In this document: positions 1 to 64,000 of the stretch, piece by piece
Layout of the letters: each line of letters starts with the position of its first letter
Position numbering within the stretch: the first letter of the stretch is position 1
NCBI GenBank assembly: GCA_003712055.1
Contig: RHLJ01000001.1
Coordinates: 868,001 to 932,000, forward strand
Source of the DNA: Balneola sp.
Lineage (GTDB): Bacteria; Bacteroidota; Rhodothermia; Balneolales; Balneolaceae
Length of the DNA: 64,000 nucleotides
Direction: 5' to 3'
Notes under the pieces: generated by a model
What the model was told of the DNA's origin: nothing
Databases searched by the model: none
Seen by the model: only the letters and a program-made list of their open reading frames with translations
Position numbers and translations under genes: made by a program

Positions 1-1
1 C

Positions 2-388
2 ATTAACTACCCTGATCCAAGGCTGAGGGAGGATATCCACTGCTTTGCTCGAATTCTGAATCTCATAGCTCACTTTGAGCTTGGGAACCAAACGCTGTTG
101 GAATACCAGGTTCGCTCTACTTATCGCTTCATCATCAAGATGAACGACCTTAATTCAGTACAAGAAGAAATCCTGAAGTTCCTTCGGAACCTTACCTCTA
201 TCAACCCGAAGGATTTAACCAAAGAGTTCGAAAACCTTCGTACTACCCTTCTTGAAATCCAGAAAAAGCCATACCAGCGCCGGGCGTTTTTATACTTGGA
301 CATCATATCCTGGTTGGAATCCAAAATTGATCAAAAACCTATCCAGGAAGTCATTAGAGCGAAATTTACTCCCAGAAACGGACGATAA
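2..388 (+). CDS. C-terminal part of an unidentified helical protein (cut by window edge)
   Basis: The reading frame is open from the first bases to a stop at 386-388, giving 128 visible residues; the gene begins outside the window. The visible part is alpha-helical and charged, with no signal peptide or membrane segment. The pattern of Arg/Tyr/Leu-rich helices (FELGN..LLEYQVRSTYRF) reminds me of C-terminal ends of Bacteroidota TPR-type cytosolic proteins, but I cannot assign a function. It ends about 100 bases before the ilv leader region, on the same strand, so read-through into the attenuator is possible. An internal TTG at 98 is not needed as a start because the frame continues upstream. 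Confidence 0.6.
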   Translation: MNYPDPRLREDIHCFARILNLIAHFELGNQTLLEYQVRSTYRFIIKMNDLNSVQEEILKFLRNLTSINPKDLTKEFENLRTTLLEIQKKPYQRRAFLYLDIISWLESKIDQKPIQEVIRAKFTPRNGR

Positions 389-486
389 ATTTTCTTTGGC
401 CATCCCATTTTTCTGAATATTTATTTCATCTGATGATTGTATTTCGAGGCAAGAAGCTTTTTCTTTGCGAGCAAACAGATTAATTA

Positions 487-585
487 TGTTATCAACAATC
501 ATTTCCTTGGTCATTATTAGCGTCATTGGTAAATCATACCGACCAGGGAAAGCTCTATGTTGACAGGACAACGATTTTAAACTAA
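487..585 (+). CDS. ilvL: ilv operon leader peptide (IlvL-like)
   Basis: A 32-codon ORF, ATG 487 to TAA 583-585. Eight of the ten residues at positions 5-14 are branched-chain (I5 I6 L8 V9 I10 I11 V13 I14). The stretch [10 protein letters not shown] closely resembles the ISLVVISVVV segment that I recall from enterobacterial IlvL. It lies 41 bases upstream of ilvD and its stop codon overlaps the 5' arm of a strong intrinsic terminator. Such peptides act in cis: ribosome stalling at Ile/Val/Leu codons reports starvation for the operon's end products. The peptide itself probably has no other role. No strong Shine-Dalgarno is visible, which is normal for this lineage. Confidence 0.8.
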
Positions 586-607
586 GCCTTCCCCAACCGG
601 AAGGCTT
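504..607 (+). promoter_or_regulatory. ilv transcription attenuator (alternative hairpins 1:2, 2:3, 3:4)
   Basis: Four mutually pairing segments can be read. Segment 1 is TTCCTTGGTC (504-513), inside the Ile/Val codons of the leader. It pairs with segment 2 GACCAGGGAA (541-550) over 10 positions with one G-U. Segment 2, extended as GGGAAAGCT (546-554), pairs 8 of 9 with segment 3 AGCCTTCCC (585-593). Segment 3 is the 5' arm of the terminator, which pairs with segment 4 (599-607). A ribosome stalled on segment 1 would free 2 to pair with 3 and block termination. The pairings are seen in the sequence; the mechanism is inferred from known ilv/trp/his attenuators. Oddity: the leader stop lies at 583-585, later than in classical examples. 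Confidence 0.72.
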
Positions 608-614
608 TTTTTTT
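584..614 (+). terminator. Intrinsic terminator of the ilv attenuator
   Basis: Perfect 9-bp stem AAGCCTTCC / GGAAGGCTT (584-592 with 599-607), six-base loop CCAACC, then an unbroken T run to 614. It sits 12 bases before the ilvD start, so in the terminated state the whole operon is switched off. Confidence 0.85.
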
Positions 615-626
615 GATAAAGAATTA

Positions 627-2306
627 ATGGCAGAACTGAACAAATACAGCAAACACATTACGCAAGACGGCTCCCAGCCTGCCGCCCAGGCGATGCTCCA
701 TGCACTGGGACTTACTGATGAAGATTTGCAACAGCCTATGATTGGAATCGCAAGTACAGGATATGAGGGAAATCCTTGTAACATGCACTTAAATGATCTT
801 GCTGTTCATATAAAACGAGGTGTAAATGCCCATGCAATGACTGGCCTCATCTTCAATACCATTGGTATAAGTGATGGTATTTCAATGGGAACTCCGGGGA
901 TGCGTTACTCCCTTCCCTCCCGGGATTTAATCGCCGATTCTATGGAGTCGATGGTTAAAGGAATGAGCTATGATGGAATGGCTGCAATCGTTGGATGTGA
1001 TAAGAATATGCCGGGAGCGTTGATGGCAATGCTTCGGATCAATCGTCCCGCTATTCTGATTTATGGAGGAACTATTGCACCGGGACATCATAATGGGAAA
1101 AAGTTAGACGTGGTTTCAGCCTTTGAAGCCTGGGGACAAAAAGTATCGGGTTCAATTGATGATAAGGAGTTCAAAGATATCGTAATGAACTCCTGCCCCG
1201 GCCCGGGAGCTTGTGGAGGTATGTACACGGCTAATACTATGGCTTCAGCAATAGAAGCGATGGGAATGAGTCTTCCATATAATGCTTCCAATCCTGCCAC
1301 CAGCGCCGATAAAGTACTGGAATGTGAAGCCGTTGGGGAGCATTTATATGCATTGCTTGAAAAAGATATCAAGCCGAGAGATATCCTTACTAAAACCTCT
1401 CTACAAAATGCATTTAAACTGATCACAATCCTGGGAGGCTCAACTAATGCCGTGCTCCATATGATTGCCATTGCTAAAGCTGCTGACCTGGAGTTTACTT
1501 TAGCTGATTTCCAGGAAATTAGTGATTCCACTCCTTTCCTAGCTGATTTAAAACCCAGCGGGCAGTATGTAATGGAAGATCTCCATAATGTGGGCGGAAT
1601 TCCCGGAGTAATGAAGTTCATGCTGAATGAAGGTATGATCGATGGTAGTTGCCTTACTGTAACTGGGAAAAGTATTGAAGAAAACCTGGAGGATATCAGT
1701 CCCCTCTCTTCCGAGCAAAAAGTTGTATTCCCGGTTTCTACTCCAATAAAGACAAATGGTCACATTCAAATCCTCTTTGGAAATGTTGCTGAAGAAGGAG
1801 CCGTAGCAAAAATTACCGGAAAAGAAGGATTGGCTTTCTCAGGCCCGGCTCGGGTTTTCGACAGTGAAGAAGAAGCCAATGATGGCATTAAAGATGGTAA
1901 AGTTCAAAAAGGAGATGTCATTGTTATCCGATATGTAGGACCAAGAGGCGGACCAGGAATGCCTGAGATGCTTAAACCCACTTCAGCTATCATGGGCGCT
2001 GGGCTAGGCAAAGATGTGGCGTTAATCACTGACGGTAGATTTTCAGGTGGCTCACATGGATTCGTGGTTGGACATGTAACTCCTGAGGCGCAATCAGGAG
2101 GAACTATCGCACTTATCCAGGATGGAGACCTCATCAGTATTGATGCCGAGCAAAATACTATCCATGTAGATCTTTCGGAAAAGGAATTGGAAATCAGGCG
2201 AGAAGCCTGGCAAGAACCTCCGCTTAAAGAACAAAGCGGACAATTGTACAAATATGCGAAAACGGTTTCATCAGCCTCGGAAGGCTGCGTGACCGATGAG
2301 TTCTAA
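627..2306 (+). CDS. ilvD: Dihydroxy-acid dehydratase
   Basis: Converts 2,3-dihydroxy-isovalerate and 2,3-dihydroxy-3-methylvalerate to the 2-keto acids, the third step of valine/isoleucine synthesis. At 559 residues it is full length for the family. The Fe-S ligand motifs are present: GCDKNMPG with Cys near residue 124 and [17 protein letters not shown] near 190-206. The C-terminal half carries the GGPGMPEM and [10 protein letters not shown] signatures of the ILVD/EDD family. ATG 627 follows the attenuator terminator and begins directly after an A-rich stretch. It is the first structural gene of ilvD-ilvB-ilvN-ilvC; ilvB starts 25 bases downstream. Regulation by the attenuator upstream is expected. 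Confidence 0.97.
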
Positions 2307-2330
2307 TCAGTCATTCTCAACTCACTCACT

Positions 2331-4067
2331 ATGGGAACGGTAGACACACTCAATCAAACAACGACACAAACAACCTCAACTGAACGAGTTACTGGCGCAG
2401 ATGCCGTGGTCCGGATTCTACTTGAAGAAGGTGTGGATATGCTCTTTGGATATCCTGGCGGAGCCATTATGCCGGTATATGATTCTCTTTATGATTACCG
2501 TGAGCAAATCCATCATGTTCTTGCTCGTCATGAACAGGGAGCAAGTCATGCTGCACAAGGCTATGCACGAGCTTCAGGAAAAGTGGGCGTTTGCCTGGCA
2601 ACTTCTGGTCCGGGAGCAACGAACCTAATTACAGGATTAGCCGATGCACAAATCGACTCCACTCCTCTTGTTTGTATAACAGGTCAAGTGCCATCTGGTT
2701 TATTAGGTAGTGATGCCTTCCAGGAAACGGATGTGATTGGGATTTCGATGCCAGTAACTAAATGGAATTACCAGGTTACACGCGCAGAGGAGATCCCCGA
2801 AGCACTTGCCAAAGCTTTTTACCTTGCAAGATCAGGACGACCAGGCCCTGTGTTAGTAGACATCACCAAAGACGCCCAGTTTGAGGAGTTTGATTTCGAG
2901 TACAAGAAATGTACTTCCATTCGTAGTTATGTTGAAAAACCCGCCCTTGATTTGGCAAAAGTAGAGGAAGCCGCCGAACTCATAAATAATGCAAAGCGCC
3001 CCTACGTACTATTTGGCCAGGGAGTAATACTGGCACATGCTGAAAAAGAATTCAAGGCTTTCATTGAGAAAACGGGAATCCCCTCTGCATGGACCATTAT
3101 GGGGCTTTCTGCACTTGAAACAGATCATCCATTGAATGTGGGAATGCTGGGCATGCATGGTAATTATGGGCCAAACCTGCTTACTAACGAATGTGATATA
3201 CTCATAGCTATAGGCATGAGATTTGACGACCGGGTAACAGGTAACCTTTCCAAGTATGCAAAACAGGCAAAGGTCATCCACATGGAAATTGACCCCGCTG
3301 AAATTGATAAGAATGTGAAAACAGATGTCGCGGTTCTTGGCGATGCCAAGGAATCCTTGCAAGAACTTATCAAACGAGTAAAACCGAACAGCCATGAAGA
3401 GTGGTTGCAGCGATTCAGAGATTGCGATAAGCAAGAACATGAAAAGGTAATTCAAGACGAGCTATACCCTACTTCCGATATACTGAGTATGGGGGAAGTA
3501 ATTCGATTAATTAATGAGAATACCGGAGGTGATCATATCCTGGTTACCGACGTGGGGCAGCACCAAATGGTGGCTTGCCGTTATTCTAAATTCACTCAAT
3601 CGAAGAGCAACATAACCTCGGGTGGACTCGGAACGATGGGTTTCGGGCTGCCTGCTGGTTTGGGTGCTGCACTTGGAGCGCCGGACCGAACAGTAATTGC
3701 TGTGGTTGGCGATGGTGGGTTCCAAATGACGCTTCAGGAATTGGCTACCATCTATCAGACCAAGGCTAAGGTGAAAGTATTATTACTCAATAATGAGTTT
3801 TTAGGAATGGTAAGGCAGTGGCAACAGCTCTTTTTCGATAAGCGATACTCTGCCACAGAAATGATTAACCCCGATTTCCAGCAGATGGTGAAAGGCTTTT
3901 ATATCCCTACCAATAAGGTTACTAAACGAGAAGAATTAGAAGCCGCAGTAAAAGAATTCATTGAATTTGATGGCGCTTACTTCCTGGAAGTAATGGTTGG
4001 AAAGGAAAATAATGTATTCCCTATGGTTCCCAGCGGATCGGGAGTAGCAGAGATCAGACTGGAGTGA
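2331..4067 (+). CDS. ilvB: Acetolactate synthase large (catalytic) subunit
   Basis: Thiamine-diphosphate enzyme that condenses pyruvate with pyruvate or 2-ketobutyrate, the committed step of branched-chain synthesis. It has 578 residues in the three-domain order of the family. The N-terminal domain has GYPGG and the catalytic Glu in ARHEQGASHAA (about residue 67). The C-terminal ThDP domain has GDGGFQMTLQELAT (from about residue 460) followed by LLNNEFLGMVRQWQ. It works with the small subunit encoded 4 bases downstream. The first 20 residues are Thr/Gln-rich and poorly conserved in the family, but ATG 2331 is the only sensible start. Confidence 0.96.
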   Translation: MGTVDTLNQTTTQTTSTERVTGADAVVRILLEEGVDMLFGYPGGAIMPVYDSLYDYREQIHHVLARHEQGASHAAQGYARASGKVGVCLATSGPGATNLITGLADAQIDSTPLVCITGQVPSGLLGSDAFQETDVIGISMPVTKWNYQVTRAEEIPEALAKAFYLARSGRPGPVLVDITKDAQFEEFDFEYKKCTSIRSYVEKPALDLAKVEEAAELINNAKRPYVLFGQGVILAHAEKEFKAFIEKTGIPSAWTIMGLSALETDHPLNVGMLGMHGNYGPNLLTNECDILIAIGMRFDDRVTGNLSKYAKQAKVIHMEIDPAEIDKNVKTDVAVLGDAKESLQELIKRVKPNSHEEWLQRFRDCDKQEHEKVIQDELYPTSDILSMGEVIRLINENTGGDHILVTDVGQHQMVACRYSKFTQSKSNITSGGLGTMGFGLPAGLGAALGAPDRTVIAVVGDGGFQMTLQELATIYQTKAKVKVLLLNNEFLGMVRQWQQLFFDKRYSATEMINPDFQQMVKGFYIPTNKVTKREELEAAVKEFIEFDGAYFLEVMVGKENNVFPMVPSGSGVAEIRLE

Positions 4068-4071
4068 TACT

Positions 4072-4617
4072 ATGGTACCTTTAGAACAAGAATTTACGAT
4101 TACGGCATATACTGAAAATCATGTCGGACTTTTGCATCGGCTCACGATTATTTTCACCAAGCGGAAGATCAATATTGAAAGTCTCACTACCTCTGAGAGT
4201 GAGATGGAAGGCGTACACCGTTTCACAATTGCAGTAACTGAAACAGAAGAAGTGATCCAGAAAGTGGTGAAACAAATCGAAAAACAGGTTGAGGTATTAA
4301 AAGCGGGCTATTATAAGCGCGAAGAAGTGGTTCAACAGGAACTAGCGTTGTACAAAATTCCGACTGAATCCTTAACAAACAGCCTGGAAGTAGAACTCAT
4401 CGTCAGAGAGCATAATGCACGTTTCCTGACCATTGAAAAAGATTTCGTGGTGATCGAAAAAGCAGGTTATCGTAGGGAAACCGTTGCTTTATTTGAAGAT
4501 TTACAGCCCTATGGGATCAATGAATTTGTACGTTCAGGCCGCATAGCTGTAGCCCGGCAAGAATATGGCCTCGGTAAACAGGTCAAAGAATTATTGGGGG
4601 AAGAAGTTGATGGATAA
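4072..4617 (+). CDS. ilvN: Acetolactate synthase small (regulatory) subunit
   Basis: Regulatory ACT-domain subunit (181 residues) that confers feedback inhibition by valine on the large subunit. The N-terminal ACT domain begins at ITAYTENHVGLLHRLTIIFTKRKINIESL. The C-terminal domain has the LEVELIVREHNARFLTIEKDF region and ends VRSGRIAVARQ..., typical of the longer small-subunit form. It starts 4 bases after the ilvB stop and is probably translationally coupled. The official symbol varies (ilvN/ilvH). Confidence 0.93.
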   Translation: MVPLEQEFTITAYTENHVGLLHRLTIIFTKRKINIESLTTSESEMEGVHRFTIAVTETEEVIQKVVKQIEKQVEVLKAGYYKREEVVQQELALYKIPTESLTNSLEVELIVREHNARFLTIEKDFVVIEKAGYRRETVALFEDLQPYGINEFVRSGRIAVARQEYGLGKQVKELLGEEVDG

Positions 4618-4798
4618 CCAAGATTTTTGCTCGCAAAGACCCACCCCTCAATCCCCTCCGTCGGAGGAGACGCTCGTTGTTTATACTTCTGGATCAGAAC
4701 AACGAGTCTCTCCTCTTGAGAGGAGAACAAGAGGTGTGTCTCTAAGACACATCCAAAACTAAAAGAAACTCACAAACTAAAAACAACAGAACACACAA
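4618..4798. repeat. ilvN-ilvC intergenic region with small palindromes
   Basis: This is the only wide gap within the ilv operon. It contains short inverted repeats, such as CTCCTCTTGAGAGGAG near 4711-4726 and GTGTCTCTAAGACAC near 4736-4750, plus two copies of an ACAACGAG/CTCGTTGT motif. The last 45 bases before ilvC are almost free of G/T and act as the usual A-rich leader. It may be a decayed dispersed repeat; no terminator T run is present, so read-through into ilvC is likely. Confidence 0.5.
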
Positions 4799-5845
4799 AT
4801 GGCACTTTTAAATTTTGGCGGAGTCGAAGAAGAAGTAGTAACACGTGAGGAATTCCCTCTTGAGAAAGCCAGGGAGACCCTTAAAGACGAAACGATCGCC
4901 ATTTTAGGATATGGAGTACAAGGCCCCGGACAAGCCTTAAATCTGAAAGACAATGGCTTTAATGTAATTGTCGGCCAACGAAAGAACTCCAAAACCTGGG
5001 ATAAAGCGGTAGCCGATGGCTGGGTTCCTGGCGAAACACTTTTTGAACTTGAAGAAGCTTGCCAACGAGGAACCATCCTCCAGTTCCTTCTTTCCGATGC
5101 GGGACAAATCTCCCTCTGGCCTACCGTAAAGGAGAACCTAACTCCCGGAAAAGCACTCTACTTCTCCCATGGATTTGGAATCACCTATAAAGAACGAACT
5201 GGTATTGTCCCCCCGGATGATGTGGATGTGATTCTTGTTGCTCCAAAAGGCTCGGGGACTTCCCTTCGCCGAATGTTCTTAGAAGGCCGCGGATTAAACT
5301 CTAGCTATGCCATTTTCCAGGATGCCACAGGAAATGCAAAAAATCGTGTGGTTGCATTGGGGATTGGTGTAGGATCAGGCTACCTCTTCCCTACCACCTT
5401 CAAAAAAGAAGTATACAGCGATTTAACAGGCGAGCGCGGAACCTTAATGGGCGCCATCCAGGGAATTTTTGCTGCGCAGTATGAAGTACTTCGTGCAAAC
5501 GGGCATACCCCTTCCGAAGCCTTTAACGAAACGGTGGAAGAACTTACCCAATCTCTCATGCCTTTAGTAGCCGAAAACGGCATGGACTGGATGTATGCCA
5601 ACTGTTCTACCACTGCTCAACGTGGCGCACTGGACTGGTGGAAACCATTCCGCGATGCGACAAAGCCAGTTTTTGAAGAGCTCTATAAAGAAGTAGCAGC
5701 AGGTAATGAAGCTCAGAAGTCAATCGATTCTAATTCCAAAGATGATTACCGGGAAGGATTAGAACAAGAGCTCCAGGAACTCCGCGAAAGCGAAATGTGG
5801 CAGGCTGGTGCTACCGTAAGGACCTTGCGGCCGGAGAATAATTAA
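4799..5845 (+). CDS. ilvC: Ketol-acid reductoisomerase (class I)
   Basis: NADPH- and Mg-dependent isomerisation/reduction of acetolactate or acetohydroxybutyrate, the second pathway step. It has 348 residues. The N-terminal Rossmann motif ILGYGVQGPGQALNLKDNG is followed by a cofactor-specificity loop VGQRKNSKTWDKA. The knotted C-terminal helical domain includes the metal ligands in DLTGERGTLMGAIQGIF and the EELTQSLMPL segment. The GYGVQGPGQA wording and the divergent 'ILQFLLSDAGQ' loop match the variant found in fungi and Bacteroidota rather than the proteobacterial long form. It is the last gene of the ilv operon and is followed by dispersed repeats. Confidence 0.95.
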   Translation: MALLNFGGVEEEVVTREEFPLEKARETLKDETIAILGYGVQGPGQALNLKDNGFNVIVGQRKNSKTWDKAVADGWVPGETLFELEEACQRGTILQFLLSDAGQISLWPTVKENLTPGKALYFSHGFGITYKERTGIVPPDDVDVILVAPKGSGTSLRRMFLEGRGLNSSYAIFQDATGNAKNRVVALGIGVGSGYLFPTTFKKEVYSDLTGERGTLMGAIQGIFAAQYEVLRANGHTPSEAFNETVEELTQSLMPLVAENGMDWMYANCSTTAQRGALDWWKPFRDATKPVFEELYKEVAAGNEAQKSIDSNSKDDYREGLEQELQELRESEMWQAGATVRTLRPENN

Positions 5846-5854
5846 ACTCTGTTT

Positions 5855-5936
5855 GTCATTGCGAGCGTAGCGAAGCAATCTCTTCATTTCTACTCATATC
5901 CTTGAGATTGCTTCGTCGCAGACTCCTCGCAAAGAC
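5855..5936. repeat. Dispersed palindromic repeat (GTCATTGCGAGCG type)
   Basis: The arms GTCATTGCGAGCGTAGCGAAGCAATCTC and GAGATTGCTTCGTCGCA...CTCGCAAAGAC are inverted relative to each other. Members of the same family occur at about 11944-12035 and 12341-12442. The element lies just downstream of ilvC and could fold into a long hairpin. Confidence 0.7.
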
Positions 5937-5952
5937 TCTACCCTTTAATTGT

Positions 5953-6024
5953 TATTCTGAGGTTGCCGCCGAAGGATCTAATCGACTATACGACTAGATC
6001 CTTCGCAAGTATGCTCAGGATGAC
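5953..6024. repeat. Dispersed palindromic repeat (AAGGATCTA/TAGATCCTT type)
   Basis: Inverted arms CCGAAGGATCTA and TAGATCCTTCGCAAG...CTCAGGATGAC. Related elements are at 10960-11037 and 16736-16811, with a half-element at 62101-62128. Confidence 0.7.
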
Positions 6025-6069
6025 TTTTTATTTTTCGGATTTTACACCTGGACTTTATACTTTTTTTTG

Positions 6070-6732
6070 ATGGATGCGATAAAGGGATATTTAATCGATT
6101 TTATTTCCAGTAATGGAAATGCTCAAAAATTCGAAAAATGGCTTTATGAACAGGATTCTTCCTTTTTGGAAAACTACTTTGGAGAGAATGGCTATCTAAA
6201 TCTTATTGGTTATGATTATAGGAAGAAAACTTTCGAGGATGTAGTAGAACTAATTAAGACAAATATTAACCCTGAAGTTAAAATTGAATTTGATAAGGAA
6301 TTCGAAAAAAGAAAAAAGATGATTTCAGGGGTTTGCGTTAAAAATATAGCTCCTGATTATGATGGAAAGTCATTAAGAAACTGGGGAATTGAAATAGGAG
6401 AAGTTTACTCAATAATTAATATTTGGAAAAAAAGAGACTCGATCTTTAAAAAGCGAGTGTATGTTGAATATGTTAACCCTCAGTATCATTTTTTCCCTTC
6501 AGGTCTTGTCCCTATGGAACTGTTTGAAATTAACCTAACTAATATTCCTGACCCTTATTTAAAATCCTCATACAGGTTTGGTGAATATAAAATCGAACCT
6601 AAAGCATGGTCAAAAGAGTTTTATTTACCTATTAATAAATCCTTTTGGGATGATTTTTATAATCATGACGACAAAGCAGTAGACACTTATCATGATACTT
6701 TAAAAGAACTTGGAATAATAACTCCTTGGTAA
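6070..6732 (+). CDS. Unidentified soluble protein, immunity-like
   Basis: 220 residues from ATG 6070 (a TTG lies one codon upstream). There is no signal peptide or membrane helix. The N-terminus (IKGYLIDFISSN..., then FEKWLYEQDSSFLENYF, then a YLNLIGYDYRKK segment) has the rhythm of small proteins often found as immunity proteins near polymorphic toxins: a short helical pair, then a conserved L-I-x-x-D-Y. The C-terminal half has many aromatic residues. The gene is AT-rich compared with its ilv neighbours and is flanked by dispersed repeats, which suggests recent acquisition. I do not recognise the family; the immunity idea is inference only. Confidence 0.55.
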   Translation: MDAIKGYLIDFISSNGNAQKFEKWLYEQDSSFLENYFGENGYLNLIGYDYRKKTFEDVVELIKTNINPEVKIEFDKEFEKRKKMISGVCVKNIAPDYDGKSLRNWGIEIGEVYSIINIWKKRDSIFKKRVYVEYVNPQYHFFPSGLVPMELFEINLTNIPDPYLKSSYRFGEYKIEPKAWSKEFYLPINKSFWDDFYNHDDKAVDTYHDTLKELGIITPW

Positions 6733-6863
6733 TTCATACTATTTTTCTAGTTCAACTTTACCCACATTCTAAAGTATACAGCCGACAGACCTAAGGATTA
6801 CAATTCATAACATGGAACGAATTTTTCCTGCATTCGGGTTATTCACCCATTCAACCCAATGCT

Positions 6864-7025
6864 ATGCCAGCAACTAATACTAAAATAGATCTCGATATCG
6901 AATATTTGCCAGAAGGTAAATTTGAGATTATTTCTGCTTCCGTAAAGGGCTTAGAATCTAGGTGTAATTCTATCGCTGAGGTAATAGCGCAGGCCTTAGC
7001 TGCTGTAGAAGAACAAGATTCTTAG
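6864..7025 (+). CDS. Small protein, HicB-antitoxin-like N-terminal fold
   Basis: A 53-codon ORF, ATG 6864 to TAG 7023-7025. The pattern (IDLDIEYLPEGKFEIISAS, then VKGLESRCNSIAEVIAQALAAVEE) resembles the beta-beta-beta-alpha core of HicB-type antitoxins, where strands carry a 'x-x-GL-x-x' turn and a helix with repeated Ala. It would be short for HicB, since a C-terminal DNA-binding part is missing, and no HicA-like partner is seen. It could be a remnant or a stand-alone small protein. Confidence 0.4.
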   Translation: MPATNTKIDLDIEYLPEGKFEIISASVKGLESRCNSIAEVIAQALAAVEEQDS

Positions 7026-7546
7026 GTTATTTCTATGATACTTTTGAGCGATTGATTCCCGATAACCACCGGGACAGGCGCTAGTACCAAAACCCACCGT
7101 AAGGAATGTTAAACCCGTCATGCCGAACTTGTTTCGGCATCTTTATGAGGTTCATGAAACAACTACAAAATGGATAGCTGAACAACGCCCTTCCTTAAGA
7201 TCTTGAAACAAGTTCAGGATGACCGAAAAGTCTTTTATTGCCCTTCTTAGTGTTCCTTATCCCGAGCTTATACAACTCAAAATTCTGAAGTATCCTTGAT
7301 AGGTTAATCCGCATTAGAAATTGGAATGGAAAAAGCGAGTTGAAGGATCGGCATACCTGCAAGGTGAATAAATCCGTTCGGGGAGAAAAGTATTAGCGCT
7401 TGAGGTAGATCGAAGACCTTCGGATTTATTCAGCCGAAGCTTCATGAGCGCCATTCAAATTTCGCAGCGGAGAGTTTTTGCTACTGAGCCTGCACTGAGG
7501 AAGCTCAGTGTCGGTACAAAAGTAGAAGACAAAAGTATTAGAGAAG
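7026..7546. other. Gene-free stretch with repeats
   Basis: No convincing ORF. It contains a GTCATG...GATGAC dispersed element (7116-7223). A separate inverted repeat has TGAATAAATCCG (about 7372-7383) facing CGGATTTATTCA (about 7423-7434). Short palindromes such as CTGCACTGAGGAAGCTCAGTG follow near 7490. It looks like decayed mobile or repeat DNA. Confidence 0.5.
7116..7223. repeat. Dispersed repeat (GTCATGCCGAACTTGTTTCGGCAT type)
   Basis: Starts GTCATGCCGAACTTGTTTCGGCAT (itself palindromic) and ends CTTGAAACAAGTTCAGGATGAC, the same end structure as the element at 61895-62027. Confidence 0.6.
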
Positions 7547-7714
7547 CTAATCCTCCGATTCAGCGCCCCATTTCCCCCAATCCTCAAACTCTCCATTCTC
7601 GATAAGAACCCCTAACACCACGCCTAAGCCTAACCACAACCCCATACTGCCCGTTGCTACACCAATAGCAGTTCCTATTGCTATACCGATTGCGATTCCC
7701 ATTCCTTTTTCCAT
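7547..7714 (-). CDS. Small glycine-zipper membrane protein
   Basis: 55 residues when started at the ATG at 7714. This start is preferred because AGGAG lies about 8 bases upstream, while the longer form adds nine non-conserved residues. The protein is a single Gly/Ala/Ile-rich hydrophobic block (GIAIGIAIGTAIGVATG, then LWLGLGVVLGVLI) with GxxxG spacing, followed by an acidic tail. Such glycine-zipper peptides sit in membranes; the function is unknown. It is divergent from the NTF2-like gene at 7848. Confidence 0.6.
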   Translation of the reverse strand: MEKGMGIAIGIAIGTAIGVATGSMGLWLGLGVVLGVLIENGEFEDWGKWGAESED

Positions 7715-7847
7715 GATGTTCTCCTTATCAAAAATTATCAACGGAGTTGGCTACGGTGATTACTTCACTTTGTTTCTCAGTCCACCAAACATTTCTGTAT
7801 TTGATAATTTGCCCCTCTCCCATTGCCCATTTACTTTCGGGTAGAAA

Positions 7848-8243
7848 ATGAATAAAAAACCGATAATGGACTTACAGGCTAACAAACAAAATGCTATCGC
7901 CTTTTATAAAATGGCGTATGAAGGAAGCTCACGAAAAGCTGTTGAACTTTATATTGGAGATGAATACATCCAGCATAACCTTAATGTAGCAGATGGCACT
8001 GAGGGATTTATCAAGTATTTCGAACGAATGCAGAATGAATACCCAGATAAATCGATCGAGTTTCTTCGTTGCATTGCGGAGGGAGATTTAGTAGCTCTTC
8101 ATACACATCAAACCTGGCCTGGAAACGATCAGTACATAACCATGGACTTCTTCCGATTTGATGAACGAGGTAAAATATGTGAGCATTGGGATGCTATTCA
8201 ACAAATACCTAAGCACCCGGTAAATCCTAATACGATGTATTGA
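7848..8243 (+). CDS. SnoaL-like (NTF2-fold) protein
   Basis: 131 residues with the SnoaL/NTF2-like layout: an N-terminal helix (NKQNAIAFYKMAYEG), the YIGDEYIQHNLNVADGTEGFIKYF segment, and a C-terminal sheet DLVALHTHQTW...MDFFRFDERGKICEHWDAIQ. It closely follows the 'predicted SnoaL-like aldol condensation enzyme' group that is common as small cytosolic enzymes of unknown substrate. There is no signal peptide. It stands alone with an A-rich start context. Confidence 0.8.
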   Translation: MNKKPIMDLQANKQNAIAFYKMAYEGSSRKAVELYIGDEYIQHNLNVADGTEGFIKYFERMQNEYPDKSIEFLRCIAEGDLVALHTHQTWPGNDQYITMDFFRFDERGKICEHWDAIQQIPKHPVNPNTMY

Positions 8244-8294
8244 TCAAATCATTTACTTTCCAGGTAAGTAATCACAAACCTAATCCATCCTGCT

Positions 8295-8531
8295 ATGAAA
8301 ACCATGACCTGCAAACAACTAGGTGGAGCCTGTAATATTGAATTCCGTGCCGAAACTTTTGAAGAAATGGCTGAACTCAGTCAACAACACGGAATGGAGA
8401 TGTTTCAGAAACAAGACGAAGCTCATATTGAAGCCATGCAAGCTATGAGTGAGCTAATGAACGATCCTGAAGGACTTCAACAATGGATGGATGGGAAACG
8501 CGCAGATTTTGAAGCATTACCACATAGCTAA
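8295..8531 (+). CDS. DUF1059-type small protein
   Basis: 78 residues. The pattern MTCKQLGGACNIEFRAETFEEMAELSQQHG (two Cys spaced in C-x7-C fashion, then a helix ending in His) matches DUF1059 small proteins as I remember them. The C-terminal half is an acidic, Met-rich helix. Function is unknown; the cysteines could bind metal or form a disulfide. Confidence 0.65.
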   Translation: MKTMTCKQLGGACNIEFRAETFEEMAELSQQHGMEMFQKQDEAHIEAMQAMSELMNDPEGLQQWMDGKRADFEALPHS

Positions 8532-8553
8532 TACATTAGTCGAATAACATATT

Positions 8554-9132
8554 TTGCATAAGCTAAGGGTATTATTTTTTTGGGGGGCTTTTTTTGTATT
8601 GCTGTGTTCAGGCTCATTGCTTGCTCAGGAGATCAAACCGAATACGCGTGTATCAGTCTCCCTGATTGGCCATATGGTTATTCAACCAGGAATCCAGGTT
8701 GGTTCTGAGTTTTTTTTAGACGATCCCATTCTTGAAAACCCGGATAGGCAGAAAACCCGATATATCAGTGTTGAACCTAAGTTAGGATACTTTACACGAT
8801 ATAATCTCACAAAGAACTTCTTGGCACAAACAGAAGTGGGGATTTTAACGATCAAAGAAAAACGACGCGTTAACTATAAAACCTCGGTAAGTCTTGGCTA
8901 TTTGTTAGAATCCAAAACAACTTCTTTTTCGGTGAATCTTGGTACGGGATCAAAATCAAACGAAGAAACAGAAACAAACCACTTCTTCCTCCCTTCCATC
9001 AACCAGGAAATTATTGGCTCACTAGGAGGTAACAACTTTTGGTTTAATAAATACTCTCTGGGAAAACGATTTGGTACTTCTACAAACTCCATGACTTTTT
9101 TCGTCGAACTCGGAATTAAATTTAGTATATGA
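8554..9132 (+). CDS. Predicted outer-membrane beta-barrel protein
   Basis: 192 residues from a TTG start at 8554; no ATG precedes the signal peptide. The signal peptide runs to about residue 24 (LLCSGSLLAQ). The mature part alternates polar and hydrophobic residues in about eight strands and ends FFVELGIKFSI, with a terminal aromatic/hydrophobic pattern like small OM barrels. It overlaps the amine-oxidase gene by 4 bases, so the two are probably translated together. The specific role is unknown. Confidence 0.65.
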   Translation: MHKLRVLFFWGAFFVLLCSGSLLAQEIKPNTRVSVSLIGHMVIQPGIQVGSEFFLDDPILENPDRQKTRYISVEPKLGYFTRYNLTKNFLAQTEVGILTIKEKRRVNYKTSVSLGYLLESKTTSFSVNLGTGSKSNEETETNHFFLPSINQEIIGSLGGNNFWFNKYSLGKRFGTSTNSMTFFVELGIKFSI

Positions 9133-10337
9133 TGAGTGATTCTATTTCCAGAAGAGAACTTCTAAAAAAAGCCTCCATCTTTGGAGCAGGTTCGCTCTTT
9201 TTACCTGCTTTTCTTTCTTCCTGTGATGATAGTGTCTCTTTTTATGAGGAATTCGATGTCAACTTTTCAGGAGATGTGCTTGTAATTGGCGCAGGTACTG
9301 CCGGGTTAATGGCTGGCCATGTACTCAATCAGTATGGAATTGATTTCCAGATCCTGGAAGCGTCCTCAGTATTTGGAGGAAGGGTGAAAAAAATAGATAG
9401 TTTTGCTGATTTCCCGATCGATTTAGGTGCCGAGTGGATTCACACTGACCCCTCAATACTGGCTACTTTGCTAAATAACCCTGATGAAACGGCTAATATC
9501 GACATCATCAATTATTCCCCATCCGAGCTATACATCTGGAAAAATGGAAAACTCAGAAAGAGAAACTTCTTCACAAATTTCTATGCAGAATGGAAGTTCA
9601 AAAGTTCTACCTGGTTCGATTACCTCGAAGATTACATTGTTCCAGGGATATCAGGTCGAATTATCTATAACAGCCCGGTTACTGAAATCGATTATTCCGG
9701 AAACAGGGTAAGAGTTACTACCAATGAAAGTACTGTATATGAAGCAGATCGGGTTATTGTAACTGTTCCACTCACGATTTTGAAGAAAAACCTGATCGAT
9801 TTTGTACCGTCTTTCCCTTCCGAAAAAACAGCTGCAATGGAGAAGGTAGATATGCCGGATGGAATAAAAGTTTTTATGGAATTCTCAGAGCGCTTTTATC
9901 CGGAAATGCTATTTGACAGAGGACTTATCGTAGATACCTTAGACGGGGAAAAACTCTACTATGATGCTACTTTCGGTAAGGATACCGACCGAAATATCTT
10001 TGCTCTTTTTACTGTAGGTGAACCAGCAACCGTTTATGCTCAATTCGAAAATGATGCTGATCGCATAGCGTACATTCTGAATGAGCTTGACGAGATTTTT
10101 GGGGATGATGCCAGCAGAACTTATATCAAACATGTTACTCAAAACTGGTCAGCTGAGCCTTATATACAAGGTTCATATACTCACTATGATGATTACTCCG
10201 TTCAATCAACGCTGGTTGAACCTATTGATAATAAGATCTTTTTTGCAGGAGAAGCTTACCCGGAAGATTCTTCTACAGTTCACGGTGCAGGACAATCGGC
10301 TTATGAAGCTGTCAGATTAATTCTTGAAAATGGATAA
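9129..10337 (+). CDS. Flavin-dependent amine oxidase-like protein with Tat/lipoprotein signal
   Basis: 402 residues. The N-terminus SISRRELLKKASIFGAGSLFLPAFLSSC has a twin-Arg motif followed by a possible lipobox Cys. The FAD-binding motif VLVIGAGTAGLMAGHVLNQYG...LEAS follows, then GGRVKK and LGAEWIH as in monoamine/polyamine oxidases. The C-terminus has IFFAGEAYPEDSSTVHGAGQSAYEA, the usual second FAD-contact motif. It likely oxidises an amine in the periplasm or at the membrane; the substrate is unknown. It starts inside the stop of the beta-barrel gene and overlaps the Crp-like gene by 8 bases, forming a three-gene operon. Confidence 0.85.
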   Translation: MMSDSISRRELLKKASIFGAGSLFLPAFLSSCDDSVSFYEEFDVNFSGDVLVIGAGTAGLMAGHVLNQYGIDFQILEASSVFGGRVKKIDSFADFPIDLGAEWIHTDPSILATLLNNPDETANIDIINYSPSELYIWKNGKLRKRNFFTNFYAEWKFKSSTWFDYLEDYIVPGISGRIIYNSPVTEIDYSGNRVRVTTNESTVYEADRVIVTVPLTILKKNLIDFVPSFPSEKTAAMEKVDMPDGIKVFMEFSERFYPEMLFDRGLIVDTLDGEKLYYDATFGKDTDRNIFALFTVGEPATVYAQFENDADRIAYILNELDEIFGDDASRTYIKHVTQNWSAEPYIQGSYTHYDDYSVQSTLVEPIDNKIFFAGEAYPEDSSTVHGAGQSAYEAVRLILENG

Positions 10338-10917
10338 TCACTCCGGCCTGATTTCTAACATCCGAAGGTATGTTTCCTTTTCTCGTGATGAGGCACAACG
10401 AGTAATAGATATCGCTCATCCTAAACAGATTAAAAGGAAAACATTGCTTGATGAACCTGGCAAAGTTTCTAATTTCAGGAATTATGTGGTAAGCGGTGCT
10501 TTTCGTTCTTATTTCATTGATGATGAAGGCAAGGAGCATACGGTCCAAATTGCTGTTGATGATTGGTTCATAAGCGACTTCTATAGTTATGTGACAAGGA
10601 CTCCTGCTATTCTTTTTGTAGAAGCACTAGAAGATTCTACTATCCTCCAAATGCATTACGATGATATAGAACCTCTTTGCAAGGAGATACACTCGCTAAG
10701 TGAATATTTCAGAGCTTCAACAGAACGAGCCTTTGCCTTTTCCCGAAATCGTGCTCTATCCAATCTTTCAAAAACAGCTGAAGAACGGTACGATGAGTTT
10801 CTTAATCGCTACCCTAATATCATCGACCGGGTACCGCAATACATTGTAGCCTCTTATCTGGGGATGAGCGCTGAGTTCCTAAGTAAAATCCGGGCAAAGA
10901 AAGCCGGAATTTCTTGA
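10330..10917 (+). CDS. Crp/Fnr-type cyclic-nucleotide-binding regulator
   Basis: 195 residues from ATG 10330, which overlaps the end of the amine oxidase gene; the TTG at 10324 is less likely. The N-terminal 120 residues have the cupin-like cNMP fold (LLDEPGKVSNFRNYVVSGAFRSYFIDDEGKEHTVQIAVDDWFISD). The C-terminus has an HTH, VPQYIVASYLGMSAEFLSKIRAKK, as in Bacteroidota Crp-like factors. Its position suggests it responds to the same stimulus as the barrel and oxidase genes. Confidence 0.85.
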   Translation: MDNHSGLISNIRRYVSFSRDEAQRVIDIAHPKQIKRKTLLDEPGKVSNFRNYVVSGAFRSYFIDDEGKEHTVQIAVDDWFISDFYSYVTRTPAILFVEALEDSTILQMHYDDIEPLCKEIHSLSEYFRASTERAFAFSRNRALSNLSKTAEERYDEFLNRYPNIIDRVPQYIVASYLGMSAEFLSKIRAKKAGIS

Positions 10918-10959
10918 ACTAGTTCAAGAGAGAGCTTTACACCTGGATTTATCTTAACA

Positions 10960-11037
10960 GTCATCCTGAGCATACTTGCGAAGGATCTTATTGAGTCACC
11001 ACCCGTTTAGATTCTTCGGCGGTAGCCTCAGAATGAC
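10960..11037. repeat. Dispersed palindromic repeat
   Basis: Begins GTCATCCTGAGCATACTTGCGAAGGATCTTA and ends TAGATTCTTCGGCGGTAGCCTCAGAATGAC. It is the inverted orientation of the element at 5953-6024. Confidence 0.7.
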
Positions 11038-11061
11038 ATTAACAAATAATCTTCATTCATC

Positions 11062-11892
11062 ATGAACAACAGAACCTGGTTTATAACCGGCATATCCAGT
11101 GGATTAGGTAAAGCACTTGCAAAAGCTGTAATCGAATACGGAGACTACGTAATAGGTACCTTCAGAAGGCAAGAGCAAGTCGACGAATTCAATAAACTCT
11201 ATCAAAATAAAGCTAAAGCTCTGCTACTGGATATCACCAATCACCATCTAATTGAAGCAAGCTTTAATAGGCTTAAAGAAACCAATACCCGTATCGATGT
11301 TTTAGTAAACAATGCAGGAGTAGGTTTTGCCGGTGCTATCGAAGAAACTTCTACAGAAGAAACCCGGAAAGTATTTGAAGCAAATTTTTTTGGAGCATTA
11401 AAGACTACCCGGGAAGTACTGCCAGTTATGAGAGCGCAGAAGTCAGGGCATATTATTCAAATCTCTTCCCATGGGGGTATTAAAGCCTTTGCTGGCTTTG
11501 GTATCTACAACGCCAGTAAATTTGCCCTTGAAGGGTTCAGCGAAGCGTTAGCACAGGAAACCGCTCCATTAAACATAAAAGTAACTATGGTTGAGCCAGG
11601 TCCGTTTAGAACAGAGTTCGCAGGTACAGGATTAGGCCTTGCAGAAACCGTTATTGAAGACTATTCCGAAACAGCGGGAATATTTCGCAATAAGCTTAAA
11701 GGAGTACATGGCCAGCAAGAAGGAGATCCGGATAAAGCAGCCCACGCTATTATTGATATGGTTAATTTAGAGCACCCACCTCTTCGATTACCTTTGGGCA
11801 GGATTCCCTTAACTACCATTCAAATGAAGCTGGATAGTGTTCAAAAAGATTTAGATGAGCAACGTTCTGTAGCAGAATCCGTGGTCTTTTAG
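11062..11892 (+). CDS. Short-chain dehydrogenase/reductase (classical SDR)
   Basis: 276 residues. NAD(P)-binding TGISSGLG is near residue 10, NNAG near 85, and the catalytic YNASK follows ISSHGGIKAFAGFG. The C-terminal extension PPLRLPLGRIPLTTIQMKLDSVQKDLDEQRSVAES matches the 'oxidoreductase, SDR family' clade whose members act on unknown carbonyls. It is cytosolic and monocistronic, between two dispersed repeats. Confidence 0.9.
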   Translation: MNNRTWFITGISSGLGKALAKAVIEYGDYVIGTFRRQEQVDEFNKLYQNKAKALLLDITNHHLIEASFNRLKETNTRIDVLVNNAGVGFAGAIEETSTEETRKVFEANFFGALKTTREVLPVMRAQKSGHIIQISSHGGIKAFAGFGIYNASKFALEGFSEALAQETAPLNIKVTMVEPGPFRTEFAGTGLGLAETVIEDYSETAGIFRNKLKGVHGQQEGDPDKAAHAIIDMVNLEHPPLRLPLGRIPLTTIQMKLDSVQKDLDEQRSVAESVVF

Positions 11893-11943
11893 AGATATTG
11901 AATGAGAATAGAAAATCATGAGGTATGAAGTGCCGATCTTCAT

Positions 11944-12035
11944 GTCTTTGCGATCCCGACGAAGGTCGGGAGAAGCAATCTCGATGAGTTTGCCAACTTC
12001 TTCGAGATTACTTCGTGGCTAGCTCCTCGCAGATT
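11944..12035. repeat. Dispersed palindromic repeat (GCAATCTCGA type)
   Basis: Arms TTTGCGATCCCGACGAAGGTCGGGAGAAGCAATCTCGA and TCGAGATTACTTCGTGGC...CTCGCAGA. Contains an inner CCCGACGAAGGTCGGG hairpin. Confidence 0.65.
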
Positions 12036-12063
12036 GGAACTATGTTTCAGGTTCTCTTTAACC

Positions 12064-12093
12064 AAAAAAAGCCCCGATGGTTATATCGGGGCT
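12064..12093 (-). terminator. Intrinsic terminator after the PID-CTERM gene
   Basis: On the minus strand: AGCCCCGAT, loop ATAACC, ATCGGGGCT, then a run of seven T. It lies 27 bases after the stop of the PID-CTERM gene. Confidence 0.8.
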
Positions 12094-12120
12094 CAAAATT
12101 AGTTAGTTAGAAAGCCAGCC

Positions 12121-12321
12121 TTAAAGTTCGCTTTCTTCGTCCGCTTTACGCTTGTCGCGCAGCTTCTTGATTGCATAAGCACCTCCAGCTGCTGCCAGCA
12201 GTCCAAGGCCTCCATCAATTGGAGCCTGGTTTGGAGCTCCCGGAAGACCCGGCTGAGCTATCGCTAGTTCCGTAACAAATAATATGAGTGCGGTAAGAGT
12301 AAATAATATTCGTGTTTTCAT
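12121..12321 (-). CDS. PID-CTERM sorting-domain small protein
   Basis: 66 residues from ATG 12321; the longer upstream frame runs through a repeat and is not likely coding. An N-terminal signal peptide (MKTRILFTLTALILFVTELAIAQ) is followed by a short Pro/Gly linker and then PIDGGLGLLAAAGGAYAIKKLRDKRK: a PID motif, a hydrophobic helix and a basic tail. This is the tripartite layout of the PID-CTERM putative sorting signal known from Bacteroidota. Almost the whole mature protein is the sorting signal, so it may be a minimal secreted peptide. Its neighbour at 12452 uses a different C-terminal sorting domain. Confidence 0.75.
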   Translation of the reverse strand: MKTRILFTLTALILFVTELAIAQPGLPGAPNQAPIDGGLGLLAAAGGAYAIKKLRDKRKADEESEL

Positions 12322-12340
12322 AGTCTTGGTCCTTATAAGC

Positions 12341-12442
12341 ATCTTTGCGAGCGATAGCGAAGTAATCTCGACATGTTTGCCTGCCTTCCGAAGTTTCATA
12401 CGGAGGACAGGCCACGATCGCGCTTCACTCGCTCTTGCAAGG
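12341..12442. repeat. Dispersed palindromic repeat
   Basis: Begins CATCTTTGCGAGCGATAGCGAAGTAATCTCGA and contains CCTGCCTTCCGAAG...CGGAGGACAGG, an internal hairpin shared with the element at 43403-43566. It separates the PID-CTERM gene from the large secreted protein gene. Confidence 0.65.
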
Positions 12443-12451
12443 ATAATCAAT

Positions 12452-15400
12452 TTATTTAATTAATGTCATTTTTCTAGTAAAAATTTGTCCACCTGCTTCT
12501 AAGCGGTAAATATACATGCCACTGGCTGCTCCTGAAGCATCCCAGCTTACATTATAACTTCCCGCGGTCTTGGTCGCATTGACCAGCTCCGCTACTTTTT
12601 GTCCCATCAGGTTGTATACATTCAACGTTACTTTGCCCATAGAGGCTACTGTGTAGTTGATTGTGGTAGATGGGTTAAACGGATTCGGGTAGTTTTGCTC
12701 CAGCTCGAAGGCGATAGGTTCATCACCCGTCTCGTTGCTCACTGAAGTCGTATTAGGAGTAATGGTGATCGCAAAGCGGATACCATCTTCACTCTTTGAC
12801 TTCTGAGCCTGAGCAACCGCTCCGGTCAAAATACTTAGTGGGTTTACTTTCTCGCTGCTTTCAGAAGTAGCTTCGAAGGTGTAGCTGGTCTCAGCCCTCA
12901 TATCCACATTAGTACCCACTTCATAATCGTGGAACATAAGCTCCCAGTTTTCAGGGATACTCTCTAATCCACTCCAATCAAGAGTAAACTCGCCACTCAC
13001 TCCTACTAATTGCTGCTCCATGTTAATGGTAGTTTCTTCAGTCAGATCGTAAGGGAGAGACTCAACCGCTTTTAAGATATCGTTAGATTTGAATGCCATG
13101 GTTGAATAGGTACCAGCCATTGGGATCAACTTGGTTGCATCAGCTCTGTCAAATTCTTCGGTTGCGTATCCTCTGAAGGCTAAACGAATCGCTTCGTCGA
13201 AGCTATTCTCGGAAGAAAGCGTGAACGAGATATCTGCTTTGTTATATAACTCTTTAGAGAAAGAAGTACCCGTAGTATCAGATGAAGTTTTTCCAGAAGT
13301 AGGAAAAGAGATACTGGTTACAGAAGCATCTGAAGTCTCTACCCAAAAACCTTGCCATGGAGAAATAATATACCCACTACTTGCTGTTCTATCCTCAGCA
13401 GAATAAGAGCCGGAAGCATCATCCCAAAAACTAATGTTATCTGAGATATCTCCCCCTGTAGCTGAAATTGAATTGGTATTGTAATTAGTAGCGAAAGGAT
13501 TTCCTACTAAGGTAAAACGATTTGCAGCGCCATTATATAGTGTCACACTAACATCAGAGGATGGTTCAGTACCAACAACATCAAGCGTAATTGGTAGCTC
13601 AGTACTACTTGCATCTGTATTGTCAAAGAAATAAACGGCCAATCCATACCCATCTGTCAAAGTACTTGCATCAGAGGAGATTGCTTCAAAGGAACCTGTG
13701 TCATCGTAGGTATAGATAGTAGCACTATCGGTATCCGAAGTAAATTGAGCACCAAGGCCGTCATCAGAAATATCCGCACCTGTAGCACTAGTTTTAGGAA
13801 TACTTAATAATCTCCAACCTGCATCACCGGAAATATCTTGTTCTCCATCTAGTTGACCAGGAGTCGCATCAGATTGAGTTCCTGTGATAAAGGTTTGACT
13901 TCCAACAGGAAACTGAAAATCTCTAGCCGACCCAACACCATTGGTTGTTGAATCAATAGCAGAACCTGATTGCTGTAGTACCCATCTTCTACCCGTTCCG
14001 AAAAAGGCACTTGAAGATCCTTCAGAAAAGTTGGTGTTTGATTGTAAGGTACCCCATTCCGTTTCAAACTCAGATTCCGTAGCTCCTCTTGAAATAATTA
14101 AGAAGCCATTTGCCGGAATAGTTGTAGAACCAGTAAAATTCTCGATATCGAAGGTAGTTTCTAAAGTGGTACCAGTATTATCATACATTAAGAGATCTGC
14201 GGTAGAAAGAGTAACCGCATCAGATCCAGAATTATAAAATTCAATGAACTCAGCATTAAAGTCGGTATCAGCGTCAGCTACTTCTGTAATAAAAACGGAA
14301 CCAACAGAAGGAGAAACAGTGGTAGAAATTGTGATTGTACTAGAAGTAGCACTTGTAAGCCCCGAGGAAGTAACAGTTACCGTATAGTCATCAGCAGTAT
14401 CAAAGGATATGTCACTAAAAGTAGCTACCCCACTTGAAGCGGATACAGGAGAAGTACCGGATAGATTTCCTGATCCAGAATTTACAGCAATTGAGACACT
14501 GGCCGAACTGTTAAGATCAACTGAATCATCAGCTCTTTGAATCTCCACAGTAAATTCACTTATCGATTCAGATGTAGCTCCACTTGTTGGAAAATTTTGA
14601 ATAACTAGTTTAGTTGCTGCCTCTAGTACAGTAAATGTTGAACTGGTTCCAGCCGTAAGACTTCCCCCAGTATTTGTAGCAGTTATAGAAACACCTGATT
14701 CCGCAGTATCGTAGGTTACACCTGAAATTGTAACAGAATTACTTCCAGATGAGATAGTTCCCGTTAACGTTCCTCCAAGATTACCATTTCCCGTAGCTAG
14801 TGATAATGTTACTGAAGTATCTTGGGTAGCATTAGTGGCTTCATCGTCAGAATCTTGAAGCTCTATAACAACATCGAATGACGTATCAGCAGTCGGGGAA
14901 TTACTATTATTTACCGTTGTTACCGCGAACTTTGCAGGAGTTGAGCCCGAAGAAAACTCAAAACTAGTATCATCGAATGTTTGAGAGCTGCCCGAAGTAG
15001 TCCAATTAGAAGAACTGTAAATCAGGGCTTGATAGCTTGATTGGTCTCCTCCTGTTCGTGTTCCATTATAAATACCGTTATCACCACCAAAGTAAACTGC
15101 ATCTGTGCCTTCTGTTAAACCTGTACCAGTAAGGGTTCCTGCGTTTGAAGAACTTTCACCTGCAAAACCTAAAATTGTATAAGTACCAGTATTGTAGACA
15201 TTAGTGGATGTCTGGTAGATAAATACCCCATCACCATTATTACCTAAAGCGAAAGAACCTGCACTAGAGGTAACTGTTCCCTGACTTCCACCATCTACTC
15301 CGGTTACACCAGAAGTAGCAAATGTGAAAACATCCCCTGCTGAAATTGATGGTGTTACCCATTCATAAAATCCTTCACCTGAATTGAATGCACTTCCGCC

Positions 15401-15583
15401 CCATTCCTCGTCTGTAATAAAAACTGATTCTCCAGAAGATATATCAGTTAATGCGACAAGAAGAACTTCTTCATCATCTACACCAACCCCGATTATTGCT
15501 ATATCACCCGCAGATAATGTTTGCCCATAACCCGAAGTGAATAGAAGTAAAGAAACCCCAAAGGATAGTAAAAGTTTTCTCAT
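12452..15583 (-). CDS. Large secreted protein with lamin-tail domain and C-terminal T9SS-type sorting domain
   Basis: 1043 residues. A signal peptide (MRKLLLSFGVSLLLFTSGYGQ) precedes Ser/Thr/Gly-rich beta-sandwich repeats (residues about 210-430, two Ig-like repeats with 'ATNTGGSLTAGTSSTFTV' type motifs). A lamin-tail domain then starts VFITEVADADTDFNAEFIEFYN (about 430-560). The last 80 residues, ELEQNYPNPFNPSTTINYTV...GMYIYRLEAGGQIFTRKMTLIK, are the type A sorting domain used by Balneolota/Bacteroidota for export by the type IX system. It is probably cell-surface or secreted, with an adhesive or structural role. It is the only gene here with the sorting tail. Confidence 0.85.
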   Translation of the reverse strand: MRKLLLSFGVSLLLFTSGYGQTLSAGDIAIIGVGVDDEEVLLVALTDISSGESVFITDEEWGGSAFNSGEGFYEWVTPSISAGDVFTFATSGVTGVDGGSQGTVTSSAGSFALGNNGDGVFIYQTSTNVYNTGTYTILGFAGESSSNAGTLTGTGLTEGTDAVYFGGDNGIYNGTRTGGDQSSYQALIYSSSNWTTSGSSQTFDDTSFEFSSGSTPAKFAVTTVNNSNSPTADTSFDVVIELQDSDDEATNATQDTSVTLSLATGNGNLGGTLTGTISSGSNSVTISGVTYDTAESGVSITATNTGGSLTAGTSSTFTVLEAATKLVIQNFPTSGATSESISEFTVEIQRADDSVDLNSSASVSIAVNSGSGNLSGTSPVSASSGVATFSDISFDTADDYTVTVTSSGLTSATSSTITISTTVSPSVGSVFITEVADADTDFNAEFIEFYNSGSDAVTLSTADLLMYDNTGTTLETTFDIENFTGSTTIPANGFLIISRGATESEFETEWGTLQSNTNFSEGSSSAFFGTGRRWVLQQSGSAIDSTTNGVGSARDFQFPVGSQTFITGTQSDATPGQLDGEQDISGDAGWRLLSIPKTSATGADISDDGLGAQFTSDTDSATIYTYDDTGSFEAISSDASTLTDGYGLAVYFFDNTDASSTELPITLDVVGTEPSSDVSVTLYNGAANRFTLVGNPFATNYNTNSISATGGDISDNISFWDDASGSYSAEDRTASSGYIISPWQGFWVETSDASVTSISFPTSGKTSSDTTGTSFSKELYNKADISFTLSSENSFDEAIRLAFRGYATEEFDRADATKLIPMAGTYSTMAFKSNDILKAVESLPYDLTEETTINMEQQLVGVSGEFTLDWSGLESIPENWELMFHDYEVGTNVDMRAETSYTFEATSESSEKVNPLSILTGAVAQAQKSKSEDGIRFAITITPNTTSVSNETGDEPIAFELEQNYPNPFNPSTTINYTVASMGKVTLNVYNLMGQKVAELVNATKTAGSYNVSWDASGAASGMYIYRLEAGGQIFTRKMTLIK

Positions 15584-15743
15584 AGATTACCCTTAATCAT
15601 TAGTTAAAAGAAAAAGCTTCAGAGTCTAACCATTTCTTCTTTGTGTGACAAATTAGAGGTGTAAAGTCTCTGTTAAGTTATCTTAATGTTGAGGTAGTTA
15701 TTCCCGAGAAAAGCGGTTTCAAGTTTTATAACAGGTGTCACCT

Positions 15744-15778
15744 AAAAAAATTAGAGAGGGAATAGGCTGTTCCCTCTC
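15744..15778 (-). terminator. Intrinsic terminator after hbd
   Basis: Minus-strand stem GAGAGGGAA / TTCCCTCTC (9 bp) with loop CAGCCTA, then TAATTTTTTT. It lies 10 bases beyond the hbd stop. Confidence 0.8.
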
Positions 15779-15788
15779 ACTCTGCTAT

Positions 15789-16640
15789 TTAGTAAGAATA
15801 AAACCCTTCTCCGGACTTATTCCCTAATTTTCCGGCATCAACCATTTGTACTAACAGCGGACATGGGCGGTATTTGGGGTCTTTAAATCCGTCATGTAGT
15901 ACATTCAAAATGCTGAGGCAGATATCCAGACCGATAAAGTCTGCAAGTCTTAGAGGCCCCATTGGATGAGCCATTCCCAATTTCATTACTTCGTCCACAT
16001 GTTCCGGAGTAGCCACTCCTTCATACACTGCAAAAATGGCTTCGTTAATCATAGGCATAAGTACACGGTTACTTACAAATCCGGGCATATCATTTACCGG
16101 AACCGGAATTTTATTGAGCTTTTTAGAAGTCTCTTCTATGGCCTGGTATACTTCATCAGAAGTCTCCAGTCCTCGCACAATTTCCACCAGTTTCATAACC
16201 GGAACAGGATTGAAAAAATGCATCCCAATGAAGTGATTAGGCCTGGAGGTCATAGCAGCCAGTTTGGTGATGGAAATGCTGGAAGTGTTTGAACCGAAAA
16301 TACATCCTTCCGGGGCGGCAGCATCTACTTGTGTCCATACAGCACGTTTGATTTCCAGGTCTTCGGGTACTGCTTCTACTACCAGGTCTGCATTAGCAAC
16401 CCCATCACCTATATTCAAATGTACCGTAATGTTTGCCAGTGATTCTTCTTTCTGTTGTTCAGAGATTTTCTCTTTGCTCACCATCCTATCTAAATTCTTT
16501 GTAATAGTGGCTAAGGCACGGTCGGCAAATTCCTGCTTGGTTTCGATAAGAGCTACGTTAAACCCATTCATTGCAAATACATGGGTAATCCCATTTCCCA
16601 TTGTTCCGCCGCCGATTACTGCTACATTCTTTATGTTCAT
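15789..16640 (-). CDS. hbd: 3-hydroxybutyryl-CoA dehydrogenase
   Basis: NAD-dependent oxidation of 3-hydroxyacyl-CoA, for beta-oxidation or butanoate metabolism. The 283 residues match the short monofunctional family. Rossmann motif VAVIGGGTMGNGIT is at the N-terminus; FGSNTSSISITKLA and the catalytic His in GMHFFNPVPVMKLVE follow. The C-terminal domain has DMPGFVSNRVLMPMINEAI and ends SGEGFYSY. It is transcribed alone with its own terminator; cytosolic. Confidence 0.93.
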   Translation of the reverse strand: MNIKNVAVIGGGTMGNGITHVFAMNGFNVALIETKQEFADRALATITKNLDRMVSKEKISEQQKEESLANITVHLNIGDGVANADLVVEAVPEDLEIKRAVWTQVDAAAPEGCIFGSNTSSISITKLAAMTSRPNHFIGMHFFNPVPVMKLVEIVRGLETSDEVYQAIEETSKKLNKIPVPVNDMPGFVSNRVLMPMINEAIFAVYEGVATPEHVDEVMKLGMAHPMGPLRLADFIGLDICLSILNVLHDGFKDPKYRPCPLLVQMVDAGKLGNKSGEGFYSY

Positions 16641-16735
16641 TTCCTGATGAATTTTCGAGTTAATTTTTGACCAAAGTTCCGGGTTTCGGAAGCGCTTTTC
16701 AACCCATTATTGTACAAAAAGCAATACCCCTATGT

Positions 16736-16811
16736 GTCATCCTGAACGAAAGCGAAGGATCTAAGCGGATAACAAATCGATTAGATCCTTCGGAAGTATC
16801 CTCAGGATGAC
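16736..16811. repeat. Dispersed palindromic repeat
   Basis: Begins GTCATCCTGAACGAAAGCGAAGGATCTAA and ends TTAGATCCTTCGGAAGTATCCTCAGGATGAC; a long perfect-ended hairpin. Confidence 0.75.
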
Positions 16812-16836
16812 CTTGAGGTAAGAGTAAATAGATAAC

Positions 16837-16900
16837 AACATTGAACCTTGAACATCCAACAAGGAACTTCGAAGTTCAATGTTCGATGTTCAACTGTTCC
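16837..16900. repeat. GAACTTCGAAGTTC-type palindromic repeat
   Basis: Contains AACATCCAACAAGGAACTTCGAAGTTCAATGTTCGATGTT. Related copies at 19446-19505 and 21856-21907 lie in the opposite orientation. Confidence 0.7.
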
Positions 16901-16989
16901 TTATTGAATATTCTTCATTCCCTACCCAATCGTTATTCTTTTTTTGTTCTATATTCGAATGCTAACGACTAACGATTATCATTTGGGAA

Positions 16990-19446
16990 ATGAATACTGT
17001 TCTCAAACTTCTCCTTTTCTTCTTTATCCTCATTCTTGGCTTTATCGGGCTTGCTGCTTACTGGACGTTCTACAAACCTTTGCCTGATTATGAAGATTCT
17101 ATCTCATTGGAAGGTTTGAATGAGCAAGTAGATATTCACTGGGATGAATTTGGAGTCCCTCATATCTATGCCAATAATGAAGAAGATTTGTATTACGCTT
17201 TCGGATTTGTTCATGCCCAGGATCGGTTATGGCAAATGACACTAAGTCAAATTGCTGCTGAAGGTCGCTTTGCTGAGTTTTTTGGAGAAGAACTTGTTCC
17301 TTTAGACAAATATCAGCGTACCTTGGGTTTTTGGAGAACAGCTGAACGGTTGGAAAAGGAAGTATTGAATGAGAAAGAGCGGCAAATCCTGAATGCCTAC
17401 TCTGATGGTGTCAACGCTTTCATCCGAAAAAATAGCAACCGCCTGCCTGTTCAGTTTGCTCTCGCTGATATTGAACCTATTGAATGGTCTCCAACACGTA
17501 TTCTTGCAGTAACCCGACTCATGGCATGGGAATTGAATATCAGTTGGTGGAGTGAAGTAATGTACAATCACCTGGGAGCTACCCTTTCCGAAGACCAATT
17601 TGAAGAATTGCTTCTCGGTTGGGCGGATGGACTACCTACCTCTCTTAATGATGACGAATCCATAGGTCTTACCACTACCGCCTTACTTCCCTTTTTTGAG
17701 CAGGAAATTGAGCGTCGAAAACTCCTGGAAACAGAAGGCTCTCATGTAGGAAGTAATGCCTGGGTTATTGACGCATCAAAAACAAATACCGGATATCCAA
17801 TGCTTGCCGGCGACCCCCATTTAGGCCTTGATATGCCCGGGAAATGGTATGAGATTCACTTAAATCTAAATGGGAAAAATGTTTCAGGAGTAACTTTAGC
17901 AGGAATCCCCGGGGTTGTGCTAGGACAAAATGATCAGTTGGGATGGTCATTCACCAGTATGATGTCTGATGACACTGATTTCTTCCTCGAAAAAGTAGAC
18001 CCTGAAGATCGGGGTCGCTATGTTGTTGATTCAGCTAATGTAGGAGAAGTAGTATTTGAGCCTTTCACAAAAATCCGGGAGATCATTAAAATAAAAGATG
18101 CGGATGATGAATTGGTGGAGATTAGATACACTCGCCATGGCCCGGTTATTTCCGATATCTATCCAAATAGTACTTTATTAAACAATGAAGTGGTCTCCTT
18201 GAAATGGACCGGGTACGAGCTTTCCAATGAATTTCGAACTATGTACCTGATGAACTGGGCAGAAAATTTCCAGCAGTTTAAAGATGCCCTTCCTCATTAC
18301 GGAGTTCCGGGTATGAATTTCCTTTATGGTGATGTGGAAGGAAATATCGGGATGTTTTCTACCGCAAAGCTGCCTATAAGAACAGGAAATAAAGTAACAA
18401 TGAGAAGAGGTTGGGTTCCTGAAGATGATTGGAAGGGATTTATACCTCAGCAAGAAATGCCTTATGTAATTAACCCTGAAAAAGGATGGATTGCTAATGC
18501 CAATAACAAGTTAACCACTGAAAATTACCCGCATTATATCAGCACCTTTTGGGAACCCCCTTCCAGAATGCAACGCATCGAAGAACGCTTAACTGCCAGC
18601 CAGGTGCTTAGCATTGAAGATATGGAGGATATCCAAAACGATTCCTACTCCGCATTTGCTGCAACGATTACCCCGGTAATCCTGGATATTATCCAGAACC
18701 AAAACGTGTACGATTTCTCAGTTCCTGTATCCTATCTGGAAAACTGGGATTTTAAGTATGAATCCAATTCTACCGCTGCTTCTATTTTCGATGCCTTCTT
18801 CATCAACTTTACAAAGAATACGCTAAAGGACGAGCTTGGTGATGCCGCGTATGAAAACTTTATTATCCACGAACTTATCCCGGTTCGAACGTTAAGTGCT
18901 TTGGTACAGGACAGCAGCTCCTTTTTTGATAATATCAACACGCCCGAGCTTGAGACAAAGTCTGATATTGTACTCAAAAGTATGCAGGATGCTATTTTCT
19001 TTTTAAGCGATTCATTGGGAAGTGAACCTTTTGAATGGCGTTGGGAGCAATTACATACCATTTCACTTCGCCCTCCTTTATTTGGTCAGGCTGCCGATGA
19101 TCCTGCAGCGCCACAAGCGTTAAAAATGATTGTAGATAATGTACTTAGTAAAGGGCCTTATCCGGTTAGAGGACACGGAATGAGTATCAATAATGGCCAA
19201 TACAAATGGGATAGCCCTTTTGAAATGGTGCTTGGGCCTTCCGTTCGAAGAGTAATTGATTTTTCTGATCTCAGCTCAACAAAATCTGTTATACCAACCG
19301 GACAATCGGGCAACCCTCTCTCCTCCCACTTTGGAGATCAAACACAGATGTGGCTGGATGGGCTGTATCGGGACTTCTTCCAGGATAGCACGTTATTTAG
19401 AGAGGCAGAACTTCGAACGATGAAGCTTATTCCTAAAGAAGACTAA
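16990..19446 (+). CDS. Penicillin-acylase-family (Ntn) amidohydrolase
   Basis: 818 residues. An N-terminal hydrophobic segment (residues 5-26) is a signal or anchor; the chain then starts with the alpha-subunit motif VDIHWDEFGVPHIYANNEEDLYYAFGFVHAQDRLWQM. The autocatalytic cleavage site and nucleophile Ser are in HVGSNAWVIDASKT (Ser about 255). GYPMLAGDPHLGLDMPGKWYEIHL and GVTLAGIPGVVLGQNDQLGWSFTS follow, as in family members. It probably matures into alpha and beta chains and cleaves amide bonds (acyl-homoserine lactones, peptides or antibiotics in relatives). The substrate cannot be read from sequence. Its 3' end is partly duplicated 100 bases downstream. Confidence 0.9.
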   Translation: MNTVLKLLLFFFILILGFIGLAAYWTFYKPLPDYEDSISLEGLNEQVDIHWDEFGVPHIYANNEEDLYYAFGFVHAQDRLWQMTLSQIAAEGRFAEFFGEELVPLDKYQRTLGFWRTAERLEKEVLNEKERQILNAYSDGVNAFIRKNSNRLPVQFALADIEPIEWSPTRILAVTRLMAWELNISWWSEVMYNHLGATLSEDQFEELLLGWADGLPTSLNDDESIGLTTTALLPFFEQEIERRKLLETEGSHVGSNAWVIDASKTNTGYPMLAGDPHLGLDMPGKWYEIHLNLNGKNVSGVTLAGIPGVVLGQNDQLGWSFTSMMSDDTDFFLEKVDPEDRGRYVVDSANVGEVVFEPFTKIREIIKIKDADDELVEIRYTRHGPVISDIYPNSTLLNNEVVSLKWTGYELSNEFRTMYLMNWAENFQQFKDALPHYGVPGMNFLYGDVEGNIGMFSTAKLPIRTGNKVTMRRGWVPEDDWKGFIPQQEMPYVINPEKGWIANANNKLTTENYPHYISTFWEPPSRMQRIEERLTASQVLSIEDMEDIQNDSYSAFAATITPVILDIIQNQNVYDFSVPVSYLENWDFKYESNSTAASIFDAFFINFTKNTLKDELGDAAYENFIIHELIPVRTLSALVQDSSSFFDNINTPELETKSDIVLKSMQDAIFFLSDSLGSEPFEWRWEQLHTISLRPPLFGQAADDPAAPQALKMIVDNVLSKGPYPVRGHGMSINNGQYKWDSPFEMVLGPSVRRVIDFSDLSSTKSVIPTGQSGNPLSSHFGDQTQMWLDGLYRDFFQDSTLFREAELRTMKLIPKED

Positions 19447-19505
19447 AGAACATCGAACGTTGAACTTCGAAGTTCCTTGTTGGATGTTCAACATTCAATG
19501 TTCTT
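19446..19505. repeat. GAACTTCGAAGTTC-type palindromic repeat, copy at penicillin-acylase end
   Basis: AAGAACATCGAACGTTGAACTTCGAAGTTCCTTGTTGGATGTTCAACATTCAATGTTCTT. Almost the same sequence is at 21856-21907. Confidence 0.8.
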
Positions 19506-19585
19506 ACGGTCAGTCGATACGTGAAGTATTCGGTTAAATCGTGGAAGCAGAATTTCGAACGATGAAATTGATCCTAAAGAATTAA
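19506..19585. pseudogene. Duplicated 3' ends of lepB and penicillin acylase (scar)
   Basis: 19506-19544 copies the 3' end of lepB and its downstream bases: CGGTCAGTC-GATACGTGAAGTATTCGG versus the bases at 21909-21945. 19545-19585 copies the last codons of the acylase gene: GCAGAATTTCGAACGATGAA versus GCAGAACTTCGAACGATGAA at 19408-19427. These fragments are non-coding remnants at the left boundary of the TPR-thioredoxin gene. Confidence 0.75.
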
Positions 19586-19659
19586 TTCTAGCCCTTTTGC
19601 ATCTCTGATATAGAAATACGTACTTAGATGTGCTCTATCCATTTAAGTTGCCTCAAACT

Positions 19660-21846
19660 ATGAAGAATCTACTAACTCTATTCTGCCTGATCTTCTCATT
19701 TTCTTCACTATCACAATCCATTTCAGCTCAAGGTGTTTTCAATCGCACTATTGAAAATGATAAAGACGCCGAGAAACTATTAATCGATTATTACTTCAAC
19801 AGAAGTCTGGATCTTGGGGTAAAACATGGAGAAGAGCTTTTTACTAAATATTCGGATTCTCCCAAAGTGGGTGCATGGTATACTGCTTTGCTGGCCAGAA
19901 ACGAAGAAGTGGATAGTTCCGTTGAGATAGCCAATACACTAAAAGAAAGATTTCCTAACAATCCCTGGACATCCTTCGCTGAAACCAGGGCATTGGGTTC
20001 CTCACCTGAGAAAAGAGATTCAGTTGCTTCAAATCTTGATATGGTAGTACAACTACATCCTAATAATGAATACTTCCATTGGTTAAAAGCGGTAATCTTA
20101 AGTAATGTGGGGAAGAAGGAAGAATCCTCAAACTATATAGATAGCCTAAGCGAAACAGAATTTAAGAATAGTATCATTCTTCTATCACTTAAAGGCAGCA
20201 ATTTGCTTTCTTCGAATTTCAGGTCTGAAGAACAAGAGGGAATGGAAAAATTTGAAGAAGGACTTCAAATATTCGAAGAAATAAGAGCAGAGCATCCTGA
20301 TTGGGTAGACGCTTATTATTTACCGGCCTACTATCTAAATCTAAAAGGTCAGCGTGATGAGCCTTTTGAGCTCCTGGAACAAATTGTTTATCAAACCAAT
20401 TCTTATCGGGTACATAGCTTTTACTGGAGGCTACTAACCTCTAATGATAAACTTACAAAGGAAGAAAAGTTTGAGAAAATTCAGAAAGGAACTTCTTATA
20501 TAGATGAAAATGGGTATTTGGGACCTAAATTTTTATTTGGCTTGTCCAGCACTTATGGAGGATTGGGAGATAAAGAAAAACGGTTTGAATATGAAGAAAG
20601 AGTACTTAATGAATATCCCAATCACTTGAATACTGAGTGGGTACTCGTTGAGAGATACCGTACTTATTCAAGAGAAAACTTAAAAGCAATTTCTGAGGAT
20701 GCCGATCCTGAAGTCATCTCTAACTATGAGGAAATGCTATGGGAATTTGTAAATAAGCCATTTCATATTAGAGAAACTTTACTTGGAGATGCATATAGAG
20801 AACTTTTTCATGTATCTCAGTTTAAAGAAAAAGACGCTATTGTCCCGGAAACCCTACTAGAAATTGTAGAAGGAATGATTTTATATGAAGGAATCAATCC
20901 TCATATAACCTATGCACGGGCTCCGGTTTTTCTTTCAGAAACGACTGAATACTTTGAGAGGGCTAAAGAAATTGTTAGAGAGGGTATCCCCGTTGCAATA
21001 GCCAAAATTGAAGGGCAAAACGAACGTAACGTATATAAAACCGAAGAAGACTATCAAAGAAGCTTGAGCTGGATGCAAGCAATAATGTATGATGCTCTTG
21101 GTTGGATTAATTTTCAGGAAGGAATTTTGGACAGTGCTGAAATCTATCTCTCCAGGGCATATTCATTGAATTCAGAAAACTCAATTAATCTTAATCGATT
21201 AGGGCAACTAAATGAATTCATTGGGAATCTTGATAAAGCAGAATCCTATTATAAGAAAGGATTGAAAATTGAATCAATGGGAGTAAATCCAAATATTGAA
21301 TCAATTAAGGCTCTATATATACAGAGAAATGGGAGCGAAGAATTATTTGAGGACTATCTCGCTAATATAAAAAACGAGGGAGAGATAGATAAAATGCAAG
21401 AGGTATTATCCGAATACATGAAAAATGGGGATTCATTTCCCGGATTCGAATTGAAAGATTTATCCAATAATACTTTTGAATTAAATGATCTAAAAGGGAA
21501 GATTGTAATTCTTAACGTTTGGGGGCTTTGGTGTGGACCTTGTGTTCAGGAGATGCCCGATATACAATTGCTTCATGAAAAGTATGAGAAGGACTCAGAG
21601 GTTGTGGTAGTAACAATTAATAACGACCCATCCATTGATAAAGTAAAAGAATGGATGGATGAAGAGGATTATGATTTTGTTGTTTTGAGAGATGATGGTT
21701 TTTTAGCTCAACAAAAAATTTATGTATTCCCCACTACTTGGTTTCTGGATCATAATTCAGAAATCAAGTTCATTAAAGAAGGTTATACAAAAAACTTAGT
21801 AGAAGAGTACACCTGGCGGATAGACTATATTGCCAATAATGATTGA
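19660..21846 (+). CDS. TPR protein with C-terminal TlpA-like thioredoxin domain
   Basis: 728 residues from ATG 19660; the GTG at 19630 would add ten residues before the signal peptide MKNLLTLFCLIFSFSSLSQSISAQ. The central 500 residues are helical TPR-like repeats. The last 140 form a thioredoxin/TlpA domain with ILNVWGLWCGPCVQEMPDIQLL (active-site WCGPC) and the cis-Pro region VFPTTWFLD. It is probably a periplasmic thiol-disulfide oxidoreductase; TPRs may hold a partner. The gene sits between duplicated fragments of its neighbours, as if inserted by a duplication event. Confidence 0.85.
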   Translation: MKNLLTLFCLIFSFSSLSQSISAQGVFNRTIENDKDAEKLLIDYYFNRSLDLGVKHGEELFTKYSDSPKVGAWYTALLARNEEVDSSVEIANTLKERFPNNPWTSFAETRALGSSPEKRDSVASNLDMVVQLHPNNEYFHWLKAVILSNVGKKEESSNYIDSLSETEFKNSIILLSLKGSNLLSSNFRSEEQEGMEKFEEGLQIFEEIRAEHPDWVDAYYLPAYYLNLKGQRDEPFELLEQIVYQTNSYRVHSFYWRLLTSNDKLTKEEKFEKIQKGTSYIDENGYLGPKFLFGLSSTYGGLGDKEKRFEYEERVLNEYPNHLNTEWVLVERYRTYSRENLKAISEDADPEVISNYEEMLWEFVNKPFHIRETLLGDAYRELFHVSQFKEKDAIVPETLLEIVEGMILYEGINPHITYARAPVFLSETTEYFERAKEIVREGIPVAIAKIEGQNERNVYKTEEDYQRSLSWMQAIMYDALGWINFQEGILDSAEIYLSRAYSLNSENSINLNRLGQLNEFIGNLDKAESYYKKGLKIESMGVNPNIESIKALYIQRNGSEELFEDYLANIKNEGEIDKMQEVLSEYMKNGDSFPGFELKDLSNNTFELNDLKGKIVILNVWGLWCGPCVQEMPDIQLLHEKYEKDSEVVVVTINNDPSIDKVKEWMDEEDYDFVVLRDDGFLAQQKIYVFPTTWFLDHNSEIKFIKEGYTKNLVEEYTWRIDYIANND

Positions 21847-21855
21847 CCTAATGGT

Positions 21856-21907
21856 AGAACATTGAACTTCGAAGTTCCTTGTTGGATGTTCAACGTTCAA
21901 TGTTCTT
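21856..21907. repeat. GAACTTCGAAGTTC-type palindromic repeat, copy at lepB end
   Basis: GAACATTGAACTTCGAAGTTCCTTGTTGGATGTTCAACGTTCAATGTTCTT. It lies between the convergent ends of the TPR-thioredoxin gene and lepB and could terminate both. Confidence 0.8.
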
Positions 21908-21911
21908 CCGG

Positions 21912-23036
21912 TCAGTCAATAACGTGAAGTATCCGGTTAAATCGTGGAACCATGCCATCTAAAGACATCCAAACCACAAAGGCTTTACCGATCAGATGAT
22001 CTCTGGGTACAAATCCCCAAAAACGGCTGTCTTCACTATTATCTCGGTTATCTCCCATCGCGAAGTAATAGTCTTGTTTAATGGTATAGGTGTTAGTTCT
22101 TTCCCCATTAATAATGAAGTCGTTCCCTTCACGTGTTACTGTATTATTTTCGAATCGCTCAATTAAGTCCTGATAGATATACCAATTTTGGTTGGTGAGC
22201 TCGATTTCCTGTCCTTCAAAAGGAATTACGATTTCAGAAAAATGATCGTGATTATAAAATGCTTTTGAAAAATTCCCTTTACTATTCACATAAGGAAATA
22301 CGGGTTCATCTGAATCAAACATGTAGAAGTCCAGAGAATCAACTTCAGGCCAGTTTCGCACAACATTTGCCACATCATCAGTTAGGTTAACCTGATATAA
22401 GTTGTTACCCATTGTACGTACGTACCGATCATTACCACCAATGGTTCCAGCTCCTACCGATTCCATTTTGGCATTACTTAATCTAACACCTTCTTTTAAG
22501 GCGAGGGTATAAAAACGTTGTACCCCTTCATGATACTCTTCACGTTCCCCATTTATATAAAGGATCTTATCTCTCAATTCCAGGGTATCACCAGCAACTC
22601 CTACAGCCCGTTTTATATAATTCGTTTTTTGTGAAATGGGCTTAGCTTCCCAGGGTATATTGAATACAATGATATCATTTCGCTCCACATCTCTAAACCC
22701 TGGAAGCCGGGTAGATGGGATTTTAATACCAGGTAAACAAATCTGGGTAAATGGAATGCAAACTGCCATCGGGGTTCTGGCACCATAGGTTAGATTTGAA
22801 ACAATCAGGAAATCCCCAATGAGTAAATCCTGCTCCATTGAACCAGTAGGAATCTTATATGAGCCAAAAATTAATGAACGCAAAATTGCTGCGGCAAAAA
22901 AGGCAAATACGAGAGCATCAATCCATTCCCTTAGCCACGACTTTGCCTGCTTCTCTTCTTCAGCCTTATCTTTTTTACCCCGCCCAAAAAAACCTGATTT
23001 TTTGGTTTCTTCTGTTGCCTTTTTTTCTTCTTCCAA
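21912..23036 (-). CDS. lepB: Signal peptidase I
   Basis: Membrane serine protease that removes Sec signal peptides. 374 residues, long as in Bacteroidota because of an insert between the catalytic boxes. A charged N-terminus is followed by one membrane helix (WIDALVFAFFAAAILRSLIF). The catalytic Ser is in IPTGSMEQDLLIGDFLIVS, the general-base Lys in NYIKRAVGVAGDTLELRD, and the C-terminal signature in YYFAMGDNRDNSEDSRFWGFVP. It lies just downstream of a secreted-protein gene and lepA, the classic lepA-lepB order. Confidence 0.95.
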   Translation of the reverse strand: MEEEKKATEETKKSGFFGRGKKDKAEEEKQAKSWLREWIDALVFAFFAAAILRSLIFGSYKIPTGSMEQDLLIGDFLIVSNLTYGARTPMAVCIPFTQICLPGIKIPSTRLPGFRDVERNDIIVFNIPWEAKPISQKTNYIKRAVGVAGDTLELRDKILYINGEREEYHEGVQRFYTLALKEGVRLSNAKMESVGAGTIGGNDRYVRTMGNNLYQVNLTDDVANVVRNWPEVDSLDFYMFDSDEPVFPYVNSKGNFSKAFYNHDHFSEIVIPFEGQEIELTNQNWYIYQDLIERFENNTVTREGNDFIINGERTNTYTIKQDYYFAMGDNRDNSEDSRFWGFVPRDHLIGKAFVVWMSLDGMVPRFNRILHVID

Positions 23037-23045
23037 AGTGATCTT

Positions 23046-23630
23046 TTAGTTTAATTTTATGTGTGAGGGAAGAGTTGTTTCTTCTTTTGAATACACGCCG
23101 TCCTTATAAGTTACTTTATACCATTGGTTTCGCTCTGGCGAAAAGAAATAATCAGTGTATTCTTTGGGTTCTACTTCTGTAACCAGTCTTGTAAATGTTC
23201 GCTTCACCTGCGGCATTAAATCGATATAACGACTAGCTCCAACATAAACCAGTCCATTAGCAAAAGGTCCATCTAAATCCAGCACCATCATTGGGACTTC
23301 ACCATCAATAATGAACCAGTATTCAAATTGAATAGCTTTTCCAGCTCTTAATTTTCCATCCTCAACAATATTCTCAATGGTTTTGGTTGGCTGACCAAAG
23401 GCACCTTCCAAACGTGCCCGAATTTCTATTGCAGGCATTCGATCAAGGCTGTTATAATTGAACCCCTGTCCCGTCCATTTAATATCGGCGAACTTGTCTT
23501 CAAATTTCTCAGCGTCCTGATTTTCTACTTTTTTGATATTAGGTTCTTCAAATTGTGCGTAGGCTGATGACGTTAGCAACACCATTAGCACAAAAAATAG
23601 CACCACTATTCTCTTTGTAGGTTTTTCCAT
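23046..23630 (-). CDS. Unidentified secreted protein between lepA and lepB
   Basis: 194 residues with a signal peptide (IVVLFFVLMVLLTSSAYAQ). The mature part is mixed alpha/beta, with MPAIEIRARLEGAFGQPTKTIENI and FEYWFIIDGEVPMMVLDLDGPFANGLVYVG. I do not recognise the family. The start ATG overlaps the lepA stop by one base and lepB follows after 9 bases, so it is in the lepA-lepB operon and might assist export or act in the periplasm. Confidence 0.75.
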   Translation of the reverse strand: MEKPTKRIVVLFFVLMVLLTSSAYAQFEEPNIKKVENQDAEKFEDKFADIKWTGQGFNYNSLDRMPAIEIRARLEGAFGQPTKTIENIVEDGKLRAGKAIQFEYWFIIDGEVPMMVLDLDGPFANGLVYVGASRYIDLMPQVKRTFTRLVTEVEPKEYTDYFFSPERNQWYKVTYKDGVYSKEETTLPSHIKLN

Positions 23631-25432
23631 TATCTGTCGTCCTCGTCCATAGATAGTACAGCAAGAAATGCTTCCTGGGGTATTTCTACTGAACCAACTT
23701 GTTTCATTCGTTTTTTTCCTTCCTTCTGCTTTTCAAGCAGTTTGCGCTTCCGGGTAATATCTCCACCATAACATTTAGCAGTAACATCTTTTCGAAGAGC
23801 ACGGATCGAATCTCTTGCAATAATCCTGCTTCCGATAGCTGCCTGAACCGCTACCTCGTATTGTTGACGAGGTATGAGTTCTTTTAGTTTGGCACATACT
23901 TTCCGGCCTTGATAATATGCTTTGTCACGATGAGTGATACTTGATAAAGCGTCAACTTGTTCTCCATTTAACAAGATATCTAAACGGACTAAGTCGCCTT
24001 TTCGGTATTCAATAAATTCGTAGTCTAACGAAGCGTACCCACGGGTTCCTGATTTCAGTTTGTCATAGAAATCGAAAACTACCTCAGCCATTGGAATTTC
24101 ATAGGTGATTTCAACCCGGTTATTCTGCATAAACATCTGGTTGATATAGACACCTCTTCGTTCCTGGCATAATTTCATAATCGGGCCAATAAACTCAGCC
24201 GGAGTAATAATACTCGCTTTGATATAAGGTTCCAGGATTGCATCAATATCACCAGCACCAGGCATTTGACTCGGGTTATCAACTCCAATGGTATTTCCAT
24301 CTTCCAGTTTCACCTCGTACTGAACGTTGGGAACGGTAGTGATAATATCAATATCAAATTCCCTATCTAGCCTTTCCTGAACTATCTCCATATGAAGGAG
24401 TCCTAGAAAACCTGCTCTAAACCCGAAGCCTAATGCTTTAGAAGTTTCTGGCTCATAGCTAAGAGAGGCATCATTTAACTGAAGCTTTTCCAGAGCACTT
24501 CGAAGATCCTCAAAATCTTCTGAACTGGTTGGGTAAATCCCGCTGAACACCATAGATTTTGCTTCCTGATACCCGGCAATAGCTTCTTCAGCAGCGTTCT
24601 TAACGGTAGTAATAGTGTCTCCTACCCGAACATCCTGGAGAGATTTCACACTTCCAATCACATAACCGACTTCACCTGCACGTAACTCTTTTGCAGGTTG
24701 GTAATCCATCCTCAGAAAGCCAATATCTTCTGCGTTATATTCTTCTTTATTGGCCATAAATTTGAAGAGATCGCCTTTTTTTAACACCCCTTCCATTACA
24801 CGAACATAAGCTACAGAACCACGATAGGTATTAAATACCGAATCAAAAATTAGCGCACGAAGTGGTTTATCTATTTCCTGTGAAGGGCCTGGTATACGAT
24901 CACAAATGGCTTCCAATAAAACAGGAACTCCTTCTCCGGTTTTACCTGAAACCGTTAGAATATCTTCTCGCTCACAACCAATTAAGTCTATGATTTGCTG
25001 ACCTACTCCTTCAGGATCAGAACTGGGTAAATCGATTTTGTTCAAAACGGGTATGATTTCAAGATCCTGCTCAATAGCTTGATAAAGGTTAGAAATAGTT
25101 TGTGCTTCGATTCCCTGGGTGGCATCAACTACTAGTATTGCACCTTCACAAGCTTTTAGGGCACGAGATACTTCATAAGCAAAATCAACATGTCCGGGAG
25201 TATCTATAAGGTTGAAACTAAAAAGCTCCCCGTTTGTGCGTTTGTAATCCAGTTTAATAGCATGACTTTTGATCGTAATACCACGCTCACGCTCAAGATC
25301 CATGTTATCTAGCATCTGCTCCTGCATCTCTCTTTCGCTGATGGTACCTGTTATCTGGAGCAAACGATCGGCAAGGGTAGATTTACCGTGATCGATATGG
25401 GCTATTATGCAAAAATTGCGGATGTTATTCAT
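23630..25432 (-). CDS. lepA: Elongation factor 4 (back-translocating GTPase)
   Basis: 600 residues, the standard LepA length. G1 is [16 protein letters not shown]3 [19 protein letters not shown]4 [12 protein letters not shown]. The LepA-specific C-terminal domain is present, with [41 protein letters not shown]. It acts on stalled or mis-translocated ribosomes. It is the first gene of the lepA-(secreted protein)-lepB unit. Confidence 0.97.
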
Positions 25433-25769
25433 GAACCGTTACTACGTGCGTCTCTTCTTAAAAGGGTCAAAGATACGAAGAAGGCAGGAGCTACTAAAAC
25501 TTATGTTAACGTGAATTCGGAATAAGAAAGATTTTTGAATGTTAAAAAGGTCATTCCGCTGCAAAAGCCGGAATCTGAAATTCCATTAAAACAAAAGTTC
25601 TACTTCGATAAGCTAGATTTGGATTCCTGCCTTCGCAGGAATGACTAAAAAGTCTGTTCAGGTGATCTATTAAACATTTCTTATCCCAAATTCACGTCAG
25701 ATAAAGTAAAGCCTTTCCTTACTTAACAAACTTGATTCAATGCTATGAGTCGCAACTTCTTACGCTTTA
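25433..25769. other. Intergenic region with dispersed repeat
   Basis: 337 bases without a gene. Its middle (25550-25645) is a GTCATTCCGCTG...GGCAGGAATGAC hairpin element. The remaining bases on either side hold no clear regulatory signal; the lepA promoter must be in the part near 25440-25540. Confidence 0.5.
25550..25645. repeat. Dispersed palindromic repeat (GGAATCTAGATTT type)
   Basis: GTCATTCCGCTGCAAAAGCCGGAATCTGAAATTCC at one end and GATTTGGATTCCTGCCTTCGCAGGAATGAC at the other. Same family as 38186-38279 and 63234-63329. Confidence 0.75.
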
Positions 25770-28640
25770 TTACACTACTTCTTCAAATAAGTCTTCTTTT
25801 TTTGGATCATTCAGATGAGCGATCCCCTTTTTGAATACAACCGAAAAGGTATTGCCCTGATCAGGAATTGAATGAACCAGTACTGTAGCCTTATGTAGTT
25901 CAATAAGTTTTGCCACCAACGGTAACTTAATACCCAGCAATTCTCGGTGATCCAGATCAGCTTCGTAATCTTTGAATAGAGTGAATATGGCGTGGAGTTC
26001 TTCGTGACTGTATGCTTTTCCATCATTACTGATTTTGATAGTGCAAATTGAGCTTTCTTCTACAATCTGAACTTTCACTTTGGTAGCATTCTCATCTTTT
26101 AACAAGGAGCCAATGAGGTTTTGGATAATGATGATACAGTAGCTGGCATCTACTGCAATTATTACTTCTTCGGTATTGGTCGATAATTCAATGTTCTTTT
26201 CTTCTTCACTTGAGGAAATCAGCTCTGTAATTTCTTTTAAGAGTACAACAAGATTCCTCTTCTCTATATGTAAATCAGCTCTATTCAATTCGATCTCAGA
26301 TAGTAAAATGAGTTGATTTACATATTCGAGCAGGTTCCCAACCTCTTTATGAGCATCGTTACTCCCGTTTTCAATCTGAGTCAGAAGATCAATCACAGGG
26401 TTTCTGAGCTCTTTATTTATATAGGCAAATAAGCTGCTTTTGCGTTGCTCTTGTTTACTTAATCTGGCCTTTAATTTTTTAATCTGAGATCTGGAATTCT
26501 CGAGATCCTGATCTCTAAGAACCAGGTCTCTTCTTGCTCTTATTCTCATGATGAACATACTCAGAGCTATGAACATCCCAGCCAGGAATAAGAAGAGCGA
26601 ATAAAACCAACCCGACTCGTAAAAGTAAGGAGGCACTGTTATAGTCACTACATCTCCTTGCCGATTCCATACCCCGTCATTATTACTGGCTATCACCCTA
26701 AATTGATAGGTACCTGGATCTAGGTTTGTATACCTCACTTTTTTATCTGAACCAGCCTCATTCCATTCCTCATCAAACCCGAACAATCGAAATTTGTACA
26801 GGTTTTTTTCAGGAGAAACCAGGCTAAGACTGGTAAACATGAAGCTAAGATTCCTGTCTCCTAGCTCTAATTCTATATATGCATCGCGTTCATAAGATTG
26901 TCCAAATCCGGTTTCTATTTTTTCAATTTCTACCGGAGGAATTACATCATTTCTATAAATCATGTAAGGATTGAATTGTATTACTCCATCTTGTGATGGG
27001 AACCATATCTCCCCGAAAGGACTATATGCCCCAGCAGGATATACCCCACCATTCCCTTCTCTACTCCTCAATCCATCTACTTCGGTAAACCCTGTCGAAA
27101 GCACTTCACTAAAACTTCCAGACTGATATAAATACACATCATTTTTAAATACCCAAAACACCCCTTGGTTTGAGTTCATCCATATCCTGCCCAATGTATC
27201 AGGAATGATTTGATGAATGGTATTATCAAAAAGACCATTTGATTTCTTAAGTGATTTAATAAGTGACGGAGAAGCCTTCCCTTTGCTAACCGGGATGAGT
27301 GTTAGCCCATTATCTTCTGTTCCTACCCATACTGTATAATTATCTGGAGTTTCAGCTGTATCAATCCAGATACTTCTTATTCGATTACTTGAAAGTCCCT
27401 CCGCTTTGGTTATGTTTTCGAGATTACCATCTTTTAAATGGAAAAGACCTTTGCCCTGAGTACCTATCCAAGTGCTGCCATCTTCAGATTCAGCAAGTAC
27501 GTTAACGGAGCTATTATTGAGATCAGGATGTACAAACTGCTCCCACGAATCATCTTCTTTTTTATAAAATAACCCATCTCTGCTACCTACCCATAACACC
27601 TCATCAGAATCTTCAAACAATGAATAAATGGGTTTCTCGGTTGGAGATACATATTTAGTAAAACTATTTCCGCCTTCATATTTATGTATTCCACCTCCCA
27701 TGAGTGCTACCAACAATTCTCCATTCTCTCTCTCTAATATGCTTTTTACAAATGCCCGATCTTCACCTTCTATTAAATAGCCTGTTTCTAATACTTCATC
27801 TTTTATGGAAGCGACTCCACCTCCGTAAGTACCAAGCCATATTGTTCCATTCTTAGTGCTTGTTACAGGATATACATTCCTACTTTTTAAGCCCTCTTCC
27901 TCACTAAATACCGAAAACAGATTTCTCCTGATCTTAAAAACCCCTTTGCTATAGCTTGCAATCCAGATGGTTTCTTCCCGGTCTACAATAACTTCATTAA
28001 TTCGATCTCCCAGGTCGAGAATTCTTTCTCCTTCATAAAAAAGCTCTGTACCATTCGGTGCCCAGGTAAAACTCCCCCTTTTTCTTATCTGTTGATATTC
28101 TAATGAGTTATCTAATACTTCTTCAAACCCTGACTCCGAATAGCTAAATAATCTTTCACCTACTGCTGGTAAAAAGATTCTATCTGAATCATATTGAAAA
28201 ATCCTTGTGAACCAGAGTGAATTAACCGAACCGGGAAGGTTTACATGCTCAAAATCGAGGCCATCAAAAAGTATAAACTTCTTTTGAGTGTGCTGTATAA
28301 ATACAGATTCTCCAAGAGTCGCGATTCCTCGAATCCTATTGTTACCTAGCGAAGGGTAGTTCGCAGTGTTATATATTTTAATCGCACTTCCGTCGAATCT
28401 GACCAAGCCATTTGCTGTACCAAACCAGATATATCCATCACTGGTTTGTGCAACTGCGGCTATGGAATTTGCAGGTAAACCATCTTTTGTAGTCCAGTTC
28501 TGGAATAGGTAATCGCTGCTAATAAATTTTGGTGGATACTGCTGGCTTTGTCCTGATACCTTTAAAAACGGTATACCGCTTAGAACTACTAATATTAGAA
28601 TAAACCTGGCATCCAGCTTGAACTCTATGAGCTCTCTCAT
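25770..28640 (-). CDS. Two-component-like sensor with Reg_prop propeller and degenerate kinase module
   Basis: 956 residues. A signal peptide is followed by a periplasmic beta-propeller made of Reg_prop repeats (WTTKDGLPANSIAAVAQTSDGYIWFGTANGLVRFDG and at least nine more, residues about 45-560). A Y_Y_Y domain follows (YKFRLFGFDEEWNEAGSDKKVRYTNLDPGTYQFRV), then one membrane helix, a coiled coil and a kinase-like region. In the DHp helix the usual SHELRNP is NKELRNP, so the phosphate-accepting His is Lys. The ATPase N-box is QNLIGSLLKD and the G-boxes are poor. No receiver or AraC domain is attached. It is probably a signalling pseudokinase that senses an extracellular ligand. Confidence 0.85.
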   Translation of the reverse strand: MRELIEFKLDARFILILVVLSGIPFLKVSGQSQQYPPKFISSDYLFQNWTTKDGLPANSIAAVAQTSDGYIWFGTANGLVRFDGSAIKIYNTANYPSLGNNRIRGIATLGESVFIQHTQKKFILFDGLDFEHVNLPGSVNSLWFTRIFQYDSDRIFLPAVGERLFSYSESGFEEVLDNSLEYQQIRKRGSFTWAPNGTELFYEGERILDLGDRINEVIVDREETIWIASYSKGVFKIRRNLFSVFSEEEGLKSRNVYPVTSTKNGTIWLGTYGGGVASIKDEVLETGYLIEGEDRAFVKSILERENGELLVALMGGGIHKYEGGNSFTKYVSPTEKPIYSLFEDSDEVLWVGSRDGLFYKKEDDSWEQFVHPDLNNSSVNVLAESEDGSTWIGTQGKGLFHLKDGNLENITKAEGLSSNRIRSIWIDTAETPDNYTVWVGTEDNGLTLIPVSKGKASPSLIKSLKKSNGLFDNTIHQIIPDTLGRIWMNSNQGVFWVFKNDVYLYQSGSFSEVLSTGFTEVDGLRSREGNGGVYPAGAYSPFGEIWFPSQDGVIQFNPYMIYRNDVIPPVEIEKIETGFGQSYERDAYIELELGDRNLSFMFTSLSLVSPEKNLYKFRLFGFDEEWNEAGSDKKVRYTNLDPGTYQFRVIASNNDGVWNRQGDVVTITVPPYFYESGWFYSLFLFLAGMFIALSMFIMRIRARRDLVLRDQDLENSRSQIKKLKARLSKQEQRKSSLFAYINKELRNPVIDLLTQIENGSNDAHKEVGNLLEYVNQLILLSEIELNRADLHIEKRNLVVLLKEITELISSSEEEKNIELSTNTEEVIIAVDASYCIIIIQNLIGSLLKDENATKVKVQIVEESSICTIKISNDGKAYSHEELHAIFTLFKDYEADLDHRELLGIKLPLVAKLIELHKATVLVHSIPDQGNTFSVVFKKGIAHLNDPKKEDLFEEVV

Positions 28641-28748
28641 GTATTCGTACTGTTTTGCTGAATGTAAAGCCTATGTAATTTTGATAGAAGAGTTCTGTAC
28701 TAAGCGATAATTACATTAAATTCTTTTAACTCATTTTTTCATAAATAT

Positions 28749-28991
28749 TTAAGCACCCGGACTTAAAAACTCCACGTGAAATCGAAAGCGTTCTTTTTCG
28801 AGAGCCATTGAGTCATAAACTTCTCTGACCATGGAGAAAATAACATCTGTTTCTCCTATTACTGTTGTAGATAAGTAACCAATCTCGACTGTCACATCAT
28901 ATTGGGCTACATGTTCAATCAATTCCTGAACTTCCTGAGTTGGATTATGAGTTGCTAGTGGAATGAAGGTTAATTGTGCGATTGTTTTCAT
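28749..28991 (-). CDS. Thiamine-binding-like protein (MTH1187/YkoF type)
   Basis: 80 residues from the ATG at 28991; the 106-residue version adds a non-conserved basic stretch. MKTIAQLTFIPLATHNPTQEVQELI...VTVEIGYLSTTVIGETDVIFSMVREVYDSM resembles the small ferredoxin-like proteins of the MTH1187/YkoF family, with the 'a-qls-iPlg...s' start and a 't-iEGe' segment changed to 'TVIGE'. Family members are implicated in thiamine or HMP binding. The function here is not proven. Confidence 0.6.
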   Translation of the reverse strand: MKTIAQLTFIPLATHNPTQEVQELIEHVAQYDVTVEIGYLSTTVIGETDVIFSMVREVYDSMALEKERFRFHVEFLSPGA

Positions 28992-29124
28992 TAACGTGTA
29001 ATATTTGGAATTCTTTTTCTTAAAAAGATACAATGGCAATTCTTGTGATTCTAAATTAATATTGTTCAAATTGAGAAAAATAGAGTACTATCATCTACAT
29101 ATTAATTAACTAACTAGGACAAAT

Positions 29125-29445
29125 ATGCATGAAATAGGGTTTACGCAATGGTTTGGAATTCTTGAACTTCCTTTTTTGCTAGTATGCATTTTCTACAGCT
29201 TCAAAACAGCACAAACTCTTAAGGGTGGAGTTTTTGGAACAGGAATGATTTATCTGGCTTGGGGTTTCATTGTAATGGCCGTAGGGCATTTAAGCTTACA
29301 GTTAATAAACTTTTTTGGGTTAGACATTTTTGATTGGATTTTCAGCCAACCACTTGGAAAAGTAGTTTGGTTTATCGCACTTATGGCTACCTGGGGACTT
29401 TCAGCTGTTGGTTTTTATAAAATTTACCAAGCTAGTAAGGCCTAA
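29125..29445 (+). CDS. Small three-helix membrane protein
   Basis: 106 residues with three hydrophobic segments (about 9-29, 39-62, 77-100). It starts at an ATG 25 bases before the hybrid kinase gene's upstream neighbour region and ends 28 bases before that gene. Function is unknown; the position suggests co-expression with the kinase, perhaps as a membrane sensor component, since the kinase itself lacks an obvious membrane part. Confidence 0.65.
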   Translation: MHEIGFTQWFGILELPFLLVCIFYSFKTAQTLKGGVFGTGMIYLAWGFIVMAVGHLSLQLINFFGLDIFDWIFSQPLGKVVWFIALMATWGLSAVGFYKIYQASKA

Positions 29446-29473
29446 GCGCTTTTTGTAGCGTTATTCTCTGGTT

Positions 29474-31864
29474 ATGGGCTTTTTCAGAGATATACTCGCC
29501 TTTTTCAAGAAAAGGCAGCGGGAAAGTACTCGCAATCAATTCTTCAGTTCTCAAATTGATGAATTATTCGATTATCTCTCCACCTATATCTCAACTTCAA
29601 ATCAAGCCCATGCTACCAGTGTTTATATCAAAAACTACCTAAGACTTGGGGATAACGAACGCAAACAAAAACTCCCTGAGAGCTACCTATTTGTAGAAAA
29701 GTACCTGACGGATATTGATACCGGCTTCGGACTTTCAAAAGAAGAACTACGCGGACTAGTGAAAGTTAAATTCGCCAGTCTCCTTTCGATTATTGATTTT
29801 GCACTCATTTTTGAGGAGGAGGATCGTCAGGAATTTGAATTATGCAAACTTTTCCTAAGAGAAGTAGTCTCCGGTTTATCTGATTTACTTGGAGAATCGG
29901 GTAGCAAGAAGATCCAGGAAATCAAACATTATATAGAGAGTGTACCTAACGCCTTTACCGGGAAAAACCCTCTTAACGATGAGAACTTCCATCCTTCTGG
30001 CTATAACGACTGGATTCAGTTTTTAAGAAAACTGAGTTTTTTCACTTTTAACATTCTTAAAGAAAAATTAGGAGAAGAAGCAGCGCTTCGAAGGTATGAT
30101 AAAGGTTATAAAAGCCTAGCTGCAAAGTACATTAACCTGGACTCCTTCCAAATCATCATTTCTATCCTACCTGAGGTATTGATGGATGAAGATCGAATTG
30201 GAACTCTCACCAAGCACCAAATTGAAAAACTATTATTAAAGCGCGCCGATCATTTCGAACAGTTAACAAAGGAACTACAAGAGAAAAACGAAGAACTTGA
30301 GCGTACTCAAAAACTACTGATCGAGGCAAAAGATAAAGCCGAGGAGGCAACTAAAACCAAAGCAATGTTCCTGGCTAATATGAGCCATGAAATTCGTACC
30401 CCAATGAACGCTGTGATAGGGATGACAGAAATTTTGAAAGACACAGACCCTTCCAAAGAACAGCTCTTATATATAGATACTATTTATAAAAGCGGGTACG
30501 ATCTGATTCATATCATTAATGATATCCTCGATTATTCAAAAATTGAGTCAGGTAAACTTGAGCTGGAGCAAAAGGAAATAAACATTCATGACTTTACCTC
30601 TGATGTTACCAACCTCCTTGTACTTAGAGCCGAAGAAAAGAATATTGATCTGATCTATTATGTAGATGAAGCAATACCAAGCTGTGTTCTGGCAGATCCG
30701 GTACGCTTAAAACAGGTACTGGTAAATCTAATTGGTAATGCTATAAAATTCACAAATGTTGGAGAAGTAGTACTCGAGGTTCTCTTAAAAGAAAAAACGG
30801 ATCGTACTTTAGATATTGAGTTCAATATAAAAGACAGTGGTATTGGTATTCCGAAGAATAAGGTGAAGCATATTTTCGATTCTTTCTCCCAGGTTGATAC
30901 CAGTACAACAAGAAATTATGGTGGAACAGGACTAGGGCTCACTATTACCAAAAGCCTGGTTCAGATGATGAATGGGAATATCTCAGTGAGAAGTAAAGTG
31001 GATGAAGGCTCGACTTTTACTTTTACAATAAATGTTCCATATAAAGAGGATGAACCTGTTAATAAAAAGCTCAAGGCTTTTGACAAAAAGACTATTCTTT
31101 TAGCTGACCAAAATGAGACTCATAAGAACATACTGGCTAAAAAACTCAAGTCCTGGGGGGTTGAAGTTCATACTTTTAGTACAGCAGAAGAGCTCCTTGC
31201 TAATTATAAAAAAGCCGGCTCTGTTGATGTAATCATGGTTGAAGACTTCTTGCTCAATAAAACTGATTCTTCATTTAAGGAAGTCTTTTTTAATCTGCTT
31301 ACATCAAAAAAAATCCCACTTGTTCGAGTGGTACCCTTTGGGTACCAACCCAATGAGTTTAGTTCCAATATGGGGCAAGTGATAAACCGGCCTATCAGAA
31401 GAGCGACTCTTATTGATACTATTTATGATGCATTAACAGATGTTAAAACAATTGAGAAAGTTACTGCTCCGAAACCCCTTCATACCCCAAAAAAGATTTC
31501 TATTTTAGTTGCTGAGGATAATTCTACCAACCAGGTAGTTATGAAAAAAATGATGTCTAAAATCGGTTACGAAATAGAAATAGCTGAAACCGGTGAAGAG
31601 GTTATTCAAAAACTGTCCTCAAAATTTTATGAACTTATCTTCATGGATGTGCAGATGCCCATATTGGACGGTCTGCAAGCTACCCAAAAAATTAGGTTAG
31701 GAGTATATGAGAAAGGTCAACCCACAATTATTGCGATGACTGCCAATGCATCAGAAGAAGACAAACAAATGTGTTTGTTTGTAGGCATGAACGATTATTT
31801 AAGCAAGCCAGTTACTCGGAACGATATTATTTCAAAGATTGAAAAATGGTTTCCCGAAGAATAA
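29474..31864 (+). CDS. Hybrid histidine kinase with two receiver domains
   Basis: 796 residues, cytosolic. Residues 1-250 are a helical region I do not recognise; a coiled coil spans 255-295. The HisKA H-box is FLANMSHEIRTPMNAVIGM with His about 305. The HATPase domain has NLIGNAIKF, DSGIGIP and GGTGLGLTI. A first receiver (about 535-640) has DVIMVEDFLL where the phospho-Asp is not in the canonical position, so it looks inactive. The second (about 675-790) has VAEDNSTNQ, IFMDVQMPILDG with Asp about 725, MTANA and LSKP. It is probably a phosphorelay hub fed by the small membrane protein upstream. Confidence 0.9.
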   Translation: MGFFRDILAFFKKRQRESTRNQFFSSQIDELFDYLSTYISTSNQAHATSVYIKNYLRLGDNERKQKLPESYLFVEKYLTDIDTGFGLSKEELRGLVKVKFASLLSIIDFALIFEEEDRQEFELCKLFLREVVSGLSDLLGESGSKKIQEIKHYIESVPNAFTGKNPLNDENFHPSGYNDWIQFLRKLSFFTFNILKEKLGEEAALRRYDKGYKSLAAKYINLDSFQIIISILPEVLMDEDRIGTLTKHQIEKLLLKRADHFEQLTKELQEKNEELERTQKLLIEAKDKAEEATKTKAMFLANMSHEIRTPMNAVIGMTEILKDTDPSKEQLLYIDTIYKSGYDLIHIINDILDYSKIESGKLELEQKEINIHDFTSDVTNLLVLRAEEKNIDLIYYVDEAIPSCVLADPVRLKQVLVNLIGNAIKFTNVGEVVLEVLLKEKTDRTLDIEFNIKDSGIGIPKNKVKHIFDSFSQVDTSTTRNYGGTGLGLTITKSLVQMMNGNISVRSKVDEGSTFTFTINVPYKEDEPVNKKLKAFDKKTILLADQNETHKNILAKKLKSWGVEVHTFSTAEELLANYKKAGSVDVIMVEDFLLNKTDSSFKEVFFNLLTSKKIPLVRVVPFGYQPNEFSSNMGQVINRPIRRATLIDTIYDALTDVKTIEKVTAPKPLHTPKKISILVAEDNSTNQVVMKKMMSKIGYEIEIAETGEEVIQKLSSKFYELIFMDVQMPILDGLQATQKIRLGVYEKGQPTIIAMTANASEEDKQMCLFVGMNDYLSKPVTRNDIISKIEKWFPEE

Positions 31865-31868
31865 TCTT

Positions 31869-31961
31869 ATGCCTATATTTGCAGCAGTGAAAAATTTAAG
31901 AGTTCATACAGCCCATCACACTCATCATGGTAGCCATCATGGTCACCACATTGTGCACTAA
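31869..31961 (+). CDS. hisL: his operon leader peptide
   Basis: A 30-codon ORF, ATG 31869 (in-frame GTG 31887) to TAA 31959-31961, 66 bases upstream of hisG. From residue 13 on it has ten His, including VHTAHHTHHGSHHGHHIVH. Such a His run directly before hisG is the hallmark of a his attenuator leader: stalling at His codons during starvation prevents termination. It begins 4 bases after the hybrid-kinase stop, so the his promoter must lie within that gene or read-through occurs. Confidence 0.82.
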   Translation: MPIFAAVKNLRVHTAHHTHHGSHHGHHIVH

Positions 31962-31980
31962 TATTCCGCACACCCTTTTT
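31952..31980 (+). terminator. Possible weak attenuator hairpin before hisG
   Basis: TGTGC (31952-31956) can pair with GCACA (31968-31972), followed by CCCTTTTT. The 5-bp stem overlaps the last leader codons. It is much weaker than the ilv terminator, so the hairpin call is uncertain, though its position is right. Confidence 0.35.
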
Positions 31981-32027
31981 CACTCAACATACCACCCTCT
32001 TTTTAATCACTTTTTAATTACAATTTT

Positions 32028-32909
32028 ATGAACCGGACGAAAGATTCCACTACTTCTTTGCGCATTGCAATACAAAAAAGCGGCCGTTTAACAGATAAAA
32101 CTATTGAACTGTTACATGGTATCGGGGTAGAGTTTGATAATTATAAACGCAACCTGATGGTTAAAACCAGGAATTTTGATGTAGAACTTCTTCTTCTTCG
32201 AGATGATGACATTCCGGAATACGTTCAGGATGGGATTTGCGATCTTGGTTTTGTAGGAGCAAATGAAGTATTCGAAAAAAATGCAGATGTTACCGTTCTA
32301 AGGGGACTTAATTATGGGAATTGTCGTCTTTCAATTGCAGCTCCTAAAGAGTCCGAACTGAGTACCCCTTCTGACTTTGAAGGAAAAACTATTGCCACAA
32401 GCTATCCTTTCTTAACAAAAAAGTTTTTTGAAGAGCATTCGACAAATGTTTCTGTAGTAGAAATCTCAGGAGCTGTTGAAATTACCCCTCAGTTAGAAGT
32501 AGCTGATGCGATCTCGGATCTGGTTTCTACCGGTGGTACTCTTATTGCTAATGGTTTAGAAGAACTATTTACCATTCTTGAATCGGAAACGAAATTGGTC
32601 CGCACCAATAAAGAGTTATCCCCTGGTAAGAAACAGCTAATTGATAAGTTTTTAGTTCGAATTGATGGATATCAGCAGGCTAAAAAAAGCCGGTATATTA
32701 TGATGAATGCTCCCCAGAATAAAGTTGATACTATAAAATCTATCATACCTTCTATGAAAAGTCCTACCATCGTTCCTTTGGCTGAATCAGGAATGGTTGC
32801 TATTCACACGGTAATCCCGATTAATAAATTCTGGGAAGTGATGGAAGAATTAAAAGAAGTTGGTGCATCCGATATTGTAATGCTCCCTATCGAAAGTATG
32901 ATCCTGTAA
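32028..32909 (+). CDS. hisG: ATP phosphoribosyltransferase, long form
   Basis: First enzyme of histidine synthesis, joining ATP and PRPP. 293 residues, so it includes the C-terminal ACT-like regulatory domain (from about 215: KSRYIMMNAPQNKVDTIKSII) and would not need HisZ. The catalytic part has LRIAIQKSGRLTDKTIELL and DAISDLVSTGGTLIANGLEE, the PRPP-binding signature. It is first in the his cluster and follows the His-rich leader. Confidence 0.96.
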   Translation: MNRTKDSTTSLRIAIQKSGRLTDKTIELLHGIGVEFDNYKRNLMVKTRNFDVELLLLRDDDIPEYVQDGICDLGFVGANEVFEKNADVTVLRGLNYGNCRLSIAAPKESELSTPSDFEGKTIATSYPFLTKKFFEEHSTNVSVVEISGAVEITPQLEVADAISDLVSTGGTLIANGLEELFTILESETKLVRTNKELSPGKKQLIDKFLVRIDGYQQAKKSRYIMMNAPQNKVDTIKSIIPSMKSPTIVPLAESGMVAIHTVIPINKFWEVMEELKEVGASDIVMLPIESMIL

Positions 32910-32936
32910 CCTTTGAAACCCAAATCATTCTCTATT

Positions 32937-34223
32937 ATGCAATCCTATTCTATCGAACAATTATCTGAGCAAGAAATCCGGGAATTAGTAAAACGTCCTA
33001 ATATGGATTTCTCAACCGTTTTTGAACTGGTTCAACCTATTATTGAAGAGGTAAAAACTAACGGTGATGCTGCGGTAAAGTCCTATACCAAAAAATTTGA
33101 ACAAACAACACTCGATCAGGTTACCATCAACCCTGCTGATCAAGAGATTTCTATTTCTCCCGAAGTAAAAAAAGCAATCGATACTGCTTTTGAAAACATA
33201 AAGACTTTTCATGAGGCACAGCTCACATCCCCTATAGAAATTGAAACGATGCCGGGAGTGCGATGCAAAAAGATCATGCTCCCTATCGAGAAAGTTGGGC
33301 TTTATATACCCGGAGGAACAGCAATACTACCATCAACTGCTATGATGCTGGCCATTCCTGCTATGATTGCAGGATGTAACACCATCATACTGGCAACTCC
33401 TCCTAAACCCGACGGAACCATTGCCCCGGAAATTATCTATATCGCCCAAAAAGCTAATGTTGATCTCATTCTTTTGGCAGGGGGCGCTCAGGCTATTGCT
33501 GCTCTTGCTTATGGAACGGAATCCGTACCCAAGGTAGATAAAATTCTCGGTCCTGGTAATCAGTATGTGACAGCGGCTAAAATGCTATTGCAAAATAGTG
33601 AGGCACAGATTAGTATCGATATGCCTGCGGGTCCTTCCGAGGTTCTGGTAATTGCTGATAACTCCGCAAATCCTTCTTATGTAGCTGCTGATTTGTTATC
33701 CCAGGCCGAACACGGTGAAGATAGCCAGGTGGTTCTCGTTTCTATTGATGGTTTTGACGAAGCTTCTCTGGAATCAGAGATCATTGCGCAGTTAAATAAG
33801 CTCCCAAGAAAAGATATTGCCCAGAAAGCGCTCGAAAACAGTTACACTATAAAAGTGGGTACTATTGAAGAAGCGATTTCATTCTCGAATCAATATGCCC
33901 CGGAACATTTAATCGTGAATGTTCAGGATGCCGAAGATTATGTTCAGCTTATTGCTAATGCCGGATCTGTATTTCTTGGCCAATATACTCCCGAAAGTGT
34001 AGGTGATTATGCTTCTGGCACAAACCATACATTGCCAACCTATGGTTTTGCCCGAATGTACAGTGGTGTTAACCTTTCTTCATTCCAAAAATCAATAACG
34101 ATGCAAAGCCTTACCCGAAATGGATTGTTAAATGTAGGACCTTCAGTTGAGGTACTTGCTGAACTTGAAGAACTACAGGCCCACAAAAATGCGGTTAGTA
34201 TTCGACTAAAGGATTTGAAATGA
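32937..34223 (+). CDS. hisD: Histidinol dehydrogenase
   Basis: Zn enzyme that oxidises histidinol to histidine in two NAD-dependent steps. 428 residues from ATG 32937; the TTG at 32913 would add 8 residues and is less likely. Motifs are VGLYIPGGTAILPSTAMMLAIPA, KVDKILGPGNQYVTAAKMLLQ, MPAGPSEVLVIAD and LLSQAEHGEDSQVVLVS. Catalytic Glu/His are in QYAPEHLIV and GTNHTLPT. It starts about 27 bases after hisG. Confidence 0.96.
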   Translation: MQSYSIEQLSEQEIRELVKRPNMDFSTVFELVQPIIEEVKTNGDAAVKSYTKKFEQTTLDQVTINPADQEISISPEVKKAIDTAFENIKTFHEAQLTSPIEIETMPGVRCKKIMLPIEKVGLYIPGGTAILPSTAMMLAIPAMIAGCNTIILATPPKPDGTIAPEIIYIAQKANVDLILLAGGAQAIAALAYGTESVPKVDKILGPGNQYVTAAKMLLQNSEAQISIDMPAGPSEVLVIADNSANPSYVAADLLSQAEHGEDSQVVLVSIDGFDEASLESEIIAQLNKLPRKDIAQKALENSYTIKVGTIEEAISFSNQYAPEHLIVNVQDAEDYVQLIANAGSVFLGQYTPESVGDYASGTNHTLPTYGFARMYSGVNLSSFQKSITMQSLTRNGLLNVGPSVEVLAELEELQAHKNAVSIRLKDLK

Positions 34224-34240
34224 AAAATATTATTTAAAAG

Positions 34241-34308
34241 GTCATTCTGAGCCCGCCTTCTCCCGAAAGTATTCGGGATACGGAGGACAAGCGAAAGCGA
34301 AGGATGAC
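34241..34308. repeat. Dispersed repeat between hisD and hisC
   Basis: GTCATTCTGAGCCCGCCTTCTCCCGAAAGTATTCGGGATACGGAGGACAAGCGAAAGCGAAGGATGAC. Contains the CCCGAAAGTATTCGGG palindrome. Inserted inside the his operon 9 bases before hisC. Confidence 0.65.
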
Positions 34309-34317
34309 AGTAATAGC

Positions 34318-35376
34318 ATGAAAAAACTCGACCTTAAAAAATTAGTACGACCAAATATCCTGAACCTGAAACCTTATCGAAGTGCCAGAGATGACTTTGA
34401 TTCAGGGATTCTTTTAGATGCCAACGAAAATTCTTTCGGTGCTCCATTTGATCATACATCTGAACTGAATCGATATCCAATGCCCTATCAGGAGGATCTG
34501 AGACAGAAAATTGCAGATTTCCGGGGAGTAGATAGTTCAAATGTATTTGTCGGGGTTGGAAGTGACGAAGCTATTGACTTGCTCTTTCGGATTTTCTGTG
34601 AACCTGGCAAGGACAGAGTGCTGATAACCCCTCCTACTTATGGGATGTATAAGGTATCAGCAGCCATAAATAATGTATTTATCGATTCAGCCCTGCTTAC
34701 TCCTGATTTCCAGTTAGATGTACGAGCAACGTTGGCGGAAGTAAAAGAACATACCAAGCTGATTTTTCTGTGTTCTCCCAATAACCCTACCGGAAATAGT
34801 CTCACTACCGAAGATATTCTCTCCATTGTTAATGGCTTTGATGGGATCGTTATTGTAGATGAAGCTTATATTGATTTCAGTGAGAAGCCAAGCCTGGCTA
34901 ATCACATCACTAAGTACCCTAACCTTGTGATATTGCAAACGCTCTCTAAAGCATTTGGCCTGGCAGGAATTCGGTTGGGCATTGCTCTGGCAAACCCTGA
35001 AGTAATAGACTTTATGATGAATGTGAAAGCTCCATATAACGTCAATAAGCTTACTTCAGAAGCAGCGTTAAAAGGCTTCGATCATGTAGCCGAAATGCGT
35101 TCCAATGTTGAGCAAATCAAAAAAGAACGCAGTAGTGTAATTCAACGACTAGAAGCTATATCTGAAATTGAGAAGGTATTCCCAACCGATGCTAATTTTT
35201 TGATTTTCAAAATTAACGAGGCCTTGTCGATCTATAAAAAGCTTGCAGAGAAAGGGGTCATTGTCCGCTATCGAGGAAATGAACCTCACTGCGAAAATTG
35301 TCTGCGACTCACCATAGGAACCACTGAAGAGAACGATCGCTTTTTCGAAGCGCTCTCTGAAATCCTTGCAGAATGA
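34318..35376 (+). CDS. hisC: Histidinol-phosphate aminotransferase
   Basis: PLP enzyme, fold type I, 352 residues. VGSDEAIDLLFRIFCEPGKDRVLITPPTYGMY is the cofactor loop, FLCSPNNPTGN and VIVDEAYIDF follow, and the PLP-binding Lys is in LQTLSKAFGLAGIRLGIALA. It converts imidazole-acetol phosphate and glutamate to histidinol phosphate. It is third in the his cluster. Confidence 0.95.
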   Translation: MKKLDLKKLVRPNILNLKPYRSARDDFDSGILLDANENSFGAPFDHTSELNRYPMPYQEDLRQKIADFRGVDSSNVFVGVGSDEAIDLLFRIFCEPGKDRVLITPPTYGMYKVSAAINNVFIDSALLTPDFQLDVRATLAEVKEHTKLIFLCSPNNPTGNSLTTEDILSIVNGFDGIVIVDEAYIDFSEKPSLANHITKYPNLVILQTLSKAFGLAGIRLGIALANPEVIDFMMNVKAPYNVNKLTSEAALKGFDHVAEMRSNVEQIKKERSSVIQRLEAISEIEKVFPTDANFLIFKINEALSIYKKLAEKGVIVRYRGNEPHCENCLRLTIGTTEENDRFFEALSEILAE

Positions 35377-35395
35377 AGCTAACCGAACCCTATAA

Positions 35396-35800
35396 TCAAG
35401 ATGCTGGTACCAGTTTCTGTCCGATGACAGGAATGTCTTTTCGGTTTGCAAACAACAGAATTGCACATGAAACGAATACCACAATGGCCATTATAAATAA
35501 TGTCCCTCCATCGTTTTGCACTACAATACCCAGTACGGTTAAATGGCTTATGATCGCACCACCGATTACCCCCAAACCTAGAATAGCTCCTAACCAGGTC
35601 GTTCTTGGTACAAGCAGCAACACAGAAGCAACAAGTTCAGCTACCCCAGAAGCATATCGGCCAAATGGCTCCAGGCTTACCGTTTCGAAAATGTATATGG
35701 ATTCGGGAGCTCCCGTAAATTTAAAAAACAGGGTTTGCAGCATAATACCAGCTGCAGCAACTCTAAGGATCCAATAAAAAATGTTTACTTTTGATTTCAT
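35396..35800 (-). CDS. DoxX-like four-helix membrane protein, antisense within the his cluster
   Basis: 134 residues with four hydrophobic helices. ILRVAAAGIMLQTLFFKFTGAPES and YASGVAELVASVLLLVPRTTWLGAILGLGVIGGAIISHL fit the DoxX/DUF4345-like group of small membrane proteins. It is placed opposite to hisC and hisB, convergent with hisC (19 bases apart), so it splits the his operon. A separate promoter for hisB is likely between it and 35903. Function is unknown. Confidence 0.75.
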   Translation of the reverse strand: MKSKVNIFYWILRVAAAGIMLQTLFFKFTGAPESIYIFETVSLEPFGRYASGVAELVASVLLLVPRTTWLGAILGLGVIGGAIISHLTVLGIVVQNDGGTLFIMAIVVFVSCAILLFANRKDIPVIGQKLVPAS

Positions 35801-35902
35801 AATTCACCAAATGATTTTTTTGAAAGAAGCTACCAAGGATAAACACTCAAATAATCACATAAGAGTAACAAATCGGTTTCTAACTTCTAACCCAAATGCC
35901 TT

Positions 35903-36799
35903 ATGAAACTCTGGATCGATTCTATTAACCTGATAAAAAGTGAAAACAAGAAGTTTCTCAACCCTGGTAGTGTTTATTTCTTGTCAGAATTAGCGCTAAA
36001 GGGTTTCGAGGTTTGCATGGATACCGAAGCTTTCAGCAAAAGGCAGATCGCGCTTCTGGAGCATGAAGAGCTGATTATTGAGTTTGAACGAAGTGAAGCT
36101 GAAGCCATCATTGAGTTTGATAAAAGTGAAGGTAAGTACGAGTTTTGGGTATCTGAACAAATAGTTGCATCAGGGTACGAACTTTCTGACTTGCTGAACT
36201 CACTTAAAACGGGACTACAACGTGGAGCCAGCTTTCAACGCAAAACGAATGAAACGGATATATCTATTTCCCTCAATCTCGATGGTAAAGGCTCTTCTTC
36301 TATTAACACCGGGTTAAAGTTCTTTGATCACATGCTGGAGCAAATTGCAAGACATGGGCTGGTTGATCTGAATATATCCTGTGATGGAGATTTAGAAGTT
36401 GATGAACATCATACTGTTGAAGATGTAGCTATAGCCCTTGGGGAAACACTTATCAAAGCTCTGGGCGATAAAAAAGGAATTGAACGCTACGCCTTCGTTT
36501 TGCCCATGGATGAAGCTCAGGCAACCGTTGCGCTTGATCTCTCGGGAAGACCTTACCTCGTATTCGAGGGTGAATTTAATCGTGAATATGTGGGAGATCT
36601 CCCTACTGAAATGGTCAAGCACTTCTTCTATAGTCTCGCAATGAGTTTAAAAGCTACACTTCACATAAGCTTTGATGGAGAAAATGATCACCATAAAATT
36701 GAAGCCTGCTTCAAAGGATTTGCAAGAACCCTAAAATCGGCTGTTGAAAGAAATCTTAGAACCATGGATCAAATCCCAAGCTCAAAAGGAGCCCTTTAA
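35903..36799 (+). CDS. hisB: Imidazoleglycerol-phosphate dehydratase with vestigial N-terminal domain
   Basis: 298 residues. From about 110 it is a full IGP dehydratase: metal-binding FFDHMLEQIARHG, DEHHTVEDVAIALGE, HHKIEACFKGFARTLK, ending PSSKG. The first 105 residues align in position with the HAD phosphatase of bifunctional HisB but are degraded. Family enzymes start with a DxDGT motif, whereas here WIDSINLI carries no second Asp, and only a LSELALKGFEVCMDTEAFS-like core is left. It therefore does IGP dehydration and probably not histidinol-phosphate dephosphorylation. Confidence 0.88.
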   Translation: MKLWIDSINLIKSENKKFLNPGSVYFLSELALKGFEVCMDTEAFSKRQIALLEHEELIIEFERSEAEAIIEFDKSEGKYEFWVSEQIVASGYELSDLLNSLKTGLQRGASFQRKTNETDISISLNLDGKGSSSINTGLKFFDHMLEQIARHGLVDLNISCDGDLEVDEHHTVEDVAIALGETLIKALGDKKGIERYAFVLPMDEAQATVALDLSGRPYLVFEGEFNREYVGDLPTEMVKHFFYSLAMSLKATLHISFDGENDHHKIEACFKGFARTLKSAVERNLRTMDQIPSSKGAL

Positions 36800-37395
36800 T
36801 GATTGGATTGATTAAGTATCGTGCTGGAAACATTGCTTCTGTATCAAATGCACTGGATCGATTGGACATCGACTATTTCCTGGCTCAAACCCCTGAAGAG
36901 CTCGAAAAAGCAGATGCTATTATTTTTCCTGGTGTAGGTCATGCAGGCGCTGCCATGGAATCGTTACAGGAAAACGGTCTGGATGAATGGCTTAAACAAA
37001 CAGACAAACCAGTTCTGGGAATTTGTGTAGGTATGCAACTTCTGTATGAATCTTCTGCTGAAGGGGAAACCCACGGCCTTGGCATAATCCCGGGAAGACT
37101 GGAACGCTTTGATGAAAGCCAGGAAAAGGTACCACATATGGGCTGGAATACCTTCCGAATCAACAGAGATAACCCTCTGCTTGAAGGCATTGAGGAAGAT
37201 GATTTTGTTTATTTCGTGCATAGCTACTTTGCTCCCGAAAATGAGTGCTCCGTAGCCAGTTGCAGCTACATTCATCCCTTTTCGGCAGTAGTGGAAAAGG
37301 ACAATTTCTTTGGGGTTCAGTTTCACCCTGAAAAATCCGGCAAAGTTGGCGCCAGGATTCTTCAAAACTTCGCTAATTACGTGTATAACAATTAA
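36799..37395 (+). CDS. hisH: Imidazole glycerol phosphate synthase glutaminase subunit
   Basis: Class I glutamine amidotransferase, 198 residues. Nucleophile Cys in LGICVGMQLLYES; catalytic His-Glu in FFGVQFHPEKSG. It supplies ammonia to HisF, which is not in this window. The start overlaps the hisB stop by one base (translational coupling). hisA follows after 18 bases. Confidence 0.95.
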   Translation: MIGLIKYRAGNIASVSNALDRLDIDYFLAQTPEELEKADAIIFPGVGHAGAAMESLQENGLDEWLKQTDKPVLGICVGMQLLYESSAEGETHGLGIIPGRLERFDESQEKVPHMGWNTFRINRDNPLLEGIEEDDFVYFVHSYFAPENECSVASCSYIHPFSAVVEKDNFFGVQFHPEKSGKVGARILQNFANYVYNN

Positions 37396-37413
37396 CCAAG
37401 AGAATAACTTTAA

Positions 37414-38127
37414 ATGCAAGCAATACCAGCTATCGACCTGCTTAATGGTCAATGTGTACGATTACATAAAGGAGCCTATGAGGAAGTCACCGTTTATAAT
37501 GACTCTCCACTAAATCAGGCCAGGCTTTTTACTGAGGCGGGTTTTTCGCACCTCCATATCGTGGATCTAAACGGCGCCAAAGAAGGGCATTTCGTTAACC
37601 TGCCACATATTTCTCAAATAATCTCAGAATTAAAAGTGTCGATACAAACGGGCGGCGGGATTCGCACCTTTGAAGACGCCGAATACCTCTTTGAGCAGGG
37701 CATATCTAAGGTGATATGCAGTTCAATGGCGATCAAGAATGAAACAGACTGGCTGAAGTTACTCGAGAAATATCCCGAAAAAACCATTCTGGGAATGGAC
37801 CTGAAAGATGGTAACATCGCGTATGCCGGATGGCTTGAAACAGCCTCCGAACCTGTTAATGAATTTTTAGCTCGGATGGAACAAGCAGGCTTGCAAGAAG
37901 TACTTTGTACAGATATCTCTAAAGACGGAACACTTTCCGGTCCCAATTTAGAGTTGTATAAAGAACTAAAAGCAAGCTTTCCCAATCTCAGGTTGATTGC
38001 ATCAGGCGGTGTTTCCTCTTATGAAGACCTTGAAGAGCTGGATGCTATGAACATTGACGCGGTAGTTGTAGGAAAAGCGTATTACGAATCACGAATTAGC
38101 CTCGAACAAATGGCTAATTTCAAATAA
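37414..38127 (+). CDS. hisA: ProFAR isomerase
   Basis: TIM-barrel isomerase of the histidine pathway, 237 residues. N-terminal AIDLLNGQCVRLHKGAYE contains the first catalytic Asp; the second is in LGMDLKDGNIAYAGWLE. Phosphate-binding loops VSIQTGGGIRTFEDA and RLIASGGVSSYEDLEELD are intact. It is the last his gene here; hisF and hisIE, which often follow, are absent. Confidence 0.95.
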   Translation: MQAIPAIDLLNGQCVRLHKGAYEEVTVYNDSPLNQARLFTEAGFSHLHIVDLNGAKEGHFVNLPHISQIISELKVSIQTGGGIRTFEDAEYLFEQGISKVICSSMAIKNETDWLKLLEKYPEKTILGMDLKDGNIAYAGWLETASEPVNEFLARMEQAGLQEVLCTDISKDGTLSGPNLELYKELKASFPNLRLIASGGVSSYEDLEELDAMNIDAVVVGKAYYESRISLEQMANFK

Positions 38128-38185
38128 ATTTGGTGTGTGTTCGAAATAAAGAACTTTAAGAATAATATCTAAAAAGAAGCCTTTA

Positions 38186-38279
38186 GTCATTCCTGCGAAG
38201 GCAGGAATCTAGATTTGGATAAAGAGAAAAGTTTAATCTTTAAATAAATTTAGATTCCAGGCATACGCCGCGGAATGAC
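38186..38279. repeat. Dispersed palindromic repeat after hisA
   Basis: GTCATTCCTGCGAAGGCAGGAATCTAGATTTGGAT at one end and TTTAGATTCCAGGCATACGCCGCGGAATGAC at the other. Confidence 0.75.
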
Positions 38280-38385
38280 ATTCTTAATATTTGTAGAGTG
38301 TTTCTTATTTCGAACTTAGACTAAATTTAGATTTGTAAAAGTCTTTCTGGTTGCCAAACTTAATACTTTCTTAAAACGGCTATGA

Positions 38386-40779
38386 ATGAGCTTTCTTGAA
38401 AAAATAGGTTTAGGACGCAAAAAAAAGGAACTAACTCCCTTACTGGGAGAAAAAAAGAAGAAGGAACAAGAAGCATATTCCCTCAGAAGGAACCCCTATC
38501 TGAGAGCTTTTATCTTTATTTGCTTCATTCTTATCTCTGTGTTTTCCCTTCCTCGTACCAGTGTTCAATCCAGTTTTAATTATACAGTAGGGCAACCGTG
38601 GAGAGCGGATGATTTAACTGCTCCATACACCTTTGCCATCAACAAGACTGCTGCTGAAATTGAAGAAGAACAACAAGCAATAGAACAGCAGCTCCCTCCT
38701 ATTTTTACAGTGAATGAGCAAATTCCAATAGCCGTTCAAACACGATTAGATTCCCTGTATCGTACCCTTCAACCTACGTTACAAGCTTATACCGACTGGC
38801 AAACGGCTAAAGAGAATAATATTCCAACCATATTAGATGATAGTCTTCGATTTGCAAGCGTATATGCCCGGTATAATATAGGCCTCACTGATTTTGCCCT
38901 GAATACGCTCCTGGAAAGCTATCATCAGGTTCAAAGCCGAAATCTTCCAATCAATCGTTTTGCAGGTGTTATTGTTAAGCAACGGTTGGAAGAAGTCGTT
39001 GATCAGTTATTGAATCAGGGAATTATTGATATCAATAAATCCAACATTAGTGCCGATCAAATTACCGTCCTAAACCCTGCTCAAAGTACCGAACAATCTG
39101 TAAATATTGCCAGGGTAAGAGATCTCCGAGAAGCCAATGAATTCACCCAGTTTCAGCTCAATCGCTCTCTTCCTGAAAATCAGTCCCGGCTCGGCATTGA
39201 ACTTTATAACAAGGTAATTGCTCCTAACTACAGTGAAAGCGAAGAACGTCGCCAGGAACGACTTGATGAGGCCATAGGGAACATTTCTGAAACGAAAGGT
39301 GCAATGACACAGGGGCAGGTGATCATCCGAAATGGTGATATTGTAAATGATGACACTGCAAATATTCTCAGAAGCCTGGAAGAAGCCCGTGCATTAAATG
39401 CATCTGAATTGGAACAGTGGCTTCGCTTTTCAGGAGGAGTGGTGCTCGTTATAGTTATTTCCCTCGTGTTCTTTATGTACCTGTATCTTTATCGTCGAAA
39501 AATTAGCAGTCATAACGGACTTTTTTTCCTCGTGTTTTTGACCCTTGGACTTGTTACTACTGGTGCCGCTTTTATTATTTATTTTGGGGTAGCTCACCCA
39601 CTTATTATCCCGGTTGCAATAGCACCTATCATGCTAACCATCATTTTTGATTCAAGGGTAGGAATCATCGCTTCTGTAACCCTTGCTTCGCTAATTGGAT
39701 TGGTACATGGATATAACTTCGAGTTTACGATTGCTACTATAGCAGCCTGTTCGATGGGGGTATTTTCGGTCAGGGATGTTAAGGATCGATCTCAGTTTTT
39801 CTTTACTACTCCGGGTATCGTTTTTCTAACCTATTTAGTCACCTTAGGTGCATTCGGAATCTCAAAGATGGAAGGATGGGATGTCGCGTTGGACAACCTG
39901 ATGTATATCGCCATTAATTCATTATTCATCCTGTTTACCTATCCAATCATCCTGCTTTTTGAAAAACTATTTGGAGTAACTACCGACTTCACATTGCTCG
40001 AATTAGGAGACACAAACCAGCCACTGTTAAAGGAACTGATGACTACGGCTCCAGGCACCTTCCATCATAGTTTACAGGTAGCCAATTTATCAGAAACAGC
40101 TGCATCTGCCATTGGAGCCAATCCTCTATTGGCAAGAGTTGGAGGTTTATACCATGATATAGGCAAAATGATCAAGCCCGAATATTTCGTGGAAAACCAG
40201 TCCTCAGGGGTTAATGAGCACGATAAACTAAAGCCTCAAATGAGTGCCATGGTCATTAAGGCTCATGTTTCAGAAGGCGTTAAAATGGCCGAAGAATATG
40301 GACTCCCTAAAGTACTTATTCATTTTATAGAGACCCATCATGGAACTTCTGTGATTCGCTTCTTCTATGAAAAAGCTAAAGAGGACGAGAACCTCAAAGA
40401 GATGCATAATGAGGAGCAATTCAAATACGAAGGGCCGCTACCAACTACGAAAGAAACCGGTATTCTTCTGTTAGCCGATGGTATTGAAGCCGCCTCCCGT
40501 GCAATGAAGAATCCTACGTATAGCAAATTAGAAAACCTGGTTCATCGTATGGTAGATGATCGGGTAACCGAAGGTCAGTTAAGCCATTGTCCATTAACTT
40601 TCAGAGACCTCCAGATTATTAAAGAAAGCTTTTTAACCCTGCTCGTTGGGGTGTATCATAGCAGGATTGAGTATCCTGAAGATTCTGAAAAGGTTAAGGA
40701 AAAACAGGAACAAGCTGAGCCTGAAAACAACCAAAATGGTGCCCCTCAAGACCAGACCGAAGAGGCTCCAACCAACTAG
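38386..40779 (+). CDS. pgpH: 7TM-HD phosphodiesterase (PgpH/YqfF type, c-di-AMP hydrolase)
   Basis: 797 residues. A first membrane helix (residues about 45-62) is followed by a large extracytoplasmic 7TMR-HDED domain, then seven helices (about 345-540) and a cytosolic HD domain. HD motifs are TTAPGTFHHSLQVANLSETAA and VGGLYHDIGKMIKPEYF (His-Asp about 590), with a later IETHHGTS. The family degrades c-di-AMP. A Glu/Gln-rich tail ends the protein. It is followed after 2 bases by the recombinase gene. Confidence 0.9.
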   Translation: MSFLEKIGLGRKKKELTPLLGEKKKKEQEAYSLRRNPYLRAFIFICFILISVFSLPRTSVQSSFNYTVGQPWRADDLTAPYTFAINKTAAEIEEEQQAIEQQLPPIFTVNEQIPIAVQTRLDSLYRTLQPTLQAYTDWQTAKENNIPTILDDSLRFASVYARYNIGLTDFALNTLLESYHQVQSRNLPINRFAGVIVKQRLEEVVDQLLNQGIIDINKSNISADQITVLNPAQSTEQSVNIARVRDLREANEFTQFQLNRSLPENQSRLGIELYNKVIAPNYSESEERRQERLDEAIGNISETKGAMTQGQVIIRNGDIVNDDTANILRSLEEARALNASELEQWLRFSGGVVLVIVISLVFFMYLYLYRRKISSHNGLFFLVFLTLGLVTTGAAFIIYFGVAHPLIIPVAIAPIMLTIIFDSRVGIIASVTLASLIGLVHGYNFEFTIATIAACSMGVFSVRDVKDRSQFFFTTPGIVFLTYLVTLGAFGISKMEGWDVALDNLMYIAINSLFILFTYPIILLFEKLFGVTTDFTLLELGDTNQPLLKELMTTAPGTFHHSLQVANLSETAASAIGANPLLARVGGLYHDIGKMIKPEYFVENQSSGVNEHDKLKPQMSAMVIKAHVSEGVKMAEEYGLPKVLIHFIETHHGTSVIRFFYEKAKEDENLKEMHNEEQFKYEGPLPTTKETGILLLADGIEAASRAMKNPTYSKLENLVHRMVDDRVTEGQLSHCPLTFRDLQIIKESFLTLLVGVYHSRIEYPEDSEKVKEKQEQAEPENNQNGAPQDQTEEAPTN

Positions 40780-40781
40780 TT

Positions 40782-41693
40782 TTGAGATTTAAGCAAAAAC
40801 TTGAACTATATCTTCAATTCATCAAGCTTGAAAAAGGCCTTTCTGAAAATTCGGTGGTCTCCTATAAAAACGATCTCGACCGGTACCTCCAATTTCTTCT
40901 CATAGAAAAAAAGATAAGTGACCTTTCCGGAGTCACCCTTTCGCATATTGAAGATTTTTTGAATTACCTGATCGAGTATGAACTACTTTCCCCTGGTTCC
41001 CTGGCTCGTAATATTTCAAGTATCCGGGGCTTCCATGAGTTTGCCGTAGTTGAAGGTATGACCGAGGCAAATCCAGCTGAACTTATTGAACTCCCCAAAA
41101 AGGCACGGAAGTTACCCGAGGTACTGTCACCTCAGGAGATTGAAGAAATGCTGGCAACCCCTGATACCTCCAAACCAGCAGGAATAAGGGATAAAGCTAT
41201 CCTCGAATGTTTGTATGGCACCGGGATGAGGGTAAGCGAACTCACCGATTTGGAAACGGATCGGATGTTTTTTGAAATAGGATTCATTCGCGTTATTGGA
41301 AAAGGAAGTAAAGAGCGGCTGGTTCCTGTTGGCGAAATAGCCCAGGAGGCTATTGAGCATTATCTCACTAAAGCCCGTCCTTTATTTTTTAATAAGGAAA
41401 AGGCCGAAAAAGCTAAGAACAAGGTGTTTTTGAATCAGCGGGGTGGAGCTTTAACCCGGATGAGTATCTGGAATATTGTGCAGAAAGCAGCCAAAGTTGC
41501 TGATATCAAGAAGAAGGTATACCCGCATATTTTTCGCCATTCTTTTGCTACTCATCTTTTGGAGGGAGGTGCTGATCTACGAGCGGTTCAAGAGATGTTG
41601 GGGCATTCATCTATTCTCACTACCGAGATCTACACCCATGTTGATCGTTCGCTACTCCATCAAACGCATAAGCAATATCACCCAAGAGCCTGA
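40782..41693 (+). CDS. xerD: XerC/XerD-type tyrosine recombinase
   Basis: 303 residues from a TTG start. The N-terminal SAM-like domain (YLQFIKLEKGLSENSVVSYKNDLDRYLQFL) is followed by the catalytic domain with Arg in YGTGMRVSELTDLE, His-x-x-Arg in HIFRHSFATHLLEGGADLRAVQEMLGHSSILTT and Tyr in EIYTHVD. Length and motifs fit the housekeeping Xer enzymes that resolve chromosome dimers. No integron-integrase insert is seen. It lies 2 kb from the cassette array, which might be coincidental. The 3' end overlaps ytxJ (convergent) by 16 bases. Confidence 0.92.
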   Translation: MRFKQKLELYLQFIKLEKGLSENSVVSYKNDLDRYLQFLLIEKKISDLSGVTLSHIEDFLNYLIEYELLSPGSLARNISSIRGFHEFAVVEGMTEANPAELIELPKKARKLPEVLSPQEIEEMLATPDTSKPAGIRDKAILECLYGTGMRVSELTDLETDRMFFEIGFIRVIGKGSKERLVPVGEIAQEAIEHYLTKARPLFFNKEKAEKAKNKVFLNQRGGALTRMSIWNIVQKAAKVADIKKKVYPHIFRHSFATHLLEGGADLRAVQEMLGHSSILTTEIYTHVDRSLLHQTHKQYHPRA

Positions 41694-42061
41694 AGTATAT
41701 TCCGGGTGTTTACTCCCCCATGGGAAGCGCTCCAGATTACTTCTCCATTTTTGATGACAAACACTTGTGGAGATTCATGCCTGATCGAAACTTTATCGCC
41801 CAGGTAGATTGAAATCGGCCGGGATCTTATCACATCTATCAAATGAATCGGCGCTCCTTTTCTCTCCTCTTCACTAATTGACTCAACATTTTTCTTGGCA
41901 AAATAGCTGGTGCCACAGCTGTTGCTGTGTTTTAAGATAATCTGTGGAGCTGAATTTGAGTCCTTAAACACATCTTCAACCTGCTCAGTAGCGGTCAGAT
42001 AGTTCCATTGAACTTGATCCGAAGAACTTCCAGCGCCAAAAAAAGAATCAAATAATCCCAT
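41678..42061 (-). CDS. ytxJ: YtxJ-type bacilliredoxin-like protein
   Basis: 127 residues, thioredoxin fold. The single-Cys motif LKHSNSCGTSYFAKKNV and VIRSRPISIYLGDKVSIRHESPQVFVIKNGEVIW are typical for the 'bacillithiol system redox-active protein YtxJ'. It implies this organism makes bacillithiol. Its product would de-bacillithiolate proteins in the cytosol. It is convergent with xerD and divergent from the MBL-fold hydrolase gene. Confidence 0.85.
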   Translation of the reverse strand: MGLFDSFFGAGSSSDQVQWNYLTATEQVEDVFKDSNSAPQIILKHSNSCGTSYFAKKNVESISEEERKGAPIHLIDVIRSRPISIYLGDKVSIRHESPQVFVIKNGEVIWSASHGGVNTRNILQALG

Positions 42062-42169
42062 ACCGTTATAATTTCACAAAAATATAATCCATTCAGGCAT
42101 CTAATGCATTTGGAACTAATTGGCTGCAATGTTTATTTACTGCACAAACTAAATCGTAATACAATCGCC

Positions 42170-42871
42170 ATGAACACACAAGCATTTTGGCTAGGTCACT
42201 CTGCCTTTCGAATTATCAGTCCTAAAGGAAATATTATTTATATCGATCCTTTTTTACAGCATAACCCGGCCACTCCAGATGAATTAAAGAGTGTTGAAAA
42301 AGCTGATTTTATCCTTCTTACTCATGGCCATGAAGATCATGTAGGAGATACTCTTGAAATTGCCAAGAATACAGGAGCCAAAGTGGTGGGTATCGTTGAG
42401 CTCATCTCCCTTCTCCAAAATGAAGGACTATCGGCAGAACAATCAGTGCCGTTCAATAAAGGTGGTACTGTTCATTTTGATGATTTTTCGGTGACCATGG
42501 TTTCTGCGAATCATAGTTCGTCATACAAAGGGCAATATGCCGGAGACCCGGCGGGATTGGTGCTGTCCTTCGAAGAGGACATTTGTATCTATCATATGGG
42601 CGATACCAATATTTTCACTGATTTGGCACTGTATGGCGAGTTGTATGAACCGGATGTGGTCTTAGCCCCTATTGGAGATCATTTCACTATGGGACCTGAG
42701 GAAGCCGCGTATGCTGTTGAAATGATTGATCCTGATTACGCCGTGCCTATGCATTATGGAACCTGGCCTCCGATAGCTTCCGATCCACAGGTGTTTAAAG
42801 AAACGCTCGAGGAGTTTACTGAAATAGAGGCCATCATCCCAAAAGTGGGCGAAAACTTCCTGGACTTATAA
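42170..42871 (+). CDS. UPF0173-type metal-dependent hydrolase (MBL fold)
   Basis: 233 residues from ATG 42170; the longer version adds 22 residues not expected. FWLGHSAFRI starts the domain; the metal motif THGHEDHVGDTLEIAKN is canonical. HMGDTNIFTDLALYGELYEPDVVLAPIGDHFTMGPEEAAYAVEMI and VPMHYGTWPP complete the UPF0173 signature. Substrate is unknown. The glyoxalase frame starts 2 bases after its stop. Confidence 0.9.
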   Translation: MNTQAFWLGHSAFRIISPKGNIIYIDPFLQHNPATPDELKSVEKADFILLTHGHEDHVGDTLEIAKNTGAKVVGIVELISLLQNEGLSAEQSVPFNKGGTVHFDDFSVTMVSANHSSSYKGQYAGDPAGLVLSFEEDICIYHMGDTNIFTDLALYGELYEPDVVLAPIGDHFTMGPEEAAYAVEMIDPDYAVPMHYGTWPPIASDPQVFKETLEEFTEIEAIIPKVGENFLDL

Positions 42872-42873
42872 CC

Positions 42874-43366
42874 ATGTCGGATTATACCATCCCTGGTAAT
42901 GCTCGGATTGGGCATGTGCACTTAAAGGTGTCTGACCTGGAACGCTCGATTGATTTTTACTGCGGACTCCTTGGCTTTGAATTAATGACCAGGTATGGTT
43001 CCCAGGCGGCGTTTATTTCTGCGGGGGGGGTATCATCATCATATCGGGTTAAATACCTGGCAGAGCTTGGGGTCTGAACCAGCTCCCAAAAAATACCCCG
43101 GACTCTTTCATACTGCCATCTTATTTCCTACCCGAAAGGATCTTGCTGTAATCCTGAATCGACTTATGCAGGAAAAGTACCCGCTAACCGGAGCTTCGGA
43201 TCATGGGGTTTCGGAAGCTATTTACCTGGACGATCCGGATCAAAATGGAGTAGAACTGTATTGGGATAAACCCAAAGAGCAATGGCCTAAAAAAGAGGAT
43301 GGCAACCTGGATATGTACACCCGGCATCTGGATTTGAATAATTTACTAGCCGAGCTTTCTGTTTGA
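42874..43366 (+). pseudogene. Glyoxalase/dioxygenase-fold protein split at a G8 tract
   Basis: The N-terminal part (67 residues: IGHVHLKVSDLERSIDFYCGLLGFELMTRYGSQAAFISAGG) and the C-terminal part (YHHHIGLNTW...DPDQNGVELYWDKP) of one VOC-fold protein lie in two frames. They join at GC + eight G at 43021-43030; seven G would restore one frame of about 163 codons. It could be a CatE-like protein. The G tract may be a phase-variable switch, a mutation or a sequencing error. The intact protein would bind a metal through the two His and the C-terminal Glu. Confidence 0.8.
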
Positions 43367-43402
43367 GGGGCATTGGCTTCTCTTTCTCCACCCCGCCCTT
43401 CC

Positions 43403-43566
43403 GTCATCCCGCACTTGATACTGAATCAAGTTCAGCACAGGTTGCGGGATCTGTAGAGAGACCAAACGTTGATTAATCAAATGCTGTATCAACGAATCAT
43501 GCTTTACAGATCCCGGGTCTTCGCCTGCCTTCCAAAGTTTTGTACGGCGGACAGGCCCGGGATGAC
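43403..43566. repeat. Dispersed palindromic repeat (GTCATCCCGCACTTGATA type)
   Basis: Begins GTCATCCCGCACTTGATACTGAATCAAGTTCAGC and ends CCCGGGATGAC. The internal part includes GCTGTATCAACGAATCATGCTTTACAGATCCCGGGTC, related to 60872-60980 and 61895-62027. Confidence 0.7.
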
Positions 43567-43581
43567 CTAGTTGGGTAGCGG

Positions 43582-43809
43582 TTATTTAGTGTACTTGAAC
43601 TTATTTAAGAAAGAATAACTAATGAACAAAAAGAACAGAGATATCAGCACCCAGTAGGAATAGTTGATTATACCAGATTCTGAGATGCCCGTACTTTCGT
43701 AAAAGAGATATAAAAATAAATTTACCGGACCTGGAGATTTTATTACAAAGAAAACGATGATTGAAAGCAGTGTCGAAATCGTCAAGTTTCTTTTTTTAGT
43801 GTTACTCAT
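43582..43809 (-). CDS. Small two-helix membrane protein
   Basis: 75 residues with two hydrophobic helices (ISTLLSIIVFFVIKSPGPVNLFLYLFYE and INYSYWVLISLFFLFISYSFLNKF) and a basic tail. It is the last gene of the RHS-cassette array on the minus strand, just past the attC-like palindrome at 43838. It may be a stand-alone immunity-type membrane protein. Confidence 0.5.
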   Translation of the reverse strand: MSNTKKRNLTISTLLSIIVFFVIKSPGPVNLFLYLFYESTGISESGIINYSYWVLISLFFLFISYSFLNKFKYTK

Positions 43810-43837
43810 ATAAGAATATTTCTTTACCTAATCTGGT

Positions 43838-43876
43838 GCCCCAACCTGGTGCAAGCTGCCTGTGCTAGTTAGGGGC
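43838..43876. repeat. attC-like imperfect palindrome (a)
   Basis: Read on the minus strand: GCCCCTAACTAGCACAGGCA, then GCTTGCACCAGGTTGGGGC. The outer boxes CCCTAAC and GTTGGGG fit the RYYYAAC/GTTRRRY pattern of integron attC sites; the inner parts are imperfectly paired. It follows directly on the stop of the 44190 gene. Confidence 0.5.
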
Positions 43877-44190
43877 TATTCATCTAAATCGATACTAATT
43901 TCAAAAGAATCAGAAGAAATTTTCAGATCGTATTCTTCTTTTAATTTGTTTAGGAGCTGCTCGTTGAACCTATTCATTTTAATAGTTTCTTCTGCCCAGC
44001 ACTTATTTGAAGACACTAAAGCTTTTGCTTGTCCAAGATCAATTTTTCTTGCTTTCCTAATTATTTTTATAGCATCTATCATTGAAACATCAAGTGCTTT
44101 CAGATAACATAACACTGTTTGCTCTTCAGTTCCCTTTTTAAGCTCTATCAAGCATAGTTTGATTAGTTTTTCACTATCGTAATACTTCAT
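43876..44190 (-). CDS. Candidate immunity protein of tip cassette 3
   Basis: 104 residues, soluble, helical and charged, with no signal peptide. It starts one base after the stop of the (decayed) toxin part of tip 3, the spacing expected for a toxin-immunity pair. The motif ALDVSMIDAIKIIRKARKIDLGQAKALVSSNKCW resembles the small 'ribosomal L7/L12-like/immunity' helical proteins, but I cannot name a family. Confidence 0.55.
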   Translation of the reverse strand: MKYYDSEKLIKLCLIELKKGTEEQTVLCYLKALDVSMIDAIKIIRKARKIDLGQAKALVSSNKCWAEETIKMNRFNEQLLNKLKEEYDLKISSDSFEISIDLDE

Positions 44191-44191
44191 T

Positions 44192-45218
44192 TTAATAATT
44201 ATTCAAATTTAGTGTAAGATCAATAGATTTACCAGGACTTGCAGAACTACTGTTGGGCACTCTATCACCAGTAATTCTTAATTTATCATAGCCTAGATCT
44301 TTTGCAGCATTAATAAGTTCAGTTTTATTATTTAATACAGTACCAAGTATTTCATTTTCTAAAGAACCGCCTGCAGAATTATACACAGTTATATTCTCCA
44401 AAACTAACTCAAAGAGTTTTTCCTTGATTAGAAGGCAAGTTCTTGTATTGTTTTTTCACCTCTTTTGAGATTGCATTTGCAACTTTTACACCATCTGCAC
44501 CAACCTCATGTAAATGCCGAAAAGTATGAGAAACTTGGTTGTAATTGTACCAAAAGAAAGGTTGAATGTACTACCACCTGCTTTAACAACCATCGAAAGA
44601 CCTTTCCCTAATACATACCCACCAACCAATCCAATAGAAGCATCTCTCCACATTCCAAAAAGAGCTTGAGAGGATGTTTGATAGGTTATGTTCCCTTTAC
44701 TATCCCAAGACACTTTTACCTTACCATCAAAAGCAAATACTATATCATCAATTATACCATTTACCCAAGCATCATATTGATCACGGTCAGTAATCTCAGT
44801 GGTAGAACCATCAGCATTTCTAACGCCATCCCAATCTGTTTCGCCATCTGTAGTCATGTCATCTATAACATCCTGAGTTGTATGAACTACCAAGGCATTA
44901 TCCTCCCCGTCATCATATACTGCTTCTCCATTCACGTAATAAACAGTCCGACCATCAGGGTCAATGGCATTCAACGGATTGTTCATTACATACGCATAGG
45001 GTGAAATATCTGGGTAAAGCTCATGAGCTGGGTCTATTTGCATCATCCGCCCTGTTGCTGGATCCATCCCTCTGGCAATCATGTGGTAGATATCCAATCC
45101 CGCTTCGTCATCTAACTCATGTCCTGTAAACTTGTAGTTGTCGTTGGGGTTGGCTGTGTTATTAGATCGCCCCGGCATTTCCAGGCCAAAGGGGTAATAA
45201 TCATCATGCCCCAGTACA
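44192..45218 (-). pseudogene. RHS tip cassette 3 (truncated, frameshifted)
   Basis: The first part (to about 44540) reads LGHDDYYPFGLEMPGRSNNTA...DIYHMIARGMDPATGRMMQIDPAHELYP, the conserved RHS core, followed by a variable region. The homology to other tips starts abruptly at VLGHDDYYPFG (about 45218), with the upstream part missing. Near 44530-44545 the frame should shift to KVSHTFRHLHEVGADGVKVANAISKEV, and again near 44405-44445 to ITVYNSAGGSLENEI...LRITGDRVPNSSSASPGKSIDLTLN. These look like one decayed C-terminal toxin domain spread over three frames, so the cassette is inactive as is. Confidence 0.7.
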
Positions 45219-45434
45219 AAACTTTTTCACTATCCAACTTCTAATTCCTACATACAGCATTAGAGAATAAAGAGTAAAGAATATACCATAGAATATTCCA
45301 TATAAATCTGGTATTCGATTATTCAAAAAACCAAAACCTATAAAAAATACTCCAAAAAAACCTGAACTAATGAAGTATGCATTTACAAACTTATTTAATA
45401 GGTGCTTCTTATCCAATGGACTTTTCTTAGTCAA
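45204..45434 (-). CDS. Small membrane protein running into tip cassette 3
   Basis: 76 residues, two membrane helices (AYFISSGFFGVFFIGFGFL and LYGIFYGIFFTLYSLMLYVGI). The last residues FCTGA are encoded by the start of the truncated RHS core (GTACTGGGGCATGA), so the C-terminus is a recombination junction. It could be an immunity protein of a lost cassette whose original 3' end was replaced. Confidence 0.5.
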   Translation of the reverse strand: MTKKSPLDKKHLLNKFVNAYFISSGFFGVFFIGFGFLNNRIPDLYGIFYGIFFTLYSLMLYVGIRSWIVKKFCTGA

Positions 45435-45484
45435 ACTCTCGTAAATCTTCTTTAGTTGCTTCTATAGGATTTTGAAAAAAACTA

Positions 45485-45533
45485 GTTATACGGAGCAGAG
45501 CTCCGTAACAAGTTTATGCGTTAGTTGGGGGGG
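45485..45533. repeat. attC-like hairpin (b1)
   Basis: GTTATACGGAG (45485-45495), spacer CAGAG, CTCCGTAAC (45501-45509), i.e. a 9-bp stem with a two-base bulge, followed by GCGTTAGTTGGGGGGG. An outer GTTRRR-type box is present, but the opposite outer box is not clear. Confidence 0.4.
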
Positions 45534-45548
45534 CACTATATAAATTTT

Positions 45549-45650
45549 CCCCCCAACCTGGTGCAAGCGTCCGCTTGAACCATTAGTAAACCAACATCAA
45601 CCTCTCAAACTATCTAACCGCACAAGCGGACGCTTGCGCTAGTTAGGGGC
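45549..45650. repeat. attC-like long imperfect palindrome (b2)
   Basis: The 15-bp arms GCAAGCGTCCGCTTG (45563-45577) and CAAGCGGACGCTTGC (45623-45637) are perfect inverted repeats, 45 bases apart. They are flanked by CCCCCCAACCTGGT on one side and GCGCTAGTTAGGGGC on the other. The outer boxes are CCCCAAC and GTTAGGGG with an offset, as in attC. It lies 11 bases beyond the stop of the 46159 gene. Confidence 0.55.
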
Positions 45651-45661
45651 TTTAGCCCAAT

Positions 45662-46159
45662 TTACTCAAATTTGAATCTCCCATACTCCAAATCTGGATA
45701 GGTACCATATTCAAAATAGATGTACCCATCCCTGATAATAAGATCTCTTACTGGCTCATTGATTCTCTTTTGAAATACAATAGACAAGTCTTCTTTTTTG
45801 AGCACTAACAATTTAGAGTAGGTTGGAAAAACCAGAAATTTCCAACCCGAATCAAGCTGAGGTAAACCAGTTATTAAACCTAGGTTATCATTATCAACAA
45901 ACCGAATATAAACTCGGTTCGGGAATGATTTAGAGATTCCACCATACTTAATTTCAGTGCCTAGATCCTCCAATTCATATCCTTGATCCAAGAAGCTTTG
46001 AATTGGAGATTGGTTTTTTATAAATAGATCTTTTGCATCATTATCTAGCTTTTCAAAACTACTGCTGCTTAAAAACCAATAAGAAGTAAATGCCAAGAAT
46101 GCAAGCGGTATTATGTAGTAAGCTTTTTTCAAATGTTTATTTTCTCGTTTAGTTTTCAT
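45662..46159 (-). CDS. Candidate immunity protein of the lipase-like toxin fragment
   Basis: 165 residues. An N-terminal hydrophobic anchor (AYYIIPLAFLAFTSYWFL) leads to a probably periplasmic domain of alternating beta strands (VYIRFVDNDNLGLITGLPQLDSGWKFLVFPTYSKLLVL...). It overlaps the end of the 46556 ORF by 11 bases, the arrangement of a toxin-immunity pair. A periplasmic immunity protein fits a periplasm-acting lipase. No named family recognised. Confidence 0.55.
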   Translation of the reverse strand: MKTKRENKHLKKAYYIIPLAFLAFTSYWFLSSSSFEKLDNDAKDLFIKNQSPIQSFLDQGYELEDLGTEIKYGGISKSFPNRVYIRFVDNDNLGLITGLPQLDSGWKFLVFPTYSKLLVLKKEDLSIVFQKRINEPVRDLIIRDGYIYFEYGTYPDLEYGRFKFE

Positions 46160-46556
46160 TAAGGTAATTATTGATATAACTAATTAGTTCTTCTGTATTA
46201 TGAATTGTTGTATGCGAGGATACCATTCCATCCTCTCCAATGATATTTACTCCAAATGTCCCATCGCCATTATCCGATAAAACATATCCAACTTGTATAT
46301 TTTCAGCTCCTTCACGTGATCTTGAGGCCATACCTAATGTAGAAATAGAACCTCCATTTATTTGAACCTGATCATAATTTGAATAAACATTTATTACACT
46401 CGAGGCAGCACCATCATTTAGTTGATAGTCATTTCTATTTGGAGTCCCAAGTAGAATTAGTCGATCAACTATTATACCATATTTTTTCTGGAGGATATTT
46501 GCTGCTTCGATAGAAACATTTCCTCCATGACTATGTCCAACAATTTGTACCAGCAT
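46149..46556 (-). pseudogene. Lipase/alpha-beta-hydrolase toxin C-terminal fragment without its RHS part
   Basis: 135 residues. VQIVGHSHGGNVSIEAANILQKKYGIIVDRLILLGTPNR carries the nucleophile elbow GHSHGG (Ser) of alpha/beta-hydrolases of the Ser-lipase kind. A later SSHTTIHNTEE could supply the catalytic His. The ATG sits right after a GCGTAAGCGTAATGC junction, so the upstream YD core and half of the hydrolase fold (before the nucleophile strand) are missing. It is a displaced toxin tail kept with its immunity gene; whether it is translated is unclear. Confidence 0.6.
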
Positions 46557-46656
46557 TACGCTTACGCTAGCTGGGGATCTGTTGTTGATGTTTTTATTAG
46601 AGTATCCTACTATCTCAATTCTCTCGTCAGCTGTACGGCAGTAAGACTAGTTGGGG
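46550..46656. repeat. attC-like junction region (c)
   Basis: Two related motifs on one strand flank 55 bases without a gene: CCAGCATTACGCTTACGCTAGCTGGGG near 46550-46576, and GTCAGCTGTACGGCAGTAAGACTAGTTGGGGG near 46627-46655. The second overlaps the stop codon of the 46886 gene. Confidence 0.4.
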
Positions 46657-46886
46657 GTATTAATACTCAAAGCCAAAAATATAAACCCTGAAAAAAGTAC
46701 TACAAAACCCATTATAAGAAGTACATATAAAACTTTGTGTTCTTCTCTTGCAAATTTGTATAGGTTGAACTTCTCTTTTTGAGTTTTGTAATCATACTTT
46801 CTAAACTGATGAATAATTAAAATTAAATTAATTATTGTTAACCAGATTATTCCTACTCGAAATACGGTAAATGTTAAATCTGACAT
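46647..46886 (-). CDS. Small membrane protein, paralog B
   Basis: 79 residues, two helices (FRVGIIWLTIINLILIIHQF and VLYVLLIMGFVVLFSGFIFLAL). It shares its layout and many residues with the gene at 47214-46978 (MSD..F..FRVGI.WL..INLIL, and KFA.E..K.LY.L...G....FSGF). It lies just before the tip-2/lipase junction. Likely immunity-type or a duplicate of it. Confidence 0.55.
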   Translation of the reverse strand: MSDLTFTVFRVGIIWLTIINLILIIHQFRKYDYKTQKEKFNLYKFAREEHKVLYVLLIMGFVVLFSGFIFLALSINTPN

Positions 46887-46977
46887 AAATAAATTACTTT
46901 AAGTTATTATTAAACTATTTCTTACTGCAAATATATTCTTGAAATGAAGCTATTCTAAACTAACCATCTTTAATTTT

Positions 46978-47214
46978 TTAAGCCGTAAGTGGATTCAAAA
47001 ATAATATCACAAATCCTGAAAAAAATATTATAAGTCCTATTAAAAAAAGAGTGTACAAAGTTTTATTATTTTCTTTAGCAAATTTAATTGATCCTAAAAA
47101 ATCCTTCGGTTTTTCAGAATCATTATTTTTTCGCATTGAAATAGTCAAAATTAAATTAATAAGTATTAACCATGTTATTCCTACAAGAAATAGGACAAAA
47201 GCTATATCTGACAT
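46978..47214 (-). CDS. Small membrane protein, paralog A (candidate immunity of tip 2)
   Basis: 78 residues; helices FVLFLVGITWLILINLILTI and TLYTLFLIGLIIFFSGFVILFL. It is the first gene after tip cassette 2 (105 bases from the stop at 47320) and may give immunity. The tandem paralog follows 91 bases later. Confidence 0.55.
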   Translation of the reverse strand: MSDIAFVLFLVGITWLILINLILTISMRKNNDSEKPKDFLGSIKFAKENNKTLYTLFLIGLIIFFSGFVILFLNPLTA

Positions 47215-47319
47215 GACATATGTTCTATAGAATTAATAATTAGGCCCATCTAGCATTGAGTGAAATTTTTATTAATTACACAAATAAAAGTAGCTTTCTA
47301 AGGATTACTACTTTCCGTT

Positions 47320-48564
47320 TTAATCCTGTTTAACCCATTCTTCTCCATTCCAAGTATAAGTTCCTTGTTCCGTATTTTGAACATTCTCGGAGGCAAATTT
47401 TTCATCAAACCCCTCAATTTTAGCTTTCGCTTCTTTATAAGCAGATTCAAAAGCATTCAAAAAAGCTTCTGCTTCTGATTTAGAAAACCCATAGTCATTT
47501 ATTAATGAATTTAATACTCCTTTAAGGCCATCTTCCTCAATATTACCTAATCCTTTTACCGTAGTATATGCTAACTCACCATATGCTCCTACAAAATTAC
47601 CGAAACCCCAACCTGGTAATGAAAAGGTAGTACCTGAAGCTGAGTTATCGTTTTTTCCGAAAAAGTCGCTTGTAAAGTTACCTTCTAAACTAAATGCACT
47701 TAATGAAGCAACTTGTAGTGCAGCTCCATAATTAGTTCCCCATCCGCTTAAATTATATATAGTATCAAGTCCACCGTAAGATGAAAGTTCAACAGAAGCA
47801 CCATAACCTGCACCAACTCCTCCGGCTACTCCTGCAGTCCTTACTAGTCCCACATTATTATTATCATCAACTGCTAACCCTACTGATAGTGATCCTCCTA
47901 AAAACTTATACATTCCTCTCACTGTTACCTGAAATGTAATTACCCAAAGACCATTAGGGTCAACATATCTTGTAGGATTATTTAGAACGTAGTTATATGG
48001 AGAAACCGAATGATAGATATATTCAGACGGGTTTGTCATATGAATAAGTGGATCAATACTTAGCCATCTTCCTGATATTGGATCCATCATTCTCGCTCCT
48101 GCGAATACTAAATCTAACCCAGCTTCTTTATCCCGCTCATGCCCGGTGAACTTATACAGATCATTCGGGTTGGAGGTATTGTTGGAACGTCCAGGCATAG
48201 TTAGCCCAAAAGGGTAATAATCATCATGACCCAGTACATTTCCATCCCGGTTTACCGTGGCACGTACCGTTCCCAGGTGATCTTTCACAAAGTATTTTCG
48301 CCCTTTGTGCTCCTGGATGGTGTAGGTTTTGGTTACCAGGCTGCTCCAGTCCCCGGAGTTATCCCTTACTTTAAACCCAACTGTTACCGTAGTAACTCCA
48401 CTAGCTAATTGGTAACAGCCATTAGAAGGGCTACCATGCAAAGCAAAGCAACGAGTAAAGGAGGCCGTGTAGGAGGAGGTAGCCTGCAGGACACCATTAA
48501 TATAAAACTCGGTATAGTTTACATAACCGTCCGGGTCATAACTGGAACCCGAAGAAAAAACCAC
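47320..48564 (-). CDS. RHS tip cassette 2 (PKD-core-variable C-terminus), without a proper start
   Basis: 414 residues from a GTG inside the PKD domain; upstream the frame runs into the previous gene with no ATG. Residues 1-80 are the end of a PKD/Ig-like domain. KGRKYFVKDHLGTVRATVNRDGNVLGHDDYYPFGLTMPGRSNNT and ARMMDPISGRWLSIDP are the RHS core signature (about residues 85-190). The remaining 220 residues are glycine-rich, with LAVDDNNNVGLVRTAGVAGGVGAGYGASVE and a C-terminal helix (GFSKSEAEAFLNAFESAYKEAK). The toxin type is not recognised. It shares 388 bp with tip 1. Confidence 0.7.
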   Translation of the reverse strand: MVFSSGSSYDPDGYVNYTEFYINGVLQATSSYTASFTRCFALHGSPSNGCYQLASGVTTVTVGFKVRDNSGDWSSLVTKTYTIQEHKGRKYFVKDHLGTVRATVNRDGNVLGHDDYYPFGLTMPGRSNNTSNPNDLYKFTGHERDKEAGLDLVFAGARMMDPISGRWLSIDPLIHMTNPSEYIYHSVSPYNYVLNNPTRYVDPNGLWVITFQVTVRGMYKFLGGSLSVGLAVDDNNNVGLVRTAGVAGGVGAGYGASVELSSYGGLDTIYNLSGWGTNYGAALQVASLSAFSLEGNFTSDFFGKNDNSASGTTFSLPGWGFGNFVGAYGELAYTTVKGLGNIEEDGLKGVLNSLINDYGFSKSEAEAFLNAFESAYKEAKAKIEGFDEKFASENVQNTEQGTYTWNGEEWVKQD

Positions 48565-48577
48565 ATCTTCAAGGTTA
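48190..48577 (-). repeat. 388-bp repeat, copy in tip cassette 2
   Basis: It covers the PKD part and the YD core through DDYYPFGL.MPG. The copy at 49892-50279 is exactly as long, with roughly one base in nine changed by eye. Long enough for homologous recombination. Confidence 0.8.
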
Positions 48578-48583
48578 GATTGG

Positions 48584-49063
48584 TTAGGTAGGGAAAGTAG
48601 GTAAATTGTCTCTATATCTTTCCTTTGAAATTATTTTGACTTCTGGAAAAGATTCCATTGCTCTTAAAATCTTCTCCTTAATTTTCTCATAATCTTGAAA
48701 AATCCACCCTATAGCTATTGATTTTCTTTTTGGACCATAAATTTTTATAAAATTTGACCCTACCTCGACTCTAGTAAACTCTTTATAATAAATCTTCAAT
48801 GACCTTATTCTCTTAAACTCGATAAATTCATTTGTAACTATCAGTTTATTCTTAAAGGAAAAGGCAAAGCCTAGAACTACTAAAAGAAAACTAGGAATCA
48901 CAACCACCAATATTAAACCTGACTTAGAATAGGAAGGATCATACCAAAGATTAGGAAACTTGATAAAAACATAGATGCCAAAAAGAATCCAAAAAGAAGT
49001 CATAACAAAACGAACAAAAATGCGCGGTCTAAAAGTATCCATAAAATAGTTTATGCTTTTCAA
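48584..49063 (-). CDS. Membrane protein with PH-like domain (candidate immunity of tip 1)
   Basis: 159 residues. Two membrane helices (VMTSFWILFGIYVFIKF and GLILVVVIPSFLLVVLGFAF) precede a beta-rich cytosolic part (KNKLIVTNEFIEFKRIRSLKIYYKEFTRVEV.SNFIKIYG) that looks like a bacterial PH/YdbS-like domain. The ATG overlaps the tip-1 stop by 4 bases (ATGA), typical of a coupled toxin-immunity pair. Membrane placement suggests a membrane- or periplasm-directed toxin. Confidence 0.6.
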   Translation of the reverse strand: MKSINYFMDTFRPRIFVRFVMTSFWILFGIYVFIKFPNLWYDPSYSKSGLILVVVIPSFLLVVLGFAFSFKNKLIVTNEFIEFKRIRSLKIYYKEFTRVEVGSNFIKIYGPKRKSIAIGWIFQDYEKIKEKILRAMESFPEVKIISKERYRDNLPTFPT

Positions 49064-50313
49064 TCATTTTCGGGTTTTTGTTCCTTTATCTCAATAGTAA
49101 TATTTACTTCATCATTTTTATCAAGTAAACCTTGAATCCAATTACCTAGCCTAGTTAAAGCATTTTCTGTTCCAGAACTACTCATGCCTCCAGAAACTTT
49201 TTTAGCGACTTTTTTTCCTGCTGATGCAGCAAACCTTTGCCCAGCTGCATTTCCTAGCTTTGAACCTGCAGCTCCACCTATTGCATCTGTTATAACATCC
49301 CCAGCTTCTGTAGATTCTCCTGAGATCATTCTGTCATATTGTCCAGCAATGACTTCAACACCAGCTCCAACTAATATATCATAACCAGTTCCTGGAATTA
49401 TATCACTAAGTTGATCTGCTACTATCGATCTTGTGGCTGCTCCAGTTGCATCAGGCTCAGAAGGGAATATACCATACTCAAATGATACACCTACAGCTGT
49501 CGCGGCAGGAGCTTTGAAAGCTCCATATGCCAATATGTGCCCTTTTATTGCCGTCTCTGTTTCAGTTTTAAAACTTTCTACATCAAAGCTTTCACTTTGT
49601 GCCCTCTCTGCTGTAGCATTTGTCCAGCCTAATATACACGGAATACACCCAGGACCACTTTTAGCACTCATCCCAGTAGGATCCACCAAATTCAATGGAT
49701 TATTATGCACGTAATGGTATGGAGTCCAACCAGCAAACTGGTCAGATAACGGATCAATCTGCATAAACCTACCGGTAATTGGATCATAGGTTCGGGCATT
49801 CATGAAATCTATAGTCAAGCTTGCTTCATCATCTCGCTCGTGTCCAGTGAACTTGTAATTATCATTAGAGTTAGCTGTGTTATTAGATTGCCCAGGCATA
49901 ACTAAGCCAAAGGGATAGTAATCATCATAACCCAATACATTTCCATCCCGGTTTACCGTGGCACGTACGTTGCCAATATGGTCATTCACAAAGTACTTTC
50001 TTCCTTTGTGTTCCTGGATGGTATAGGTCTTGGTGACCAGGCTGCTCCAGTCTCCGGAGTTATCCCGTACCTTAAAACCTACGGTTACTGTGGTTGCTCC
50101 ACTGGCTAGTTGGTAACAGCCATTGGAGGGGCTGCCATCCAAGGCAAAGCAACGAGTAAAGGAGGCTGTGTAGGAGGAAGTAGCCTGCAGAACACCATTA
50201 ATATAAAACTCGGTATAGTTCACATAACCGTCCGGGTCATAACTAGAGCCGGAGGAGAAGACCACATCTTCCAGGTTATAAAACCAGGTTTGGTTTGGGG
50301 TAGAAGTAACCAC
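49060..50313 (-). CDS. RHS tip cassette 1 (PKD-core-variable C-terminus), without a proper start
   Basis: 417 residues from a GTG. The frame extends upstream about 10 codons (IIPPVA) to a stop in the 44-bp repeat but contains no ATG or signal peptide. The domain order is PKD-like (to about 95), then YFVNDHIGNVRATVNRDGNVLGYDDYYPFGLVMPGQSNN and ARTYDPITGRFMQIDPLSDQF...NPLNLVDPTG (core). The last 210 residues are Ala/Gly-rich: TGYDILVGAGVEVIAGQYDRMISG, then AGSKLGNAAGQRFAASAGKKVAKKVSGG, a pretoxin/pore-like region. No known toxin family is recognised. Confidence 0.7.
   Translation of the reverse strand: MVTSTPNQTWFYNLEDVVFSSGSSYDPDGYVNYTEFYINGVLQATSSYTASFTRCFALDGSPSNGCYQLASGATTVTVGFKVRDNSGDWSSLVTKTYTIQEHKGRKYFVNDHIGNVRATVNRDGNVLGYDDYYPFGLVMPGQSNNTANSNDNYKFTGHERDDEASLTIDFMNARTYDPITGRFMQIDPLSDQFAGWTPYHYVHNNPLNLVDPTGMSAKSGPGCIPCILGWTNATAERAQSESFDVESFKTETETAIKGHILAYGAFKAPAATAVGVSFEYGIFPSEPDATGAATRSIVADQLSDIIPGTGYDILVGAGVEVIAGQYDRMISGESTEAGDVITDAIGGAAGSKLGNAAGQRFAASAGKKVAKKVSGGMSSSGTENALTRLGNWIQGLLDKNDEVNITIEIKEQKPEND
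49892..50279 (-). repeat. 388-bp repeat, copy in tip cassette 1
   Basis: See the copy at 48190-48577; both are exactly 388 bp with no indel noticed. Confidence 0.8.
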
Positions 50314-50323
50314 CGCTACGGGG

Positions 50324-50367
50324 GGTATGATAGGTTCCCATAATTCAGATAATTAAGCTAGGCTAAT
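50324..50367. repeat. 44-bp perfect direct repeat, copy 1
   Basis: Starts GGTATGATAGGTTCCCATAA and ends TAAGCTAGGCTAAT. The identical 44 bases are at 50909-50952. In each copy it covers the end of a lipoprotein gene and the ATGGGAACCTATCATACC bases that begin the next frame. Confidence 0.9.
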
Positions 50368-50926
50368 CACATTTTATATTTGGTCGCTCAATAAAGCCTC
50401 TATCACTTACCACTTTTTTATATTTGGTAAGGTCATCTTCACAAAAGAAATAGCGAACGCTTTTCCCATCGCTTTTTACCCTAATATCTATTTCAGGAAG
50501 CTTGAGTAAACCATTTTCATCATCCTGGAGTATGTCATACTTTTCATATACTGCCAACGCTTCAGCAGTTAATGCATAGTCATTATCCCACCAAAGGAAA
50601 AGTTTACCATCCTTCTCGATAAAGCGAGAAGGCATTTTACCTATACTTCCTGGCACAGTTTCTTCTGTTTCAAGCAAGTAAATAAAATTCTCATTTATCA
50701 TAACTAATATAAGTCCATTGTAGGCATCTAAATATTTAATATTTACCCGAAAAACCTGGTACTTATTATACATTTTTGTTGTGTTTGAAAAATCAAGAAT
50801 AGCATTCTCAATTGCTTCTTCTTTCCCCCCATCGCGAATCAACTCTACTTCAAATGGTTTTGTAGTATTACACCCAAAAACTAACAAACAAATCATCAGA
50901 AGTTTTCGGGTATGATAGGTTCCCAT
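50363..50926 (-). CDS. Lipoprotein, tandem paralog 2 (candidate immunity)
   Basis: 187 residues. The signal LLMICLLVFGC ends in a lipobox Cys. The mature protein is nearly a copy of the neighbour at 50948-51544, sharing KPFE.ELIRDGGKEEAI.NAILDFSNT and PLTAEALAVYEKYDILQDDENG-type stretches, ending YFFC..DLTKYKKVV. The first six residues (MGTYHT) come from the 44-bp repeat, evidence that this copy arose by tandem duplication. Confidence 0.75.
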   Translation of the reverse strand: MGTYHTRKLLMICLLVFGCNTTKPFEVELIRDGGKEEAIENAILDFSNTTKMYNKYQVFRVNIKYLDAYNGLILVMINENFIYLLETEETVPGSIGKMPSRFIEKDGKLFLWWDNDYALTAEALAVYEKYDILQDDENGLLKLPEIDIRVKSDGKSVRYFFCEDDLTKYKKVVSDRGFIERPNIKCD

Positions 50927-50952
50927 AATTCAGATAATTAAGCTAGGCTAAT
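50909..50952. repeat. 44-bp perfect direct repeat, copy 2
   Basis: Identical to 50324-50367; it spans the junction between the two lipoprotein genes. Confidence 0.9.
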
Positions 50953-51544
50953 TACAGTTTAACTTTGGTCGATTAATAAAGCCTTCATCAGTTACCACTT
51001 TCTTATATTTGGTAAGGTCGTTTTTACAAAAGAAATAACGTACTTCTGTATCACTAAATTTTACTTCGTAGTCTTTATCTGGAAGTGTAATCATACCATT
51101 TTCATCATCCTGAAGTATGTCATATTTTTCATATACTGCCAATGCTTCGGCAGTCAATGGATAATCATCATCCCACCAAAAAAATAATTTATCATCTTTA
51201 TCAATGAATCGGGTAGGCAATCTACTTTTTGTATTTCCAGGTACTGATTCTCTTGTTTTGAGTAAATAAGTATAATTTTCCCTTATTAAAACCAACATGA
51301 GTCCATCATAGTTATTTAAATATTTGATATTTATCGAAAAAATCTCATAATCATTATACTTCTTTGCAGTATTGGAAAAATCAAGAATAGCATTCGCAAT
51401 TGCTTCTTCTTTCCCCCCATCACGAATTAGTTCTGCTTCAAATGGTTTTGTAGTAGTACAAGTACACCCAAAGACTAACAAACAAATCATCAGAAATTTT
51501 TGGGATTGGTTCATTTTTGCAGCTCTTTTCATAACTAATTTCAA
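50948..51544 (-). CDS. Lipoprotein, tandem paralog 1 (candidate immunity of the JAB-like tip)
   Basis: 198 residues with a signal KFLMICLLVFGC ending in a lipobox Cys; the lipidated chain would sit in the periplasm. Its ATG overlaps the stop of the tip-toxin gene by 4 bases, so it is translated with it, as expected for an immunity protein. Mature part: LDFSNTAKKYNDYEIFSINIKYL, then FFWWDDDYPLTAEALAVYEKYDI. No known family; the immunity role is inference from position. Confidence 0.72.
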   Translation of the reverse strand: MKLVMKRAAKMNQSQKFLMICLLVFGCTCTTTKPFEAELIRDGGKEEAIANAILDFSNTAKKYNDYEIFSINIKYLNNYDGLMLVLIRENYTYLLKTRESVPGNTKSRLPTRFIDKDDKLFFWWDDDYPLTAEALAVYEKYDILQDDENGMITLPDKDYEVKFSDTEVRYFFCKNDLTKYKKVVTDEGFINRPKLNCN

Positions 51545-52884
51545 TAAGTAGTTCTAGGAATAGTAGTATATGGAAATCTAGGAAGCCTACTTCCGTTCTT
51601 TCGATCACGGGTCAAAATATAAAACTGTAAGTTTGGATTTTTGTCGAGTTCACCGTCTCTTTCATTAAAATCGGGGCCCGATGGTGACAATCTATCCGCG
51701 AGACTCAGGCTATAGTCAATATGTGTATGGAAAAGTCCAGTGTTCAATAACCCGTACCCCTTGCTTGCTCCATAACCTTGAGCATGATGTTTCAGATTGT
51801 TGCGATACCTACCCAACGTAATATGACTGGTTTCTCCTCCTTCTGTTTCTGAGAAATATGCTCCGCCTATTTCTTTGTTCACATGTTCAGAAAGTGCTAA
51901 AGCAAATTCTTCCACTTGTTCTGCGGTAGGTCCATCTCCACCTACTGCTATGATATTGTCGTCATCCCGAAAATTCATTCCTTCTTCTACTATCCCATCA
52001 GCTATGTTATCAATAGCTACTTTGGGTTTCCCTTTTTGAGATTTTCTTACCATCCAGCCAAATAGCTTACTGTCTCCTTTTCGCTTTACATTGCCTTCCT
52101 TATCAGAATGTAAAATGCGATCTGGCTCGTCATTAATGTCACCAACTCTTACAAGTTTTCCAGTTTTATAATCAATAATGTAGTCGGTTAACCCATCCGG
52201 ATCTACCCTCAACATTGGATTGTTTTGTACATAATTATAGGGCGTTACCCATTCCCTTCTGGAAGAAAGCGGATCAATCTGAGCAAATCTACCTATTACC
52301 GGATCATAGCCTCTGGCATTGGCATGGTACATTTCCAATCCTGCCTCATCATCTACTTCATAGCCGGTATACTTGGTATCATCTTCAGGGTTAGAGGTAT
52401 TGTCAGACCTTCCAGGCATTACTTTTCCAAAGGGGTAATAGTCGTCATAGCCTACTACGTTACCATCTACATCTACACTGGTACGTACACTTCCCAAATG
52501 ATCGGCAATGTGATAAATGCGCTGAGGGCGCTTTACGGTTACCGAAATGCTTTTGGTATTTGTTAACCCGATGTTGTTCCACACTTTTAACGATACTGTA
52601 TAACTCTGCTCATGCACATTAGCTGGTAAAGTAAATGTGTGAGTTTTAGTAGACCCATTATAGGTAGAACCTTCAATGGTCCATTGATACGTAGTGATAT
52701 ACCCGCTACAATTATTGGGGGTACTCGTGGTGCCTGAAAACTGAATTTGGTCTCCGCTTCTAAAGGTTAAACCGGTTGGTGTATTTGTAATATTGGCGGT
52801 AGGTGCAAAGGTACATTCTTCGGTTGCAAAGGCTAAAGAAACAGCCAGGAAAATAAATAGAGCGCTTAAGACTAATCTTTTCAT
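51541..52884 (-). CDS. Secreted RHS tip protein with PKD domain and JAB-like C-terminal toxin
   Basis: 447 residues. Signal peptide MKRLVLSALFIFLAVSLAFA, then a PKD/Ig-like domain (FRSGDQIQFSGTTSTPNNCSGYITTYQWTIEG; 25-120). The RHS core follows: IYHIADHLGSVRTSVDVDGNVVGYDDYYPFGKVMPGR and ARGYDPVIGRFAQIDPLSSR (about 125-215). The C-terminus has GLFHTHIDYSLSLADRLSPSGPDFNERD: an HxH followed by SxxD, the metal-binding pattern of JAB/JAMM peptidases, as in JAB-like RHS toxins. A Glu upstream would be in EEFALALSEHVNKEIG. It overlaps the TPR gene upstream and the lipoprotein downstream by 4 bases each. Confidence 0.82.
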   Translation of the reverse strand: MKRLVLSALFIFLAVSLAFATEECTFAPTANITNTPTGLTFRSGDQIQFSGTTSTPNNCSGYITTYQWTIEGSTYNGSTKTHTFTLPANVHEQSYTVSLKVWNNIGLTNTKSISVTVKRPQRIYHIADHLGSVRTSVDVDGNVVGYDDYYPFGKVMPGRSDNTSNPEDDTKYTGYEVDDEAGLEMYHANARGYDPVIGRFAQIDPLSSRREWVTPYNYVQNNPMLRVDPDGLTDYIIDYKTGKLVRVGDINDEPDRILHSDKEGNVKRKGDSKLFGWMVRKSQKGKPKVAIDNIADGIVEEGMNFRDDDNIIAVGGDGPTAEQVEEFALALSEHVNKEIGGAYFSETEGGETSHITLGRYRNNLKHHAQGYGASKGYGLLNTGLFHTHIDYSLSLADRLSPSGPDFNERDGELDKNPNLQFYILTRDRKNGSRLPRFPYTTIPRTTY

Positions 52885-54581
52885 TGGTTCCCTCCTGTTG
52901 AGTCTGCAGAAACCGGAGTAGGCCTTTTATCCTTTTTCCTTTCTCTTTTTGCTTTCCATTCTGCATCCAGCTCTTGCAGCCGTATTCTCGCACGGTCTGC
53001 ATTCGCTCCGGCTTTTCCATCTCCTTCTACTTCTAATAAGGTTTCCATGGCCTGCTGCCTTAGGCCCTGCCTTATTTGCCAGTCAGCTTTTAATAACCTC
53101 ACCCTGTCCAACCGTTCGGGTTCTTGTACCGTCCATTCCAGCCATTCCAGATCATGGGTAAAGGTGCTGTCCATTAATTCCTCATCCTCCAGGCGCATTT
53201 CTACCCAGCGGATGCGGGTTCGTTGTTTTTGGCTGGAGGTACCGGTGTCTTTCAGCCCATTCATCGCTCTACGAAGCATGGCTTTATTTTTACCCCTTTC
53301 TCCAGCCTGAACCATATACTCCCAACCTATTCTCCGCATTTGCTCGTTGGGATGTTCTTCAATGAGCTGTTCAAGAGCATCTTTGGCTTTTACTATTTCG
53401 CTGGAATCTTCCTCTTGCAGGTAGCTAAACCCAATGGACTGTAAGGCATATCCACGTATGGCTTCCTGATCATATTCTGGTGCTAGTGCAAGTACTTCCC
53501 GCATGGCCTGCCGGGATTCGGCTCTCCTCCCACTATTCATTAACACACTTCCTTTCAGGTATCGGTAGTGCGCTTTTCTATAAGGATCCGGGGCTTTGTT
53601 GTACCAGTCTTCTACAATACTAAGTGCTAACTCCGATTGATCATTACCATTCAATACTCTGGACAGGTATCCATGAAAATCATCGTTGAAGGTCTCACGA
53701 TAATGGCTTCGGTATTGGGCGTACATGGCTTGTGCACCTGAATAATCGCCCTGATCAATGAGTTCCATGGCCCGGTAGTACTCGTAGTTACGGGTTCCGC
53801 CATAGGTTTCGGCTGCTGCTGCGTAGTTGTTTACCTGAAGCCCGGTTCCCTGTACCGCTTCTACTCTACCTGTAGATTTATTGTAGCTAAACTCAGCAGT
53901 ATAGGAACTGGCTTCGGAATCCAGTACCAATAAATGATCCAGAAATCCGGGAAGCTGTTCCCAACGCCACACTCCTTCGTATTCCCACACGAATTTAATG
54001 GGAAAATCAGCAGTGGTTCCTGCCGGGAAGTTAACGGCGGCTTCCCATATCCCGTTGCCCTGGTCTTGGAGATGGGTTATCCCATCCGGCATATTCCAGC
54101 TTAAGTCTCCATAGGAGCCCATAATCCCTATTGCATCCGGTGCCTCTCCATTCAGAGATAACTGATCGGCATTGAAATGGAAAATGATGGTTGTATTTTT
54201 ACTGAGTCGTGGCCCTCCCATAAAATGGATGACATCATTGAACTCCGTTCTGTTTTGTACCGGGTAATATTTGCGATTAGCCCAGCCTTCGGGTTCTTCC
54301 TGGCCGTTTTGGGAGACTATGTAGTATTTGTATTCAAAAAATTGATCGCCCGGGCTAAAGCTTCCTGTCCAGCTTCCATCTTGTTGCTGCTCAAGAATTG
54401 CAGCAATGGTAGCAAATGTGACTCCATCACTGCTCGTTCGCAGTTCAATGCGATCGTTAGAAGTCGCAACACCTTCAGGTACAGTAAGCGTAATCGGTAC
54501 TTGGCTACGAATTTCGGTTGAAAGTACAGCCAGGGCAAGAAGGGTGATAATGAATAGTGGTGTTTGGTTAAATCGTTTCAT
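52881..54581 (-). CDS. Secreted protein with two beta-sandwich domains and TPR region, between RHS shell and tip
   Basis: 566 residues. Signal peptide to about 27 (LSTEIRSQ). Two Ig/CBM-like beta domains (about 28-115 and 125-235: IIFHFNADQLSLNGEAPDAIGIMGSYGDLSWNMPDGITHLQ...WEAAVNFPAGTTADFPIKFVWEYEG, like starch-binding E-set folds). TPR repeats follow (about 255-530: RAMELIDQGDYSGAQAMYAQYRSHY and more) and a basic tail. It sits between the two halves of the RHS machinery in one operon, so I infer an assembly or adaptor role. The family is unknown. Confidence 0.75.
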   Translation of the reverse strand: MKRFNQTPLFIITLLALAVLSTEIRSQVPITLTVPEGVATSNDRIELRTSSDGVTFATIAAILEQQQDGSWTGSFSPGDQFFEYKYYIVSQNGQEEPEGWANRKYYPVQNRTEFNDVIHFMGGPRLSKNTTIIFHFNADQLSLNGEAPDAIGIMGSYGDLSWNMPDGITHLQDQGNGIWEAAVNFPAGTTADFPIKFVWEYEGVWRWEQLPGFLDHLLVLDSEASSYTAEFSYNKSTGRVEAVQGTGLQVNNYAAAAETYGGTRNYEYYRAMELIDQGDYSGAQAMYAQYRSHYRETFNDDFHGYLSRVLNGNDQSELALSIVEDWYNKAPDPYRKAHYRYLKGSVLMNSGRRAESRQAMREVLALAPEYDQEAIRGYALQSIGFSYLQEEDSSEIVKAKDALEQLIEEHPNEQMRRIGWEYMVQAGERGKNKAMLRRAMNGLKDTGTSSQKQRTRIRWVEMRLEDEELMDSTFTHDLEWLEWTVQEPERLDRVRLLKADWQIRQGLRQQAMETLLEVEGDGKAGANADRARIRLQELDAEWKAKRERKKDKRPTPVSADSTGGNQ

Positions 54582-54597
54582 GATGTATTCCCTCCTC

Positions 54598-57500
54598 TTA
54601 GTAATTAATAATTCCTAGCCCACCGGGAAGTACCCAGTAACTCAGGTTCGAGCCTTCATACACCGCTATTATTTCTCCGGCTGCTCCGCGTACATACCAG
54701 GTGGTGGTGCCACCAACCAGTTCTTTTTTCACCCTGTTTCCATCACTATCGTAAGCAAACTTCAAGGTTCCTGAGCTTGTAACGGTTTGGTCAGGAAGGT
54801 TACGCCAATCATAGCTAATGCTGGTAATGTTTTGAAGATCATTTTGGGTAACATTTCCATTTGCATCATGTGAGAAATCATTATTAGGGCCATTTAGAAT
54901 AACCGTAAGCAGCTTATTGGTGTTATTTACATATACATGGTTAATAACATCAGAACTTGTGGAATTAGGGAACCGCTCAATTTTCTCGAGATTCCCATTC
55001 CTATCGTACTCATAAGCCACATCATAATTTGAACTATTACAGCTTGCACCTCCGTAACATGCTTCGGCTAACCGATTTGCATTATCATATGAATAATCAT
55101 AGGTAACCCCGGAAGTAGAAATAGCAGATTGTTTCCAGGTCTGTTTACTGATATTTCCGGAGTTATTGTAGTTCAAAGCCAAAGAAAAACGATCCCCGCC
55201 AGCACTTGTACTTACACTACCGTTGTTAATTTTATCCAGCCATCCCTGAACCCTGTAGGTGTAATCAAGGGTTTGAGCTAAGTCGCCTGCAGGCCCAAGC
55301 TTTACCTGTTTCACTGATCCGTCTGCAAAGTATACATATTCTGCTTCCCTAACCGCCGTAGCAGGATCACTGTATTCGTTGGAATTCACATATTGTAATC
55401 TCCCAAGTTCATCATACTCATACCAAAAGTAGAAATCTTCGCCAGTCGTTTGTGAGTCAAAGAATACTCTGGTTGTTCTTCCTAACTCGTCATAGGTATA
55501 ATAGATGGTTTTATCATGGGAACTGGATTGCCCCGGGAGCCGTTTTTCAATCCATTCAACCAGACCAAGATCATTATAAGAATACCAGGTATATCCCCAA
55601 TTACCCAGATTGGAGAGGTCTTGATAGTCGACTCGTGTAATCCGTCCTTCCAGGTTTTGAGCACCAGGTGCAAGATTAGTACCATCGTAATGGTATTTTA
55701 TATACTGAGTATAACTGAAGTATGGGAAGTCCTGATCGTTTATATCGGCTTCATCACTAAAGTCTGCCGAAGTATTTCTTTTACCTATTTCAGTGGGGCG
55801 ATCCAGGTCATCATACTTGGTATAGTAGTAATGATCAGATACTGCATTTAATGCAGGGTCTTTATGAAACCGTAATCTCCCTTTGTCATCATAGCGATAC
55901 TCATGAGAATCTGTTTGATCAGTTAGCTTTTTCTCCACAAGCCTACCTAGCTCATCATAGGTATATGTGGTAGGGAGATTTCTGGGATCCTCAACCCGAA
56001 TCAGGTTTCCTCTTAAATCATATTCAAATTCGGTTATAAGATCACAAGTAGGTAGGGCTGGTGGTGTAGGATCCGAACACGTTGTCTTTGTTTGCCCGTC
56101 GAGAGCCCCATCCCCGTCCATGTCCACTCCGCTTGCTATGGTTCTTCCCCATCCATCGGTATAGGTAATCGTCTTTTTACCATCCGGGTCTTCAACAACC
56201 ACTTTATTTAGTGTATTAACAGCCCACGTTTTTCCGTTTATGGTAAACGTTTCTGTTGTATTCAGCCCATAGGAAGTATTGACATCATAAGCACTTCCTC
56301 CAGGCATTCGTGTTTCAATTGTACGAGCAAGAGGACTATCTTCATGATTATTGTAGGTGTACGGGTAATTTGCACCTCCGGAAGTTCCATCGTAATAATT
56401 ATCCAGATCAGAATCCCAAAATACTGTTCCAGGTGCGCTAAAGGTAGGCCCAAAAAGATCATTCAAAAAAGTTGATTGGTTTGATTTAATGAATGGCCTC
56501 GATACTGCTTCGGGAATGCTCCGAGCATCATATTCCATACCCGATATAATAGATTCGCTGCCACCTCTTTGTTGGGTTTGAACTTCACGACCCAAGCCAT
56601 CCAAATAGGATACCGTTTCAATACCCTCAAATAAAGAGGTTACTTCTGTAGATGAGAGAGTTCGGTCATACAAACGGAAATCTGCAATAAAGCCTTCTAA
56701 ATCTCCCCAGGCTTCATCTGTTGGTCGAGCAATTCCTAAGCTAAGGGGAGAACTTCCACTGTTTGCGAGCGCATTCTTCCATTCTGTCCAGGTCTGGATT
56801 AATTCACCGTCTAAATATAGTTTAGTTTGATCAGCAGATGCACTGTAAGTCAATACTAAGTGATACAACACATTATTTGTGATCCCGGCATCAACAGCTC
56901 GACGAGTATCTTCTGTACCCGACCCTGTATCTAGATAGATCTCTATATCAGTGCCCTCAGTACCTATTTCAAGGTTATCATTAGAAGCTGATGAGGATTG
57001 AGCAACCAACACATTATTGATTAGGTGATTGGTATCTAAGCTGGTTCCGGCTGCATCAGAATATCTCTTAAACCAAAGTGAAACAGAGAATGCAGACGCA
57101 TTATCCATAAATGATACATCTCCAAGGCTTACATAATCGTTATCACCATCGAATACAACAGGTTGTGATTGTGCTTCTTCGGGCTCTTCCAGCCCATCTA
57201 CCATCATTATCTGTGAAACGTAATTTGGATCGGTAGCACTGTAACTACCTCCGTTACCCGATATAGAATAGTAATACTTGTTCATCAACTCAGCGGACAG
57301 AGGAGAAAAATTCGTCTTTAGCCTTCCAAATTCGTCATAACCAAATCCTACGCTATTGGAATTTTCATTAGTTGTCGAATTAATTCTGCCCAATGCATCG
57401 TAGGCTGCGGATGTACAAAAGTCATCACTCGAACATGCTGAACCGTCTAGCCCATTAAATCCCTTTTGTATACCAGTAAGATATTTACCACTAACCCCGT

Positions 57501-60150
57501 TAATTCCGGTATTAGAAAAAGGCGAGGTGTTATTTCCGTAATAGTACTTCGTTTCATCATCTAGCGCGTCTTCTACTTCAAGTACATTTCCATAACTATC
57601 ATACTCATTGATTTTGAAGGTATTAATAGACGTAGTAGACCCCGGATCATCTGGTGTCGTCCCGGTATCCCAAACCCAATACTCCGAAGGCATCCAATTT
57701 CCGGTGGCCCCGGTTATACTAGTACTCCACTTCAACCATTTCTTACTTAACACTGCATTTGAATTGGCGTTTTTTACCGTTACCGAATACGGGTAAGAGA
57801 GTAAGTTCAACCCCTCCATAGCGGTATAATTTATTCCTGAGCGATTAATAGTGTGCGCATATTCGTATTCAGTAGCTACTGAATCCTGGTCATCAGAATT
57901 AGTTCTTACTTCTTTTGTTAACTGAAGGTGGTCTTCATCATATTCAAATCTGGTGGTAGTGGTTAATTCTGAACCTTGTGAGGCTGGATCATAAATAGTG
58001 ACTTCCTGCTTTTTTAAAAAATTCCATGATGAAATATGCTCGTATTTAATCAAGAAGGTTTGAGGATAGTTCATTGTAATACCGACTTGATCGAGATCTT
58101 CCGCATTTGTAGTCGATATCCCTAAATATCGATTATGTGTTGGTGAGGTTGATTCATCTTCAACAATACTATCATAATATTCATTAACCGTTTTTTGAAG
58201 TAACTGATCGCTGGAATTGTAAACAGAATGCGTAAGTAGTAGCCCTCTTCTGCTATCCATACTACTTCGGTACCCAAAGCCCCAATCAAAATTAGAAACT
58301 GTATCCAGGTAATAATCATTAGGATCCATGTACTTTTTATAGTACTCCATCCAGCCCCAGTTTAATTCTTCCAGCGTACTCCCGGAAAATGTCTGGAGAA
58401 AAAGATCAACAATAGCAGTTTCTAGGACTTCATCGGGATAATCCTCAGGAGAAGTAAAAGTACTTACTTCATAGCCATACTCTCCGGTAGCTCCATGAGT
58501 TACTTTAACTTCGTTATACCCCACAATCCCTCCTAGTGTTGTTCCAAGAGGAATTAATGAATGATCCAGTAACCCATAGGTGATATCATATTCGCCACCT
58601 ATCTGAGAATTCAAATATGGGATTTGGTAAGTAGGTTCAATAACTAAAGCACCACTACTTCCGGTAGTAACTCCTACTGTATAGGAGTAACTTTTCACAA
58701 TAGGTGTAGCTCCGGAATGCGAAACGGATTCGATTTTCTTTATGCGCAAGCCTCCTGCCGTTTTATTTGAGGAAAGACTAGACGATCCGACAGCGTCATA
58801 TTGATTAGCTTCAAAAGTAAACTCAGTATACCCACCCGTTGGATAGTATATTTTTGATAACATTCCAGATTTCATGGCTGCTTCATCTGGCTGTCTTATA
58901 ACATCGTCCGGGCCAGTCATCCCCAAATAATCTGTTTGTGGAATACTAAAAGGGTGATTTTCAAATTCGTTGTTAAAATACCCCCAATGATCAACAGCAG
59001 AGGGGTACTTGGCAGGAAACACGGTAGGGTTGATATCTCCACCTACTCCCTGAACAAAATCAAGGTAAGCTGGTAATGTTACATTTACGGTAGTTGTTAC
59101 AAAAGCATTGGTGTTATAATTGTAGTACTTAAATGGGAAGCCCGTTTCATTATACTCAAAAGAGTAGGTCTCCAATGCGTTATCATTTGGGTCGGCTATA
59201 TCTACCGAATTAAGCTTCAAACGCTTAAATAAGTCTGGCTCGTTTACCAGATTGGTATGCCCTAATAGCAAGGATACATCTTCGTTGAAGTAATCATAAT
59301 TGAAATTCCATCTTCGTACTTCTTCACATCCGGAAGAAATTTTATGACATAGACGAATACCTAATAGTTTGTACTCCTGAGCCTGTAATCCCAACGGGAA
59401 ATCTGAATAATCTGTGTAATCATAAGTATCGTCGTATGAAATGAATATTGGGGCATCGTATCTGTCCGGGGATGTATTTGTATCGAAATATAAAATATGG
59501 GAATTGGATTCGATCCGACTTAATCTCCTTACCTTATGAACAGATTGAGTATTATTTACTGCTGTCTTAAAAAAAGTAACCGGAGTATAGCCAACAAAAG
59601 TTGGATAGGAAGAGTAATCCGGAGTTGAAACACCATCGTCTGAAAAAGAGACCGACCTGTTATAATAGTAGGCTGTTTCCTGATCTGTATAATATAGATC
59701 AATGGTATCGGATGAATTCGGAAACTCTATCTTGGTTAAATACCAAGAAATCCTATTCTGAACTACTGAGCCCGATTGTGCTCCACTTATTAATCCAGAT
59801 ACACCTGTTTGAATATGTATTTCATCTTTATCAAAGGTGTATTTGATGCCGTTTTCATCGGTTATACTCCATGAGATAATTCCATAGTTGTCAAGGTTAT
59901 TAACTTCTATTTTTAAGTTACTATGAGGAATTGTCTGAATGATAACTGAATTATCTACCTGGTCATTGGCATCTAACAAATCCGGAGGGAGTACAAACTG
60001 CCCCGAATAAGGCCCAAAGTTATAGAAAAAGACATCCGGCTCGGTATCATAGGAGCCGCTTCGTAATCTATCTAAGCTATTGGTTGTAAGGTTGGTTACA
60101 GAATCTTTCTCAGCTTGGGTAAGAGTACTCCCATCTACTCCATAATCCAT
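54598..60150 (-). CDS. Giant YD-repeat (RHS-like) shell protein, main part after the frameshift
   Basis: 1850 residues from the ATG at 60150. The frame begins inside the conserved N-terminal region started by the 60565 ORF. It contains SpvB/TccC-like beta-rich parts, a LamG/ConA-like insert (about 997-1177: VVFDGDNDYVSLGDVSFMDNASAFSVSLWF...LTYSASADQTKLYLDGELI...GFIADFRLYDRTLSSTEV) and many YD repeats (about 1370-1815: FEYDLRGNLIRVEDPRNLPTTYTYDELGRLV, YEYDRNGNLEKIERF). It ends GTTTWYVRGAAGEIIAVYEGSNLSYWVLPGGLGIINY, exactly where a normal RHS protein continues into the DHLG/YYPFG core. That core lies in the separate gene at 52884. Confidence 0.85.
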   Translation of the reverse strand: MDYGVDGSTLTQAEKDSVTNLTTNSLDRLRSGSYDTEPDVFFYNFGPYSGQFVLPPDLLDANDQVDNSVIIQTIPHSNLKIEVNNLDNYGIISWSITDENGIKYTFDKDEIHIQTGVSGLISGAQSGSVVQNRISWYLTKIEFPNSSDTIDLYYTDQETAYYYNRSVSFSDDGVSTPDYSSYPTFVGYTPVTFFKTAVNNTQSVHKVRRLSRIESNSHILYFDTNTSPDRYDAPIFISYDDTYDYTDYSDFPLGLQAQEYKLLGIRLCHKISSGCEEVRRWNFNYDYFNEDVSLLLGHTNLVNEPDLFKRLKLNSVDIADPNDNALETYSFEYNETGFPFKYYNYNTNAFVTTTVNVTLPAYLDFVQGVGGDINPTVFPAKYPSAVDHWGYFNNEFENHPFSIPQTDYLGMTGPDDVIRQPDEAAMKSGMLSKIYYPTGGYTEFTFEANQYDAVGSSSLSSNKTAGGLRIKKIESVSHSGATPIVKSYSYTVGVTTGSSGALVIEPTYQIPYLNSQIGGEYDITYGLLDHSLIPLGTTLGGIVGYNEVKVTHGATGEYGYEVSTFTSPEDYPDEVLETAIVDLFLQTFSGSTLEELNWGWMEYYKKYMDPNDYYLDTVSNFDWGFGYRSSMDSRRGLLLTHSVYNSSDQLLQKTVNEYYDSIVEDESTSPTHNRYLGISTTNAEDLDQVGITMNYPQTFLIKYEHISSWNFLKKQEVTIYDPASQGSELTTTTRFEYDEDHLQLTKEVRTNSDDQDSVATEYEYAHTINRSGINYTAMEGLNLLSYPYSVTVKNANSNAVLSKKWLKWSTSITGATGNWMPSEYWVWDTGTTPDDPGSTTSINTFKINEYDSYGNVLEVEDALDDETKYYYGNNTSPFSNTGINGVSGKYLTGIQKGFNGLDGSACSSDDFCTSAAYDALGRINSTTNENSNSVGFGYDEFGRLKTNFSPLSAELMNKYYYSISGNGGSYSATDPNYVSQIMMVDGLEEPEEAQSQPVVFDGDNDYVSLGDVSFMDNASAFSVSLWFKRYSDAAGTSLDTNHLINNVLVAQSSSASNDNLEIGTEGTDIEIYLDTGSGTEDTRRAVDAGITNNVLYHLVLTYSASADQTKLYLDGELIQTWTEWKNALANSGSSPLSLGIARPTDEAWGDLEGFIADFRLYDRTLSSTEVTSLFEGIETVSYLDGLGREVQTQQRGGSESIISGMEYDARSIPEAVSRPFIKSNQSTFLNDLFGPTFSAPGTVFWDSDLDNYYDGTSGGANYPYTYNNHEDSPLARTIETRMPGGSAYDVNTSYGLNTTETFTINGKTWAVNTLNKVVVEDPDGKKTITYTDGWGRTIASGVDMDGDGALDGQTKTTCSDPTPPALPTCDLITEFEYDLRGNLIRVEDPRNLPTTYTYDELGRLVEKKLTDQTDSHEYRYDDKGRLRFHKDPALNAVSDHYYYTKYDDLDRPTEIGKRNTSADFSDEADINDQDFPYFSYTQYIKYHYDGTNLAPGAQNLEGRITRVDYQDLSNLGNWGYTWYSYNDLGLVEWIEKRLPGQSSSHDKTIYYTYDELGRTTRVFFDSQTTGEDFYFWYEYDELGRLQYVNSNEYSDPATAVREAEYVYFADGSVKQVKLGPAGDLAQTLDYTYRVQGWLDKINNGSVSTSAGGDRFSLALNYNNSGNISKQTWKQSAISTSGVTYDYSYDNANRLAEACYGGASCNSSNYDVAYEYDRNGNLEKIERFPNSTSSDVINHVYVNNTNKLLTVILNGPNNDFSHDANGNVTQNDLQNITSISYDWRNLPDQTVTSSGTLKFAYDSDGNRVKKELVGGTTTWYVRGAAGEIIAVYEGSNLSYWVLPGGLGIINY

Positions 60151-60565
60151 AATCCATAATGGGATGGTCGTGAATATATTCTGCAGTAAAAAGATAGGCT
60201 AAAGAATATGGATCATCATCTGCATCTCCTCTTGTAGAACGGGTAATAACCCCACCGGCATTAAGAGACCACCCTAAACCAACCCAGCTTGCAACTTCCT
60301 GTGCTTTAATACCCCCGGCATGATAGCTCAATGATATAGGCAATGAATAGGAAGCTCCGGTAATTGTGGTAATAGGGATAGATATATCTGGCACTCCAGT
60401 ATATAGACTGACTGGTGTTTCTCCATACTTGCCTAATGAATAAGCGGTAGGAGACTGAAAGGACTTGTAGGAATAATCATCAAATCCCTGACGTGCAATT
60501 AGCTCAATTGGGTTTGACAGAATAATACATGCAATAAAGCATATGGCTTTGAATAGAGCTCTCAT
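60110..60565 (-). CDS. Giant YD-repeat protein, N-terminal part before the frameshift
   Basis: 151 residues: signal peptide (FKAICFIACIILSNPIELIARQ) and the typical start of Bacteroidota RHS shells, YSLGKYGETPVSLYTGVPDISIPITTITGASYSLPISLSYHAGGIKAQEVASWVGLGWSLNAGGVITR. The last correct residues are HDHPIMDYG. The frame then leaves the protein at three tandem copies of a 7-base unit and ends after 13 aberrant residues. With two copies it would run into the 1850-residue frame, giving about 1990 residues. Confidence 0.82.
   Translation of the reverse strand: MRALFKAICFIACIILSNPIELIARQGFDDYSYKSFQSPTAYSLGKYGETPVSLYTGVPDISIPITTITGASYSLPISLSYHAGGIKAQEVASWVGLGWSLNAGGVITRSTRGDADDDPYSLAYLFTAEYIHDHPIMDYGLWSRWEYSYPS
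60140..60160 (-). repeat. (ATTATGG)x3 heptanucleotide tandem repeat at the frameshift
   Basis: Plus strand (CCATAAT)x3; minus strand (ATTATGG)x3. Removal of one 7-base unit joins the two RHS frames as HPIMDYGVDGSTLTQAE. Confidence 0.92.
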
Positions 60566-60871
60566 AAGCGATAGTCAACTTAGTTGTTAAATTTCTTCTT
60601 AACCGACTAACGGATAGCCTAATCTATCCGTGAATACATACACAAAAGCCCAGCTAATTTTTACTTTTGTATATATCCCATTAGTTAGAACTGCGAATAT
60701 AGATAGTGACTCCTCGATAACTATGTTCCCTAACTCTTGTCGTTCCATCAAGATGTTTAATACTGCCAGAAATTACAAATGCTTGTATGTTACCAAATTG
60801 TTAACTGGTTTTAGTGCTATGTGACTAAGTGGTTTGTGGGGCTTCTTTCTTCTTGGGAGGCACCTTTCCAG
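60566..60871. other. Upstream region of the RHS operon
   Basis: About 300 bases without a supported gene. 60610-60631 is an 8-bp inverted repeat (ACGGATAG, loop CCTAAT, CTATCCGT) 45 bases before the RHS start codon. It could be an operator or a 5'-UTR hairpin. A TACTTTTG on the plus strand near 60664 matches the Bacteroidota -7 box, but faces away from the RHS gene. Confidence 0.4.
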
Positions 60872-60980
60872 GTCATCCCGCACCCCGTTGCGGGATCTGC
60901 AAAGCATGACTCGTTGATATAGGAATTGCTATATCAACGTTTGGTTTCCTGACAGATCCCGGGTCTATGCCCGGGATGAC
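60872..60980. repeat. Dispersed palindromic repeat (GTCATCCCGCACCCCGTTGCGGGATCTG type)
   Basis: Ends GTCATCCCGC... and ...GCCCGGGATGAC, with an inner ATATCAACG motif shared with 43403-43566 and 61895-62027. Confidence 0.75.
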
Positions 60981-60999
60981 GAGGGTAAGGAGAATTAGA

Positions 61000-61080
61000 T
61001 TCGGAAACATTTACAAAATCGTATTATGATTTTGTTCATGGATTGGCTAGCATTTCCAAAATTCAAAAGTGCATTATGAA
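61000..61080 (+). repeat. 81-bp direct repeat upstream of the S1/P1 nuclease gene
   Basis: TTCGGAAACATTTACAAAATCGTATTATGATTTTG...GGCTAGCATTTCCAAAA...ATTATGAA. A similar sequence of equal length is at 62151-62231, ending at the next gene's ATG. Confidence 0.75.
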
Positions 61081-61861
61081 GTTTTTATTACCAGTTCTGA
61101 TTATATCATTTAGCATTAGCTCTACCGGTACCGAAGAAACCCGAAGGTGGGGACAAATCGGGCACCGTACCACGGGCCATATTGCTACTCAACTACTTAC
61201 CGAAAAAGCAGCTAGTGAGGTTGACAGGGTACTCAACGGTAGTTCGCTTGCTGAGGCAAGTACCTGGATGGACGAAATGAGATCATATCCTGATTTTAGG
61301 TATATGAGCCCCTGGCACTATGTAACCCTCCCTCCTGGCGAGACTTATGAAACGGTTGAAAAAGCAGAAGGCGGAGATGTTATCTGGGCAATCAATAAAG
61401 TGGTATCTGAATTGAAAGGGGGCGGTCTTTCGGATGAGGAAGAAGCGAATAATCTGAGGGTGCTTGTACACCTGGTTGGCGACATACATCAGCCCCTGCA
61501 TGTCGGCAATGGTACCGACCGTGGAGGAAATGATGCCCGAGTTACCTGGTTTGGAGATGACTCGAATCTTCATCGGGTGTGGGATTCTGAAATGATCAAT
61601 AGTAAGCAGTTAAGTTTTACCGAGCTTTCTGATTTTATTGATGACGAGCTGGATGCTGCTACAATCCGGGAATGGCAGTCTGCTACTGTGTATGACTGGG
61701 CTTATGAATCTCAGGCTTTATTGGATCAGGTGTATGAATACCCTGAAAATGGACGATTAGGTTACCAGTATTCTTTTCATAATTTTGCTACCGTTGAACT
61801 GCGCCTTCTTCAGGCTGGCGTTAGACTAGCAGGAGTAATTAATGAGATTTATGGTGAGTAA
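61076..61861 (+). CDS. S1/P1-type nuclease
   Basis: 261 residues from ATG 61076; the upstream TTG would precede the signal peptide. Signal MKFLLPVLIISFSISSTGTEETR is followed by WGQIGHRTTGHIATQLLTEKA, the mature N-terminal Trp and His of the tri-zinc site. Further ligands are in STWMDEMRSYPDFRYMSPWHYVTLP, LVHLVGDIHQPLHVGNGTDRGGNDARVTW and NLHRVWDSEMI. It should be a secreted zinc-dependent nuclease acting on single-stranded DNA/RNA, probably in the periplasm or medium. It is monocistronic. Confidence 0.92.
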   Translation: MKFLLPVLIISFSISSTGTEETRRWGQIGHRTTGHIATQLLTEKAASEVDRVLNGSSLAEASTWMDEMRSYPDFRYMSPWHYVTLPPGETYETVEKAEGGDVIWAINKVVSELKGGGLSDEEEANNLRVLVHLVGDIHQPLHVGNGTDRGGNDARVTWFGDDSNLHRVWDSEMINSKQLSFTELSDFIDDELDAATIREWQSATVYDWAYESQALLDQVYEYPENGRLGYQYSFHNFATVELRLLQAGVRLAGVINEIYGE

Positions 61862-61894
61862 GGATATCCTGGCTAGTCAGTTACCATAGGCTAT

Positions 61895-62027
61895 GTCATC
61901 CTGAACTTGTTTCAGGATCTGTAAAGGAACCATGCGTCGATTAAGCAACCGCCATATCAACGAATAATGCTTTACAGATCCCGCTACTTGTGCTGAACTT
62001 GATTCAGTATCAAGTGCGGGATGATGA
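61895..62027. repeat. Dispersed palindromic repeat
   Basis: GTCATCCTGAACTTGTTTCAGGATCTG at one end and GATTCAGTATCAAGTGCGGGATGAT at the other; a mosaic of parts seen in 7116-7223 and 43403-43566. Confidence 0.65.
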
Positions 62028-62100
62028 GAGAATGTGCGATGACCTGGGCTGTGGAGTAAGTGACGCTCAGTATTCAATAAAGAGTTAGTAAACCCGATAA

Positions 62101-62128
62101 GATCCTTCGCAAGAATGCTCAGGATGAC
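62101..62128. repeat. Half-element of a dispersed repeat
   Basis: GATCCTTCGCAAGAATGCTCAGGATGAC, matching one arm of 5953-6024. The other arm is absent. Confidence 0.55.
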
Positions 62129-62150
62129 TATGAGGAAGAGTAAAAACATA

Positions 62151-62231
62151 TTCAGAAACATTTACAAAATCGTGTTATGAATTTGTCCTTGGAATGGCTA
62201 GCATCTCCAAAAATTTATTAGCGCACTATGA
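62151..62231 (+). repeat. 81-bp direct repeat upstream of the SMP-30-like gene
   Basis: TTCAGAAACATTTACAAAATCGTGTTATGAATTTG...GGCTAGCATCTCCAAAA...CTATGAA. Pairs with the copy at 61000-61080, suggesting a shared promoter or leader acquired by duplication. Confidence 0.75.
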
Positions 62232-62269
62232 ATTCCTTATTCCCCACTTTAATGACCTTTCTTAAATCA

Positions 62270-63172
62270 ATGGAAAATAAAAGAATAACAAGCTTCGGTA
62301 TGTTGTCCTTCGTACTAGTAGCAGCTGCATGCTCAGCGCCGGAGACTACCGAAACCAAGGATTGGAAAAGAGGGCAGGATTTCTCGACCGTTGCCTTTTC
62401 TGTAGAAGGTTTTGACGGTCCTGAGGCTGTACGCTATGATGCTGAGCTTGATGTGTATTTTGTTTCCTGTTTTGTTGGAAGTACCTCAGGTGATGCTAAT
62501 GCCTATATCTCAAAGATTTCTTCTTCCGGAGAAATCATTGAACTCGAATTTATGAAGGGCACCGATGAGTATCCTTTTGATGCCGGGCGTGGAATGTATA
62601 TTACCGGCGATACCCTTTGGGTTGCTGATCATGCCGGGATTCACTACTTCAATAAACAATCTGGTAACCACCTTGGCTTTGTTGACTTCCGATCCTTTGA
62701 ACCTGGCTTCCTCAATGACATTGTAGAGGGTGATGATGGCTATCTGTATATCACTGACACAGGCAAAAGAGCGGTATTTCGAATTGTCGATTTTACTCCC
62801 GAATTGGTAAAAGAGGATATGCCCATCATGCCTAATGGTATTGCAAAACTTCCGGATGGCAATTTCATTTTTGCCCCCTGGAATGGTGGCCCGGCCTTGT
62901 ATCAGTATGACTCTGATCAAGACAGTATTTATGTATATGCAAATCTAGCAGGTAGTAATAACTATGACGGAGTAGAGTATTTTAACGGTGGGATTATCAC
63001 TTCTACCCAATTTGATTCCAGTCTTCATCTAATGATTGATGGTAAGGATGAACTTTTTATCCATCTGCCGGGAAGACCTGCAGATATTGCTATCGATCCA
63101 AACAGAGCTATTGTTGCTGTTCCTTATGTGGCTTTAGATCGGGTCGATTTCTGGTATCTTCTGGAAGACTGA
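62270..63172 (+). CDS. SMP-30/gluconolactonase-like lipoprotein
   Basis: 300 residues from ATG 62270 (signal FGMLSFVLVAAAC with lipobox Cys). The ATG at 62228 would give a 14-residue-longer N-terminus; the duplicated upstream region points to that one, the signal-peptide length to 62270. The mature part is a six-bladed propeller: GPEAVRYDAELDVYFVSCF, FLNDIVEGDDGYLYITDTGKRAVFRI, MPNGIAKLPDGNFIFAPW, DGVEYFNGGIITSTQ, PADIAIDPNRAIVAVPYV. Substrate is unknown; outer- or inner-membrane-anchored in the periplasm. Confidence 0.82.
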   Translation: MENKRITSFGMLSFVLVAAACSAPETTETKDWKRGQDFSTVAFSVEGFDGPEAVRYDAELDVYFVSCFVGSTSGDANAYISKISSSGEIIELEFMKGTDEYPFDAGRGMYITGDTLWVADHAGIHYFNKQSGNHLGFVDFRSFEPGFLNDIVEGDDGYLYITDTGKRAVFRIVDFTPELVKEDMPIMPNGIAKLPDGNFIFAPWNGGPALYQYDSDQDSIYVYANLAGSNNYDGVEYFNGGIITSTQFDSSLHLMIDGKDELFIHLPGRPADIAIDPNRAIVAVPYVALDRVDFWYLLED

Positions 63173-63233
63173 TCGAGTGAATATTGGATAAGAAAGATTC
63201 TATAGAACGTCACCTAAGTCGGGTAGGCTTTTA

Positions 63234-63329
63234 GTCATTCCTGCGAAGGCAGGAATCTAGATTTAGCTTTTAAGAATCGAACCTTTGTTTTAATCAGACT
63301 TCAGATTCCGGCTTTCGCCGCGGAATGAC
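63234..63329. repeat. Dispersed palindromic repeat
   Basis: GTCATTCCTGCGAAGGCAGGAATCTAGATTTAG at one end and CAGATTCCGGCTTTCGCCGCGGAATGAC at the other; near copy of 38186-38279. Confidence 0.75.
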
Positions 63330-63367
63330 CTCTTTAATACTTAAAACCTTTCCAACTCTATTGCACT

Positions 63368-64000
63368 CTATTTCAATTCATTTTCCAGATCAAGCTGCTT
63401 TCTGAAAGAACTATCATTGCGAACTAATTTAAGTCGCAGCCTTTCAACCGAGCCTTTGGTGAATATATTCAAGGCTTCATTTAAGGTGTATTCAGAGGAG
63501 CTCTTACCATTAATTTCAGTAATAAAATCTCCTTCTAAAATACCAGACCGGTCGGCAATAGAACCCTCCCTTACATGAGTAACCTGATAAAGCTGAATAT
63601 TTGGGAAAGGGGTAGCTATTTCAATTCCGCTTTTGTTGTATGAAAATTCGTCGTTAAAAAATCGGGAGGGTTGTATCAACATGGTGCTGTCGCGATAGTT
63701 GAACATTACCTTGAATCGCCTCATTAATTCTGCTCCTATACTCCCGTCTCTGTCACTAAATACGAGTGCTCTTTTTATTCCTTCTTCATCGGGATAGGTG
63801 GTAACAGGTTCGGTTAGCGTGTACTTGCCAATCTGAATTTCTTTAATCAATCCAAGGTACCCGTTTATCTCTCCACTTAGTCCGTTTCCTAAAAAGGATC
63901 GAACTTTTTTTTCCGGAACAAAGATGTCGTCATTCGCAGAATGATAGAGTGAAATGGCCTTACTGGCTCCTGTATCAATGAGGAGGGTCACTTCTACTTT
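63368..64000 (-). CDS. Retropepsin-like aspartyl protease with PDZ domain (cut by window edge)
   Basis: The frame is open to the right edge (KVEVTLLIDTGASKAISL...), so the N-terminus is outside. LLIDTGASKA is the DTGAS active-site motif of retropepsin-like domains. A beta domain follows and then a PDZ domain (VREGSIADRSGILEGDFITEINGKSSSEYTLNEALNIF). Proteins of this kind in Bacteroidota are periplasmic or membrane-tethered, usually with two aspartyl domains; only the second part is visible here. Confidence 0.8.
   Translation of the reverse strand, partial: KVEVTLLIDTGASKAISLYHSANDDIFVPEKKVRSFLGNGLSGEINGYLGLIKEIQIGKYTLTEPVTTYPDEEGIKRALVFSDRDGSIGAELMRRFKVMFNYRDSTMLIQPSRFFNDEFSYNKSGIEIATPFPNIQLYQVTHVREGSIADRSGILEGDFITEINGKSSSEYTLNEALNIFTKGSVERLRLKLVRNDSSFRKQLDLENELK

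Follow-up and report, generated by a model that had tools for sequence, protein, structure and literature searches.

The ilv operon and its leader

The window is a 64,000-nucleotide stretch of the Balneola sp. genome. Close to its 5' end lies an operon with the gene order ilvD-ilvB-ilvN-ilvC, which follows a short open reading frame rich in branched-chain amino acid codons. The features of this region are as follows.

437-467, + strand: probable promoter of the Bacteroidota type (TTG at 437-439, a 20 nt spacer and TTTCTTTG at 460-467)
486-563, + strand: leader peptide ORF, 25 aa (ATG at 486, TGA at 561-563), from translation and conservation
627-2306, + strand: ilvD, dihydroxy-acid dehydratase, first gene of the operon (TIGR00110, above cut-off)
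2331-4067, + strand: ilvB, acetolactate synthase large subunit (TIGR00118, above cut-off)
4072-4617, + strand: ilvN/ilvH, acetolactate synthase small subunit (NF008864 at 108 bits, below the cut-off of 119; assigned with its operon position)
4799-5845, + strand: ilvC, ketol-acid reductoisomerase (TIGR00465, above cut-off)

The promoter motif at the leader resembles a known Bacteroidota promoter type, and a sigma-70 promoter scan gave no match at the leader. In the form TTG-N20-T[AT]NNTTTG the motif is found at the leader of 16 of the 20 core relatives, with a spacer of 20 nt in each of those 16, and it falls at this position in 0.2% of shuffles. Transcription would be expected to start a few nucleotides 3' of position 467. 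The translated leader peptide contains isoleucine, leucine or valine at 10 of its 25 residues, and both the frame and an I/L/V-rich peptide are kept in the 20 core relatives. No Shine-Dalgarno sequence is evident 5' of the leader ATG at 486.

Four pairing segments between the leader and ilvD

Within and beyond the leader ORF, the RNA can be divided into four segments and a T run, which were assigned from folding and from pair counts in 20 relatives, the T run from the sequence.

502-512, + strand: segment 1, within the control codons
541-554, + strand: segment 2, of which 541-551 pairs with segment 1 and 546-554 with segment 3
584-593, + strand: segment 3, of which 584-592 is the 5' arm of the terminator and 585-593 the 3' arm of the antiterminator
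599-607, + strand: segment 4, the 3' arm of the terminator
606-614, + strand: run of nine T, the expected termination zone

An earlier note on this DNA had read a complete four-segment attenuator directly from the sequence, and folding, conservation and codon content support that reading. The terminator it described, a perfect 9 bp stem at 584-592/599-607 followed by the T run, was recovered unchanged, as were eight of nine pairs in the 2:3 antiterminator (546-554/585-593) and the location of segment 1 among the control codons (ATT TCC TTG GTC, 501-512). The 1:2 pairing of ten out of ten positions with one G-U is also real, but its 5' arm had been placed at 504-513 and the coordinates are 503-512/541-550. 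The full 1:2 hairpin extends over 502-512/541-551, with 11 bp and a stability of -14.4 kcal/mol. Taken alone, the 2:3 stem is weak (-7.7 kcal/mol) and the 3:4 stem has an energy of -14.1 kcal/mol. The RNA folded without constraint contains both the 1:2 and the 3:4 stem; its energy is -38.2 kcal/mol (z = -4.6), a stability that none of 200 shuffles equalled.

Conservation in relatives

The leader and terminator were found together in all 14 searched genomes with an IlvD at least 74% identical, and also in one genome of another family, where IlvD is 64% identical. At the other loci with IlvD of 60-64% identity (L016-L030), the scan used found no leader. A covariance model gave 20 strong matches in 92 genomes of the family, all of them ahead of ilvD. 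The I/L/V codons and the segment geometry are kept in 20 relatives while the spacer varies. One genus (g5) gave weaker model matches; its leaders start with TTG and have a different 1:2 stem, for example CATCGTT/AACGATG, that follows the same logic.

In the pair counts the 3:4 terminator is paired in 98% of cells and the 2:3 antiterminator in 83%. The 1:2 hairpin is paired in 86%, with two pairs showing changes on both sides, and its conservation is not independent of coding, since both of its arms are also coding sequence for the peptide. Sliding the pairing partners lowers the paired fraction from 92% to 33-67%. Across 1:2 and 3:4, three pairs and seven cells carry changes on both sides, a count as high in three of 500 shuffles, and the covariation score is 0.154 against 0.137 in shuffles (6/500). 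Covariation in these two stems is modest. The compensatory changes that the earlier note had expected of a true attenuator are present in 1:2 and 3:4, though few, but there are none in 2:3 among the relatives compared.

One core relative (L127, G076:C10) has its attenuator about 176 nt from ilvD, compared with 12-42 nt in the others. The additional DNA between attenuator and gene has inverted repeats and resembles an insertion.

Ribosome position and RNA folding

We computed folds of the transcript, taken as far as the terminator loop, with a ribosome footprint kept unpaired at each codon in turn. When codons 498-522 occupy the A-site, the 2:3 pairing has a probability of 0.96-0.97. Ile525 is the boundary codon (2:3 probability 0.03) and Ser534 is intermediate (0.69), and from Tyr537 through to the stop, as well as with no ribosome, the probability is 0.00. 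The computed stall on the control codons frees segment 2, whereas a ribosome at the stop masks it. The Leu codon CTA at 555-557 sits where a stalled ribosome would favour termination. The upstream pairing of segment 3 is 0.84 with the ribosome on Ile, Leu and Val codons and below 0.1 near the stop or without a ribosome.

For a switch score we took the upstream pairing of segment 3 on four control codons and subtracted whichever was higher, the value at the end of the leader or that without a ribosome. The score of 0.754 was reached by none of 500 dinucleotide shuffles (maximum 0.596) and by none of 500 synonymous recodings (maximum 0.736). The same folding step is seen in all or nearly all of 26 relatives, and E. 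coli thrL gives the expected step in the same test. As the known attenuator E. coli ilvL shows no clean step, the folding is a test of plausibility and not proof, and smaller ribosome footprints weaken the computed switch. Once the transcript is complete, 3:4 wins over 2:3 wherever the ribosome is placed; the switch must therefore be kinetic, with 2:3 holding until the polymerase passes.

A probable ribosome-mediated attenuator and the alternatives

An attenuator at this position is supported by sequence anatomy, conservation and computed folding. We consider it very probable that ilvDBNC is controlled by ribosome-mediated transcription attenuation at this leader; that ribosomes stall, transcription terminates and the operon is regulated in this way in the cell is what we infer from these observations. 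A ribosome would translate the 25-aa leader peptide behind the RNA polymerase. A shortage of Ile-, Val- or Leu-tRNA would stall it at the codons of 498-524, where it would cover segment 1, so that segment 2 could capture segment 3 as the antiterminator and the polymerase would read through into ilvD. With plentiful tRNAs the ribosome would reach the stop at 561-563 and cover segment 2, 3:4 would form and transcription would end near 606-614. Were the leader not translated, 1:2 would form, and the terminator would be expected to form too.

The earlier note had placed the leader stop at 583-585, overlapping segment 3, and had proposed that a ribosome there would mask the terminator, which would call for a timing unlike that of the trp model or for fast release. 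A TAA does occur at 583-585. However, it lies out of frame, as 97 nt separate position 583 from the ATG at 486, whose own frame meets TGA at 561-563. In relatives, the frame that ends at 583-585 has no conserved peptide product and is broken in many of them, while in 20 relatives the true stop lies 20-31 nt 5' of the segment-3 core. Because of this distance a terminating ribosome covers segment 2 and not segment 3. Reading frame and conservation rule out a leader stop at 583-585, and we give almost no credence to the masking and unusual timing built on it, which rest on the out-of-frame TAA. The true stop leaves 3:4 free, which is ordinary trp-model logic without any unusual timing.

Alternatively, the terminator hairpin could act constitutively or mark a site of mRNA processing, with the ORF 5' of it there by chance and a DNA-binding regulator controlling the operon. 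It is indeed the best-conserved part of the region and would form on its own. This reading is nonetheless improbable given that the branched-chain codons and geometry persist in 20 relatives around a variable spacer, that genus g5 preserves the logic with another 1:2 stem, and that the switch score lies above all controls. A ligand-binding riboswitch or a T-box acting through the same terminator would also present RNA folds that exclude one another in front of a biosynthetic operon, but here the conserved upstream part is an ORF and not a binding fold. None of the Rfam 15 families, which include the Thr, Leu, Phe, His and Trp leaders, reached its gathering threshold within the window. The best sub-threshold match in 450-640 was Phe_leader, at 25.2 of 55 bits, with Thr_leader at 17 of 55, and the sub-threshold matches there also include unrelated sRNA families. 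With no Rfam match at gathering score we rejected a riboswitch or T-box, which we regard as very unlikely.

Relation to known systems

The leader is very probably an ordinary ribosome-mediated ilv attenuator, with a textbook mechanism in a lineage for which it is hardly documented. The E. coli ilvL-ilvXGMEDA leader likewise combines an I/L/V-rich, multivalent Ile/Val/Leu peptide with a terminator before a branched-chain operon, but its segment sequences are different, its first gene is ilvX/ilvG and not ilvD, and its peptide is longer at 32 aa. The leader at 501-527 of the window and the E. coli ilvL peptide have ISLV(I/V)ISV in common, a likeness as high in one of 5000 shuffles in a comparison chosen post hoc; it may reflect either convergence or descent. 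E. coli thrL-thrABC is alike in its step in the ribosome-position folding and unlike in having Thr/Ile codons and a different operon. The 2010 comparative survey of Lopatovskaya et al. may already include some of the leaders described here.

In Corynebacterium, a branched-chain-rich uORF with a terminator and antiterminator also precedes an ilv operon, ilvBNC (the ilvB-II motif, PMC10272879), but there it stands before ilvB, in Actinobacteria, and the uORF is usually 15-17 aa. A 2010 survey, for which such systems had until then been confined to Proteobacteria and Actinobacteria, extended them to Firmicutes (PMC2965389). A 2021 study of Flavobacterium psychrophilum obtained transcriptome-based clues to leader-peptide attenuation of amino acid operons (PMC9723704); this species belongs to the same broad group but not to Balneolales, and the main text presents neither ilv nor structures. 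Our literature search on ilv attenuators in Bacteroidota found only general mentions. The locus may serve to report, in its native setting, on Ile/Val/Leu-tRNA charging and transcription-translation coupling, in a lineage for which the papers searched only hint at leader-peptide control.

Similar leaders in more distant genomes

In a crude scan of 80 more distant loci, mostly from Bacteroidota, about two dozen have an I/L/V-rich ORF and then a terminator before ilvD. Of 16 distant leaders that were mapped, 14 gave the expected folding step, and in most of them the switch is lost close to where the I/L/V stretch ends; L093 and L054 deviate. Two leader-terminator units stand in series before ilvD in L051 (Aquimarina), L066 (Lutibacter) and L060 (an Ignavibacteriae MAG). 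Tandem attenuators are already known from Salmonella mgtCBR (PMC3641672). We think it somewhat more probable than otherwise that the element of the window is one of a widespread, unannotated class of leader-peptide attenuators that lack an evident Shine-Dalgarno sequence and stand before ilvD in Balneolales and other Bacteroidota, some of them in tandem. If so, the leading ribosome would stay near RNA polymerase in this group, and the leaders would provide a native switch for testing coupling.

The two units of L051 look like a duplication. In the Flavobacteriaceae-type loci L033, L046-L049, L051, L052, L066, L068, L071, L075 and L106, the distance from the last terminator to ilvD is about 150-310 nt.

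Other leaders in the same genome

A search in front of the two LeuA-type genes turned up no leader. Upstream of hisG (32028-32909 of the window) lies a His-rich leader ORF at 31869-32027 on the + strand, ending in HTAHHTHHGSHHGHHIVH and a stop. It is conserved in most of the 22 relatives examined, often with a GTG start right after a promoter-like box, TATATTTG. No intrinsic terminator was found 3' of the hisG leader, where there is instead a G-poor, C/T-rich stretch; control here is possibly by Rho-dependent or translational attenuation, and the transcript may even be leaderless. Elsewhere in the genome (L143, G000:C1 near 359 kb, minus strand), a leader peptide, MKIRNANISTWWWPNA, with three Trp codons is followed by a CCCAC...GTGGG terminator with nine T before a chorismate-binding, trpE-type gene, and looks like a trp attenuator.

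Follow-up and report, generated by a model that had tools for sequence, protein, structure and literature searches.

In the Rhs C-terminal displacement arrays of Enterobacteriaceae, an expressed gene comes first and is followed by start-less core-plus-tip fragments with unrelated C-termini and variable core length, the orphan and resident cores being near-identical (Jackson 2009, PMC2935791). Orphan cdiA-CT/cdiI and rhs-CT/rhsI modules have neither a translation start nor an export signal, keep their immunity gene, and have been proposed to form a reservoir (Poole 2011, PMC3150448; Koskiniemi 2014, PMC3967940); for rhs-CT/rhsI, exchange was demonstrated in Salmonella (Koskiniemi 2014, PMC3967940). 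In Vibrio T6SS immunity arrays, an incoming effector-immunity unit takes the place of the previous effector, whose immunity gene is kept (Kirchberger 2017, PMC5361080). Finally, in TcB/TcC, the Rhs cocoon is made from two polypeptides, several separate cargo subunits are available per shell, and an orphan tcC can serve a shared shell (Busby 2024, PMC11067744). The locus described here resembles each of these systems in part: a head gene is followed by start-less core-plus-tip fragments with unrelated C-termini, the cassettes have no start or export signal but keep a putative immunity gene, and the predicted cocoon is encoded in two genes. It differs from the displacement arrays in that the unit that appears to be displaced is a separate tip gene (signal peptide-PKD-core-toxin), with cores that are not near-identical to the resident one; from the orphan rhs-CT/rhsI modules in that none of the expressed genes of this genome has a matching arm; and from the Vibrio clusters in that the toxin parts are almost whole and belong to Rhs tips, not to T6SS auxiliary effectors.

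We analysed a window of 64,000 nucleotides of Balneola sp. (G000:C1:868001-932000, G000 being the genome under study). Every feature discussed is encoded on the minus strand; the list runs from the shell and the head of the array downwards:

54598..60565, minus strand: Rhs/YD shell (RHS_repeat, DUF6443) without Rhs-associated core, frame interrupted near 60150
52881..54581, minus strand: signal peptide, CBM_20-like and TPR protein; its stop overlaps the tip1 start (ATGA)
51541..52884, minus strand: tip1, the array head, with signal peptide, PKD, Rhs-associated core and toxin C-terminus
50948..51544, minus strand: putative immunity gene 1, lipoprotein-like
50363..50926, minus strand: tandem-duplicated paralogue of immunity gene 1, 68% amino-acid identity
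49060..50331, minus strand: orphan tip2, which has a PKD-like domain and the core but neither start nor signal peptide; its C-terminus matches no Pfam or NCBIfam toxin family
48584..49063, minus strand: putative immunity gene 2 (imm2), two TM segments; 3' end overlaps the tip3 frame
47320..48606, minus strand: orphan tip3, tip2-like in its 5' part; past a break near 48070, the end of its core and its C-terminus ('DPNGLWVIT' family) resemble the fused Rhs of G001:C2
46978..47214, minus strand: putative immunity gene 3 (imm3), two TM segments
46647..46886, minus strand: paralogue of immunity gene 3, 45% amino-acid identity
46149..46640, minus strand: orphan tip4 remnant, a fragment with a GHSHGG lipase-type motif and no core
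45662..46159, minus strand: putative immunity gene 4
44192..45215, minus strand: orphan tip5 remnant; its first residues are the core motif GHDDYYPFG, and its frame is broken short of the end
43876..44190, minus strand: putative immunity gene 5

Immunity-like genes have undergone tandem duplication and divergence twice in this array, at 50363-51544 (68% at the amino-acid level) and at 46647-47214 (45%).

Shell and tip are separate genes here, and the tip has its own signal peptide and PKD domain. The core is located in the tip gene and is absent from the shell, in which a profile search gave no TIGR03696 match; the Rhs cocoon is thus genetically split just before the 'DHLGNVR' core. In sequence, the core of the tip is similar to the terminal part of TcdB2-TccC3 cocoons (about 1e-8 to 1e-9). 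Whereas TcC has a conserved N-terminal domain of ~680 residues, the Balneolaceae tip has only the terminal core (~110 residues), together with a PKD domain, its own signal peptide and immunity genes. No description of this shell/detached-tip layout was found in the literature searched, the TcB/TcC split being the nearest. The TPR stop and the tip start overlap by ATGA in G000 (C1 and C4), G001a and G076 (CAATGA, in one case TAATG), which suggests translational coupling of expressed-type tips in G000, G001 and G076. Signal-peptide-bearing detached tips number ~12 in 6 genomes (G000, G001, G011, G052, G076, G153), an approximate count since it was made by a simple hydrophobicity rule. One complete secreted tip, in G000:C6 (L023 12034-13458), has an immunity-like gene and RND efflux genes as neighbours but no shell nearby. 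In the window, tip1 looks complete and lies upstream of the orphan tips. The break in the shell frame, at 60110-60150, is a tandem direct duplication of 7 bp (ATGGATT), for which inactivation, phase variation by slippage and an error in sequencing are all conceivable; G000 also has an intact shell, at C4.

Downstream of tip1 and its immunity genes come four orphans, of which the tip4 and tip5 remnants are more decayed than tip2 and tip3. A preliminary description of the DNA had reported two tips without ATG or signal peptide, each with its own C-terminus and a different small membrane protein behind it, and this anatomy holds. Tip2 and tip3 are open frames of 423 and 428 codons with no ATG and no hydrophobic N-terminus at the 5' end, their first in-frame starts being internal GTGs at 50313 and 48564. 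Both score above the TIGR03696 cut-off (68.7 and 59.2 bits) and diverge after DPTG/DPNG at the end of the Rhs-associated core, so that, as in orphan Rhs-CT/immunity modules, a core ending in DPxG is present and start and export signal are absent. The C-termini are unrelated, and a different two-TM protein follows each directly (imm2; imm3 and its paralogue). Neither C-terminus matched a toxin family in Pfam or NCBIfam, where core and weak matches alone were returned; a PDB sequence search with tip2 also gave the core and weak matches and named no toxin. For the tip2 C-terminus, no convincing relative was seen among 245 genomes of the class, and none on a full-length gene. Used as a DNA query, the first 400 bp of 47320-50313 (the 3' end of tip3 on the minus strand) matched only itself.

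What the orphans have lost can be read from a complete relative in G011, a genome of another Balneolaceae genus. Its 490-codon tip has a signal peptide, and its PKD-like domain and core match tip2 at 70% up to the end of the core (DPTGMSA), beyond which G011 has its own C-terminus. Because this complete tip carries the same arm, tip2 and tip3 lack only about the first 27-33 residues (~27 in tip2, ~33 in tip3), hardly more than the signal peptide; ATGA-type coupling to a TPR gene is also absent from the orphans. The alignment places their first residues at the start of the mature PKD-like domain, just past the expected signal peptide, and not in mid-domain as had been thought.

The 5' parts of tip2 and tip3 are 93% identical as proteins without a gap (E 5.9e-81), whereas identity to tip1 (52884) is 39%, which bears out the earlier remark that the orphans are closer to each other than to the expressed tip. 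The shared region is not, as first stated, an exactly equal 388 bp. The ungapped match runs from ~48590 to ~48070, roughly 520 bp at an offset of 1701, and 388 bp is not a natural boundary of it: with the ragged first block set aside, DNA identity in blocks of 25 columns is 92, 89, 84, 81, 81, 67, 51 and 57%, then nothing, a gradual fade inside the Rhs-associated core. The two GTGs, being 1749 bp apart, are not at homologous positions. Over the first 127 aligned codons, dS is 0.79 and dN 0.055, a ratio of 0.07, showing that the two arms diverged under strong constraint (purifying selection); the tip2 and tip3 lineages were therefore functional proteins for most of the time since they parted. 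A recent duplication or gene conversion of the arm is ruled out by the dS value, and neutral decay of the arms by the dN/dS ratio. The preliminary description would have abandoned its proposal had there been no other locus with this 5' region and neutral decay of the cassettes; what we found instead is a signal-peptide-bearing tip with the arm in G011, and arms under strong purifying selection.

That proposal was that the cassettes are an active donor reservoir, recombining by homology into an expressed tip of the same cell and so switching the toxin, with the acceptor perhaps at another locus. Protein and family searches of the 99.4% complete G000 assembly found the arm in tip2 and tip3 and at no other locus, so no expressed gene of G000 offers a homologous arm for exchange, and the complete tips of G000 (C1, C4, C6) are 39-43% identical to it. 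RecA-dependent exchange needs identity over a few tens of bases. Uninterrupted DNA identity reaches at most 12 bp between tip2 and tip1, 11 bp between tip3 and tip1 and 20 bp between tip2 and the C6 tip, the last being the longest run with any resident complete detached tip (33 bp between tip2 and tip3 themselves); with runs of 11-20 bp, a present donor role of tip2 and tip3 into the resident tips of G000 appears unlikely. The exchange route known from Salmonella is thus closed in G000, as no resident expressed gene has a matching arm.

Past recombination among tips is another matter. Tip3 is a mosaic, tip2-like to about residue 179 (near 48070), then like a 2225-codon fused Rhs of a sister species (G001:C2; max-chi2 p 0.005); the two have in common an inserted 'YIYHSVSPYNYVLNNP' core segment and the 'DPNGLWVIT' C-terminus, and their C-termini are 37-39% identical, so that the tip3 C-terminus, as in displacement arrays, is also found on a full-length gene. 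In G001:C3, a complete expressed-type tip and an orphan of the same locus are 1.6% divergent before and 14.2% after one breakpoint (p 0.008). These tests permute sites and do not model rate variation, and their p-values of 0.005-0.011 are supportive, not decisive. In G000, the C4 and C6 tips are alike in the 5' part and core and different in their C-termini. In G076, three tandem complete tips with different C-termini accompany one shell and TPR gene and share exact runs of up to 98 bp; between the arms of one locus in G001 and G076, such runs measure 77-98 bp. The sequences indicate that tips of this kind have recombined. In G076:C8 (L074 5504-10857), where the C-termini on tandem complete detached tips are unrelated, a vestigial 'DDYYPFGLTMPGRS' scar precedes the second of them. 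Part of the original proposal therefore stands, namely that these are orphan tip-immunity cassettes and that such tips recombine, and part does not, as no 388-bp arm feeds an expressed tip of G000. The mosaic tips of G000 and G001, the long exact runs within loci of G001 and G076 and the published precedent in evolved Salmonella (Koskiniemi 2014, PMC3967940) all speak for an active donor reservoir; given that no expressed tip of G000 has the arm and that the best exact matches are so short, we hold it to be very unlikely.

We consider it probable that tip2 and tip3 are displaced former heads of the tip locus, produced by Rhs C-terminal displacement, and it is from the sequences that we infer the order of events, the silence of the toxins and the immunity function. 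On this view, each cassette would have begun as an intact tip gene encoding signal peptide, PKD, Rhs core and toxin, followed by its immunity gene. New tip-immunity units would then have entered upstream, each joined, directly behind its immunity gene, to some point within the old tip. The old tip would thereby have lost its start, its signal peptide and its coupling to the TPR gene, so that the toxin fell silent but the immunity gene survived. Toxins of the past would thus be stacked in layers in the array, which today would probably serve for immunity against kin or neighbours that still carry them; a donor role would be possible only with incoming DNA bearing the same arm.

Several observations are in line with displacement. 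Every orphan adjoins a preceding putative immunity gene, and the cut sites differ: the PKD start in tip2 and tip3, the C-terminal domain in tip4, the core in tip5. In G001 and G076, a tip in the array is preceded by a cut-off 3' piece of a TPR gene, as expected under displacement if the cut falls upstream of a complete tip. The G001 piece is 63% identical to the G000 TPR gene, and its own array's TPR gene is absent among the matches listed, suggesting that cassettes cross genomes. The tip3-type C-terminus is on an active fused Rhs in G001:C2, whereas at the corresponding pilin-linked site of G000 (C5) the first orphan carries a related one, which fits sequential C-terminal displacement of the kind reported by Jackson 2009, Poole 2011, Koskiniemi 2014 and Kirchberger 2017. 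The loss of the ATGA overlap from the orphans, the complete G011 version of their type, the low dN/dS between the arms and the lack of the entire array from this site in G001 and G002 point the same way.

Alternatively, horizontal transfer from a pilin-linked Rhs locus could have delivered the orphans as a ready-made block, in which case they would never have headed the present locus. The G011 relative and the tip3 C-terminus (in G001:C2 and in the C5 orphan) are all at a pilin/T2SSF-linked site. Moreover, the array sits in an island absent from G001 and G002: the genes on either side of it, separated by 18 kb in G000, have only 4.4 kb (G001) and 2.5 kb (G002) between them there, and enclose no Rhs genes. 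At the amino-acid level, the arms of tip2 and tip3 share only 39% identity with tip1, far from the near-identity of orphan and resident cores in the published arrays, and at least part of the array may therefore have arrived as a block. However, several differently cut junctions after immunity genes are easier to make singly, and no pilin gene fragment lies beside tip2 and tip3, unlike in G001:C3, so we regard an origin of the orphans wholly as a block as unlikely.

Translation of the orphans might also continue, with the GTGs as starts or through coupling to the immunity gene before them, and the products might then work intracellularly, for instance in toxin-antitoxin pairs. The tip2 and tip3 frames are intact, and both transcription and activity of orphan rhs genes have been reported for Snodgrassella (PMC5727410) and Salmonella (PMC7043789). 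Yet such starts lie inside a structural domain with no signal peptide, and frames orphaned only recently would be intact too: with neutral divergence of 5%, tip2 would still be free of stops with a probability of 0.15 (~15%) and tip3 with one of 0.11. The frames thus imply only that orphaning was fairly recent, and we hold continued translation of the orphans to be very unlikely.

The second, pilin-linked site extends from PilX-like to T2SSF genes. Rhs/tip genes of G001:C2 (L062), G011:C50 (L053) and G000:C5 (L025) adjoin PilO/N_methyl pseudopilins, a PilX-like gene and T2SSF, neighbours that hint at a type II or pilus-like export route. At G000:C5:23050-31575 (L024/L025) and in G060:C1 (L075), an element with an HTH repressor, a 505-aa protein and two tyrosine recombinases lies between orphan Rhs tips. 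The two C5 copies have 2388 identical bases in common, the second being truncated in the first recombinase. The 505-aa protein belongs to no Pfam family and, among the 245 genomes of the class, occurs in the Rhs arrays of G000 and G060, with one distant match in G223. In three cases (C5, G060), the orphan after the element begins exactly at the core motif SDYYPFG; these DYYPFG junctions may reflect site-specific insertion or one inherited junction, and we do not claim them as the mechanism in the window. Integrase-like genes have been reported near Rhs in bee-gut bacteria (PMC5727410), so that a recombinase element accompanying Rhs arrays has precedent.

The process itself, Rhs C-terminal displacement, is already known; what is unusual is that the tip is a separate secreted gene. 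Our reading would carry the C-terminal displacement model over to Balneolaceae, and to loci where Rhs is laid out in two genes and what is displaced is an entire secreted tip gene. More tentatively, the Balneolaceae tip may be a separately exported, interchangeable part, one shell accepting any of several tips that each bring along a signal peptide, PKD, core and toxin of their own; tips would move between shell-TPR and pilin-linked sites, partly by means of the recombinase element, found in the class almost only in Rhs tip arrays, and the orphans of the window would be retired parts. If shell and tip assemble outside the cytoplasm, the toxin could be changed without fusion to the shell gene, an idea that the tandem complete tips of G076 and G001 make testable.
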